Source: Candidatus Nanopelagicales bacterium
GTDB taxonomy: Bacteria > Actinomycetota > Actinomycetes > S36-B12 > UBA5976
Assembly (NCBI GenBank): GCA_023260395.1
Contig: JALQVI010000008.1
Location: 1 to 41,508, forward strand
Direction of reading: 5' to 3'
Length of the DNA: 41,508 bases
Positions 1-41,508 of this stretch are shown in pieces (position 1 is the stretch's first letter; every line of letters begins with the position of its first letter). The notes beneath the pieces are model-generated. The model did not search any database and had not been told where the DNA came from. It saw only the letters and a program-made list of their open reading frames with translations. The translations under genes and the position numbers were made by a program.

Positions 1-522
1 ATGGCAACATCGGTTCAAAGGTCACTATGAAGTACCCAGCCATTTGGTTGCAGGGCGAACATGCCAAGGGTGAAACCTTGTCCATCGCATTTGCTGGCGA
101 AGGTCAGCATCAGGATGCCGGCGCAAAGATGGTTCACGCTGCACCTAACACATCATCATCAATTATCAGCAAGTCAGTTGCACGCGGTGGCGGTCGTACG
201 TCGTACCGCGGCCTGATTCAGGTTCTCGAAGGTTGCCACGGCGCCAAGAGCACTGTGAAGTGTGATGCGCTATTGGTCGACGATATTTCGCGTTCGGATA
301 CCTACCCATATGTCGATGTTCGTGAAGATGACGTTGCCTTCGGTTTCCAAGGTGTCCGAAGATCAGTTGTTCTACTTGATGTCACGCGGTATGGACGAAG
401 ACGAAGCCATGGCCATGATTGTTCGTGGTTTCGTTGAGCCAATCGCTCGCGAACTTCCAATGGAATACGCACTCGAATTGAACCGACTTATCGAACTACA
501 AATGGAAGGCGCGGTTGGCTAA
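1..522 (+). CDS. sufB: SufB, Fe-S cluster scaffold (C-terminal part, apparent frameshift)
   Basis: This is the C-terminal part of SufB, the scaffold of the SufBCD complex that builds Fe-S clusters in the cytoplasm; the 5' end lies outside the window. Reading in frame from base 3 gives typical SufB sequence ([15 protein letters not shown], then KCDALLVDD with the conserved Cys, then [15 protein letters not shown]). At about 342 the frame jumps: the remainder ([17 protein letters not shown] to LQMEGAVG) is read from 343 to the stop at 520-522. Compared with the family consensus, the residues between FG and VSK (normally HEAT) are missing, which fits loss of 14 nucleotides. Read straight through, the first frame runs on out of frame to a stop at 437. 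Both halves are otherwise intact, so this is a recent mutation or a sequence error. Identity is certain; functional status is not. Confidence 0.9.
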
Positions 523-1657
523 CGTGACTGCCGTTAAAGAACATGAAATTTCGCTAGTTCCAGCGACCGACCATGCGCCTTCGGTGTACTCGCTTACCAG
601 CGATGCCTTCGATGTGCCGACTGGCCGTGAAGAGGAATGGCGTTTCACTCCGCTTAAGCGACTCAAGGATCTGCATGCAGCGCAAGCTCCCGCAGGTTCG
701 ACGTGGTCACTTTCTGCGGATGTTGTCGATGGCGTAACGCTCGTTAACGACACTGCAAAGAATGATGATCGTCGTGGATTCACTGACCGCGTAGCGGCTT
801 CGGCTTGGCAGCATGCTGACGTTGTTTCAACGCTAACGATTCCGGCCAAAGCCGATGTAGCTGAAACCATCACAGTTAATTTCCAGGGTGATGGTTCAAC
901 TCAGTACGGACAACTTGATATCGTTGCCGGTCAGCACTCACGAGCAACAGTGATTATTAATCATGTTGGCAGCGCAACACTCGCCGCCAACGTTGACATC
1001 ACTGTCGCTGATGGAGCACAACTTACGGTTGTATCAATTCAGGATTGGGCAGCTGATTCAGTTCAGTTGAGTCACCATCGCCTGAACTTGGGTCGCGATG
1101 CACGTATCAAGCACGTCGTAGTAACACTTGGTGGCAACGTGGTTCGCATCATTCCAAGCGTGAACTACACCGCGCCTGGTGGCGACGCTGAACTCATAGG
1201 CTTGTATTTTGCAGGTGCAAATCAGCATGCCGAACATCGTTTGTTCGTGGACCACAGTGTTGATCACTGCCGCAGCAACGTTGTGTACAAGGGCGCGCTG
1301 AACGGTGCCGATGCTCACACTGTTTGGGTTGGCGACGTACTTATTCGTGCAAACGCTGTTGGCACCGAGACCTACGAAATCAACCGCAACTTGGTTCTTA
1401 GCCAAGGCGGCCGTGCTGATTCAGTTCCTAACCTTGAAATTGAAACCGGTGAAATTGTTGGCGCTGGGCACGCAAGCACAACTGGACGTTTTGATGACGA
1501 ACAGTTGTTCTACTTGATGTCCCGTGGCATTTCGGCGGATGAAGCTCGCAATCTTGTATTGCGCGGATTCTTCGAAGATGTGCTGAACCAAATTAATGTC
1601 CATGAAATCGATGACCGCGTGCGCGAACGCATCGAAGAGCGTTTGGCAGGAAACTAA
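515..1657 (+). CDS. sufD: SufD, Fe-S cluster assembly protein
   Basis: SufD pairs with SufB in the SufBC2D complex. The 380-residue product has the beta-helical SufBD core and the family's C-terminal signature around residues 318-345 ([19 protein letters not shown]). The conserved His (about 319) corresponds to the SufD histidine implicated in nascent cluster formation. The chosen start is TTG at 515, six bases after GGAAG at 504-508, overlapping the sufB stop by 8 bases; GTG at 524 is the alternative. The stop overlaps the next start by one base (TAATG), so translation is probably coupled. The short C-terminal stretch CAGTTGTTCTACTTGATGTC also occurs in sufB, as expected for paralogues. Confidence 0.93.
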
Positions 1658-1974
1658 TGAGCCAGGCTATTGGGCGCCTTTCGGATTTTGCAGACCGTTC
1701 ACCGCGAAAGATTGACGTTGATGGGGAAGACGTTTTAGTCGTCCGTATCGATGATGAAGTCTTTGCGGTCAGCGACACCTGCACACATGCCGAAGTTTCC
1801 CTTAGCGAAGGCGATTTAGTTGATTGCGCAATCGAATGCTGGCTTCACGGTTCGGCATTCGACTTACGTACGGGTGAACCATCAGGTCCACCAGCAGTAA
1901 AACCTTTAGAAACATATGTCGTTACACGAAGTGACGATGCAGATCCAGAAATTTACCTAGCAGCGAGGAGCTAA
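1657..1974 (+). CDS. Rieske-type [2Fe-2S] ferredoxin in suf operon
   Basis: This small non-haem Rieske ferredoxin has 105 residues. The cluster ligands are visible as CTH (C42, H44) and CWLH (C61, H64), the C-x-H...C-x2-H pattern of dioxygenase-type Rieske ferredoxins. There is no signal peptide or membrane anchor, so it is cytoplasmic. It sits between sufD and sufC with a 1-base overlap upstream and a 3-base gap downstream, the normal place for this gene in actinobacterial suf operons. There it may deliver electrons for cluster assembly or serve as an acceptor; that role is inferred from context. The family assignment is secure. Confidence 0.9.
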   Translation: MSQAIGRLSDFADRSPRKIDVDGEDVLVVRIDDEVFAVSDTCTHAEVSLSEGDLVDCAIECWLHGSAFDLRTGEPSGPPAVKPLETYVVTRSDDADPEIYLAARS

Positions 1975-1977
1975 GGA

Positions 1978-2730
1978 ATGTCAACACTAGAAATTAAGAA
2001 CCTGCAAGTACAGGTTTCAACCGATGATGGCCCGAAGGACATCTTGCGTGGCGTCGACCTGACAGTTAAGGCTGGCGAAACTCACGCATTGATGGGACCT
2101 AACGGTTCCGGTAAGTCAACGTTGGCATACGCCATCGCTGGTCACCCAAAGTACGACATCACTGGCGGCTCTGTTCTGCTTGATGGTCAAGAAGTACTCG
2201 AGATGTCAGTTGACGAGCGTGCTCGCGCCGGTCTCTTCCTGGCAATGCAGTACCCAGTTGAAGTTCCAGGTGTGTCTGTCTCTAACTTCCTTCGTACGTC
2301 AGCCACTGCTATTCGCGGCGAAGCTCCAAACTTGCGTACTTGGATCAAGGAAATGAAGGAAGCTATGGCTGCGCTTCAGATCGATCCAGAATTCGCAGAG
2401 CGTTCAGTCAACGAAGGCTTCTCCGGTGGCGAGCGCAAGCGCACCGAAATTTTGCAGCTTGAACTCCTCAAGCCAAAGATTGCTGTGCTTGATGAAACTG
2501 ATTCAGGTCTTGACGTTGACGCACTACGCGTCGTGTCAGAAGGCATCAACCGTGTTCGCGCAACTGGCGAAACCGGCATGCTCGTTATCACTCACTTCAC
2601 ACGTATCTTGAATTACGTAAAGCCAGATTTCGTTCACGTATTCTTCGAAGGTCGCATCGTTCGCGAAGGTGGCCCAGAGTTGGCTAACGAAATCGAAGAA
2701 AACGGTTACGCGCAGTTCATTGCGGGATAA
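1978..2730 (+). CDS. sufC: SufC, Fe-S assembly ATPase
   Basis: SufC is the ABC-type ATPase of the SufBC2D scaffold; it drives conformational change rather than transport. The 250-residue protein has Walker A GPNGSGKST (residues 40-48), the signature FSGGERKR and Walker B IAVLDETDSGLD, where the D-E-T-D-S-G-L-D form is typical of SufC. Length is normal. It follows the Rieske gene by three bases with AGGAG just upstream (GCGAGGAGCTAAGG before ATG), and precedes sufS by three bases. Nothing is unusual. Confidence 0.96.
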   Translation: MSTLEIKNLQVQVSTDDGPKDILRGVDLTVKAGETHALMGPNGSGKSTLAYAIAGHPKYDITGGSVLLDGQEVLEMSVDERARAGLFLAMQYPVEVPGVSVSNFLRTSATAIRGEAPNLRTWIKEMKEAMAALQIDPEFAERSVNEGFSGGERKRTEILQLELLKPKIAVLDETDSGLDVDALRVVSEGINRVRATGETGMLVITHFTRILNYVKPDFVHVFFEGRIVREGGPELANEIEENGYAQFIAG

Positions 2731-4450
<1,720 letters not shown>

Positions 4451-4451
<1 letters not shown>

Positions 4452-4765
4452 TGGAAACCATTAAAGAAGACGACGTATTCGAATTATTGCGAGATGTCGT
4501 TGACCCTGAACTGGGTATCAACGTTGTTGATCTCGGCTTGGTTTATGGCGTGACTGTTGATGAAGCCAATGCCGCCACAATTGACATGACATTGACGTCT
4601 GCGGCTTGCCCTTTGACTGATGTCATCGAAGACCAAGCACGCGCAGCTCTTGATGGTCACGTCAGCGACTTCAAGTTGAACTGGGTGTGGATGCCACCAT
4701 GGGGTCCAGACAAGATCACTGACGATGGCCGCGAAATGCTTCGCGCCCTTGGCTTCAATATCTAA
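4451..4765 (+). CDS. sufT: SufT-like MIP18/DUF59 family protein
   Basis: This is a 104-residue single-domain MIP18 (DUF59) protein, a family that helps mature Fe-S proteins. Visible features are VVDPELGINVVDLGLVYG near the N terminus and the conserved cysteine in TSAACPLTD (about residue 53). The C-terminal WMPPWGPDKIT segment is typical of the family. The ATG at 4451 overlaps the sufU stop (TAATG), which supports this start over an upstream in-frame ATG at 4385 inside sufU. It is the last gene of the suf operon. The exact role in this organism is inferred from the family and from position. Confidence 0.9.
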
Positions 4766-4811
4766 TTTCTTTCTGTACTTTCTTTATCTCGTTTAGGCGG
4801 CTTTACATCTC

Positions 4812-6410
4812 GTGATTCAAGTTACTGATCTCGAGTTGCGTGCTGGCGCCGATTTGCTGCTCGGTGGTGCAACATTCCGAATTGATGCAGGCGATCGTGT
4901 TGGACTTGTCGGTCGAAATGGTGCAGGCAAAACCACAATGACGAAAGTGCTTGCAGGCGTGACGCTTCCTGCAGGTGGCCAGATTGCTACTGGTGGAACT
5001 GTTGGCTACTTGCCGCAAGACCCACGCACAGGTGACCTTGATGTCATTGCGATGGATCGCATTTTGTCTGCGCGAGGTCTCGATGAAGCGATGCGACGTT
5101 TGCGCCAAGCCGAACTCGACATGGCATCCGAAGATGAAGCCGTTCGCGATCGTGGCATGCGTAAGTACACGAACGCCGAAGCAGAGTTTCAATCCGCTGG
5201 TGGTTATGCCGCTGAAAGTGAGGCAGCATCGCTTGCCAATAGCGTCGGTATTCCGCGAAATGTGCTGGACCAAGAATTAGGAACACTGTCTGGTGGTCAG
5301 CGCCGACGAATTGAGCTTGCCCGAATCTTGTTCAGTGATGCCGAAACGTTGCTCCTCGATGAACCTACGAACCACCTGGACGCCGATTCCATCACCTGGC
5401 TTCGCGGTTTTTTGCAAAATCACAAGGGCGGACTAATTGTTATCAGTCACGATGTCGAGTTACTTGAGGCGACGGTCAATCGGGTATTCCATTTGGATGC
5501 CAACCGTCAGGCTCTTGATTTGTACAACATGGGTTGGAAGGAATACCTCAACGCCCGTGAGACAGACGAGCGTCGCCGTAAGCGCGAGTATGCCAACGCC
5601 GAAAAGCAAGCCGCGGTTCTCAAGCAACAGGCTGATCGCATGCGTGCAAAGGCATCAAAGGCAAAGGCGGCACAGAGCATGCTCAAGCGCGCCGATCGAA
5701 TCATGGATGGACTCGAAGGCGAGCGCGTAGCCGACAGGGTAGCTAAGCTGCGATTCCCGACGCCAAGCCCATGTGGCAAGACGCCGCTTATGGCTACCGG
5801 TTTGAGTCGCTCGTACGGTTCGCTGGAAATTTTCACTGACGTGGATCTTGCAATTGATAAAGGTTCCAAGGTTGTTGTTCTTGGCCTTAACGGTGCTGGT
5901 AAGACCACATTGCTACGAATGTTGGGTGGCGTCGACCAGCCAGATACTGGCGAGATTGTTCCTGGTCATGGTTTGAAGATTGGCTATTACGCACAGGAAC
6001 ACGAGACGCTCGATGACGAACGCACAGTTCTTGAAAATATGATGACCGCATCAGCGGAATTGAATGACACTCAAGTTCGCAGTGTTCTTGGTTCATTCCT
6101 GTTCTCTGGTGACGCGGTTAATAAGCCTGCGGGTGTTCTATCAGGTGGCGAAAAGACGCGTTTGAGTCTGGCGATGCTTGTTGTTTCAGCTGCAAACGTT
6201 CTGCTCCTAGATGAACCGACCAACAACTTGGACCCAGCTAGCCGAGCGGAAATTTTGGATGCTCTCAGCACCTTTGAAGGCGCTGTTGTGCTGGTTTCGC
6301 ACGATGAAGGCGCTGTGTCAGCGCTAAACCCTGAACGCGTTTTGTTGTTACCTGACGGTGTCGAAGACATCTGGAACGATGACTACTTGGATTTAATCTC
6401 GCTTGCCTAG
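4812..6410 (+). CDS. ABC-F family ATPase (EttA/Uup-like)
   Basis: This soluble protein of 532 residues has two ABC ATPase domains and no membrane segments, so it belongs to ABC-F, a family that acts on the ribosome. Domain 1 has GRNGAGKTT (about 34-42), LSGGQRRR and DEPTNHLD; domain 2 has GLNGAGKTT, LSGGEKTR and DEPTNNLD. Between them is a charged, Lys/Arg-rich linker (about 245-305) that enters the ribosomal E site in characterised members. The start is GTG at 4812. The gene follows the suf operon by 46 bases, which contain no hairpin. Whether it is a translation factor or an antibiotic-protection protein cannot be told from sequence alone; a housekeeping role is more likely. Confidence 0.9.
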   Translation: MIQVTDLELRAGADLLLGGATFRIDAGDRVGLVGRNGAGKTTMTKVLAGVTLPAGGQIATGGTVGYLPQDPRTGDLDVIAMDRILSARGLDEAMRRLRQAELDMASEDEAVRDRGMRKYTNAEAEFQSAGGYAAESEAASLANSVGIPRNVLDQELGTLSGGQRRRIELARILFSDAETLLLDEPTNHLDADSITWLRGFLQNHKGGLIVISHDVELLEATVNRVFHLDANRQALDLYNMGWKEYLNARETDERRRKREYANAEKQAAVLKQQADRMRAKASKAKAAQSMLKRADRIMDGLEGERVADRVAKLRFPTPSPCGKTPLMATGLSRSYGSLEIFTDVDLAIDKGSKVVVLGLNGAGKTTLLRMLGGVDQPDTGEIVPGHGLKIGYYAQEHETLDDERTVLENMMTASAELNDTQVRSVLGSFLFSGDAVNKPAGVLSGGEKTRLSLAMLVVSAANVLLLDEPTNNLDPASRAEILDALSTFEGAVVLVSHDEGAVSALNPERVLLLPDGVEDIWNDDYLDLISLA

Positions 6411-6426
6411 TTAGAGTTAAAGCATC

Positions 6427-8316
6427 ATGAGTATGCATGCAGGAAACCCTTGGGCCGCGTATCAAAGTTTCACCTCTGACAAGTCGGTTAAAGATCAAGA
6501 ATTAGCTCGAGGCACAGTTCGACGCGTTTTGCGCTACGCAGCTGGATTTAAGAAACTCATCTTCGGATACTTGGCACTTTTGGTATTGGACTCACTGTTG
6601 GTTGTTATTCAACCGTTGCTGTTTAAACGCATTGTTGACGTAGCCATTCCAGCAAAGAATGCCAACATGGTCACGGTCACCGCACTAATCATTGCTGGTA
6701 TCGCGTTATTCGATGCGGCGCTTGCGGTGGTCATCCGAAAGATTTCGGCGCAAATTGGTGAAGGTCTTATCTATAACCTGCGTACTGAAGTGTTTGATCA
6801 CGTTCAGCGTCAATCGATTGCATTCTTCACTCGAGCCCAGACCGGCGCGTTGATTTCACGTCTCAATAGCGACGTGATGGGAGCTCAGCGAGCGTTCACG
6901 TCGACATTAGGCGGAGTTGTTGGAAACGTCATCACCTTGGTGGCTGTTGCCGGCACGATGCTTGTTCTGTCGTGGAAAATCACGATTGCATCCTTGTTCT
7001 TGTTGCCGGTTTTCTGGCTTCCAGCCCGACTAGTGGGTCGCCGTCTGCAATCGCTGACTCGCGAGCAGGCCGATAACAATGCAGCAATGAGTACCCAAAT
7101 GTCGGAACGATTCAATGTCTCCGGCGCATTGTTGATGAAACTTTTTGGTCGACCCGATCGCGAGACTGCAGAATTTTCCTATCGAGCGGGTCGAGTTCGT
7201 GATGTTGGTGTGAACATCGCGATGGCTAACAGTGTGTTTTTCACGGCGATGGTGTTGGTGGGCTCGTTTGCTACAGCCTTGGTCTACGGAATTGGCGGAA
7301 ATGCCGTCATCAGTGGCGCGTTGACATTGGGAACTTTGCTGGCATTGGTTGCCTTGCTTGGGCGCTTGTACGGCCCTATTACAGCCATTGCAAACGTGCG
7401 AGTGGATATCATGACGTCGATGGTGGCATTCGAGCGAGTTTTTGAAGTACTCGACCTTGAGCCCATGGTGGCAGACGCGCCAGACGCCGTGACTTTGCCT
7501 CGCGGTAAGACCAGCGTTGAATTCAAAAGTGTTGACTTCAGGTATCCAAACTCAGATGAAGTGTCATTGGCAAGTTTGGAAGTAGTCGCTCGTACCGACC
7601 AAGTTATTGCCGAAGAGCTCATTCTCAAAGACATGTCATTTCGGGCTGAACCGGGTCAGCTCGTCGCCTTGGTTGGTCCTTCAGGTGCTGGCAAGAGCAC
7701 GACAGCGTCGTTGGTTTCGCGGTTATTTGATCCGGTAAGCGGTCAAGTGTGCGTTGGTGAGTTGGACGTGCGCACAGTGACGCAAGAATCACTGCACGAC
7801 GTTGTTGGTGTTGTTTCACAGGATTCGCACATGTTCCATGACTCAATTCGCGCCAACTTGCTGTACGCCCGTCCAGATGCCACTGATGCAGAAATCATGG
7901 CGGCATGTCATGACGCACAGATTGCACACATGATTGAAGAATTGCCACAGGGGTTGGACACAATCGTTGGTGATCGTGGCTATCGGCTATCTGGCGGCGA
8001 AAAACAGCGCCTAGCAATTGCGCGACTTCTTCTCAAGGCCCCGGATGTCGTGGTGCTTGATGAAGCAACTGCGCACCTCGATAGTGAATCTGAATCAGCA
8101 GTTCAGTTAGCGTTGACGACAGCTCTGCGCGGACGCACGTCAATTGTGATTGCTCATCGGCTTTCGACGATTAGACAAGCAGATCAAATTCTTGTTATTG
8201 ACGATGGCCAAGTTGTGCAACGGGGAACTCATGATGAGTTGTTGGCTATAGGGGGCTTGTATTCTGACCTTTATCGTCGACAGTTTTCTGATGCAGCGCC
8301 TCATTCCGAACCATAA
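6427..8316 (+). CDS. ABC exporter, fused permease-ATPase
   Basis: This is a 629-residue type IV ABC exporter half-transporter. An N-terminal six-helix membrane domain (about residues 35-330) is followed by an ATPase domain with Walker A GPSGAGKST, signature LSGGEKQRLAIAR and Walker B VVVLDEATAHLD. Family members export lipids or drugs as homo- or heterodimers; the substrate here is unknown. The acidic insert SNSDEVSLASLEVVARTDQV lies inside the ATPase domain before the usual LKDMSF strand. A TAGAGT hexamer at 6412-6417 lies nine bases before the ATG and may be a promoter giving a 2-3 base leader. Its 3' end overlaps the opposing SURF1 gene by 71 bases. Confidence 0.9.
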   Translation: MSMHAGNPWAAYQSFTSDKSVKDQELARGTVRRVLRYAAGFKKLIFGYLALLVLDSLLVVIQPLLFKRIVDVAIPAKNANMVTVTALIIAGIALFDAALAVVIRKISAQIGEGLIYNLRTEVFDHVQRQSIAFFTRAQTGALISRLNSDVMGAQRAFTSTLGGVVGNVITLVAVAGTMLVLSWKITIASLFLLPVFWLPARLVGRRLQSLTREQADNNAAMSTQMSERFNVSGALLMKLFGRPDRETAEFSYRAGRVRDVGVNIAMANSVFFTAMVLVGSFATALVYGIGGNAVISGALTLGTLLALVALLGRLYGPITAIANVRVDIMTSMVAFERVFEVLDLEPMVADAPDAVTLPRGKTSVEFKSVDFRYPNSDEVSLASLEVVARTDQVIAEELILKDMSFRAEPGQLVALVGPSGAGKSTTASLVSRLFDPVSGQVCVGELDVRTVTQESLHDVVGVVSQDSHMFHDSIRANLLYARPDATDAEIMAACHDAQIAHMIEELPQGLDTIVGDRGYRLSGGEKQRLAIARLLLKAPDVVVLDEATAHLDSESESAVQLALTTALRGRTSIVIAHRLSTIRQADQILVIDDGQVVQRGTHDELLAIGGLYSDLYRRQFSDAAPHSEP

Positions 8317-9007
8317 TGATCCAGCCAATGACGGTCATGATGGCAAAGAAAATCCACTGCAGCGCATAAGAGCGATGTGGGCCTTCGGTCACGGTGGGTG
8401 CCGGAATCAGTTTCAATCCAACGCCTGAATCAGGTCGACTGGCTATTAATTCTCCATATGCATTGCGAACGACTGATGCGTCGTTTAGAGATGTGGGATC
8501 AATTGCATCGACTTGTCCTACAGGTAAATCTGTTGGACGTGGTGCGGGCGTGCTTGCAAGAATTCGGACGCGAGCGGCTACCTCGACCGTCCCTGCTGGG
8601 GGATTTGTGATGTGCGGAGATTCTCGAGCTGTGTCAGCAGCAATGTGCCAACCACGATTAATCAAAATCGTTCCGTTAGCCGTTTTGAGCGGCGTCATTA
8701 CCCAAAAACCATATTCGGATTCAAAGCTTTGCTTACGCACCAGTGTTTGATGCGCAGTATCCCATGTGCCAACGAGATGAATTGGCCGCCACTGGTCGCT
8801 TGCTTTAATGACATGCGAGGTGGGGTTTACCAGAGCAGTCAGGTCGACTGGATCTGAATTAATGTTGCGCGTAATGACTAGGTTGTAAGCCTGACGCTGA
8901 TGCAACCTGCGCCATTGCCATTGGGACAGCGCATTAAATGATGGCAGAAGTAAGAGTGCTACGAGTGTTACTGCAATCCATTTCGGGGTCAGTAAGAACT
9001 TGTACAC
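8246..9007 (-). CDS. SURF1 family protein (cytochrome oxidase assembly)
   Basis: This 253-residue SURF1-like membrane protein belongs to a family that assists assembly of the haem-copper cytochrome c oxidase. It has an N-terminal transmembrane helix (about 10-28), the early QWQWRRLHQR motif, the GTW and LVRKQS elements, ILINRGW in the periplasmic domain, and a second transmembrane helix at about 222-242 (YALQWIFFAIMTVIGWIIM). The start is GTG at 9007. About 20 residues after VRNEA extend past the family's usual end and lie entirely within the 71-base overlap with the ABC exporter, so the tail looks like read-through into opposing coding sequence. Confidence 0.87.
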   Translation of the reverse strand: MYKFLLTPKWIAVTLVALLLLPSFNALSQWQWRRLHQRQAYNLVITRNINSDPVDLTALVNPTSHVIKASDQWRPIHLVGTWDTAHQTLVRKQSFESEYGFWVMTPLKTANGTILINRGWHIAADTARESPHITNPPAGTVEVAARVRILASTPAPRPTDLPVGQVDAIDPTSLNDASVVRNAYGELIASRPDSGVGLKLIPAPTVTEGPHRSYALQWIFFAIMTVIGWIIMVRNEALHQKTVDDKGQNTSPL

Positions 9008-9014
9008 ACGTTTA

Positions 9015-9020
9015 AGGTTA
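9015..9020 (-). promoter_or_regulatory. -10 element TAACCT, probable leaderless start of SURF1 gene
   Basis: On the minus strand TAACCT is followed by seven bases and then the GTG start. This is the actinobacterial leaderless arrangement. The first three bases are also the TAA stop codon of the upstream DUF3099 gene. No Shine-Dalgarno sequence is visible. Confidence 0.4.
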
Positions 9021-9311
9021 GTCGTGTGCCGAATCGCTGATTGCCACGCGCTGTTCTTGAGGAGAAACTAAGTCAGGGCCAAAAAGTCGGCGCTCACGGC
9101 CGGCATTGGCAACGACGACTGAAAAGTACGGCAAAAGTACGGCGCCAATAATGAATGTCCAACGAAGCCAGCCAGAAGTTGCGATTCCTGCAATAAAGCA
9201 CAATGTGCGAATACCCATGCTGATGAGGTAGCGCCGTTGACGGCCTTTTTGTTCAACAGACATGCCAGGTGCGGCACCAGTGATGCTGAAAACTTCTGGT
9301 TCTTGGGCCAT
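9018..9311 (-). CDS. DUF3099 small membrane protein
   Basis: This 97-residue protein has the DUF3099 pattern: a short N-terminal segment (VFSITGAAPGMS), a basic RQRRYLISMGIRTLCF stretch, two transmembrane helices (about residues 32-50 and 55-72), and the ending VVVANAGRERR before a soluble tail. DUF3099 is an actinobacterial family of unknown function. The start at 9311 was chosen because family homology begins there and a TACTCT hexamer precedes it by six bases; an upstream in-frame ATG at 9530 would add 73 non-homologous residues overlapping the dodecin gene. It is 10 bases upstream of the SURF1 gene on the same strand. Confidence 0.83.
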   Translation of the reverse strand: MAQEPEVFSITGAAPGMSVEQKGRQRRYLISMGIRTLCFIAGIATSGWLRWTFIIGAVLLPYFSVVVANAGRERRLFGPDLVSPQEQRVAISDSAHD

Positions 9312-9317
9312 ACGTCT

Positions 9318-9323
9318 AGAGTA
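9318..9323 (-). promoter_or_regulatory. -10 element TACTCT, probable leaderless start of DUF3099 gene
   Basis: TACTCT on the minus strand ends six bases before the ATG at 9311, placing the expected transcription start on the A of the start codon. No ribosome binding site is visible. Confidence 0.45.
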
Positions 9324-9362
9324 CGTTGTGAGAACATCGAAGGCATCTTTTAGGAGTATCCA

Positions 9363-9575
9363 GTGGCTGACCGTACATACCGCGTAACTGAAATCGTAGG
9401 CACATCCCCCGATGGCATTGATCAAGCAATTCGAAATGGCATTAAGCGCGCTTCCGAAACACTTCGTCATCTCGATTGGTTCGAAGTAACTCAGGTTCGC
9501 GGCAACATCATGGATGGCGACATTGCTCACTTCCAGGTCGGCATGAAGGTCGGCTTCCGCCTCGAAGATTCCTAA
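9363..9575 (+). CDS. Dodecin, flavin-binding storage protein
   Basis: This is a 70-residue dodecin. Dodecins form hollow dodecamers that bind flavins or related cofactors and buffer free flavin. The sequence shows the family pattern: YRVTEIVGTSPDG, the single helix SIDQAI/IRNGIKRASETL region, then WFEVTQVRG, whose Trp stacks on the flavin in characterised dodecins, and HFQVGMKVGFRLE at the end. The start is GTG at 9363 with AGGAG at 9351-9355 upstream, so unlike several neighbours this mRNA has a ribosome binding site. It is divergent from the DUF3099 gene and convergent with tldE, six bases away. Confidence 0.9.
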   Translation: MADRTYRVTEIVGTSPDGIDQAIRNGIKRASETLRHLDWFEVTQVRGNIMDGDIAHFQVGMKVGFRLEDS

Positions 9576-9581
9576 AGTCGC

Positions 9582-10949
9582 TTAGACGGCGTCTGAGCGC
9601 GTCGACAAGTTGAATTGATCGACCGTTACTGGTGCCACGCGAGCACGTGAGAACCAGTCTGCCCATTCACGTGGCAGGCAGTTCACGGCGTCGCCAGCAT
9701 CGCTAATTCGAGACAGCATTCCAACTGGTGATTCGTTGAATCGGAAGTTGTTTGATGCGCCGATGATTTCGCCGTTCTTGACGACATAAACTCCGTCGCG
9801 CGTTAAGCCAGTTAGCAACAGCGATTGCGGATCAACTTCGCGGATGTACCACAAGCACGTAATCAACAGTCCGTCGCCCATGCGGGCAGCGAGTTCGTCG
9901 ATTGAACCTGATCCCTGCGCGTCACGAACCTCGATGTTGTCGCTGAGTGGTGTGAATGGCAGTTTGGCTTCGAGTGCGGCATGACGACTGCTGCCTAAGG
10001 CGTTCAATGTTCCATCACGCAAGATTTCAGCGCGTGGTGTGAGAATGCCGGTATCGAAGGAACTCGACATTGATGATGAGCCTAGGTTGACAACATGGTC
10101 GACAGTTTCAAGTCCGCGCAATGCTGGATCAGTAGCAATTGTTAATTTACGTTGCGTCAGTTGTTCGCCAATACGGGTCCCACCGAGAGGATTACTGAAC
10201 ACGCTGCGACCTTCATGTGCTTCACGAGCAGTTGCGCTCCACAACATGTAAATCATGAGGTCTGCCATCGCGCTCGGGGATAGCGTCACTTTGTGCAAGC
10301 CAGGTTCTTGGTCAATGCGATTCTTTTGATGTTCGAGACCACGTAGGACGGTGTCGGCATGTGAAGTAACCATGACATCGCTCAAGGTTGTGCCGGATTG
10401 CCCACTCCAAGCGGAACGCTCGCGGTCTTCACTTTTCGCGCACAATTCAAAGCGAGAGGTCGATTGCGAAAATCGCATTCGAGTACCTGCAGAAGTGGCA
10501 ACCAACATGGTGTCTTGGGCTTGCTCGGCATAGCCGAAGAATTGTCCGTGAGGTAAAACATTTCCCAGCTGGATCGACAAGAAGTCGATACCTTCGTCGG
10601 CCGGTGGAATGACTTCAGAATGAAAGTTGTCGTGCACTGGACCGGTTACTAGGTCCATCGCATCTTGAGCTGGACCAGCGGCTATGGCACTTGCCTTGCT
10701 GGCTTCGACAAGTTTTGCGATGTCTTCGCGATTACGAACTTGGCCGCTTGAGATGCCACTCGCAATGCCATCTGGGGTATCGACAAATGCTGCGATTGAA
10801 AGTGACTGGTCGACGGTGTCGCCGTTGGTTGTTAATGCCGAGTTTGCCCAACGAAGGTTGCGTGCGTTATTAATTTCGCCAATAACTACACCTTTACCGA
10901 CAAGCTCCATCGCAATTTCGACTGCTTCGGACATCTTTATCTGGCTCAT
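9582..10949 (-). CDS. tldE: TldE/PmbA family protein, partner of TldD
   Basis: This 455-residue protein of the TldD/PmbA (U62) superfamily is the non-catalytic TldE (PmbA) type, lacking the HExxxH metal motif found in its partner. Recognisable segments are GVYVVKNGEIIGASNNFRFN and GMLSRISDAGDAV near the C terminus, where PmbA proteins are conserved. TldD and TldE form a heterodimer that cleaves small unfolded peptides or peptide toxins and modified-peptide leaders. It overlaps the upstream tldD by four bases, consistent with coupled synthesis of the two subunits. Confidence 0.9.
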   Translation of the reverse strand: MSQIKMSEAVEIAMELVGKGVVIGEINNARNLRWANSALTTNGDTVDQSLSIAAFVDTPDGIASGISSGQVRNREDIAKLVEASKASAIAAGPAQDAMDLVTGPVHDNFHSEVIPPADEGIDFLSIQLGNVLPHGQFFGYAEQAQDTMLVATSAGTRMRFSQSTSRFELCAKSEDRERSAWSGQSGTTLSDVMVTSHADTVLRGLEHQKNRIDQEPGLHKVTLSPSAMADLMIYMLWSATAREAHEGRSVFSNPLGGTRIGEQLTQRKLTIATDPALRGLETVDHVVNLGSSSMSSSFDTGILTPRAEILRDGTLNALGSSRHAALEAKLPFTPLSDNIEVRDAQGSGSIDELAARMGDGLLITCLWYIREVDPQSLLLTGLTRDGVYVVKNGEIIGASNNFRFNESPVGMLSRISDAGDAVNCLPREWADWFSRARVAPVTVDQFNLSTRSDAV

Positions 10950-12424
10950 GCGGAAGCCTCCTTGCGACCATTAAGGACGTTGATGTTACGAAAGACCGCG
11001 CTTGGGCAGCCGTGGCTTACCGGAGCAACTTGTCCAGGTTGGCCTTTGCCGCAATTCAATGCGCCACCAAGTAAGTATGTGGATGGTCCACCGATGTCCG
11101 TTAACGAACCCCAAAAATCAGGAGTTCGTGATTGGTAAACCACATCTTTCAGCTGACCAACGATCTTTCCATTTTTGATTTCATAAAATCGTTGACCGGT
11201 GAATTGAAAGTTGTAGCGCTGCATATCAATTGACCATGACTTGTCGCCAACAATGTAGATGCCGCGCTCAACACCTACGATGAGGTCCTCAGTGCTGCGA
11301 TCGACTGAGCCGGGCTGCAATGAGACGTTAGGCATGCGTTGGATTGGGGTGTGAAGCGCGGAGTCAGCGAAAGCGCAGCCATTCGAGCGGTCCAGTCCTA
11401 CTTTGGCTGCGATGCTGCGGTCAGTTTGATAGCCGACCAAAGTTCCGTCCTTGATGAGGTCCCATTGCTGTGCTGCGACACCTTCGTCATCCCAAGCAAC
11501 TGTCGACAAGCCAAATTCACTGTTGCGATCGCCGGTAACGTTCACAAGAGGACTGCCGTATTTAAAGTTGCCTAATTTTTCGAGAGTCGCAAACGAGGTT
11601 CCTGCGTAGTTAGCTTCAAAGCCAAGTGCTCGATCGAGTTCAGTTGCGTGGCCAATTGATTCGTGAATAGTTAGCCACAAATTGGTCGGGTCGATAACCA
11701 AATCCCAAACGCCAGCTTCGACTGACGGAGCCTTGACTTTCTCCTCAAGGTAGTCCGGCAAGGCTGCCAGTTCGTGGTCCCAGTCCCAACCTTTGCCAAG
11801 GAGATATTCCCAGCCTCGGCCAGCGGGAGGGGCGCAAGTACGCATGTCATCAAAGCCACCTTCACCAATGTGAATAGCCGTGAGTTGAGCGCTGATTCGG
11901 TCTCGTTCTTGAGTCAGACGATTGCCATTGAGGTCAGCAAAGAACGTTGTGTCTCGACCCATCGCCACATGTGCATCGACGTGATTAACGACTGAAGATT
12001 TAGCGACTCGTGAATTCCAATCTTGGAGAAGTGCGACTACATCATCGTCAGAAACCGCCATTGCATCAATTTCTTTTGGCATGACCCAAGAGGCAGTTCC
12101 GTAATTGGGTTCATCGGCGAGTTCAATTGGTTCATTCATTACGGCCGAACTAATGCGCGCCATTTCAAGCGCACGACGTGCTGCATCTGCGGCGCCTTCG
12201 TGAGTGAGCTCATTTGTTGCTGCGAAGCCCCATGCGCCGTTATGGACGACTCGAACGCTCAATGCGGTCGCGCTGTCACTGGCAATGTTCTCTACGTTGC
12301 CATCGCGAGTAGACACTCCTCGGTTGTCGTGTTGCGCTATTCGAACGTGTGCAACTGACGCGTTTGCGTCGTTAGCGACGGATAGAGCAGACTCGGCGAG
12401 AAAATCGGGCAAATGCGAAGACAT
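10946..12424 (-). CDS. tldD: TldD family metalloprotease subunit
   Basis: This is the catalytic subunit of the TldD/TldE protease, 492 residues. The metal motif HESIGH (H254, E255, H259) is intact, and GGALNCGKGQPGQVAPVSHG at the C terminus contains the cysteine and histidine region conserved in TldD. No peptide-antibiotic or microcin precursor is recognisable next to the pair, so the substrate is unknown. It is transcribed divergently from fabG across only 26 bases, with a leaderless-type promoter in each direction. Confidence 0.92.
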   Translation of the reverse strand: MSSHLPDFLAESALSVANDANASVAHVRIAQHDNRGVSTRDGNVENIASDSATALSVRVVHNGAWGFAATNELTHEGAADAARRALEMARISSAVMNEPIELADEPNYGTASWVMPKEIDAMAVSDDDVVALLQDWNSRVAKSSVVNHVDAHVAMGRDTTFFADLNGNRLTQERDRISAQLTAIHIGEGGFDDMRTCAPPAGRGWEYLLGKGWDWDHELAALPDYLEEKVKAPSVEAGVWDLVIDPTNLWLTIHESIGHATELDRALGFEANYAGTSFATLEKLGNFKYGSPLVNVTGDRNSEFGLSTVAWDDEGVAAQQWDLIKDGTLVGYQTDRSIAAKVGLDRSNGCAFADSALHTPIQRMPNVSLQPGSVDRSTEDLIVGVERGIYIVGDKSWSIDMQRYNFQFTGQRFYEIKNGKIVGQLKDVVYQSRTPDFWGSLTDIGGPSTYLLGGALNCGKGQPGQVAPVSHGCPSAVFRNINVLNGRKEASA

Positions 12425-12431
12425 GAAGTCC

Positions 12432-12437
12432 AGACTA
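12432..12437 (-). promoter_or_regulatory. -10 element TAGTCT, probable leaderless start of tldD
   Basis: TAGTCT on the minus strand is followed by seven bases and the tldD ATG at 12424. The element lies within the 26-base divergent spacer, one base from the fabG -10 on the other strand. Confidence 0.45.
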
Positions 12438-12438
12438 G

Positions 12439-12444
12439 TAGCCT
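12439..12444 (+). promoter_or_regulatory. -10 element TAGCCT, probable leaderless start of fabG
   Basis: TAGCCT is followed by six bases (TAACCC) and the fabG ATG at 12451, the spacing that puts transcription start on the A of ATG. No ribosome binding site is visible. Confidence 0.45.
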
Positions 12445-12450
12445 TAACCC

Positions 12451-13155
12451 ATGGGTCGAGTAGTTCTAGTCACGGGCGGTAACCGAGGAATTGGTCTTGC
12501 GATTGCACGCACATTCCAACAAGCAGGGGACACAGTTGTTGTCACAAGTCGATCGGGTGATCCGATTGATGGTTTGCACGTTGTGAAGTGCGATGTTGGC
12601 AATACCGCCAGCGTTGATGCGGCTTTTGATCAGATCGAAGCTGAAATCGGAACCGTAGAAATTGCCGTTGCCAATGCTGGCATTACTCGTGATGGTCTCA
12701 TCATGCGCATGTCAGATGACGATGTGAACGACGTACTTAACACGAACCTGGTTGGCGCTATACGTGTCGCTCGACGTGCAAGCCGGGCCATGATGAAGGC
12801 ACGTACCGGTCGACTCATTTTCATCTCCAGTGTTGTTGGACTTATGGGTTCAGCCGGTCAGGTGAACTATTCAGCGTCTAAGTCTGGCTTGGTCGGTGCT
12901 GCGCGCTCGCTAGCCCGTGAACTTGGATCACGTGGGATCACGGCAAATGTGATTGCTCCTGGATTTGTAGATACGGACATGACCGCCGAGCTCTCCGAAG
13001 ATCGTCGAAATGAAATTGTCAGCAATGTACCCCTCGGACGTTATGCCTCACCGCAGGAAATTGCTGATGTTGCACTATTTATGGCTTCTCCGGCCGCTGG
13101 ATACATCACGGGTGCTGTCATTCCCGTAGATGGCGGCCTTGGTATGGGACACTAG
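12451..13155 (+). CDS. fabG: 3-oxoacyl-ACP reductase FabG (SDR family)
   Basis: This NADPH-dependent reductase of the second step of fatty-acid elongation is 234 residues long, an SDR of normal length. It has the nucleotide-binding TGGNRGIG (8-15), NAG at 75-77, the catalytic Ser near 127, and Y140-x3-K144 in NYSASK, followed by ITANVIAPGFVDTDMT. The order fabG then an enoyl reductase seven bases downstream matches the mycobacterial mabA-inhA pair, which supports a role in the FASII pathway rather than as a general dehydrogenase. Confidence 0.9.
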   Translation: MGRVVLVTGGNRGIGLAIARTFQQAGDTVVVTSRSGDPIDGLHVVKCDVGNTASVDAAFDQIEAEIGTVEIAVANAGITRDGLIMRMSDDDVNDVLNTNLVGAIRVARRASRAMMKARTGRLIFISSVVGLMGSAGQVNYSASKSGLVGAARSLARELGSRGITANVIAPGFVDTDMTAELSEDRRNEIVSNVPLGRYASPQEIADVALFMASPAAGYITGAVIPVDGGLGMGH

Positions 13156-13162
13156 GACGATT

Positions 13163-13936
13163 ATGGGCATTCTCGAAGGCAAGAACATCCTCGTTACTGG
13201 CGTTCTGACGGACTCGTCAATCGCATTTCACGTTGCACGTCTGGCTCAGGAACAGGGCGCAAATGTCGTACTGTCATCGTTTGGTCGTGCCGCTGGCATC
13301 ACCAAGCGCATCTCGCAACGTTTGCCAAATGAAGTCCCAATTGTTCAGCTTGATGTCACAAACAAGGACGATCTAGCGAACCTTGCAGCAGCAGTAGGCG
13401 AGCACGTTCCACATCTCGACGGCGTACTGCATTCCATCGCGTTCGCACCAGAGGCAGCACTTGGTGGCAACTTCCTGAATACCGAGTGGGAAGACGTTAA
13501 GGTCGCTCTGGAAATTTCAGCTTTCTCACTGAAGTCACTTGCAATGGCTTGTCTGCCATTGATGGAGGGTCGCAACGCTCAAGTCCTTGGACTTGATTTC
13601 GATGCCACTGTGACATGGCCGTTCTATGACTGGATGGGCGTTTCGAAAGCTGCTCTCGAGTCAACATGCCGCTATTTAGCTCGCGATCTGGGTCCTAAGG
13701 GCGTCAAGGTGAATTTGGTTGCCGCCGGCCCACTCTTTACAACTGCAGCCAAGGGCATTCCGGGTTTCGATACTTTCGGTCCAATGTGGCAGCGACGTGC
13801 ACCGATTGGATGGGACACCAGCGATTGTGTGCCTACCGCAAAGGCTTGCGTTGCGTTGTTTAGTGACTGGTTCCCAGCTACCACGGGTGAAGTGATTCAC
13901 GTCGATGGTGGGGTTCATTCACAGGGTGGTCCCTGA
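13163..13936 (+). CDS. fabI: Enoyl-ACP reductase FabI/InhA
   Basis: This is an NADH-dependent enoyl-ACP reductase, the last reductive step of fatty-acid elongation. The 257-residue protein has GKNILVTGVLTDSSIAFHVA at the N terminus, typical of FabI/InhA, and the active-site pair Y155-x6-K162 in FYDWMGVSK, equivalent to InhA Y158 and K165. The start at 13163 (MGILEGKN) has AGGA upstream and fits homology; an in-frame ATG at 13130 inside fabG would add 11 unrelated residues. It ends one base before the convergent serB. Confidence 0.93.
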   Translation: MGILEGKNILVTGVLTDSSIAFHVARLAQEQGANVVLSSFGRAAGITKRISQRLPNEVPIVQLDVTNKDDLANLAAAVGEHVPHLDGVLHSIAFAPEAALGGNFLNTEWEDVKVALEISAFSLKSLAMACLPLMEGRNAQVLGLDFDATVTWPFYDWMGVSKAALESTCRYLARDLGPKGVKVNLVAAGPLFTTAAKGIPGFDTFGPMWQRRAPIGWDTSDCVPTAKACVALFSDWFPATTGEVIHVDGGVHSQGGP

Positions 13937-13937
13937 T

Positions 13938-15140
13938 CTAGACCGGCGGCCTTCGGTGCGGTGACGAATCGAAGGCTTCGCTTCGTTCAATGTGCTCGCG
14001 TGGGATCCCCATTACGTATAAGACTGTGTCCAAATAAGGAACGTTAACCGACGCGTAAGCGGCGTCGCGAACGTAGGGTTTCGCGTTAAACGCGATACCT
14101 AGTGCAGCGGCATTCAGCATGTCTAAATCATTTGCGCCATCACCGATAGCAATTGTTCGGCTCAGTGGGATGTCGTATTGTTCGGCAAATTCTTTGAGTG
14201 CTTGAGCTTTAGCGGCTCGATCGATGATCGGGCCGGAAAGATTGCCGGTCAACTTTCCGTCCTTGATTTCCAGTTGGTTGGCGCGCACATTCACGACGCC
14301 TAACTTATGTGCGAGTGGTCCAACTACTTCGAGGAATCCGCCGCTGACTAATGCGACCTGAAATCCAATTTTGTGAAGAGTGCGAGCGAGCGTTGCAGCT
14401 CCGGGAGTCAGTGTGATTTGTGATTGAACTGTGTTGAGGACTTCCTCGTTAAGTCCAGCCAGCATGGCAACTCGTGCTCGCAGCGATTGTTCGAAATCAA
14501 GTTCACCATTCATCGCACGATGGGTAATCTCGGCTACTTCGGTTTCCACGCCTGCATGTGCCGCGAGAAGCTCGATGACTTCTTCTTGGATGAATGTGGA
14601 GTCCACATCCATGACGACAAGGTGGATTCCGCGTCGATCAAGTCCAGCTTCTTGAACTGCGATGTCTATTTCATTTGTGCGTGCAATCGCCGTGAGACGA
14701 TCACGCAAAGTTCTCTTTTCAACGCCGCCGACCTCGAATTCAACTGCAGTCACGGGATACATAGCCACCTGGCGAATGCGGTCGATGTTGCCACCAGCAA
14801 CGGCAATTTCCGAGGTAATTGCACCAATTGATTTCGGGGTGAGAGGGCTACCTAAAACAGTGACGACTAGTCGTTCGCGATAGTGTTCCAAGTCGGAGTT
14901 AAGAATGTAGCGATGACTGATGGCCATTTGGCGTGAATTCGCATAGTCGTTCGCGATACCCAAGGCACCGTGCAACGCTTCATCGTCGCCAGCCAACACA
15001 ATTCCTAGAACGAGGTGTCCTTGGAGCACAATTTGTTCTAGTTGTTTGACGGTTACGCTGGCATCTTCGAGTGCGTTGGACATGCCGGCGGTCACACCGG
15101 GTTGGTCATCTCCACTAATAGTGAGAACCAAAACCTGCAT
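13938..15140 (-). CDS. serB: Phosphoserine phosphatase SerB with N-terminal ACT domains
   Basis: SerB hydrolyses phosphoserine in the last step of serine synthesis. The 400-residue protein has two ACT-like regulatory domains (about 1-75 and 90-165) and a HAD phosphatase domain with the nucleophile motif DVDST (D178, D180), SGGFLEVVGPLA and GDGANDLDML. This layout is like mycobacterial SerB2, whose ACT domains bind serine. The start at 15140 (MQVLVLTISGDDQPG) was chosen over an in-frame upstream start at 15194, because the ACT domain begins there, the longer form overlaps the upstream gene, and a -10-like hexamer lies seven bases upstream. Confidence 0.92.
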   Translation of the reverse strand: MQVLVLTISGDDQPGVTAGMSNALEDASVTVKQLEQIVLQGHLVLGIVLAGDDEALHGALGIANDYANSRQMAISHRYILNSDLEHYRERLVVTVLGSPLTPKSIGAITSEIAVAGGNIDRIRQVAMYPVTAVEFEVGGVEKRTLRDRLTAIARTNEIDIAVQEAGLDRRGIHLVVMDVDSTFIQEEVIELLAAHAGVETEVAEITHRAMNGELDFEQSLRARVAMLAGLNEEVLNTVQSQITLTPGAATLARTLHKIGFQVALVSGGFLEVVGPLAHKLGVVNVRANQLEIKDGKLTGNLSGPIIDRAAKAQALKEFAEQYDIPLSRTIAIGDGANDLDMLNAAALGIAFNAKPYVRDAAYASVNVPYLDTVLYVMGIPREHIERSEAFDSSPHRRPPV

Positions 15141-15147
15141 GTGTTCA

Positions 15148-15153
15148 ACACTA
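15148..15153 (-). promoter_or_regulatory. -10 element TAGTGT, possible leaderless start of serB
   Basis: TAGTGT on the minus strand is followed by seven bases and the serB ATG at 15140. Its first three bases are the TAG stop of the upstream hypothetical gene, so coding and promoter functions would share bases. No Shine-Dalgarno sequence is visible. Confidence 0.35.
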
Positions 15154-15723
15154 GGCGGTAGAGGCGATAGAGCACATGAAGTCGATGCAGGCATTTTCGA
15201 GTCGCGTCAAAGTTTCAATTCGAACAACATCTTGGCTTCGGCTTGAAATAGCCACCGAGTGTGTGCGGGCATAATGCGCAGCTACTCGCGTGCGAAGAGC
15301 GTTGTGAAAAGCGGTGTAATCGCGTACCGAAATGTTTGGCAAATGTTGATGCTCAAGTTCATCGAGCGCCTCGTCAACTTCGGTGCGTGAGCCGGAAATG
15401 TCTAAAGCGGTGAGTTGGTCGGCGCTTTCTGAAATGGCGTCCAAGAAAACTTGTCGATGGTGTGTCATGTCGGGAAAGGCCAAAGTGTTTTCGCGATTGA
15501 CATACTCCCACTGACCGCCTGGATTCTGCTTCAGAATCCAGGTTCGGCTGAGGGCGACTTCACGGGGAGTTGCGATTGCATACTCGGCCGCTGCCGGCAG
15601 TTGCAGAGCCTGATTTGTTAGCGTTTCCAGGGCATTTCTGGCATCTGAGTCCGTGATGTCACCGCGGATCCAGGCGTTCAGCCAAAATGCGAGCAGGGCA
15701 GATGTCGGAATGGGTATCTGCAC
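15151..15723 (-). CDS. Hypothetical protein upstream of serB
   Basis: I do not recognise a family for this 190-residue protein. It looks soluble, with no signal peptide, membrane segment or cysteine motif (one Cys near the C terminus). It is acidic and mostly helical in appearance, with an N-terminal AFWLNAWIRGDITDSDARNA segment and a conserved-looking LSRTWILKQNPGGQWEYV stretch. The start is GTG at 15723, backed by an excellent AGGAGG a few bases upstream; longer in-frame starts up to 15924 run into the divergent ABC gene and are rejected. It sits in an unbroken block with serB, eleven bases away, so co-expression is likely. Confidence 0.75.
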   Translation of the reverse strand: MQIPIPTSALLAFWLNAWIRGDITDSDARNALETLTNQALQLPAAAEYAIATPREVALSRTWILKQNPGGQWEYVNRENTLAFPDMTHHRQVFLDAISESADQLTALDISGSRTEVDEALDELEHQHLPNISVRDYTAFHNALRTRVAAHYARTHSVAISSRSQDVVRIETLTRLENACIDFMCSIASTA

Positions 15724-15747
15724 CGCTACCTCCTGGACTCTGCAAGA

Positions 15748-15753
15748 TAGATT
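15748..15753 (+). promoter_or_regulatory. -10 element TAGATT, probable leaderless start of ABC ATPase gene
   Basis: TAGATT is followed by six bases and the GTG start at 15760, in the 36-base divergent spacer. No ribosome binding site lies in front of this GTG, while the opposite gene has a strong one. Confidence 0.45.
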
Positions 15754-15759
15754 ACTGCT

Positions 15760-16572
15760 GTGACTAGTGTTCTTGCGTTCGACGATGTCACAGTCGTGCG
15801 CGGGGAAAAACAGATTCTTTCCGATGTCACTTGGCGCGTCAACGAAGGCGAACGTTGGGTCATCATGGGTCCTAATGGCGCCGGCAAAACGACGTTGATG
15901 CAAATCTGTTCGGGATACATGCATCCGACTCGTGGTCGCGCAACTGTTTTAGGCGAGACACTTGGAAAAACAAATGTCCGCGAGCTGCGCACCCGAATTG
16001 GAATTAGTAGTGCTGCTACCGCAAGTTTGTTGCCTCCGGAAGAGACAGTTTTCGATGCAATTCTGACAGCGGCACACGGGGTGAATGGTCGCTGGCGAGA
16101 AGTTTATGAAGCCGTTGATCGCAACCGCGCATCCGAAATGATTGGGCAATGGGGTTTAGAGCGACTTGTTGAAAGGCGCGTGGGTACTCTCTCTGAGGGT
16201 GAACGCAAGCGAGTTCAGATTGCTCGTGCTTTGATGGCAGATCCAGAACTGCTGATTTTGGACGAACCGGCTGCTGGTTTGGATGTAGCCGGACGCGAAG
16301 ATCTCGTCGGTCGACTTGGCCTGTTAGCCGAAGATCCAATGAGTCCAAGTTTGATTCTGGTTACGCACCACGTCGAAGAGATTCCATCCAATTTCTCTCA
16401 TGCTTTGTTGCTTTCACAAGGTGGGGTAAGTGCTGTCGGATTAGTTAATGACGTCATCGCAAGCGAACCAATGAGTACGGCATTTGGGGTCAGGCTCACG
16501 GTAGAGCGTGCAGATGATCGTTGGTACGCCCACGGATTTAAGCCAAGTCGAGGCCGACGCGCGCTAGCATGA
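15760..16572 (+). CDS. ABC transporter ATP-binding protein
   Basis: This is a 270-residue single ABC ATPase domain with Walker A GPNGAGKTT (about 36-44), signature LSEGERKRVQIARA and Walker B LLILDEPAAGLD, followed by the His-loop VTHHVEEI. No permease gene is adjacent, so it is either an orphan ATPase working with a distant permease or has a non-transport role. Its signature and VEEIPSNFSHALLL region resemble the YlmA/ModF-like group of stand-alone ATPases. An ABC ATPase divergent from a serB block is a recurrent actinobacterial arrangement as far as I recall. Confidence 0.85.
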   Translation: MTSVLAFDDVTVVRGEKQILSDVTWRVNEGERWVIMGPNGAGKTTLMQICSGYMHPTRGRATVLGETLGKTNVRELRTRIGISSAATASLLPPEETVFDAILTAAHGVNGRWREVYEAVDRNRASEMIGQWGLERLVERRVGTLSEGERKRVQIARALMADPELLILDEPAAGLDVAGREDLVGRLGLLAEDPMSPSLILVTHHVEEIPSNFSHALLLSQGGVSAVGLVNDVIASEPMSTAFGVRLTVERADDRWYAHGFKPSRGRRALA

Positions 16573-16618
16573 GACGAAACGCAAGTACGTTGCGTTGCTA
16601 AGAGTCATGCGAGGCGTA

Positions 16619-17155
16619 ATGACTGATATCACTGACCACATTGCATCGTGGCTTGGTTCTGATGAACTGGAACAAGCTCGTGAACGACTGCCGATGGTGT
16701 ACATCGATGCGGTTCCAGTTCGAGTTGACGATCATGGTCGAGTTACTCAAATTGGTCTGCTATTGCGAGGTCGTCCAGATGGGTCGATTAGTCGCGCGGT
16801 TATTTCGGGGCGAGTCCTATACGGAGAGCGACTACGAGATGCCATCATGCGTCACATCGAAAAAGACTTGGGTCCAATGGCTTTCCCGCAAATCCCAAGC
16901 AATCCTGCGCCGTTCACGGTTGCCGAGTATTTTCCTGATCCAGAAGTTTCTGGATTTCATGATCCTAGGCAGCATGCTGTTTCGTTGGTGTACGTCGTCC
17001 CAATCAAAGGTGAATGCCAACCAAGTCAAGATGCTCTCGATTTAGTTTGGGTGACCCCGCAAGAAGCCGTCAGTCACAATGTTCGTGCCGAGATGACTGG
17101 CGGGCAGGATCTGTTGGTTCGTTTGGCGTTGGCGCATGTTGGGCAGTTGCCGTAA
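16619..17155 (+). CDS. DUF4916-type NUDIX protein with degenerate Nudix box
   Basis: The 178-residue protein has a NUDIX fold of the DUF4916 kind. The Nudix box region reads GRVLYGE (G-x5-E intact) then RLRDAIMRHIEKDLG, so the canonical REUxEE metal-binding glutamates are replaced by R-H-I-E-K-D. It probably does not hydrolyse nucleotides by the classical mechanism and may bind a ligand or use another site. The start ATG at 16619 has GCGAGG four bases upstream; in-frame starts at 16595 and 16607 would add up to eight residues. The next gene, a NUDIX protein with an intact box, begins two bases after its stop. Confidence 0.78.
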   Translation: MTDITDHIASWLGSDELEQARERLPMVYIDAVPVRVDDHGRVTQIGLLLRGRPDGSISRAVISGRVLYGERLRDAIMRHIEKDLGPMAFPQIPSNPAPFTVAEYFPDPEVSGFHDPRQHAVSLVYVVPIKGECQPSQDALDLVWVTPQEAVSHNVRAEMTGGQDLLVRLALAHVGQLP

Positions 17156-17157
17156 CC

Positions 17158-17634
17158 GTGGCTGAACGTGATGGTGATGGCTGGGTCCATTGTGACTGTG
17201 GTGCCAAACATTGGGGTGTGAATGGTGCTGCTGGCATTCTGCTCGTTGATGTAGAGCATGATGTTGCGTTGCTTCAGTTGCGGGCCGAATGGACTCATGG
17301 TGGGCAAACCTGGGGAATCCCTGGAGGTGCACGAGATTCTCACGAGAGTGCAGTTCAAGCAGCAATTCGCGAGCTCGAAGAAGAGTTGAAAATCACGCAT
17401 GATCTCGTTGATGTAATTCACGATGTCTTGCTGACTGACCACGGCACCTGGAGTTATCACACTGTGATCGGGTTGTTGGGCTCAACGGCCGCGCTTGAAG
17501 TTAATGAAGAATCTGTTGAAGCGCGGTGGATTTCAATCGAGGAGATCCATGGCTTCGATTTGCATCCAGGTCTTGCAGAAGTGTGGCCCGAGCTAAAGCG
17601 TCAATTACGCGAGGTTATCGACGCGCGGCAATAA
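17158..17634 (+). CDS. NUDIX hydrolase with intact Nudix box
   Basis: This 158-residue NUDIX hydrolase has a canonical box: GARDSHE then SAVQAAIRELEEEL, which gives G-x5-E-x7-R-E-L-E-E-E. The N-terminal WVHCDCGAKHWGVNGAAGIL carries a Cys-x-Cys plus His cluster seen in many actinobacterial NUDIX proteins ahead of the catalytic domain. The substrate is unknown; NUDIX enzymes cleave nucleoside diphosphates linked to other groups. The start is GTG at 17158, two bases after the previous stop. The tandem of degenerate and active NUDIX genes suggests they work together, which is inference. The 3' end overlaps trmB by 20 bases. Confidence 0.85.
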   Translation: MAERDGDGWVHCDCGAKHWGVNGAAGILLVDVEHDVALLQLRAEWTHGGQTWGIPGGARDSHESAVQAAIRELEEELKITHDLVDVIHDVLLTDHGTWSYHTVIGLLGSTAALEVNEESVEARWISIEEIHGFDLHPGLAEVWPELKRQLREVIDARQ

Positions 17635-18268
17635 ATCCATGGATTGAGTTGCGCATGTGATCGGCTCGCCGTTTATAACGAGTTGCTGGAATCTCAGGAT
17701 TGTCTGTTGTTCGGTAAAAGAGAGATGATTCGGCTAGCACATTGTCTATGTGGGCTGCGTAGTCATCATCATCGGTCACCATCGTGATGGTTCCAACAGG
17801 AGTCAATACACGATTCGCAAGTTCCAGTAGTGAGTGCTGAATTACGCGCCTCTTGTTGTGGCGAGCCTTCGGCCACGGATCTGGAAACATGACATGTAGT
17901 TCATCGACACAATGAGGCTCTAAGACTTCGGCCAAAATGGGAATTCCATCGCCGAGGTGCACTTGGACGTTTGGCAATTCTTGAGTGGTGACAAGTTCAG
18001 CAATACGACAAATTCCTGGCGAATGAACATCGATAGCTAGGACTCCATATCCCAGTGCCGCAAGATGCTCGGTGTGGTGCCCCATGCCGGCTCCGAAGTC
18101 AATGACGGTTTTGCGGTTGGGAAATAACTCGCCCAGATTTACAGGGGCGCCAAGCCGTGCAATATCGAGAGTTGGCACAACATTTTCCAGCAGATTGACT
18201 CGGCTGGCACTCAATCGTCCATGCCTCGCATGAAACGTGCGAATTGGCGGGTAGATTGGGTTCTGCAC
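17615..18268 (-). CDS. trmB: tRNA (guanine-N7)-methyltransferase TrmB
   Basis: TrmB methylates G46 in the variable loop of tRNA using AdoMet. The 217-residue protein has the AdoMet-binding motif IDFGAGMGHHT (about 75-85; the usual E-I-G-x-G-x-G is D-F-G-A-G-M-G here), ELHVMFPDPWPKARHNKRR with the family's conserved catalytic stretch, and the C-terminal ATRYKRRA that corresponds to the usual T-x-Y-E element with K in place of E. The start is GTG at 18268, with a -10-like hexamer six bases before it. It is divergent from dapA. Confidence 0.92.
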   Translation of the reverse strand: MQNPIYPPIRTFHARHGRLSASRVNLLENVVPTLDIARLGAPVNLGELFPNRKTVIDFGAGMGHHTEHLAALGYGVLAIDVHSPGICRIAELVTTQELPNVQVHLGDGIPILAEVLEPHCVDELHVMFPDPWPKARHNKRRVIQHSLLELANRVLTPVGTITMVTDDDDYAAHIDNVLAESSLFYRTTDNPEIPATRYKRRADHMRNSIHGFIAARR

Positions 18269-18274
18269 GAAGCA

Positions 18275-18280
18275 AGGTTA
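18275..18280 (-). promoter_or_regulatory. -10 element TAACCT, probable leaderless start of trmB
   Basis: TAACCT on the minus strand is followed by TGCTTC and the GTG start at 18268. The same hexamer is used in front of the SURF1 gene. Confidence 0.45.
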
Positions 18281-18308
18281 GCCCCATAACTATTCAGGAG
18301 TCGAAATC

Positions 18309-19184
18309 GTGAGCTTTTCAGGTGTGTATGTTCCAGTTATCACCCCATTTGACGAAGCCGGTCATGTTGATGTCAAGCAACTTTCACATGTCGTTGAGGT
18401 TCTCCTAACAAATGGTGTCGATGGTGTTGTTGCCGTTGGTACAACGGGCGAAGCTTATGCATTGACTTTTGACGAGCGCCATCACGTCATTTCGGCAGTT
18501 GTTAAACAGGTTGCTGGTCGTGTGCCAGTTCTCGCTGGTGTTGGTGGCATGTCAACACACGAGGCAATTGACCAAGCAGGTCTTGCAAAGCGCCTTGGCT
18601 GCGATGGTTTGATGCTTGCAGCGCCGGCTTATGTTTTGCCTACTCCTCACGAACTAGCTGTGCATGTCCAAAAAGTTGTGAAGTCCGTCGGTATGGCCAC
18701 GGTTTTGTATGACTACCCAGCACGTACTGGTGTGCCATTTGGTGTCGACACTTTGGATGAGCTTGTCGACAATGACTTGATTCAAGGAATCAAGGAAGCA
18801 TCGGGCGATCTTTCACGCATTGAAACACTCGGCGGTCGCTACGGCGACAAGTTGCAACTCATTTGCGGAGCCGATGCAGACAGCAATGTGTTCATGGATT
18901 CAGGTGCAACGTGCTGGATTGGCGGCATGGCAAACGCTCTACCTAAAGCACATGCAGGAATCATGAACGCAGAAACCCGTACCGAAGCGCATGCTGCAGT
19001 TTTGCCATTGTTGGAATACATCGAGTCAGGTCGCTACATCGCAAAGACCAAGGCATTGATGAGCATTCTCGGTTTGGACGTTACTGACGTGCGTGGTCCG
19101 TTGTTGCCTGCAACCGAAGAAGAGTTTGCCGCACTTCGTGGACTCGTTGAACAGGCAGGAGATTGGGCACCACGCCTGGTCTAA
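18309..19184 (+). CDS. dapA: 4-hydroxy-tetrahydrodipicolinate synthase (DapA family)
   Basis: This 291-residue TIM-barrel Schiff-base lyase condenses pyruvate with aspartate semialdehyde in lysine and diaminopimelate synthesis, if DapA. Active-site residues are in place: T45-T46 in GTTGEAY, Y108, Y134 in LYDYPARTG, R139 (the carboxylate-binding arginine of DapA) and Schiff-base lysine K162 in IKEASGDLSR. The LYDYPARTG element differs from the usual YNVPGRT, so a related aldolase activity cannot be excluded. The start is GTG at 18309 with CAGGAG at 18295-18300. The ung gene follows immediately on the same strand. Confidence 0.8.
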   Translation: MSFSGVYVPVITPFDEAGHVDVKQLSHVVEVLLTNGVDGVVAVGTTGEAYALTFDERHHVISAVVKQVAGRVPVLAGVGGMSTHEAIDQAGLAKRLGCDGLMLAAPAYVLPTPHELAVHVQKVVKSVGMATVLYDYPARTGVPFGVDTLDELVDNDLIQGIKEASGDLSRIETLGGRYGDKLQLICGADADSNVFMDSGATCWIGGMANALPKAHAGIMNAETRTEAHAAVLPLLEYIESGRYIAKTKALMSILGLDVTDVRGPLLPATEEEFAALRGLVEQAGDWAPRLV

Positions 19185-19198
19185 ATGTCGGTGTGTCT

Positions 19199-19852
19199 GT
19201 GACCAACGAACTGTGGGACTTCGTCCCCGAAGATTGGCGCATGGCGCTGGAAAGTGTTCACGAACAGATTGACACAATTTCGCGCGAGTTGAACGATCAA
19301 GGCGACTTTGTTCCGAGTTGGGACAACATTTTTCGCGCCTTACAGTTGTCGCCGAAAGACGTGCAGGTAGTGCTTGTAGGGCAAGATCCCTATCCCAATC
19401 CGGATTATGCATGTGGGTTGAGTTTCTCGGTTCCTGCTGGGGTCCTTCCCCTGCCTGGGTCGTTGCGAAACATCATCGCCGAAGTGCAGGCTGACCTTGG
19501 TGCATGTTCGGTCTTTGATGGAAATCTTGAACCCTGGGTCGCCCAAGGTGTGTTGCTGTTGAATCGAACCTTGACCACACAGGCGAAAGAAAGCAACGCG
19601 CACAAGGATCTCGGTTGGGCACAAATTACAGAGCAAATAGTGCACGCAGTCAATGATGTTAATCCAAACGTCGTTGCGGTCTTGTGGGGCAAACAAGCAC
19701 AAGAATTAAGGCCGTTATTTAAGTCCGATCGAACGGTTATTGGCGTGCATCCCAGTCCACTAAGCGCTCATCGAGGCTTCCTGGGTTCGCGTCCATTTTC
19801 GGCGGTTAATTCGTTATTGCAGCTGTCCGGTGACACTCCGATTGTTTGGTAA
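19199..19852 (+). CDS. ung: Uracil-DNA glycosylase Ung (family 1)
   Basis: Ung removes uracil from DNA at the start of base-excision repair. The family-1 motifs are all present: GQDPYPNPDYACGLSFSV with the catalytic Asp, NRTLTT, and HPSPLSAHRGF with the catalytic His. The reading frame is open from TTG at 19163, within dapA; I prefer GTG at 19199 because MTNELWDFVPEDW aligns with the family N terminus and it avoids a 22-base overlap. GTG at 19193 is also possible. The start is uncertain; the identity is not. Length from 19199 is 217 residues. Confidence 0.92.
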   Translation: MTNELWDFVPEDWRMALESVHEQIDTISRELNDQGDFVPSWDNIFRALQLSPKDVQVVLVGQDPYPNPDYACGLSFSVPAGVLPLPGSLRNIIAEVQADLGACSVFDGNLEPWVAQGVLLLNRTLTTQAKESNAHKDLGWAQITEQIVHAVNDVNPNVVAVLWGKQAQELRPLFKSDRTVIGVHPSPLSAHRGFLGSRPFSAVNSLLQLSGDTPIVW

Positions 19853-19893
19853 TGGAAATTGTCAGTGTGGGCCAACATACTTGGGACTGTGAC

Positions 19894-19905
19894 TGTTAAT
19901 TAACA
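19894..19905. promoter_or_regulatory. 12-bp perfect palindrome upstream of secreted nuclease
   Basis: TGTTAATTAACA is a perfect palindrome 38 bases before the nuclease start. A weak -35/-10 pair can be drawn from its right half (TTAACA) to TAAGAT at 19925-19930, though the spacing of 19 is long. It could be an operator for a dimeric regulator. AT-rich palindromes also occur by chance. Confidence 0.25.
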
Positions 19906-19943
19906 ACAGTATTGAATGGCGCAATAAGATTGAGAGTCAAGTG

Positions 19944-20678
19944 ATGAGTAAGCGAAGTGCGATAGTTACGGCCTTAGCCTTGGCGTTGGTTCCACTCGCG
20001 GGATCAAATGCAAGTGCGGCAGAATCCTCGTCTGCATTATCGGCAACATTTGACGCTGCAATGTCGTCGCACTTCTCGACAAAAAATTCTCAAGCACTAG
20101 CTGCTGCCAAATTGCTGGTGGCAAAAGGTCGTGCACCCAAAACTGGGTATTCCCGATCCGAATTTGGCACAGCATGGAAAGACGTTGATGGCAATGGCTG
20201 TAGCGCGAGAAACGACGTGCTGGCCCGTGACTTTAGAAATGTAACAACGACTGATGGGTGCAAAGTTGCAAGTGGCGACTTCACGGATCCATACAGCGGA
20301 GAATCTTTTCATGTGACCTGTCGAGTGGGTTCAGGTTGCGTTTCCAGTTTCGATGTTGATCATGCTGTTCCACTATCGGATGCATGGCAAAAGGGTGCCC
20401 AGTATTGGTCTAAATCCAAGCGCGAGGCAATTGCCAATGACCCGCTCAATCTCGTTGTGACGACCGCTCACCTCAATCGACAAAAAGGTGACTCCGATGC
20501 TGCTTCGTGGTTGCCGCCGTTGCGCTCCTACTGGTGCAAGTATGTGGCGCGGCAAGTGGCGGTGAAAACCAAGTATGGCGTCTGGGTGACTGCCGCTGAG
20601 AAAAGCAAGATGATTGAGATTTTGTCCAAGCCTGCGTGCGCCAACACCAAGCTCCCAACTGCTCAATCGAGGCCGTAA
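19944..20678 (+). CDS. Secreted HNH endonuclease family protein
   Basis: This exported nuclease has a Sec signal peptide (basic MSKRS, a hydrophobic core ending at ALVPLAGS, predicted cleavage after NASA near residue 25) and a mature domain of the HNH/DUF1524 type. The fold motif is FDVDHAVPLSDAW (Asp-His about residues 139-140), then ANDPLNLV and HLNRQKGDSDAASW supplying the Asn and second metal site. Six cysteines in the mature part suggest disulfides, fitting an extracellular protein. Such enzymes are common in actinobacteria and may scavenge DNA phosphate or nitrogen; that role is inference. The start is ATG at 19944; GTG at 19941 directly precedes it. Confidence 0.85.
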   Translation: MSKRSAIVTALALALVPLAGSNASAAESSSALSATFDAAMSSHFSTKNSQALAAAKLLVAKGRAPKTGYSRSEFGTAWKDVDGNGCSARNDVLARDFRNVTTTDGCKVASGDFTDPYSGESFHVTCRVGSGCVSSFDVDHAVPLSDAWQKGAQYWSKSKREAIANDPLNLVVTTAHLNRQKGDSDAASWLPPLRSYWCKYVARQVAVKTKYGVWVTAAEKSKMIEILSKPACANTKLPTAQSRP

Positions 20679-20695
20679 TACGGCATAGTTATGTC

Positions 20696-21154
20696 ATGGC
20701 AATTTCTTCCTCAGTGCTGCTTGTCGAGCTAATCATGTCCGCCGATCGCATGATTCAGTCGGCACAGACTGCTCCAATCATCGAAGGTGAATGGGCGCCG
20801 GCCGTGATTTTGGGTCATGTGTCACAAGTAGACGAGCAAGTGTGGATGCCGCGAATTGAGTCCATGATTGCAGCTGTAGAACAAGGCGCGGCCGCTCCAG
20901 CATTTTCTTGGTGGGAACCAGATCCGCACGCGACTGAAGAAAAGTTTGCCGAATATTCATTAGAAGACTCTTCGGCTGAATTAATGGCCGGCCGAACTCG
21001 ACTGGTGACGTATCTTCGTGGACTCACGCCAGAGCAATGGGCTGCGCCAGGTATGCACGACACATTCGGCGAAATAGACATCTCGGGCCTTTTGATTGAA
21101 ATTTTGCGCCATGACGAAGAACATCGAGCCAGTCTGGTTTTATCGGTCGATTAA
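20696..21154 (+). CDS. DinB-like four-helix metalloprotein
   Basis: The 152-residue protein resembles the DinB/YfiT-like superfamily of four-helix bundles with a three-histidine metal site: H41 in VILGHVSQVD, and H139 and H143 in LRHDEEHRA. In actinobacteria many members are thiol transferases acting with mycothiol or bacillithiol-like cofactors. The presence of mshC in this window makes a mycothiol-dependent role possible, but it is inferred. The start at 20696 (MAISSSVLL) is preferred over an in-frame start at 20636 inside the nuclease gene. A CATAGT hexamer ends six bases before the ATG. Confidence 0.8.
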   Translation: MAISSSVLLVELIMSADRMIQSAQTAPIIEGEWAPAVILGHVSQVDEQVWMPRIESMIAAVEQGAAAPAFSWWEPDPHATEEKFAEYSLEDSSAELMAGRTRLVTYLRGLTPEQWAAPGMHDTFGEIDISGLLIEILRHDEEHRASLVLSVD

Positions 21155-21159
21155 AGGGG

Positions 21160-21165
21160 TAATCT
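21160..21165 (+). promoter_or_regulatory. -10 element TAATCT, probable leaderless start of lemA
   Basis: TAATCT is followed by seven bases and the lemA ATG at 21173. A GGGG run at 21156-21159 is too far from the ATG to be a good ribosome binding site. Confidence 0.45.
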
Positions 21166-21172
21166 GAAAAGT

Positions 21173-21730
21173 ATGAATACGATTTGGGTTCTGGCCATCA
21201 TTGTTGCTCTCGTTGTTCTCCTTGGCGTAGGGCAGTACAATCGTCTGGTTCGTTTAAATGTTCGAGTCAGTGAAGCGTTCTCTCAAATTGGAGTGCAACT
21301 CCAGCGTCGCGCTGACTTGATTCCGAATTTGGTCGAAACAGTCAAGGGTTATGCGTCGCATGAAACTGCAACTTTTGAAAAAGTAGTCGCAGCTCGTGCG
21401 GCTGCCACAAGCGCTCAATCAGTACATGATGTTGCGGTAGCTGATGGTCAAATGACACAAGCTTTGCGAGGACTGTTGGCTGTGAGTGAGGCGTATCCAG
21501 ACCTCAAGGCATCATCGAACTTTATTGCTTTACAAGAGGAACTATCGTCGACGGAAAACAAAATTGGTTTTTCGCGCCAGTACTACAACGACAACGTGCG
21601 TACTTTGAATGAAGCAATTGCTGCTATCCCTGGCAAGTTCTTTGCAGGTATCGCCAATGTGGCTGCACGTGATTTCTATGAAATGGATGATCAAGCAAAG
21701 CGTGAAGTGCCAAAGGTTGAATTCAACTAA
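21173..21730 (+). CDS. lemA: LemA family protein
   Basis: LemA proteins are small membrane-anchored helical proteins of unclear function. The 185-residue product has one N-terminal transmembrane helix (about 4-20), the family's YNRLVRLNVRVSEAFSQI segment, LQRRADLIPNLVETVKGYA, and the FSRQYYNDNVRTLNEAI motif. The gene is followed two bases later by htpX, a pairing seen in many bacteria, which suggests LemA and HtpX act together at the membrane. Confidence 0.93.
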   Translation: MNTIWVLAIIVALVVLLGVGQYNRLVRLNVRVSEAFSQIGVQLQRRADLIPNLVETVKGYASHETATFEKVVAARAAATSAQSVHDVAVADGQMTQALRGLLAVSEAYPDLKASSNFIALQEELSSTENKIGFSRQYYNDNVRTLNEAIAAIPGKFFAGIANVAARDFYEMDDQAKREVPKVEFN

Positions 21731-21732
21731 TA

Positions 21733-22641
21733 ATGGCAACGTTAAGTTTCCGGGAATCGCAAGCGAGTAATCAACGTAAGACGTTCTTGCTGCTTGCCTC
21801 TATGGGGTGTGTAGTTGCGGCGGCTGTTTATGGAGCGGCGATTGCGTTAGGTCAGACCAGTTTGGGTATTGTTCCGATTGCTGTTGGAATTGCGATTGCT
21901 TCCGTATGGGGTTCATATTTTTCATCGGACAAGATAGTCCTCACGATGACAGGCGCACGAGTTATTGACCATGACAGTGCTCCACAACTCTTTAACCTTG
22001 TACAAGAATTAACGATGGCTGCTGGACTACCGATGCCAAAGGTTGCCATTGTCGAAGACGCTGCGCCAAATGCTTTTGCAACCGGACGAAACCCAGAACA
22101 TGCAGTGATTGCCTTTACAACAGGCATCCTGGAGCGAATGGATCGTGAGGAATTGCAGGGGGTCGCAGCGCACGAGCTTGCCCATTTAGCCAACCGTGAC
22201 ACTTTGGTGGCGGCAGTGGCTGCAACGACGGCTGGAGCTATTGCTATTTTGAGCGACTTTGTTTTGAGGTTCACATTCTTTACCGGTGGCCGACGTGACA
22301 ACAATGACAACGGCGGCAACCCGATCGCGTTGATCGCTGGGATTGTGGCTTTGGTGCTGGCTCCGATTGCTGCCGTCCTGTTGAAATCAGCTGTTTCTCG
22401 TAACCGTGAAACGTTGGCTGATGCCACGGCTGTGCAATTCACGAGGAATCCCACGGGACTACGTCGAGCACTCGAAGTATTGGAGCAGGACAGCACAGTG
22501 GTGCACCAAAAGTCCAATGCGGTTGCACACATTTGGATTGAATCCCCACTGGATAATGCCAAAACGTCGCAACTGTTTGCTACTCATCCGCCTTTGGCTT
22601 GGAGGATTGAGCAGCTAAAGCGCATGGAAGGCCTGGCATAG
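21733..22641 (+). CDS. htpX: HtpX-like membrane M48 metalloprotease
   Basis: HtpX is an integral-membrane zinc protease in quality control of membrane proteins. The 302-residue protein has two N-terminal transmembrane helices (about 18-38 and 44-62), the zinc motif HELAH (H147, E148, H151), two further helices around 158-178 and 198-218, and the third ligand in RNRETLADATA. The ending THPPLAWRIEQLKRM is typical. It forms an operon with lemA. Confidence 0.93.
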   Translation: MATLSFRESQASNQRKTFLLLASMGCVVAAAVYGAAIALGQTSLGIVPIAVGIAIASVWGSYFSSDKIVLTMTGARVIDHDSAPQLFNLVQELTMAAGLPMPKVAIVEDAAPNAFATGRNPEHAVIAFTTGILERMDREELQGVAAHELAHLANRDTLVAAVAATTAGAIAILSDFVLRFTFFTGGRRDNNDNGGNPIALIAGIVALVLAPIAAVLLKSAVSRNRETLADATAVQFTRNPTGLRRALEVLEQDSTVVHQKSNAVAHIWIESPLDNAKTSQLFATHPPLAWRIEQLKRMEGLA

Positions 22642-22660
22642 GTTTCTAGCCAATTTCCTC

Positions 22661-22666
22661 TAGAGT
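22661..22666 (+). promoter_or_regulatory. -10 element TAGAGT, probable leaderless start of marC-like gene
   Basis: TAGAGT is followed by six bases (TAGCGG) and GTG at 22673. The same hexamer precedes the MSMEG_4193-family gene at the same distance. Confidence 0.45.
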
Positions 22667-22672
22667 TAGCGG

Positions 22673-23302
22673 GTGAACAATTACTCGCAACTTACGGCAC
22701 TGACCTTTGGAATTCAGGCATTCATCACGTTACTTGTGGTTTTGGATCCGCCGGGCGTGGCACCAATCTTCCTTGCGTTAGTTGCAGATAAATCACCAAA
22801 ACAACGCATCCGATTGGCATGGCAAGCAGCTGGGGTATCGCTCATTCTGATTGTCACTTTCGCCATTGCTGGGCAGGCGATTCTGGGTGCGCTTCACGTT
22901 TCGTTCTCGGCGCTGCAAGGTGCCGGCGGTTTGCTCTTGCTTTTAATTGCACTGGAGTTGCTCACTGGAAAAGGTCAAGAAGAGACCGCGGAAGGCAGTA
23001 CCAACATTGCGATGGTGCCACTAGGAACTCCATTGCTTGCTGGTCCGGGCGCAATCGTGGCGACCATGCTGTTCGCTCAGTCAGCCTCGACACCGTTACA
23101 CAAGGCATCGCTGGCCGTGGCCATCGTATTGGTGCACGTGGTTATTGGTTTGACATTGATGTTCTCAACGCAAATCGTGCGCATCATTCGCGAATCAGGC
23201 GTTACGTTGTTGGCACGTGTTGCTGGTTTGCTTAGTGCTGCTATTGCAGTCGAAATGATCGTTGCTTCGATTAAAGGTTTTTGGCCACCGTCTGGTGGTT
23301 AA
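22673..23302 (+). CDS. MarC/UPF0056 family membrane protein
   Basis: This 209-residue integral membrane protein has six hydrophobic helices, in the MarC (UPF0056) family. The first helix contains LVVLDPPGVAPIFLAL, the family's hallmark, and the second half has MVPLGTPLLAGPGAI. MarC proteins were named for a drug-resistance locus but their function remains unknown. The start is GTG at 22673. It is convergent with trhO, seven bases away. Confidence 0.88.
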   Translation: MNNYSQLTALTFGIQAFITLLVVLDPPGVAPIFLALVADKSPKQRIRLAWQAAGVSLILIVTFAIAGQAILGALHVSFSALQGAGGLLLLLIALELLTGKGQEETAEGSTNIAMVPLGTPLLAGPGAIVATMLFAQSASTPLHKASLAVAIVLVHVVIGLTLMFSTQIVRIIRESGVTLLARVAGLLSAAIAVEMIVASIKGFWPPSGG

Positions 23303-23309
23303 TACTTTT

Positions 23310-24197
23310 CTACTTGACCAGTTCGTGCGAGCAAGCTTCGCTGCTGTAAGTAGCGGAGCAGTTATCGCACAGCAAAGTTAATTCGCGACATTGCAAGTTA
23401 GCGCAATTATGGAATTGGTTGGTAGGCGCCGAACATTTCTCGCATTCACCGATAACTTTTGTGTGATCTGAAAAATCGGTAACCATTCGGTCGTCAAAGA
23501 CATACAGCGAGCCATCCCACAGACCGTCGTCACCAAACTTTTCGCCATAGCGAACAATGCCACCTTGGATTTGGTAAACATCGTTAAAGCCACGATTCTT
23601 CATTAATACCGACAAGATTTCGCATCTAATTCCACCCGTGCAATACGAGATAATTTTCTTGTCTTTGATGTCGTCGTATTTGCCGCTTTCAAGTTCAGCT
23701 ATGAAGTCATGGGTAGTGCGCACGTCCGGAACGATAGCGTTTTTGAACTTGCCAATTTTTGCTTCAAAGGCATTGCGACCGTCAAAAAACACGACGTCAT
23801 CGCCATGAGCAGCAACGAGTTCATTCACTTGCTCAGGGGTAAGGTGTTCGCCACCACCAATGACTCCGTGACGATCAACCTTAATTTCTTCGGGAGCGCC
23901 GAACGAAACAATTTCGTCGCGTACTTTGACCTTTAGCCGTGGGAAATCGTTTCCAGTTCCATCGGACCATTTCCAGTCAATGCGTTTGAAACCCTGGTAT
24001 TCCTTGGTCGCACGGATGTAAGCCTTGAGGTCTTCCATGTCGCCGCCCAGAGTGCCATTGATGCCATGCTCAGAAATTAGAATGCGGCCTTTTAGATTCA
24101 GCTTCTCGCACAATGTACGTTGCCATAATCGAATTGCATGTGGGTCTTCGATGGGCGTAAATCCGTAATAAAGGATGATTTTGTTCAGCCGAGCCAT
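23310..24197 (-). CDS. trhO: tRNA uridine-34 hydroxylase TrhO (rhodanese-related)
   Basis: TrhO makes the 5-hydroxyuridine modification at the tRNA wobble position in an oxygen-dependent way. The 295-residue protein has the N-terminal UPF0176 acylphosphatase-like domain with [16 protein letters not shown], then a rhodanese domain with the catalytic cysteine in [10 protein letters not shown] (C186, C192), and a C-terminal Cys-rich tail (CEKC, C-x5-C and CDNC clusters) that looks zinc-binding. Length is normal for members with that tail. A GAGGTA sequence precedes the ATG, which also has a leaderless-type -10 nearby. Confidence 0.92.
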
Positions 24198-24203
24198 TAC
24201 CTC

Positions 24204-24209
24204 AGTTTA
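24204..24209 (-). promoter_or_regulatory. -10 element TAAACT, possible leaderless start of trhO
   Basis: TAAACT on the minus strand is followed by GAGGTA and the ATG at 24197. The GAGG could instead be a weak ribosome binding site for a longer transcript, so this case is less clear than the others. Confidence 0.4.
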
Positions 24210-24349
24210 CTCTTCCAGTGAATAGGCGCTGATACGCAATTTTGTCGTTCCTGAAGTGTCTTTTAGCGAGTCGAAGTGATTTTAAAGCATTTCCACATAA
24301 CCTTGGCCTAACTAATGAAATTGGGGGATTTCTCTAGAGAAGGTGCTTC

Positions 24350-26731
24350 ATGCAAAGTTCAAATTTTCGCCGAATATTTCACGTCATTATGGTGGCGACA
24401 ACTTTAGTTCTGGGATCAACGGTGATGGCTTCGCCAAGCTATGCATATGGTGAATCTTGTCCCCTTCATTTTTCGGCAGCCACTGACTATTCAGGATGCG
24501 TTGGCTATAACACGGATCATCGTGGAGACTTTGCGCTGAGTTCGCAATTTGTTGGATCGTCGCTTTATTCTGCGAACTTCGAAAATGCACGCTTAGATGG
24601 AGCGAATTTCACCTCGGCGCGTGTATACGGAACGAATTTTTCAAATGCAAGTATGAGTTCTGCTAACTTTGGCTCAGCAGTTGCCTACCTTGCCAACTTT
24701 GCGAATGCCTATGCAATTCAAGCGAACTTTTCTAGCGCGATCGTTCAAGGCGCCAATTTCAATGGGGCTTATCTTATTCGTGCAAATTTTGGTGGCTCTG
24801 ATCTCTCGTATTCAAATATGACAAATGCCAATCTCTCAGATGTGAATCTTGCCGGAGCCGTGTTGCGCGGTGTTAGTAGCGGAGGTATTACTGGCGTCCC
24901 CACCGGCTTACCTAGTGGTTGGGCATTGACCGCTGGTTATTTAGTAGGACCTGAGGCGAATTTGTCAGGAATTGATTTTGGCTCGGCTGATTTCGGCGGA
25001 TTAAATCTTGCGGGCGCAAATATTGACAATGCGGATCTGTCAGACACTAATTTAATTGGTGTAAAGTCTGGCTCCATCTCAGGTACACCAGCATCGCTGC
25101 CAAGTGGGTGGCGTCTGGTTGGCGGATTTTTGCTCGGAAATGGAGCGAATTTAGCCGGGGCAGGCTTAGCAAACTCCAACCTCACCGATGTTAATCTGCA
25201 AAATTCCAATCTTGCTGGTGCCGATCTTTCGGGTACGACCTTAACCGGGGTGCGTTCTGGCGGCATCCGTGGAATTCCTTTGGCTCTACCTTCGGGCTGG
25301 TCGTTAGTTGATGGCTATTTAGTTGGTCCAGGCGCAAATTTGAGTTACGCAAACTTGTCGTTTAAAGACCTTCAAGGGCTGAATTTGTCGGGCGCAAATC
25401 TGAAATTTGCAAATGTAGCAGGAGCAAACCTGCATTCCGTCAACCTCACAGGTGCTGATTTCAACTTCGCCAATCTTGAAACAACGAACTTTTCTGCCGC
25501 AACATTGAGTGGGAGTTCAATGGGACATGCTTTAGTGACAGGCGCAAACTTCACGGACGCTGACCTCTCCAGTGTTACAGGGTCTTTCATTGATTGGAAA
25601 GATGCGATTTGTGCCGATGGAACAACTGGAATAAGCCACGCTTTGAATTCGTGCTTTGAACCTTTGCGATCTGAAATCGGTCCCGGGATTAATCTGGCAT
25701 CCGTTGATTTAGGAACCGCGACAATAGATGGAGTCAATCTTTCAGGAGCAAACTTAACTTCAGCAAATTTGAGCCATGTCACATTGCATAACGTTAAAGC
25801 AGTGTCGATTGTTGGCACCCCAGCTTCTCTTCCAAAAAATTGGAATCTTCGTCATGGCTATTTGATAGGTCCAAGCGCGGATTTGTCGAGTATTAATTTT
25901 GGTAATACGGATATCTCAAACACAAATTTGCAAGGGGCGAACATTGCCGGTTCAAGTTTCCTCAACGCGAATCTCACTGGCGTGAAATCGGGCGGTCTTC
26001 GTGGCGTCCCAAGTGCCTTGCCCGAAGGCTGGTCAGTGGTGGATGGATATCTAGTTGGACCAGGTGCAAATCTTGATCATGCTGATTTAGCTGGCTCAGA
26101 TTTATCCAGCGTCAATCTCACAGGAGCAAGCCTTCGTTATGCAAGCTTGCAGGCAACTGATCTCACTTCCGCAAACCTTACTAACGCGGTTTTGACGGCC
26201 GCAGATTTACAGGACGCAACGCTTTCACGTGCTAATCTCACTGGCACGAATCTTAGTCGCTCAAACATCGATACGGCCGATTTCTTATTTGCAACGTTGA
26301 ACAATGTGAGCGATCAAAATGTTGATTGGCACAATTCGCGATGTGCAGATGGCGGATTGGGTTCAACGCATTTGGCCAATACATGTCTTGGACCTGCACT
26401 TACGCAAGCAGTTGCCGTGGCCGCGCCGATTATTACTGGCGTGGCAAAGGTCAATGCCAAGAAAGTGAATTCGATTTCAACGACTGGGGGAGAGTGGTCT
26501 GGTATACCGCTTCCTACCAAGTCGTACCAATGGTATGTATGTAAGAACGAAGTGCCTGCAACTACGGCAATCATTCCGACACATTGCACAAAGATTGCAA
26601 AGGCGACAACTACTTCGCTCAAGGTACTTCCCACGTACAAAGGTAAGTTTCTGAGTGTTGCGGTCACAGGTCAGAGTACGGGCACGGCATCAAGTGTCGT
26701 TCTTGCGAAAAGTACGGCGAAAGTTGGTTAG
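24350..26731 (+). CDS. Secreted pentapeptide-repeat protein with internal duplication
   Basis: The 793-residue protein has a signal peptide (about 1-33), then a right-handed beta-helix of A(N/D)LxX pentapeptides from residue 70 to about 650. Five 32-residue inserts of the form G-V-x-S-G-x-I-x-G-x-P-x2-L-P-x-G-W-x-L-x2-G-Y-L-x-G-P start at 174, 237, 300, 481 and 544. Two Cys modules at 414-438 and 658-682 each hold W, CADG and a second Cys, probably a disulfide. Residues 199-438 align without gaps to 443-682, an offset of 244. The C terminus (about 691-790) resembles the Ig-like YQWYxC domain of actinobacterial surface proteins. No anchor or sortase motif is visible. GAGAAGG precedes the ATG by six bases. 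Function is unknown. Confidence 0.9.
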   Translation: MQSSNFRRIFHVIMVATTLVLGSTVMASPSYAYGESCPLHFSAATDYSGCVGYNTDHRGDFALSSQFVGSSLYSANFENARLDGANFTSARVYGTNFSNASMSSANFGSAVAYLANFANAYAIQANFSSAIVQGANFNGAYLIRANFGGSDLSYSNMTNANLSDVNLAGAVLRGVSSGGITGVPTGLPSGWALTAGYLVGPEANLSGIDFGSADFGGLNLAGANIDNADLSDTNLIGVKSGSISGTPASLPSGWRLVGGFLLGNGANLAGAGLANSNLTDVNLQNSNLAGADLSGTTLTGVRSGGIRGIPLALPSGWSLVDGYLVGPGANLSYANLSFKDLQGLNLSGANLKFANVAGANLHSVNLTGADFNFANLETTNFSAATLSGSSMGHALVTGANFTDADLSSVTGSFIDWKDAICADGTTGISHALNSCFEPLRSEIGPGINLASVDLGTATIDGVNLSGANLTSANLSHVTLHNVKAVSIVGTPASLPKNWNLRHGYLIGPSADLSSINFGNTDISNTNLQGANIAGSSFLNANLTGVKSGGLRGVPSALPEGWSVVDGYLVGPGANLDHADLAGSDLSSVNLTGASLRYASLQATDLTSANLTNAVLTAADLQDATLSRANLTGTNLSRSNIDTADFLFATLNNVSDQNVDWHNSRCADGGLGSTHLANTCLGPALTQAVAVAAPIITGVAKVNAKKVNSISTTGGEWSGIPLPTKSYQWYVCKNEVPATTAIIPTHCTKIAKATTTSLKVLPTYKGKFLSVAVTGQSTGTASSVVLAKSTAKVG
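24944..26395 (+). repeat. Tandem 732-bp internal duplication in pentapeptide gene
   Basis: The segment coding residues 199-438 (24944-25663) and that coding residues 443-682 (25676-26395) align in protein sequence with a constant offset of 244 residues. Anchors are the GP-ANL/GPGINL start, the two GTPASLP/GVPSALP inserts and the Cys module. The copies have diverged considerably, so the duplication is old. Confidence 0.75.
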
Positions 26732-26741
26732 GTTTAAAACG

Positions 26742-26773
26742 AAATGGCTCCTGAATTATCAGGAGCCATTTTC
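26742..26773. terminator. Bidirectional intrinsic terminator
   Basis: A perfect 12-bp stem (AATGGCTCCTGA, loop ATTA, TCAGGAGCCATT) is flanked by A residues on the left and T residues on the right, extending by one A-T pair. It sits 11 bases after the pentapeptide stop and just past the 3' end of the oppositely oriented tRNA gene, so it can end both transcripts. It is the only strong intrinsic terminator I found. Confidence 0.85.
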
Positions 26774-26774
26774 G

Positions 26775-26858
26775 TGTCCGAGGGGGGACTTGAACCCCCA
26801 TCCCCGTGAGGGGACTAGCACCTCAAGCTAGCGCGTCTACCTATTCCGCCACCCGGAC
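26775..26858 (-). tRNA. tRNA-Leu (anticodon GAG)
   Basis: The minus strand folds as an 84-base class II tRNA. The acceptor arm is GTCCGGG paired with CTCGGAC including one G-U pair, with discriminator A at 26775. The anticodon stem CTAGC/GCTAG holds loop TTGAGGT, giving anticodon GAG at 26822-26824, which reads CUC and CUU. A long variable arm (TCCCCTC-ACGGGGA) and the T loop TTCAAGT are present. The 3' CCA is not encoded. A terminator follows directly. Confidence 0.95.
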
Positions 26859-26900
26859 TTGAGGATTACTGAATTTCAATCAAGAAATGCCAGCCCAGTA

Positions 26901-26930
26901 AGAATACCCGTATTTACCCTGCAGGCTCAA
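26901..26930 (-). promoter_or_regulatory. Possible promoter of tRNA-Leu
   Basis: On the minus strand TTGAGC (26930-26925) and TATTCT (26906-26901) are separated by 18 bases, a plausible sigma-70-type pair about 42 bases upstream of the mature tRNA 5' end. Both hexamers are imperfect. Confidence 0.3.
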
Positions 26931-26980
26931 ATGCGGGTGGCTTGTCGGACCTAGCGCGGTCAATAGGCGAGACTAGAGGC

Positions 26981-28300
26981 ATGACGATTGAGCCTTTAAG
27001 CGACATTTCCACTGAAGTAGTCGAGATTGTTCGGGACCTGATCAAAATCGACACCTCAAACTATGGTGATGATTCGGGCCCAGGCGAAGCGTTGGCGGCG
27101 GAATACGTTGAAGCCAAACTCACAGAGGTGGGCATCGACTGTGAACGATATGAAACCACTGGCAGTAAGCGCCAAGGCGTGTATGCCCGAATCGAAGGCC
27201 AAGATTCCTCCCGGCCCGCTCTGCTGTTGCATGGTCACTTAGACGTTGTGCCGGCGCAGGCTAAAGATTGGTCGTACGACCCATTTGCCGCTGAAATTCA
27301 CGATGGCATGATTTGGGGTCGAGGCGCAGTCGACATGAAAGATGGCGACGGCATGCTTTTAGCGCTGGTTCGAGCCTGGCAGCGAGCTGGGATTAAGCCT
27401 CCGCGCGATATCGTTCTGCAGTTTCTTCCTGACGAGGAGGCTGGCAGTATTCACGGCTCCGAATGGCTCGTGAATCATCGCAAAGACATGTTTCACAACA
27501 TCAGTGAGGCGGTTGGTGAAGTCGGCGGATATTCGCTAACCCTTCGTGATGATGTTCGTCTGTATCTGGTTCAAACTGCGGAAAAGGGAATCCGTTGGAT
27601 GAAACTAAAGGCCGAAGGCACGGCAGGCCACGGTTCTTTCATCAACAACGACAATGCAGTGACACGTTTAGCTCAAGCCGTCGCTGCAGTTGGTGAACAC
27701 AAGTTCGATCTTGCTTTGACGCCAACTGTGCGTGACTTCATAAAGGCGCTATCAGATGCGCTCGGCATTGAATTGTCGGCAGATGATCCTGAGGAACTCT
27801 TGCGCCACCTTGGACCGATAGCGCGAATTGTTGGCGCCACGTTATCTAATACAGCGAACCCGACAATGTTGAATGCCGGCTACAAACACAATGTCATTCC
27901 AGGAACAGCCGAAGCCATGATTGATGGTCGCTTCCTGCCAGGGTTCGAAGACGAACTCATCAAAGACATTGAGAATCTTTTGCCACCAGGTGTTGTTCGT
28001 GAAGATGTCGTCAATGGTATTGCGCTAGAAGCGCCATTCGAAGGCGCGCTTATTGACGCGATGAGTAATGCAATCCGTGCTGAGGATCCACTTGGAACGC
28101 CAGTTCCGTATACGCTTTCCGGCGGAACTGATGCAAAGGCCTTCAGCAAGCTCGGAATCACGTGCTACGGCTTCTTGCCTCTGCTATTGCCACCTGAGCT
28201 TGATTTTTCGGCAATGTTCCATGGCGTTGATGAACGAGTGCCTGTAGAAGGATTGGAATTTGGAATGCGCGTTATGGATCGATTCGTTCGCTCGAGTTAA
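26981..28300 (+). CDS. M20 family metallo-hydrolase (peptidase/deacylase)
   Basis: This 439-residue member of the M20 family has di-zinc site motifs HGHLDVVP (H86, D88), GAVDMKDG (D118) and the catalytic pair in PDEEAGS (E152, E153), with a dimerisation lid domain between about 215 and 340. M20 enzymes are amidohydrolases such as acetylornithine deacetylase, succinyl-diaminopimelate desuccinylase and dipeptidases; I cannot tell which this is. The start at 26981 (MTIEPLSD) is preferred; a TTG at 26942 would add 13 residues. It ends one base before the convergent DUF5703 gene. Confidence 0.88.
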   Translation: MTIEPLSDISTEVVEIVRDLIKIDTSNYGDDSGPGEALAAEYVEAKLTEVGIDCERYETTGSKRQGVYARIEGQDSSRPALLLHGHLDVVPAQAKDWSYDPFAAEIHDGMIWGRGAVDMKDGDGMLLALVRAWQRAGIKPPRDIVLQFLPDEEAGSIHGSEWLVNHRKDMFHNISEAVGEVGGYSLTLRDDVRLYLVQTAEKGIRWMKLKAEGTAGHGSFINNDNAVTRLAQAVAAVGEHKFDLALTPTVRDFIKALSDALGIELSADDPEELLRHLGPIARIVGATLSNTANPTMLNAGYKHNVIPGTAEAMIDGRFLPGFEDELIKDIENLLPPGVVREDVVNGIALEAPFEGALIDAMSNAIRAEDPLGTPVPYTLSGGTDAKAFSKLGITCYGFLPLLLPPELDFSAMFHGVDERVPVEGLEFGMRVMDRFVRSS

Positions 28301-28301
28301 G

Positions 28302-28490
28302 TTACGCCGACAATTCCACTCGGTACGTCTTTCGGCGTAGGCGCACCCAGCGTCGACCATCGTTATACACCCGGACTCGATCGAGTTCCCAACGATCCGT
28401 TTCAGCCATGCTTGTCAGTAGTGCTTTAACATCTGAACGCTTAGCTTCATGTGTAAAGCGCATCTCTTTGAACTCCCAAACGGCAGCCAC
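28302..28490 (-). CDS. DUF5703 family small protein
   Basis: This 62-residue basic protein matches DUF5703, a small actinobacterial family of unknown function. The characteristic pattern is WEFKEMRF near the N terminus, WELDRVRVYNDGRRWVRLRR in the middle (WELDR-R-Y-DG-R-V-LRRK), and no membrane segment. The start is GTG at 28490, overlapping the stop of the upstream aldo-keto reductase by one base, so it is the second gene of a two-gene operon. Its neighbourhood with an M20 hydrolase gene recurs in actinobacteria as far as I recall. Confidence 0.8.
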   Translation of the reverse strand: MAAVWEFKEMRFTHEAKRSDVKALLTSMAETDRWELDRVRVYNDGRRWVRLRRKTYRVELSA

Positions 28491-29449
28491 TACTGATTCC
28501 AGCCAAATTCTGGATAGCCACGATCTGGAGTCGATACTTCGTCTAAGGCAGTGTGAATTTCTTCGGGCAGAGTTGATTCGCAGCCGGCGAGTATTGCGCG
28601 CAGTTGTGCAGCGGTACGTGCGCCAACAATCGCGCTAGCTACTCCGGGTCTGGCAGACACCCAAGCCAATGAAACATCCATAGGGGACAATCCGAGTCCT
28701 TCAGCGGCCATGCAGACGGCATCGACGATGGCCCGTTGGCGCTCGCCGAGGTACGGGGTGACGAATGACGCGAGATGAGCCGATGCGGCTCGTGAATCAG
28801 GTGGTGTGGCATGACGGTATTTGCCGGTAAGTACACCGCGACCCAATGGCGACCATGCCATAACGCCCACGCCATGATGGAGCGCTGCAGGAACGACTTC
28901 GCGTTCAATTCCACGTTGCACCAGCGAGTATTCAACTTGGTTGGAGACAATGTTGCCCGCAGTGTGTAGCGCCGTTGTCGCTGCACTAGCTAATTGCCAG
29001 CCTGAGTAGTTGGAAACACCTACATAACGCACTCGACCGGATGTTACGGCTAGTTCGAGTGTGCGAAGTGTTTCCTCGAGCGGCGTGTATGGATCCCAAG
29101 CATTTACATGCCAGAGGTCAATATGTGTGCGGCGTAACCGTTTGAGAGATGCATCCAGGGCAGAAAGTAAATGTCCACGACTGGCATTGCGGCGACGTGC
29201 ATTGCGAACAGAGCCGGCTTTTGTGGAAATAAGAACATCTGACTTGTCGCGCAGAAATTCGCCGATGATTTCTTCAGATGCACCATCGCTATAGATATCA
29301 GCGGTGTCAATAAATCGGCCACCGGCGTCGTAATAGATGTTGAACTGATCGCGAGCCTCGTGAATATCAGTGTCACGTCCCCATGACATTGTTCCTAAAG
29401 CAATGCGCGACACGAAAAGACCGCTGTCGCCGAGTCCACGTAGTTCCAT
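28490..29449 (-). CDS. Aldo-keto reductase with Asn in place of catalytic His
   Basis: This 319-residue NADPH-dependent aldo-keto reductase has a TIM barrel. Of the catalytic tetrad, D48 and Y53 (FIDTADIYSDG) and K77 (ISTKAG) are present, but the position usually occupied by His (LWQVH in relatives) reads LWHVN, giving N116. The same His-to-Asn change is found in voltage-gated potassium channel beta subunits, which keep slow activity. Other motifs are VGVSNYSGWQ and WSPLGRGVLTGKY. The substrate is unknown. The start ATG at 29449 has a leaderless-type -10. Confidence 0.85.
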   Translation of the reverse strand: MELRGLGDSGLFVSRIALGTMSWGRDTDIHEARDQFNIYYDAGGRFIDTADIYSDGASEEIIGEFLRDKSDVLISTKAGSVRNARRRNASRGHLLSALDASLKRLRRTHIDLWHVNAWDPYTPLEETLRTLELAVTSGRVRYVGVSNYSGWQLASAATTALHTAGNIVSNQVEYSLVQRGIEREVVPAALHHGVGVMAWSPLGRGVLTGKYRHATPPDSRAASAHLASFVTPYLGERQRAIVDAVCMAAEGLGLSPMDVSLAWVSARPGVASAIVGARTAAQLRAILAGCESTLPEEIHTALDEVSTPDRGYPEFGWNQ

Positions 29450-29455
29450 ATGTTC

Positions 29456-29461
29456 ACGCTA
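29456..29461 (-). promoter_or_regulatory. -10 element TAGCGT, probable leaderless start of aldo-keto reductase
   Basis: TAGCGT on the minus strand is followed by GAACAT and the ATG at 29449. No ribosome binding site is visible. Confidence 0.42.
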
Positions 29462-29519
29462 GCGTTCAAGGGTAGGGCTGAACGACTTTGGGCAGCGTGT
29501 CGCAGGCAAGGGGCTTTTG

Positions 29520-30353
29520 ATGGTTAATCACCTAACGTGGATTCAGGCAATTGTGCTGGGTATCTCACAAGGTTTGACGGAATTCTTGCCAGTCTCATCG
29601 TCTGCGCACACGCTCATCTTGTCGAGGTTATTTAATTGGCAAGATCCCGGCGCTGCATTTACTGCTGTCACTCAATTGGGAACTGAGGCGGCAGTCATCT
29701 TGTATTTTCGACATGACATTGCGGCCATTATTTCCACTTGGTTCAAGAGCTTGCGTAAAACAGAACTTCGAGCACAACCTGAAGCCAAAATGGGTTGGTA
29801 CGTCATTGTGGGTACGCTGCCTATCGCTATCTTGGGATTGATTTTCAAGACACAAATTGAAACAACAGCACGCAACTTGGTAGTTGTAGCACTTGCGTTA
29901 ATCATTATGGGTTTGATTCTTGGTTATGCCGACATCAGTGCGAAACACATTAAAGATGAAAGCCATTTGTCGTGGAAATCAGCTTTGATTTTTGGTGTTG
30001 GACAAGCATTAGCTCTCATTCCTGGCGTTTCACGTTCAGGTGCCACCATCACTTTTGGCTTATTCATGGGATTTAAGCGTGAAGTCGCTGCTCGCTATTC
30101 GTTTCTCCTTGCGATTCCAGCTGTTCTTGCCAGCGCGTTACTAGAGATGAAAGATATTTCTGGGGATACTTACGCAAACTGGCCAGCCACAATCGTTGCA
30201 ACTGTGATTGCTTTCGTCGTGGGCTATGGCGTCATTTCGACATTGATGAAGTACATCCGTACACACTCGTTCAAGATTTTCGTCCAATACCGAATTGCCT
30301 TGGGCGTCCTTTTGTTGATTCTCGTAGCGACAGGCGTGGTTAGCGCAACTTAA
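29520..30353 (+). CDS. uppP: Undecaprenyl-diphosphatase UppP (BacA)
   Basis: UppP dephosphorylates undecaprenyl diphosphate at the membrane, recycling the lipid carrier for peptidoglycan and other polymers. The 277-residue protein has eight hydrophobic segments and both signature motifs: GLTEFLPVSSSAHTLI near the N terminus and IPGVSRSGATITFGL near residue 165. The start is ATG at 29520 with AGGGG seven bases upstream; TTG at 29517 is adjacent. Its stop is five bases before the convergent CorA-like gene. Confidence 0.94.
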   Translation: MVNHLTWIQAIVLGISQGLTEFLPVSSSAHTLILSRLFNWQDPGAAFTAVTQLGTEAAVILYFRHDIAAIISTWFKSLRKTELRAQPEAKMGWYVIVGTLPIAILGLIFKTQIETTARNLVVVALALIIMGLILGYADISAKHIKDESHLSWKSALIFGVGQALALIPGVSRSGATITFGLFMGFKREVAARYSFLLAIPAVLASALLEMKDISGDTYANWPATIVATVIAFVVGYGVISTLMKYIRTHSFKIFVQYRIALGVLLLILVATGVVSAT

Positions 30354-30358
30354 GTTGG

Positions 30359-31363
30359 TTACAGCCAGCCTGATTTCTTAAACGCACGCCACAAACCTAG
30401 GCACACTGCTCCCATCAATGACAAGGCACCGGCATAGCCAAAGCGCATACCAAGTTCGGGCATGTGTTCGAAGTTCATGCCATAAATACCGGCAATCATT
30501 GTCGGCATAGCTGCGATTGCCACCCATGCCGAGATCTTGCGCATATCTTCGTTTTGTCGAAGCGACTGGCGCGCCATCGAGGCGGACATCACCGAAGTGA
30601 TGAGGTTGTCTTGGTTCTCTACTTGCTCATGTACCCGCAGGATGTGTTCGCCGAGGTCTTGAAAAGAAGCAAGTAGATCCTCGGGAATCGAAGGACTGCT
30701 CTTGTCGATGAATATTTCTGCAGCATTAATGAGTGGAAAGACTGCTCGACGAATTTCTAGATTTTCGCGTTTGAGGCGATAAATCGTTTCGGATTCATCT
30801 TTGAGCGAAGTAGAAAATACGGATGCTTCAATTTCGGCGATGTCCTCAGCAACTCCATTTGCCACCGCTACATATTCGTCAACGATTTTGTCCAAAATTG
30901 CATGGATGACAAAAAGTGGGCCGAGTGATGTTTGCGCGACATCGCTATCAACGCGATGTCGGATTTCATCCAGGCTACCGATGCCTCCGTGACGCACAGT
31001 GACTACGTGCGAGTGGTCGAAAAAGATGGCGAGCTGCCCAGTGAATACGTCGCTAGTCTCATCTGCGTATTGCAAAATCTTTACGATGATGAAGCCGCTA
31101 CTTTCACCGTGCCAATCGAAACTTGGTCGCTGGCTAGGGTTTAATGCATCATCAATGAGCAGGTCGGGTAGGGATAGGGCTCGTTGGACTGCAGCGAGCT
31201 CAGCTGCCTTCGGTTCATATAAGCCAAGCCATATGAATGCTCCGTCTTCGGGATGTGAAGCGCGCGACCAGTCTTTACCAATCTGCTTTTCGATGTCTTC
31301 TTCGCAGAGTTTGAGATTCTCTTCGAGATGCCCATCTTTATAGAGTCCGTAGCCCATCAACAT
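30359..31363 (-). CDS. corA: CorA-like Mg2+/Co2+ transporter
   Basis: This divalent cation channel of the CorA family is 334 residues from this start. A large cytoplasmic N-terminal domain is followed by two C-terminal transmembrane helices, with the ion-selectivity motif GMN (in IYGMNFEHMPELG) after the first. Start choice: ATG at 31363 (MLMGYGLYKDG) has AAGG eight bases upstream and fits relatives that begin with a short strand. The in-frame ATG at 31384 would leave only 12 bases to the divergent gene and has no ribosome site. A TCTAAT hexamer on the minus strand near 31388-31383 may be its -10. Confidence 0.88.
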   Translation of the reverse strand: MLMGYGLYKDGHLEENLKLCEEDIEKQIGKDWSRASHPEDGAFIWLGLYEPKAAELAAVQRALSLPDLLIDDALNPSQRPSFDWHGESSGFIIVKILQYADETSDVFTGQLAIFFDHSHVVTVRHGGIGSLDEIRHRVDSDVAQTSLGPLFVIHAILDKIVDEYVAVANGVAEDIAEIEASVFSTSLKDESETIYRLKRENLEIRRAVFPLINAAEIFIDKSSPSIPEDLLASFQDLGEHILRVHEQVENQDNLITSVMSASMARQSLRQNEDMRKISAWVAIAAMPTMIAGIYGMNFEHMPELGMRFGYAGALSLMGAVCLGLWRAFKKSGWL

Positions 31364-31384
31364 ACACACAACCTTGCCACGCAT

Positions 31385-31390
31385 TAGAGT
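31385..31390 (+). promoter_or_regulatory. -10 element TAGAGT, probable leaderless start of phosphatase gene
   Basis: TAGAGT is followed by TGAAAC and GTG at 31397. It overlaps the probable -10 of the divergent CorA-like gene on the other strand. Confidence 0.45.
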
Positions 31391-31396
31391 TGAAAC

Positions 31397-32068
31397 GTGG
31401 GACTATTGCTGCTGATTCGTCATGGACGTACTCCGGCAAATGTCGATGGAATTTTGGCTGGGCGTATGCCGGGCGTAGAACTGGACGATGTTGGCCGAAA
31501 ATCCGCCTTTGAGTTGGGTGACCGCTTATCAAACGTCCCAGTAACTCATGTTGTTGTTAGCCCCCTCGAGCGGACTGTTCAAACCGCAGATTTATCGATG
31601 AAGTCCGTTCCACGCGATGTAGACGAACGACTTATTGAATGTGATTATGGTTCGTGGCAAGGCGAAAAGATTTCCGATCTCGCTAAACATGAGTTGTGGA
31701 AAGTAGTGCAAGGTTCGCCGGCTGACGTGGTGTTCCCTGAAGGGGAGGCGATGTCAGAAATGGCTCGTCGTGCCGTTGAATGTATTCGTGAGTGGGATGC
31801 AAAACTTAGTGCAGAGCATGGCGATGATGTTGTGTGGGCGGCAGTAAGTCACGGCGACGTTATCAAGGCGATTTGTGCTGACGCACTTGGAATGTCACTG
31901 AATGATTTCCAGCGCATCATGGTCGATCCATGTTCCGTAAGTGTGATTCGATATACGTCAAGCGGTAGTGCGGTTTCAAAATTGAACGACACTGGCGTTG
32001 GTTGGTTGGAAAAACTTCAACCCGAGGCTCCTCAAATCGGTGGTCAAAGTGGGAAGGATCAAGCGTGA
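31397..32068 (+). CDS. MSMEG_4193-family histidine phosphatase
   Basis: This 223-residue member of the histidine phosphatase (phosphoglycerate-mutase-like) superfamily has the catalytic RHG motif in LIRHGRTPAN (H9), VVSPLERTVQTA, and the second histidine in AVSHGDVIKA. Actinobacterial members of this subgroup lie beside DUF3090 and mshC genes, so a link to mycothiol metabolism or its control has been a natural guess, not established. The start is GTG at 31397. The stop overlaps the DUF3090 start by one base. Confidence 0.87.
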   Translation: MGLLLLIRHGRTPANVDGILAGRMPGVELDDVGRKSAFELGDRLSNVPVTHVVVSPLERTVQTADLSMKSVPRDVDERLIECDYGSWQGEKISDLAKHELWKVVQGSPADVVFPEGEAMSEMARRAVECIREWDAKLSAEHGDDVVWAAVSHGDVIKAICADALGMSLNDFQRIMVDPCSVSVIRYTSSGSAVSKLNDTGVGWLEKLQPEAPQIGGQSGKDQA

Positions 32069-32619
32069 TGGCACGAATTGTTCATTTGTTTGACGAGCCT
32101 TCTCGATTTGTGGCTGGCACAGTGGGAGAGCCAGGCGATCGCACATTTTTCTTGCAAGCACGCGATGGGCTACGCCTCATCAGCGTCACTCTAGAAAAAG
32201 AACAAGTCAACTTGCTTGGCGATCGATTGAATGACTTGTTGGATCAAGTCACGTTGGCTGAAGGTGTTGATACAGCTATTTCAGGACCAGCAGATCTCGA
32301 TCCCCTGGATAATCCCATCGAAGAGGAATTTCGCGTTGGCACACTAGCGTTGGGCTGGAATTCGATCAGCGGTCAAGTCATTGTTGAGGCGCATGGTCAG
32401 ACTGAAACTTTTGAAGAAGTTCCTGAACTCGAAGAAGATTCCGAAGAAGGTCCGGATGTTTTGCGAGTTCGTATCAATGCACAAGCCGCTCGGGCATTTG
32501 CTCGCCGCGCTTTATCGGTAGTTTCTGCAGGCCGACCACCATGTCCATTGTGCGAGAACCCGTTAGATCCACGTGGTCACATTTGTCCACGAGCAAATGG
32601 TTACCGTCGTCGCGGTTAA
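32068..32619 (+). CDS. DUF3090 family protein
   Basis: This 183-residue protein of the actinobacterial DUF3090 family has no known function. It starts MARIVHLFDEPSRFVAGTVG, is acidic in the middle (EEVPELEEDSEEGP), and ends with a Cys cluster CPLCENPLDPRGHICPRANG that probably binds zinc (C-x2-C and a third Cys). The start at 32068 overlaps the upstream stop (ATGA), favouring it over an in-frame ATG at 32002. Its stop shares TTAA with the convergent SCO1664-family gene. Confidence 0.88.
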   Translation: MARIVHLFDEPSRFVAGTVGEPGDRTFFLQARDGLRLISVTLEKEQVNLLGDRLNDLLDQVTLAEGVDTAISGPADLDPLDNPIEEEFRVGTLALGWNSISGQVIVEAHGQTETFEEVPELEEDSEEGPDVLRVRINAQAARAFARRALSVVSAGRPPCPLCENPLDPRGHICPRANGYRRRG

Positions 32620-33341
32620 AAAATTGGCCAGGGGATAGCTGGCCAATCAGGTGAAGGCTCTGGGAATGCTCCGAGTTCAATGAGGCCCTGAATGCGATTT
32701 TGAGTTGCCAAGATTTCTTGGGATGTAAGTAAGTGTGTGAATTCATCATTGTGAATTGCTTTGGCAGAGTTGTGTAATAGTTCAACTTCATCGGCAGTAA
32801 ATGGTTCGCCAATCCATCCCCATAAAACTGTTCGTAGTTTGGGTTCATGGTGAAAAGTCACGCCATGGTCGATGGCGAAGTGATTTCCATCGTCATCAGT
32901 GAGGATATGGCCGCCTTTACGATCAGCGTTATTGATGACTGCATCGAACAGAGCCAGCTTGCGTAGATTTAACTCATGTGAGTGCGCAAGCACAACTTCT
33001 TGACCCCGCTCATTGGAGCCGGACATGACAACATGCCAATTTTCGGGAGTCTCGGCGGGTGGGAGGATGTCGACCGAAAGCACTTCGGCATCTACCCAGC
33101 GTTGAAAACTTCCTAGGCCCATTGGGCCTTCGCGAAGGTCTGTTTGGGGTACGAGATTCCAGCCAGCAATTTGCGAAAGTAGGTATGAAGCACGTTCACG
33201 ATGCGCCAAATTTCCGTCAGGGAAATCCCACAATGGACGTTCGCCAGATATTGGCTTGTAAACAAATTGAGTGTCGTTTTCACGAACCACAATGGTGGAG
33301 TTGGACGCATTTTCCATGCGACCAAGAATCTCCAATGTCAT
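32616..33341 (-). CDS. SCO1664 family protein (PI3/4-kinase-like fold)
   Basis: This 241-residue protein belongs to the SCO1664 family, resembling the phosphatidylinositol 3/4-kinase-like fold. Kinase-like features are the lysine in VYKPISGERPLWDFP, the catalytic-loop-like FDAVINNADRKGGHIL and the metal-binding-loop-like FAIDHGVTFH. The substrate is unknown. In most actinobacteria I know of it lies on the same strand after DUF3090 and before mshC; here it faces DUF3090 tail to tail and overlaps mshC by four bases on the minus strand. Confidence 0.85.
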   Translation of the reverse strand: MTLEILGRMENASNSTIVVRENDTQFVYKPISGERPLWDFPDGNLAHRERASYLLSQIAGWNLVPQTDLREGPMGLGSFQRWVDAEVLSVDILPPAETPENWHVVMSGSNERGQEVVLAHSHELNLRKLALFDAVINNADRKGGHILTDDDGNHFAIDHGVTFHHEPKLRTVLWGWIGEPFTADEVELLHNSAKAIHNDEFTHLLTSQEILATQNRIQGLIELGAFPEPSPDWPAIPWPIF

Positions 33342-34555
33342 GCGATTCCTAAAAGTGCATCAATAGTCTGCGAAAGAAGTGTTGGACTTGATGGGTCGCT
33401 GTCATCGCCGTTTAACGTGGCATGAGCCCATTCATCGATCAAGCCAATTGCGCGGGGAGTATCCAAATCATTGGTAAGTGCGGCGCCGATTTGAGCAGTA
33501 ATGTCCAGGGCACCTGCTGGTTGGGAAAGGGCTGCTCGCCAACGCTCTAGTCGAGCAACAGCGGTATCTAAGCTGCTGTCGAACCATTCCCATTCTGTTC
33601 GATAGTGATTGTTCAAAATGGTCAATCGGATGGCCATTGGATCAATGCCAGATGCGGTGAGTTTGGAAACAAAAACTAGGTTGCCAAGAGACTTGCTCAT
33701 TTTTTCGCCGTTGAGTGCGACCATACCGGTATGCATGAAGGCCCTAGCGAATGGTTGTTCACCAGTTGCAGTTTCGGCGTGAGCGGCGCTCATTTCGTGG
33801 TGCGGGAACTTTAAGTCACTGCCACCGCCTTGAACGTCAATTGTGTTACCGAGGTACTTCAAGGCAATTGCAGCGCATTCAATGTGCCAGCCTGGTCGCC
33901 CAGCGCCTAATTCAGTAGGCCACGAAGGATCGTTAGGGCGCTCGTGGCGCCACAACAAAGCATCAAGTGGATCGTGTTTTCCAGGGCGTTGTGGATCGCC
34001 ACCGCGCTGGCTAAAGATTGCGATCATTTCATCGCGTGAAAGATGAGCGATTTCTCCGAGTAGTCGAGCCTTCGTGATGTCGTAGTACAAGTCGCCATCG
34101 AGGTCGTACACGGCATCAGCAGCCTTCAATTGGTTGATTCGTTCAACCACTAAGTCAATGGATTCAACTGCGCCAATGTAGTTAGCAGGGGGAATCACGC
34201 GAAGTGCTTCCATGTCGCTACGGAAAAGGTTTGTTTGCTCAACGGCGATGTCTTGCCAGTCACGGTCAGTTGCGGCTGCGCGCTCGATAAGTGGATCGTC
34301 AACGTCTGTGACATTTTGGGTGTAATTCACAGTTGCTCCGCAGGCTCGCCAGATGCGCTGCAAAGTATCGAAGGCTACGTATGTTGCTGCATGCCCCATG
34401 TGGGTGGCGTCATACGGAGTGATGCCACATACATACATGGTGACTTCTCGGTCGCAGTCGAGTTGCACTAATTCCTGTGAAACGGAATCGAAGACTCGCA
34501 ACGGACCAAACGTTTGAGTTGTCGCAGGAACTGCGACGGGCGACCATGCCTGCAT
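33338..34555 (-). CDS. mshC: Cysteine--GlcN-Ins ligase MshC (mycothiol synthesis)
   Basis: MshC joins cysteine to the glucosaminyl-inositol precursor with ATP, a committed step of mycothiol synthesis. The 405-residue protein is related to cysteinyl-tRNA synthetase. It has C43 (zinc ligand) in YVCGITPYDATHMGHA, with the HIGH-type motif H52-M-G-H55, GWHIECAA for further zinc ligation, GSDLKFPHHE, and GEKMSKSLGN as the KMSKS loop. It lacks the tRNA-binding C-terminal domain, which separates it from CysS. The ATG at 34555 lies inside an inverted repeat and seven bases after a -10-like TAGACT. Confidence 0.94.
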   Translation of the reverse strand: MQAWSPVAVPATTQTFGPLRVFDSVSQELVQLDCDREVTMYVCGITPYDATHMGHAATYVAFDTLQRIWRACGATVNYTQNVTDVDDPLIERAAATDRDWQDIAVEQTNLFRSDMEALRVIPPANYIGAVESIDLVVERINQLKAADAVYDLDGDLYYDITKARLLGEIAHLSRDEMIAIFSQRGGDPQRPGKHDPLDALLWRHERPNDPSWPTELGAGRPGWHIECAAIALKYLGNTIDVQGGGSDLKFPHHEMSAAHAETATGEQPFARAFMHTGMVALNGEKMSKSLGNLVFVSKLTASGIDPMAIRLTILNNHYRTEWEWFDSSLDTAVARLERWRAALSQPAGALDITAQIGAALTNDLDTPRAIGLIDEWAHATLNGDDSDPSSPTLLSQTIDALLGIA

Positions 34556-34574
34556 AGTGTTAAGTCTATGCAGG
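34549..34574. other. Inverted repeat containing the mshC start codon
   Basis: CCTGCATAG and CTATGCAGG form a 9-bp perfect inverted repeat with an 8-base loop. On the minus strand the mshC ATG is in the 3' arm. In read-through RNA from gnd it would sit in a hairpin stem; a leaderless mRNA starting at the ATG would not contain the 5' arm. Confidence 0.5.
34563..34568 (-). promoter_or_regulatory. -10 element TAGACT, probable leaderless start of mshC
   Basis: TAGACT on the minus strand is followed by seven bases (TAACACT) and the mshC ATG. No ribosome binding site is visible. It overlaps the inverted repeat. Confidence 0.45.
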
Positions 34575-34592
34575 GCTCACGTTGGTCGCTTG

Positions 34593-35639
34593 CTAGTCCT
34601 TCTTTTCGTGGTGTCCGCCGAATTGCTTACGCATTGCCGAAAGCACCTTGTTGGCAAAGTTTGAACGATCGCGCGACTCGAAACGTGAGAACACTGCAGC
34701 GGAAAGCACCGGCGCAGGAACACCTTCTTCGATTGCGGCAATGGCAGTCCAGCGTCCTTCACCAGAGTCTGAAACTCGACCGCTGAATTCTTCGAGTGCT
34801 GGTGACTCGTGAAGTGCGATGGCTGTGAGGTCAAGTAGCCAAGATGCGACGACACTTCCTCGTCGCCACAGTTCTGTAATTGCAGGAACATCGAATTCGT
34901 ATTGGTAATGCTCTGGGTTGGCTAATGGAGCCGTTTCAGCGTCTGCAGTTCGAGGTTTGAGGCCCTCGTCAGCCGACTTCAAGATGTTGAGACCTTCGGC
35001 ATACGCAGCCATGAGTCCGTATTCAATGCCGTTATGCACCATCTTGACGAAGTGACCAGCACCTGATGGTCCACAATGCAACCAACCGCGTTCTTCGGTT
35101 GTGGTCTCGCCTTCGCGATTTGGTGTGCGAGGAGCTGCATCAAAACCAGGTGATACGGCATCCCAAATATTCGACAGGCTTGAGACGGCGGCAGTGTCGC
35201 CACCAATCATCAAGCAGTAACCACGTTCGCGGCCCCATACGCCACCGCTGGTTCCGACGTCTAAGAAATGAATGCCTTTTTCTTTGGCTGTTGCACTGTG
35301 CTTCAAATCGTCGCGGTAGTAAGAGTTGCCGCCATCGATAATCATGTCGCCAGGGGAGAGTTTGTTGATTAGTTCTGCAACAACATTTTCGGTGATGGAA
35401 CCGGCTGGAACCATGACCCATACTGCGCGAGGTGCAGGCAATTGTTTAATAAGGCTGTCAATGGTTGCAGCGGCACTGATGAATTCAGGATTTTCTACAG
35501 CTAAACCTGTTGCGACATCAGGGTTTGTGTCGAAAGCGACAGTGTTGATTGAAGCATCTGAAATACGGCGAACGAGATTAGCTCCCATTCGGCCAAGACC
35601 AATCATTCCAATGTGTGCGATTTGAGTAGTGTTGGACAC
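34593..35639 (-). CDS. gnd: 6-phosphogluconate dehydrogenase, decarboxylating (short type)
   Basis: Gnd oxidises and decarboxylates 6-phosphogluconate to ribulose 5-phosphate. The 348-residue product is the short form, lacking the C-terminal extension of the 470-residue enzyme. It has the Rossmann motif MIGLGRMGANLVRR, DGGNSYYRDD, and the catalytic lysine in FVKMVHNGIEYG. The start is GTG at 35639 with AGGGAG five bases upstream. It is divergent from pgi, which belongs to the same sugar-phosphate metabolism, and lies 37 bases upstream of mshC on the same strand. Confidence 0.92.
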   Translation of the reverse strand: MSNTTQIAHIGMIGLGRMGANLVRRISDASINTVAFDTNPDVATGLAVENPEFISAAATIDSLIKQLPAPRAVWVMVPAGSITENVVAELINKLSPGDMIIDGGNSYYRDDLKHSATAKEKGIHFLDVGTSGGVWGRERGYCLMIGGDTAAVSSLSNIWDAVSPGFDAAPRTPNREGETTTEERGWLHCGPSGAGHFVKMVHNGIEYGLMAAYAEGLNILKSADEGLKPRTADAETAPLANPEHYQYEFDVPAITELWRRGSVVASWLLDLTAIALHESPALEEFSGRVSDSGEGRWTAIAAIEEGVPAPVLSAAVFSRFESRDRSNFANKVLSAMRKQFGGHHEKKD

Positions 35640-35708
35640 TGTAACTCCCTAGGTTGCAACGCGTATTCTTAATGCTATCGGGTGCGATTCATGACAGAGG
35701 TGGCGCAT

Positions 35709-37328
35709 ATGTCCCAATTAGGTGCGGTCGGAACTGTTCCCTGGGAGCAATTGCAACAAACCGCTAGCCAGTGGCAAGAAACCCACATTCGTGACTTGTT
35801 TAATCAAGATCGAACACACATGAATAGTGTTGCCGCTGGAATCACCATGGACTACAGTCGTCAACGACTCAATGATGACGTCATCGCTTCCTTATTGGAC
35901 GTCGCCAGAGAGGCAGGTCTCGAAAGCACTCGCGATGCGATGTTTCGTGGCGAAGTCATAAATACGACTGAAGGTCGAAGTGTTCTTCATACTGCATTGC
36001 GTCTGCCTCGCGAGGCGACACTCGTGGTTGACGGGGTCGATGTCGTTCGCAATGTTCACGAAGTTTTAGACCGAATGGCAGAGCTAGCCAATGCAGTGCG
36101 CGATGGTCAATGGCTTGGCCACACAGGTAAACGCATTCGCCATGTCGTCAACATCGGAATTGGTGGATCCGATTTGGGTCCGGTGATGGCCCATGAGGCA
36201 TTGCGTCACTTTGTAAAACACGATCTTTCATTTCACTTCGTTAGCAACGTTGATAGCTCTGACATAGCTGAAGTTCTAAAGTTAATTGATCCGTTAGAGA
36301 CTCTTTTCATCGTCGCGAGTAAGACTTTTTCTACCCAAGAAACGATGATGAATGCGCGAACTGCCCGTGCCGCCTTATTAGCCGTCGTGCCAGATCATGA
36401 CGAATCGGCTATCGCCAAACACTTCGTTGCGTTATCCACGAATGAAGATCGCGTGTCTGAGTTCGGCATCGACTCGGCGAACATGTTTGGTTTCTGGGAC
36501 TGGGTTGGTGGGCGTTACTCCATGGACTCTGCCATCGGGTTGTCAACGATGATTGCCATCGGTCCAGAACGCTTTAGCGAAATGCTTGCAGGATTCAGAG
36601 CGATGGACGCGCACTTTGAGTCGGCGCCGCTCGAAAGAAACGTGCCAGTGTTGATGGGTCTCTTCGGCGTCTGGAACAGGTCGTTCTTAAACATTGCCAG
36701 TGTTGCCGTGCTGCCATACGACCAATACTTGAACAGATTTCCTGCCTATCTTCAGCAGCTTGTTATGGAGAGTAACGGCAAGCGAGTCAAACAAGACGGT
36801 TCGATTGTCGCAACGAATACTGGCGCGCTGTACTGGGGCGAGCCAGGTACGAACGGTCAACATTCGTTCTATCAACTTATTCATCAAGGTACTTCCGAGA
36901 TTGCATGCGACGTTATGTTTGCCGCGCAGTCACATAATCCAATTGGTGATCACCACGATGTCTTGGTCAGTAACGCATTAGGTCAAGCCAACGTATTTGC
37001 ATTCGGCCGGACTCGTGAAGAGGTCATTGCAGGCGGTGTCGAACCTCGTCTAGTGGAACATAAAGTAATGCCTGGAAACAGGCCCACGACAATGTTGATG
37101 GTCGATCGGTTCGATCCGCACACTCTTGGCGCACTAGTCGCGCTGTATGAGCACATGACTTTTGTTCAAGGTGTCGTGTGGGGCATTAATTCGTTTGATC
37201 AATGGGGAGTAGAGCTAGGTAAAGAAATGGCTAGTTCAATTGCGCCTTATTTGAGTAGCAATGAAGACGTCTCAAAGTTCGATTCGAGTACTGCCGAAGC
37301 AATTAAGTGGTACCGCGCTCGACGTTAA
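35709..37328 (+). CDS. pgi: Glucose-6-phosphate isomerase
   Basis: Pgi interconverts glucose 6-phosphate and fructose 6-phosphate. The 539-residue protein has the signature segments NIGIGGSDLGPVMA and NSFDQWGVELGK near the C terminus, plus WDWVGGRYS in the middle. The start ATG at 35709 has AGAGGTGG about seven bases upstream; in-frame GTG at 35682 and ATG at 35691 would add nine or six residues. It is divergent from gnd. The 3' end shares TTAA stop bases with the convergent PAC2 gene. Confidence 0.95.
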   Translation: MSQLGAVGTVPWEQLQQTASQWQETHIRDLFNQDRTHMNSVAAGITMDYSRQRLNDDVIASLLDVAREAGLESTRDAMFRGEVINTTEGRSVLHTALRLPREATLVVDGVDVVRNVHEVLDRMAELANAVRDGQWLGHTGKRIRHVVNIGIGGSDLGPVMAHEALRHFVKHDLSFHFVSNVDSSDIAEVLKLIDPLETLFIVASKTFSTQETMMNARTARAALLAVVPDHDESAIAKHFVALSTNEDRVSEFGIDSANMFGFWDWVGGRYSMDSAIGLSTMIAIGPERFSEMLAGFRAMDAHFESAPLERNVPVLMGLFGVWNRSFLNIASVAVLPYDQYLNRFPAYLQQLVMESNGKRVKQDGSIVATNTGALYWGEPGTNGQHSFYQLIHQGTSEIACDVMFAAQSHNPIGDHHDVLVSNALGQANVFAFGRTREEVIAGGVEPRLVEHKVMPGNRPTTMLMVDRFDPHTLGALVALYEHMTFVQGVVWGINSFDQWGVELGKEMASSIAPYLSSNEDVSKFDSSTAEAIKWYRARR

Positions 37329-38167
37329 TGTTCTCGACGTCGAAGGTAGCGTTCAAACTCTTTGGCAATCGCTTCGCCAGTAGCTTCGGGCAATTCTGCT
37401 GTGTCTTGAGATTCTTCGAGCAGACGAACGTAGTCAGCAAAATCTTCATCGTCGGAAATAAGATCCTCAACGCTTGCCTGCCATGCACGAGCGTCATCAA
37501 CGACATCGTTCATCGGTATAGAAATATCGAGCAGGTCTTCAAGGGATCGAAGCATGGACAAGGTTGCTTTCGGGCATGGCGAACCTGCGACGTAATGGGG
37601 AACTGCAGCCCACAAGGACATGGTTGCTAGGCCACGGTTCTCTGCTTCGTTCAGTAGGACGCCGAGAATGCCAGTTGGTCCTTCGTAGCGTGACGCTTCA
37701 AATCCTGTTAGTTCATTCAGCGACGGGTTGGATGTTGTACCAGTGACTGGAATTGGTCGAGTGTGTGAAACATCAGCAGTAAAAGCGCCTAAGGCAAGCA
37801 CGACCGTTGGCTTGTCCGTACTGATGTGCTCAAGAATTTCATCGCAGAATGTGCGCCACCGTAAATTTGGTTCGTCCCCGAGCACTGCGTAGACACGCGA
37901 GTCAGGAAGTTCTTTGACATCCGCGGTAAAAAGCAAAGTCTTGGGCCATTCAATCGAACGAGTTCCATCGATATCAGTGGAAACTGTTGGTCGACTTTCT
38001 TTGTAGTCGTAGAAGTTGTCGCCTTCGAGTTGTGCGATTTCTTGGGCATTCCATTGGTCGAGCAAGATTTCCAAGGTATCCGTCGCCGCTTCAGCCGCAT
38101 CGCTCCAGCCACCGAAGGCCACAATGACGACATTGCAGTCCTTTGGAAAGTTGGCCAATGTAGACAA
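37325..38167 (-). CDS. PAC2 family protein
   Basis: This 280-residue PAC2-domain protein is related by fold to eukaryotic proteasome assembly chaperone 2. It begins with VVIVAFGGWSDAAEAAT and contains VLALGAFTADVSHTRP and LWAAVPHYVAGSPCPKATL, typical of actinobacterial members. The C terminus is acidic and ends with basic RRREH. The start is TTG at 38167 with AGGAG five bases upstream. It lies next to trmI, arc and dop, so a role near the proteasome is suggested by context only. Confidence 0.87.
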   Translation of the reverse strand: MSTLANFPKDCNVVIVAFGGWSDAAEAATDTLEILLDQWNAQEIAQLEGDNFYDYKESRPTVSTDIDGTRSIEWPKTLLFTADVKELPDSRVYAVLGDEPNLRWRTFCDEILEHISTDKPTVVLALGAFTADVSHTRPIPVTGTTSNPSLNELTGFEASRYEGPTGILGVLLNEAENRGLATMSLWAAVPHYVAGSPCPKATLSMLRSLEDLLDISIPMNDVVDDARAWQASVEDLISDDEDFADYVRLLEESQDTAELPEATGEAIAKEFERYLRRREH

Positions 38168-38238
38168 TGAAACTCCTGCGGTTGGAATGGTTGTGCCTAT
38201 TGCAGTGAGTTTAGCAATGCGGTGACGCCGTTTCAGTG

Positions 38239-38264
38239 GTGAACCTGCGAGAATAGTGGTTCAC
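38239..38264. promoter_or_regulatory. Inverted repeat in trmI upstream region
   Basis: GTGAACC at 38239-38245 and GGTTCAC at 38258-38264 form a perfect 7-bp inverted repeat with 12 bases between, 26 bases before the trmI start. The centre has TGCGAGAAT, a possible extended -10, so the repeat may be an operator over the trmI-arc-dop promoter. Chance is possible. Confidence 0.3.
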
Positions 38265-38289
38265 GAACAACAAAAGCGCAAGGAGCATT

Positions 38290-39186
38290 ATGGTTGCCCG
38301 CAATGTCAGTGGTGTTTTCACCGAGGGCGATCGAGTGCAGTTAACAGACGTCAAAGCTCGCAAGCACACAATTGTGCTGCAGCATGGCAACAGTTTTTAT
38401 ACCAATCACGGCAGTATTGCGCACGATGAAATTATCGGACAGTACGAAGGCTGCACAGTGACGTCCACGGGCAACATGGTTTATCTCGCGCTTCGTCCGC
38501 TGTTAACAGATTTTGTGTTGTCGATGCCGCGTGGCGCTGCAGTTGTTTACCCAAAGGATGCCGCTGCCATTGTTGGCTTTGCCGATGTTTATCCTGGCGC
38601 AGTCGTGGTCGAAGCCGGTGTTGGTTCTGGAGCCCTCACATGCTCCTTGATTCGTGCTGTTGGCCCAACTGGCCGCGTGCACAGTTATGAACGTCGCGAA
38701 GATTTTGCCAAGATCGCGACCAAGAACATCACGAACTTTTTTGGTGAAACTCCACAAAACTGGTCAGTCACGTTAGGCAGTTTGCAAGAAGAAGTGCTTT
38801 CTCTGCCAGAGGCATCTGTAGACCGTGTTGTTTTGGACATGTTGGCTCCGTGGGAGTGTGTCGAGCCACTTGCCCAAGTCATTCGACCTGGTGGAGTTTT
38901 GATTGCCTATGTCGCAACGACAACTCAGATGTCGAACATGGTCGAAACATTGCGCCGTGACAAGCGGTGGACAGATCCAGAAGCGCAAGAATTAATCCAG
39001 CGACCATGGCACGTCGAAGGATTGGCAGTTCGCCCAAATCACCGAATGCAAGGTCACACCGGTTTCTTGGTTCAAGCTCGACGCTTGGCGCCGAATACTG
39101 TGTTGCCGCCACGTCGAATTCGTCCTGCTAAAGGCGCGACTGAGGGACTTGAAGCGTTAGGGTCGAACGAGGAGGCGTCGTCATGA
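38290..39186 (+). CDS. trmI: tRNA (adenine-N1)-methyltransferase TrmI
   Basis: TrmI makes m1A58 in the T loop of tRNA. The 298-residue protein has an N-terminal beta domain ([13 protein letters not shown]), the AdoMet motif [27 protein letters not shown] and the [13 protein letters not shown] motif of the catalytic region. The ATG at 38290 has AAGGAG five bases upstream. It overlaps arc by four bases (ATGA), the conserved actinobacterial order trmI-arc-dop. Confidence 0.93.
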
Positions 39187-40832
39187 CAGACAGCACAATT
39201 AACCCTGCCGAGGTAGCTACGCTGCACGAGCAGATTAATGAATTGAATGCGAATAATCAGCGCCTGTCCAGCACGCTTCGGGAGGCTCGCGAGCAGCTCA
39301 TTACTTTGAAAGAAGAAGTGGAGCGCTTGTCAGGTCCGCCAAACGGATATGCCATTTATGACAGTCCAGCAGCGAACGACATGGTCAATGTCAACGTCAA
39401 TGGTCGCAAGATGCGCGTTTCGATTGCGCCTTCGATTGATCAGTCGACACTTGAATCCGGTCAAGAAGTAATTCTTAACGAAGCCATGAATGTAGTCGTG
39501 GCTTGTGGATTTGAAGAACACGGTGAACTCGCAATCTTTAAAGAAATGCTTGAGGACGGTCGTCGTGCTTTGGTGTACGCCCGTGGAAGTGAAGAGCGCG
39601 TCGTTCGTTTAGCCGCACCGCTCATTGACGTAGAACTAAAGTCAGGGGACAGTGTTCTCTGTGACACTCGTTCGGGTTATGCCGTTGAGCGTATTGCTAA
39701 ATCGGAAGTTGAAGACCTCCAGCTCGAAGAAGTTCCGGATATGTCTTACGAAGACATTGGTGGCCTTGGTTCGCAGATCGATATCATTCGTGATTCTGTC
39801 GAATTGCCCTTCTTGCATCCAGAACTGTTCAAGGAGTACGAGCTAAAGCCGCCAAAGGGCATTTTGCTTTATGGCCCTCCGGGTTGTGGCAAGACTCTGA
39901 TTGCTAAAGCTGTCGCAAATTCACTGGCCAAAAAGACAGCGGAAATCAGTGGTGTTGGTGAAGGCAAGTCGTACTTCCTTAACATCAAGGGTCCTGAGTT
40001 GCTCAACAAATTTGTTGGCGAAACAGAACGTCAGATTCGCGTAATTTTCCAGAAGGCTCGCGAACATGCCAGTGCTGGTACTCCAGTCATCGTGTTCTTT
40101 GACGAAATGGATTCGCTATTCCGCACTCGTGGTAGCGGCGTTTCAAGTGACGTCGAAAACACAATTGTTCCTCAGTTGCTCAGTGAAATTGACGGCGTTG
40201 AAACCCTCGAAAACGTCATTGTTATCGGCGCATCAAACCGTGAAGACATGATCGATCCTGCGATCCTTCGCCCAGGTCGTCTCGATGTAAAGATTAAGAT
40301 CGAACGCCCTGATGCCCCAGCAGCAAAAGAAATTTTCGCAATCTACCTAACTCCTGAGGTTCCGCTAAGCCAAGCTGACATAGCCGCGCATGGCGGAGAC
40401 ACTGCATCTTTCATTAGCTTCGCAATCGACACAATTGTTGAACAAACGTATGCGCAAACTCGAGAGAACGAATTCCTTGAAGTGACCTACGCAAATGGCG
40501 ATAAGGAAATCATGTACTTCAAGGACTTTATGTCCGGTGCAATGATTGAAAACATTGTTTCCCGAGCAAAGAAAGCTGCCATCAAAGCAGAACTCGAAAC
40601 AGGGGAGCGTGGCATCACCTTGCAGCAATTGCTCACGGCTTGTTACGACGAATTTCGCGAAAACGAGGATTTGCCGAACACCACTAACCCAGATGATTGG
40701 GCTCGAATTTCAGGCAAGAAGGGTGAACGCATCGCGTTTATGCGGACTCTAGTTCATGGCGACGATTCGAACTCTGAAATGGATTCAGGTCGCATCATCG
40801 ACACGACCATTCCGGCCAACCCATACGTTTAA
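39183..40832 (+). CDS. arc: Proteasome-associated ATPase ARC/Mpa
   Basis: This ring ATPase recognises pupylated proteins, unfolds them and feeds them to the 20S proteasome. The 549-residue protein has an N-terminal coiled coil (about 8-50) that binds Pup, an OB-fold region (about 55-165), and the AAA+ domain with Walker A GPPGCGKT (231-238), Walker [13 protein letters not shown] and [19 protein letters not shown]. The C terminus ends NPYV, with a Tyr at the penultimate position as in the GQYL tail of Mpa that opens the proteasome gate. It overlaps trmI and is followed by dop after 12 bases. Confidence 0.96.
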
Positions 40833-40844
40833 GAAGGCTTAACG

Positions 40845-41508
40845 ATGTCTGTTCATCGCATCATGGGTGTCGAGACCGAATATGGAATCTCTGCATTAGC
40901 TGACCCAGAGGCGAACCCAGTTCTGTTGTCATCGCAGGTTGTGACTGCTTATGGCACTGAAGTTATGCCAACTCGTCCACGTCGTATGCGATGGGACTAT
41001 GACGTGGAATCTCCGCTTCGAGATGCACGCGGTTTTGACATGAGTCGCGCCGACGCTGATCCATCGCAACTAACGGACGATGATTACGGTCTGGCCAATC
41101 TCGTGTTGTTTAACGGAGCTCGCTTTTATGTTGACCATGCGCATCCCGAGTATTCATCGCCAGAGGTAACTAATCCGCGCGATGCTGCTTTGTGGGATGC
41201 GGCAGGCGATCGCATCATGCAGGAAAGTGCGCGAATAGCCAGTTCGTTAACTGGTCAATTAATCACGGCGTACAAAAACAACACTGATGGAAAAGTTAGT
41301 TATGGCACACATGAGAATTACCAAGTAACGCGTGCAACGCAGTTTGCTGACTTGGTTCGCCACTTAACGCCGTTCTTCGTGACGCGATGTGTTTACTCGG
41401 GTGCAGGTCGTGTTGGTATTGGGCAAGAAAGTTTTACTCCAGGCTTTCAAATTTCGCAACGCGCGGATTATTTTGAAGCCGAAGTTGGTCTTGAAACCAC
41501 ATTGCGAC
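40845..41508 (+). CDS. dop: Dop, Pup deamidase/depupylase (partial, runs off window)
   Basis: The first 221 residues of Dop are present; the 3' end lies beyond the window. Dop deamidates Pup and removes it from substrates. It begins [20 protein letters not shown], where the ETEYG element is the metal/nucleotide-binding glutamate region shared with Paf[18 protein letters not shown] marks it as Dop rather than Paf[19 protein letters not shown] and GAGRVGIG follow. The ATG at 40845 has an AAGAAGG stretch upstream. The pup and prcBA genes would normally follow in this cluster. Confidence 0.94.

What the first reader, a model, noticed from the sequence alone, without database searches (positions are those of the whole stretch)
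24944..26395. Exact 244-residue internal duplication in a secreted pentapeptide protein
Seen: residues 199-438 and 443-682 align at a constant offset of 244 with no gaps. Each copy runs: pentapeptides, insert module, pentapeptides, insert module, pentapeptides, Cys module. Inserts within a block are 63 residues apart (174, 237, 300 and 481, 544). Constant spacing despite strong divergence means length is under selection, as expected if helical register of the beta-solenoid matters. Known: pentapeptides form four-sided helices of 20 residues per turn.
Basis: partly seen in the sequence, partly recalled or inferred. Interest (0 to 1): 0.5.

Follow-up and report, generated by a model that had tools for sequence, protein, structure and literature searches.

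The report
Secreted pentapeptide rod with hairpin modules
A freshwater-type actinobacterium secretes a long rod-shaped repeat protein built from reusable parts (five-residue repeats, a tryptophan hairpin, and cysteine end caps), and relatives show that only the five-residue rhythm between parts is fixed, not the exact lengths or the face on which the hairpins sit.

Summary
The gapless 244-residue self-alignment is real but not exact: 108 of 240 residues (45%) match. The signal comes mainly from two portable modules; pentapeptide stretches match 49 of 139 at offset 244, no better than at other in-phase offsets. The five inserts are one undescribed ~33-residue module (GVxSGGIxGxPxxLPxGWxLxxGYLVGPGANL), predicted as solenoid sides plus a tight two-strand hairpin, not disordered. 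The Cys modules are end caps: outside the two orthologues, 25 of 27 pattern matches lie within 14 residues of a C-terminus. The first half of the hairpin module also ends 18 of 89 pentapeptide ORFs examined. Across 31 protein clusters, gaps between inserts run from 13 to 198 residues; 95 of 110 keep the pentapeptide phase and all four solenoid faces are used. The gene sits between trhO and tRNA-Leu(GAG), a slot lacking it in all 16 congeners where it could be checked; the one orthologue also adjoins trhO. It evolves fast (69% identity, against 94% for adjacent TrhO) under purifying selection. Probable role: extracellular spacer or binding rod. New variant of a known kind.

The parts
24350..26731 (+). 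whole ORF, 793 aa secreted pentapeptide-repeat protein
24350..24448 (+). signal-peptide-like N-terminus (residues 1-33; read by eye, cleavage after ...SYA not tested)
   Evidence: sequence; 52% identical to orthologue
24449..24517 (+). N-terminal cap with Cys37 and Cys50 (13 apart); both Cys kept in orthologue
24518..24847 (+). uninterrupted pentapeptide solenoid (residues 57-166), pLDDT about 80-95
24848..24982 (+). hairpin module 1 (insert; V175, W191)
25037..25171 (+). hairpin module 2 (V238, W254)
25226..25360 (+). hairpin module 3 (V301, W317)
25568..25672 (+). Cys module 1 (DW...C421...C435), internal end cap followed by restart IGPGINL
   Evidence: low model confidence
25769..25903 (+). 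hairpin module 4 (V482, W498)
25958..26092 (+). hairpin module 5 (V545, W561)
26300..26404 (+). Cys module 2 (DW...C665...C679), end cap of second solenoid
26414..26728 (+). C-terminal ~105-aa domain, Cys731/Cys746, no Pfam match above cut-off; ends other secreted ORFs of the genus
23310..24197 (-). flank: TrhO/UPF0176 rhodanese, conserved on one side of the slot
26774..26858 (-). flank: tRNA-Leu(GAG); slot between it and trhO lacks this gene in relatives

Best explanation
A secreted, modular pentapeptide beta-solenoid. Shown by sequence: a Cys-bearing N-cap; a long pentapeptide run carrying three hairpin modules; a Cys end cap; a second pentapeptide run with two hairpin modules and its own Cys end cap; and a C-terminal domain shared with other secreted proteins of the genus. 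Predicted: each 'insert' is not a break but three in-phase solenoid sides (V..., I..., ..LP), then a tight beta-hairpin (W-x-L / G-Y-L), then a restart at GANL. The same module without its restart ends shorter relatives, so it works both as a terminator (hairpin at the last coil) and, with a restart appended, as an internal protruding hairpin. Whole pentapeptides can be gained or lost between modules, because each adds one side of the square helix without breaking the phase; off-phase changes are mostly removed. The equal 63-residue units and the two like blocks therefore reflect descent by module or block duplication plus selection for phase, not selection for one face. Inferred function: a disulfide-capped extracellular rod that holds hairpins away from the cell wall as a spacer or binding surface. 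The gene entered (or survived only in) the trhO/tRNA-Leu slot in one lineage of the genus and evolves fast there.
For: Pentapeptide membership. Module profile and conserved W, LP and GYL. Five of five inserts show EEE--EEE with E every 5 residues before and after, pLDDT about 75-90. Half-module at the C-terminus modelled at mean pLDDT 95.1, pTM 0.89, with the hairpin starting exactly 5 residues after the last side. 18 of 89 pentapeptide ORFs of the fetched loci carry the half-module in their last 45 residues. Cys module within 14 residues of the C-terminus in 25 of 31 matches, 4 of the other 6 being this protein and its orthologue. Gap phase 3 mod 5 in 111 of 131 pairs, and 95 of 110 after clustering. 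Inserts more conserved than pentapeptides between orthologues (77% against 66%) and dN/dS 0.12, with dS near saturation. Slot without the gene in 16 of 16 congeners with both flanks on one contig, with tRNA-Leu present in 9 of 9 fetched. Best structural neighbours are pentapeptide solenoids and their synthetic loop variants.
Against: The model rests on two sequences; pTM is 0.47, and Cys module 1 and everything after about model residue 600 are low confidence. No coordinates or PAE were available, so hairpin directions are counted, not measured. Function is untested and no operon partner hints at it. Face use is not uniform (37/26/14/13), so some preference for orientation may exist. Lateral gain and multiple loss cannot be told apart. 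The signal peptide was read by eye.
Confidence: 0.62

Rival explanations
1. One reading: a block duplication whose exact length is held by selection so that inserts and Cys modules stack on one face of the solenoid.
For: No indel within blocks against the orthologue; three of three in-block gaps equal 33 residues here, while 33 occurs in only 6 of 123 gaps outside the two orthologues; insert 3 and insert 5 group together with support 89.
Against: Gaps range 13-198 across the family, in steps of 5; all four faces used; 63 residues is 2.5 or 2.75 turns by strand counting; offset 245 in the orthologue.
Confidence: 0.12
3. The modules are not protrusions but breaks: end cap plus restart, making a string of separate short solenoids joined by flexible hinges.
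For: Half-module and Cys module both end whole proteins; restart motif GPGxNL follows both the inserts and Cys module 1; confidence drops at Cys module 1.
Against: For the hairpin modules confidence does not drop and strands stay in phase, and a regular synthetic solenoid (4ycq, Z 24.4, rmsd 2.2, 168 aligned) was aligned from model residue 9 to 204, across module 1. It may hold for Cys module 1 only.
Confidence: 0.2
4. A Qnr/MfpA-like DNA mimic acting on gyrase, with the hairpins as the gyrase-contacting loops.
For: Same fold class; Qnr has two protruding loops that matter for activity (passages of PMC8145042).
Against: Signal-type N-terminus and paired cysteines; all Qnr/MfpA models far below their cut-offs (for example MfpA 73 of 360, Qnr 71 of 240).
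Confidence: 0.03

Closest known systems
Pentapeptide repeat proteins (PF00805; HetL 3du1, NP275/276 2j8k)
   Same: A(D/N)LXX repeats, right-handed square solenoid; HetL also has loop insertions and a two-stranded antiparallel sheet on its C-terminal end (passage of PMC8145042; fold match)
Synthetic Rfr solenoids beta1 and loop variants (4ycq, 5dqa, 5dns, 5dra)
   Same: top structural neighbours of both models; [quoted passage not shown] its title seen in a reference list)
   Different: those are designed; here a natural, conserved hairpin module
QnrB1 / AhQnr / AlbG loops
   Same: solenoid with protruding loops of 8-13 residues
   Different: not secreted, unrelated loop sequence, one or two loops only
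YjbI-type secreted pentapeptide protein of Caulobacter (PMC12864828)
   Same: secreted pentapeptide solenoid with cysteines (start of abstract and passages)
   Different: 183 residues, outer-membrane/LPS setting; no such module was mentioned in the passages seen
Disulfide-capped fungal ice-nucleation solenoids (PMC13288671)
   Same: covalent Cys caps stabilising solenoid ends (abstract)
   Different: different repeat and function

Membership tests
Pentapeptide repeat protein (PF00805) | profile score above the curated cut-off; at least 8 contiguous repeats | tested here: met
   252 bits against 20.2, 12 stretches
Pentapeptide repeat protein (PF00805) | square right-handed solenoid, 4 repeats per turn | tested here: met
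   predicted strand every 5 residues, Z 24 to 2j8k/4ycq; prediction, not experiment
Qnr / MfpA gyrase-protecting proteins | NCBIfam equivalog/exception cut-offs | tested here: not met
   MfpA 73.4 of 360, Qnr 71.4 of 240 bits
HetL | NF047416 cut-off 260 | tested here: not met
   171 bits
Alr5209 family (NF052603) | cut-off 125 bits over a 113-position single-domain protein | tested here: inconclusive
   159.9 bits summed over 10 stretches, so the cut-off is passed, but the best stretch covers 73 of 113 positions; probably a summed repeat score
YjbI-type secreted PRP | function in envelope homeostasis | not testable with these tools
Insert module in any Pfam family | Pfam-A hit to the insert itself | tested here: not met
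   51-aa insert: only Galanin E 0.07 and Pentapeptide E 0.08, both under cut-off
Insert module in PDB sequences | profile hit to a solved chain | tested here: inconclusive
   best is galanin E 0.074, a 15-residue match taken as coincidence

The most novel reading that the evidence does not exclude
Nature runs a small construction grammar for open-ended solenoids: initiator (GPGANL), any number of five-residue sides, and two interchangeable terminators (W-hairpin or Cys cap). Fusing a terminator to an initiator gives an internal projecting hairpin, so actinobacterial surface rods are lengthened and decorated side by side with only the five-residue phase to obey.
Probability: 0.45. Interest if true: 0.5.

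Novelty: new variant of a known kind. Interest (0 to 1): 0.36.

Why it matters
It gives a simple, testable rule for how a natural repeat rod tolerates length change (whole sides yes, partial sides rarely) and a natural counterpart of a designed hairpin on the same scaffold, useful to people who design solenoids or study cell surfaces of small actinobacteria.

Tried and rejected
Exact duplication: rejected (45% identity). A gyrase-mimic role: rejected on cut-offs and secretion signal. Mobile or plasmid/phage origin of the module: tblastn of residues 167-367 finds only matches under 60% identity in 29 plasmid and 5 phage records, annotated as plain pentapeptide proteins in the rows listed except one hypothetical protein (I infer from the hit lengths that the inserts are mostly skipped). 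One viral contig (L070) carries one module, and an exact DNA pattern for the GYLVGPGANL part finds none in viral contigs. Presence in another phylum: 0 of 349 genomes of the phylum of G920 (the genome of L023, whose record title says Pseudomonadota); that call had no positive in its own set, but the same profile matches 10 of 396 Actinomycetota-side genomes of the window's phylum. VIA-align lists were filled by pentapeptide proteins; SV2 luminal domains at Z 9-13 are taken as the shared repeat fold only. Intrinsic terminator and promoter scans gave nothing above chance. Literature searches with 'pentapeptide repeat' plus freshwater, actinobacteria, hairpin, cap, loop, insertion or metagenome terms showed no paper on this module in their listings. 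Papers: PMC13123833 and PMC13288671 abstracts (the first also passages); PMC8145042, PMC12864828 and PMC12775518 passages only.

Limits on the counts: the profile searches of whole genomes scored only part of the candidates in many genomes (at most 18, at most 43), so module counts are lower bounds. Of the 22 order genomes with a match I took regions from 16 and left out six with single weak matches (G798, G812, G843, G897, G899, G034); regions were taken from all 21 of the class search and all 10 of the phylum search, but not for every listed match. ORFs were kept only with at least 5 A-x-L-like triplets (89 ORFs). The face counts use only in-phase gaps up to 130 residues (90 of 100). One search compared a wrong ORF for the orthologue blocks; redone. 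Positions printed for L001 are 4 higher than protein numbering.

Full report
What is there. The ORF 24350-26731 (+) encodes 793 residues with a signal-like N-terminus and an overwhelming pentapeptide match. The word 'exact' is not: 108 of 240 aligned residues are identical.

Is the 244 offset a duplication? It is the best ungapped self-offset, yet the identity sits in the modules: 59 of 101 in inserts and Cys modules, 49 of 139 in pentapeptides. Other in-phase offsets reach 33% (264), 29% (239) and 29% (234) in the pentapeptides. The stretch between inserts 4 and 5 is closer to that between inserts 1 and 2 (12/29) than to its partner at 244 (7/29); in the orthologue the two are 10/29 and 11/29. 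A block duplication is likely but old and not proven. Each insert's nearest relative is its positional counterpart in the orthologue, so any duplication predates the two species.

The orthologue. One other genome of the genus (G022; the same protein as in L021, record title 'Actinobacteria bacterium isolate Jr-14may18-260') has the same architecture at 69% identity, cut by the contig end. Only two internal one-residue indels separate them, one near residue 42 and one at the block junction, so its block offset is 245. All seven cysteines that can be compared are conserved. dN is 0.215 against 0.042 for the adjacent trhO; synonymous sites are near saturation in the gene and saturated in trhO; dN/dS is about 0.12 in the gene; inserts are 77% and pentapeptides 66% identical.

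The insert module. Sixteen copies from five proteins give the consensus LxGATLxGVxSGGIxGxPxxLPxGWxLxxGYLVGPGANL with invariant V, G, LP, W, L, G, L. Pfam and PDB sequences do not know it. It occurs in 10 of 396 genomes sampled from the window's phylum, 21 of 395 of the class of G397, and 22 of 166 of the window's own order, in 0 of 349 genomes of the phylum of G920, and once in a viral contig. In the window's genus it is in 2 of 23 genomes.

Predicted shape. In the AlphaFold model of the mature chain (two sequences; mean pLDDT 72.8, pTM 0.47) the solenoid and all five inserts have pLDDT of about 75-95. Strand marks fall every five residues up to V+1, V+6 and V+11 in 4 of 5 inserts (V+1, V+6, V+10 in the first), then a three-plus-three hairpin, then the next side 29 residues after V. 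A relative ending in the half-module is modelled at pLDDT 95.1 and pTM 0.89, its hairpin starting five residues after the last side. A regular synthetic solenoid (4ycq) aligns over model residues 9-204 to chain residues 52-233, 196 against 182 positions, which fits about 13 extra residues per insert (end points only). Counting sides this way, one 63-residue unit is 10 sides (2.5 turns); counting the first hairpin strand as a side gives 11 (2.75). Neither is a whole number of turns.

Spacing across the family. In 89 pentapeptide ORFs of the fetched loci there are 131 consecutive module pairs; 111 have gaps of 3 modulo 5. After grouping 35 proteins into 31 clusters, 95 of 110 do, and of the 90 in-phase gaps up to 130 residues the four classes modulo a turn hold 37, 26, 14 and 13 (uneven, but the gaps are not fully independent). 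Several off-phase gaps run through visibly irregular repeats. So phase is kept, face is not fixed. The window's own class is one of the two rarer ones.

Cys modules and ends. A pattern search in the same ORFs finds 31 Cys modules: 25 within 14 residues of the C-terminus, 4 in this protein and its orthologue, 2 elsewhere in L147. The half-module ends 18 of 89 ORFs, among them a set of short N-anchored proteins in one genome, G130. Both modules are thus terminators; in the window protein they are followed by a GPGxNL-type restart, apart from Cys module 2, which leads into the C-terminal domain.

Neighbourhood. Flanks are TrhO (UPF0176 rhodanese), MarC, tRNA-Leu(GAG) and an M20 peptidase. In 16 of 16 congeners with TrhO and M20 matches on one contig the two lie 187-317 bases apart, or 792 in G020, against 2786 here. 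The nine sites I fetched of these 16 all hold the tRNA-Leu; those aligned show the empty slot, and G020 has another small ORF there, acetyltransferase-like by eye. The orthologue in G022 also adjoins trhO. Gain in one lineage is the simplest account; repeated loss is possible.

Function. No experiment speaks to it. A secreted, Cys-capped rigid rod with projecting hairpins and a C-terminal domain common to other secreted-type proteins of the genus best fits a surface spacer or binding scaffold.

Noticed in passing
window 26414-26728; L005-L009, L017, L034: The last ~105 residues form a domain without Pfam match above cut-off that sits at the extreme C-terminus of six other ORFs (L005, L006, L007, L008, L009, L017) and near the end of one in L034, but internally in L019 and L020; it may be a sorting or wall-binding domain of this genus.
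   Followed up: partly
L034 +7949 (own genome, contig C11): A 1177-residue ORF has two short pentapeptide blocks, each opening with a Cys-bearing stretch and closing with a half-module (PAGWAVVNG) before Fn3-like sequence (the Fn3 label is by eye).
   Followed up: partly
L149 and L151: Very long relatives of 2582 and 2180 residues carry 16 and 14 hairpin modules.
   Followed up: no
L079 and L080 (genome G130): A cluster of short paralogous pentapeptide proteins, with an N-terminal membrane-anchor-like segment (by eye), ending in the half-module; looks like a locally duplicated family.
   Followed up: partly
window 24917-24958 (residues 190-203): The insert core GWALTAGYLVGPEA resembles the start of the animal peptide galanin (E 0.07); taken as coincidence.
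   Followed up: partly
L176 1020-1487: In G020 the same trhO/tRNA-Leu slot holds a different small ORF, suggesting a site prone to gene turnover.
   Followed up: partly
L036 +1269: Near-identical tandem copies of the module with 52-residue spacing in G025, apparently a recent expansion.
   Followed up: no
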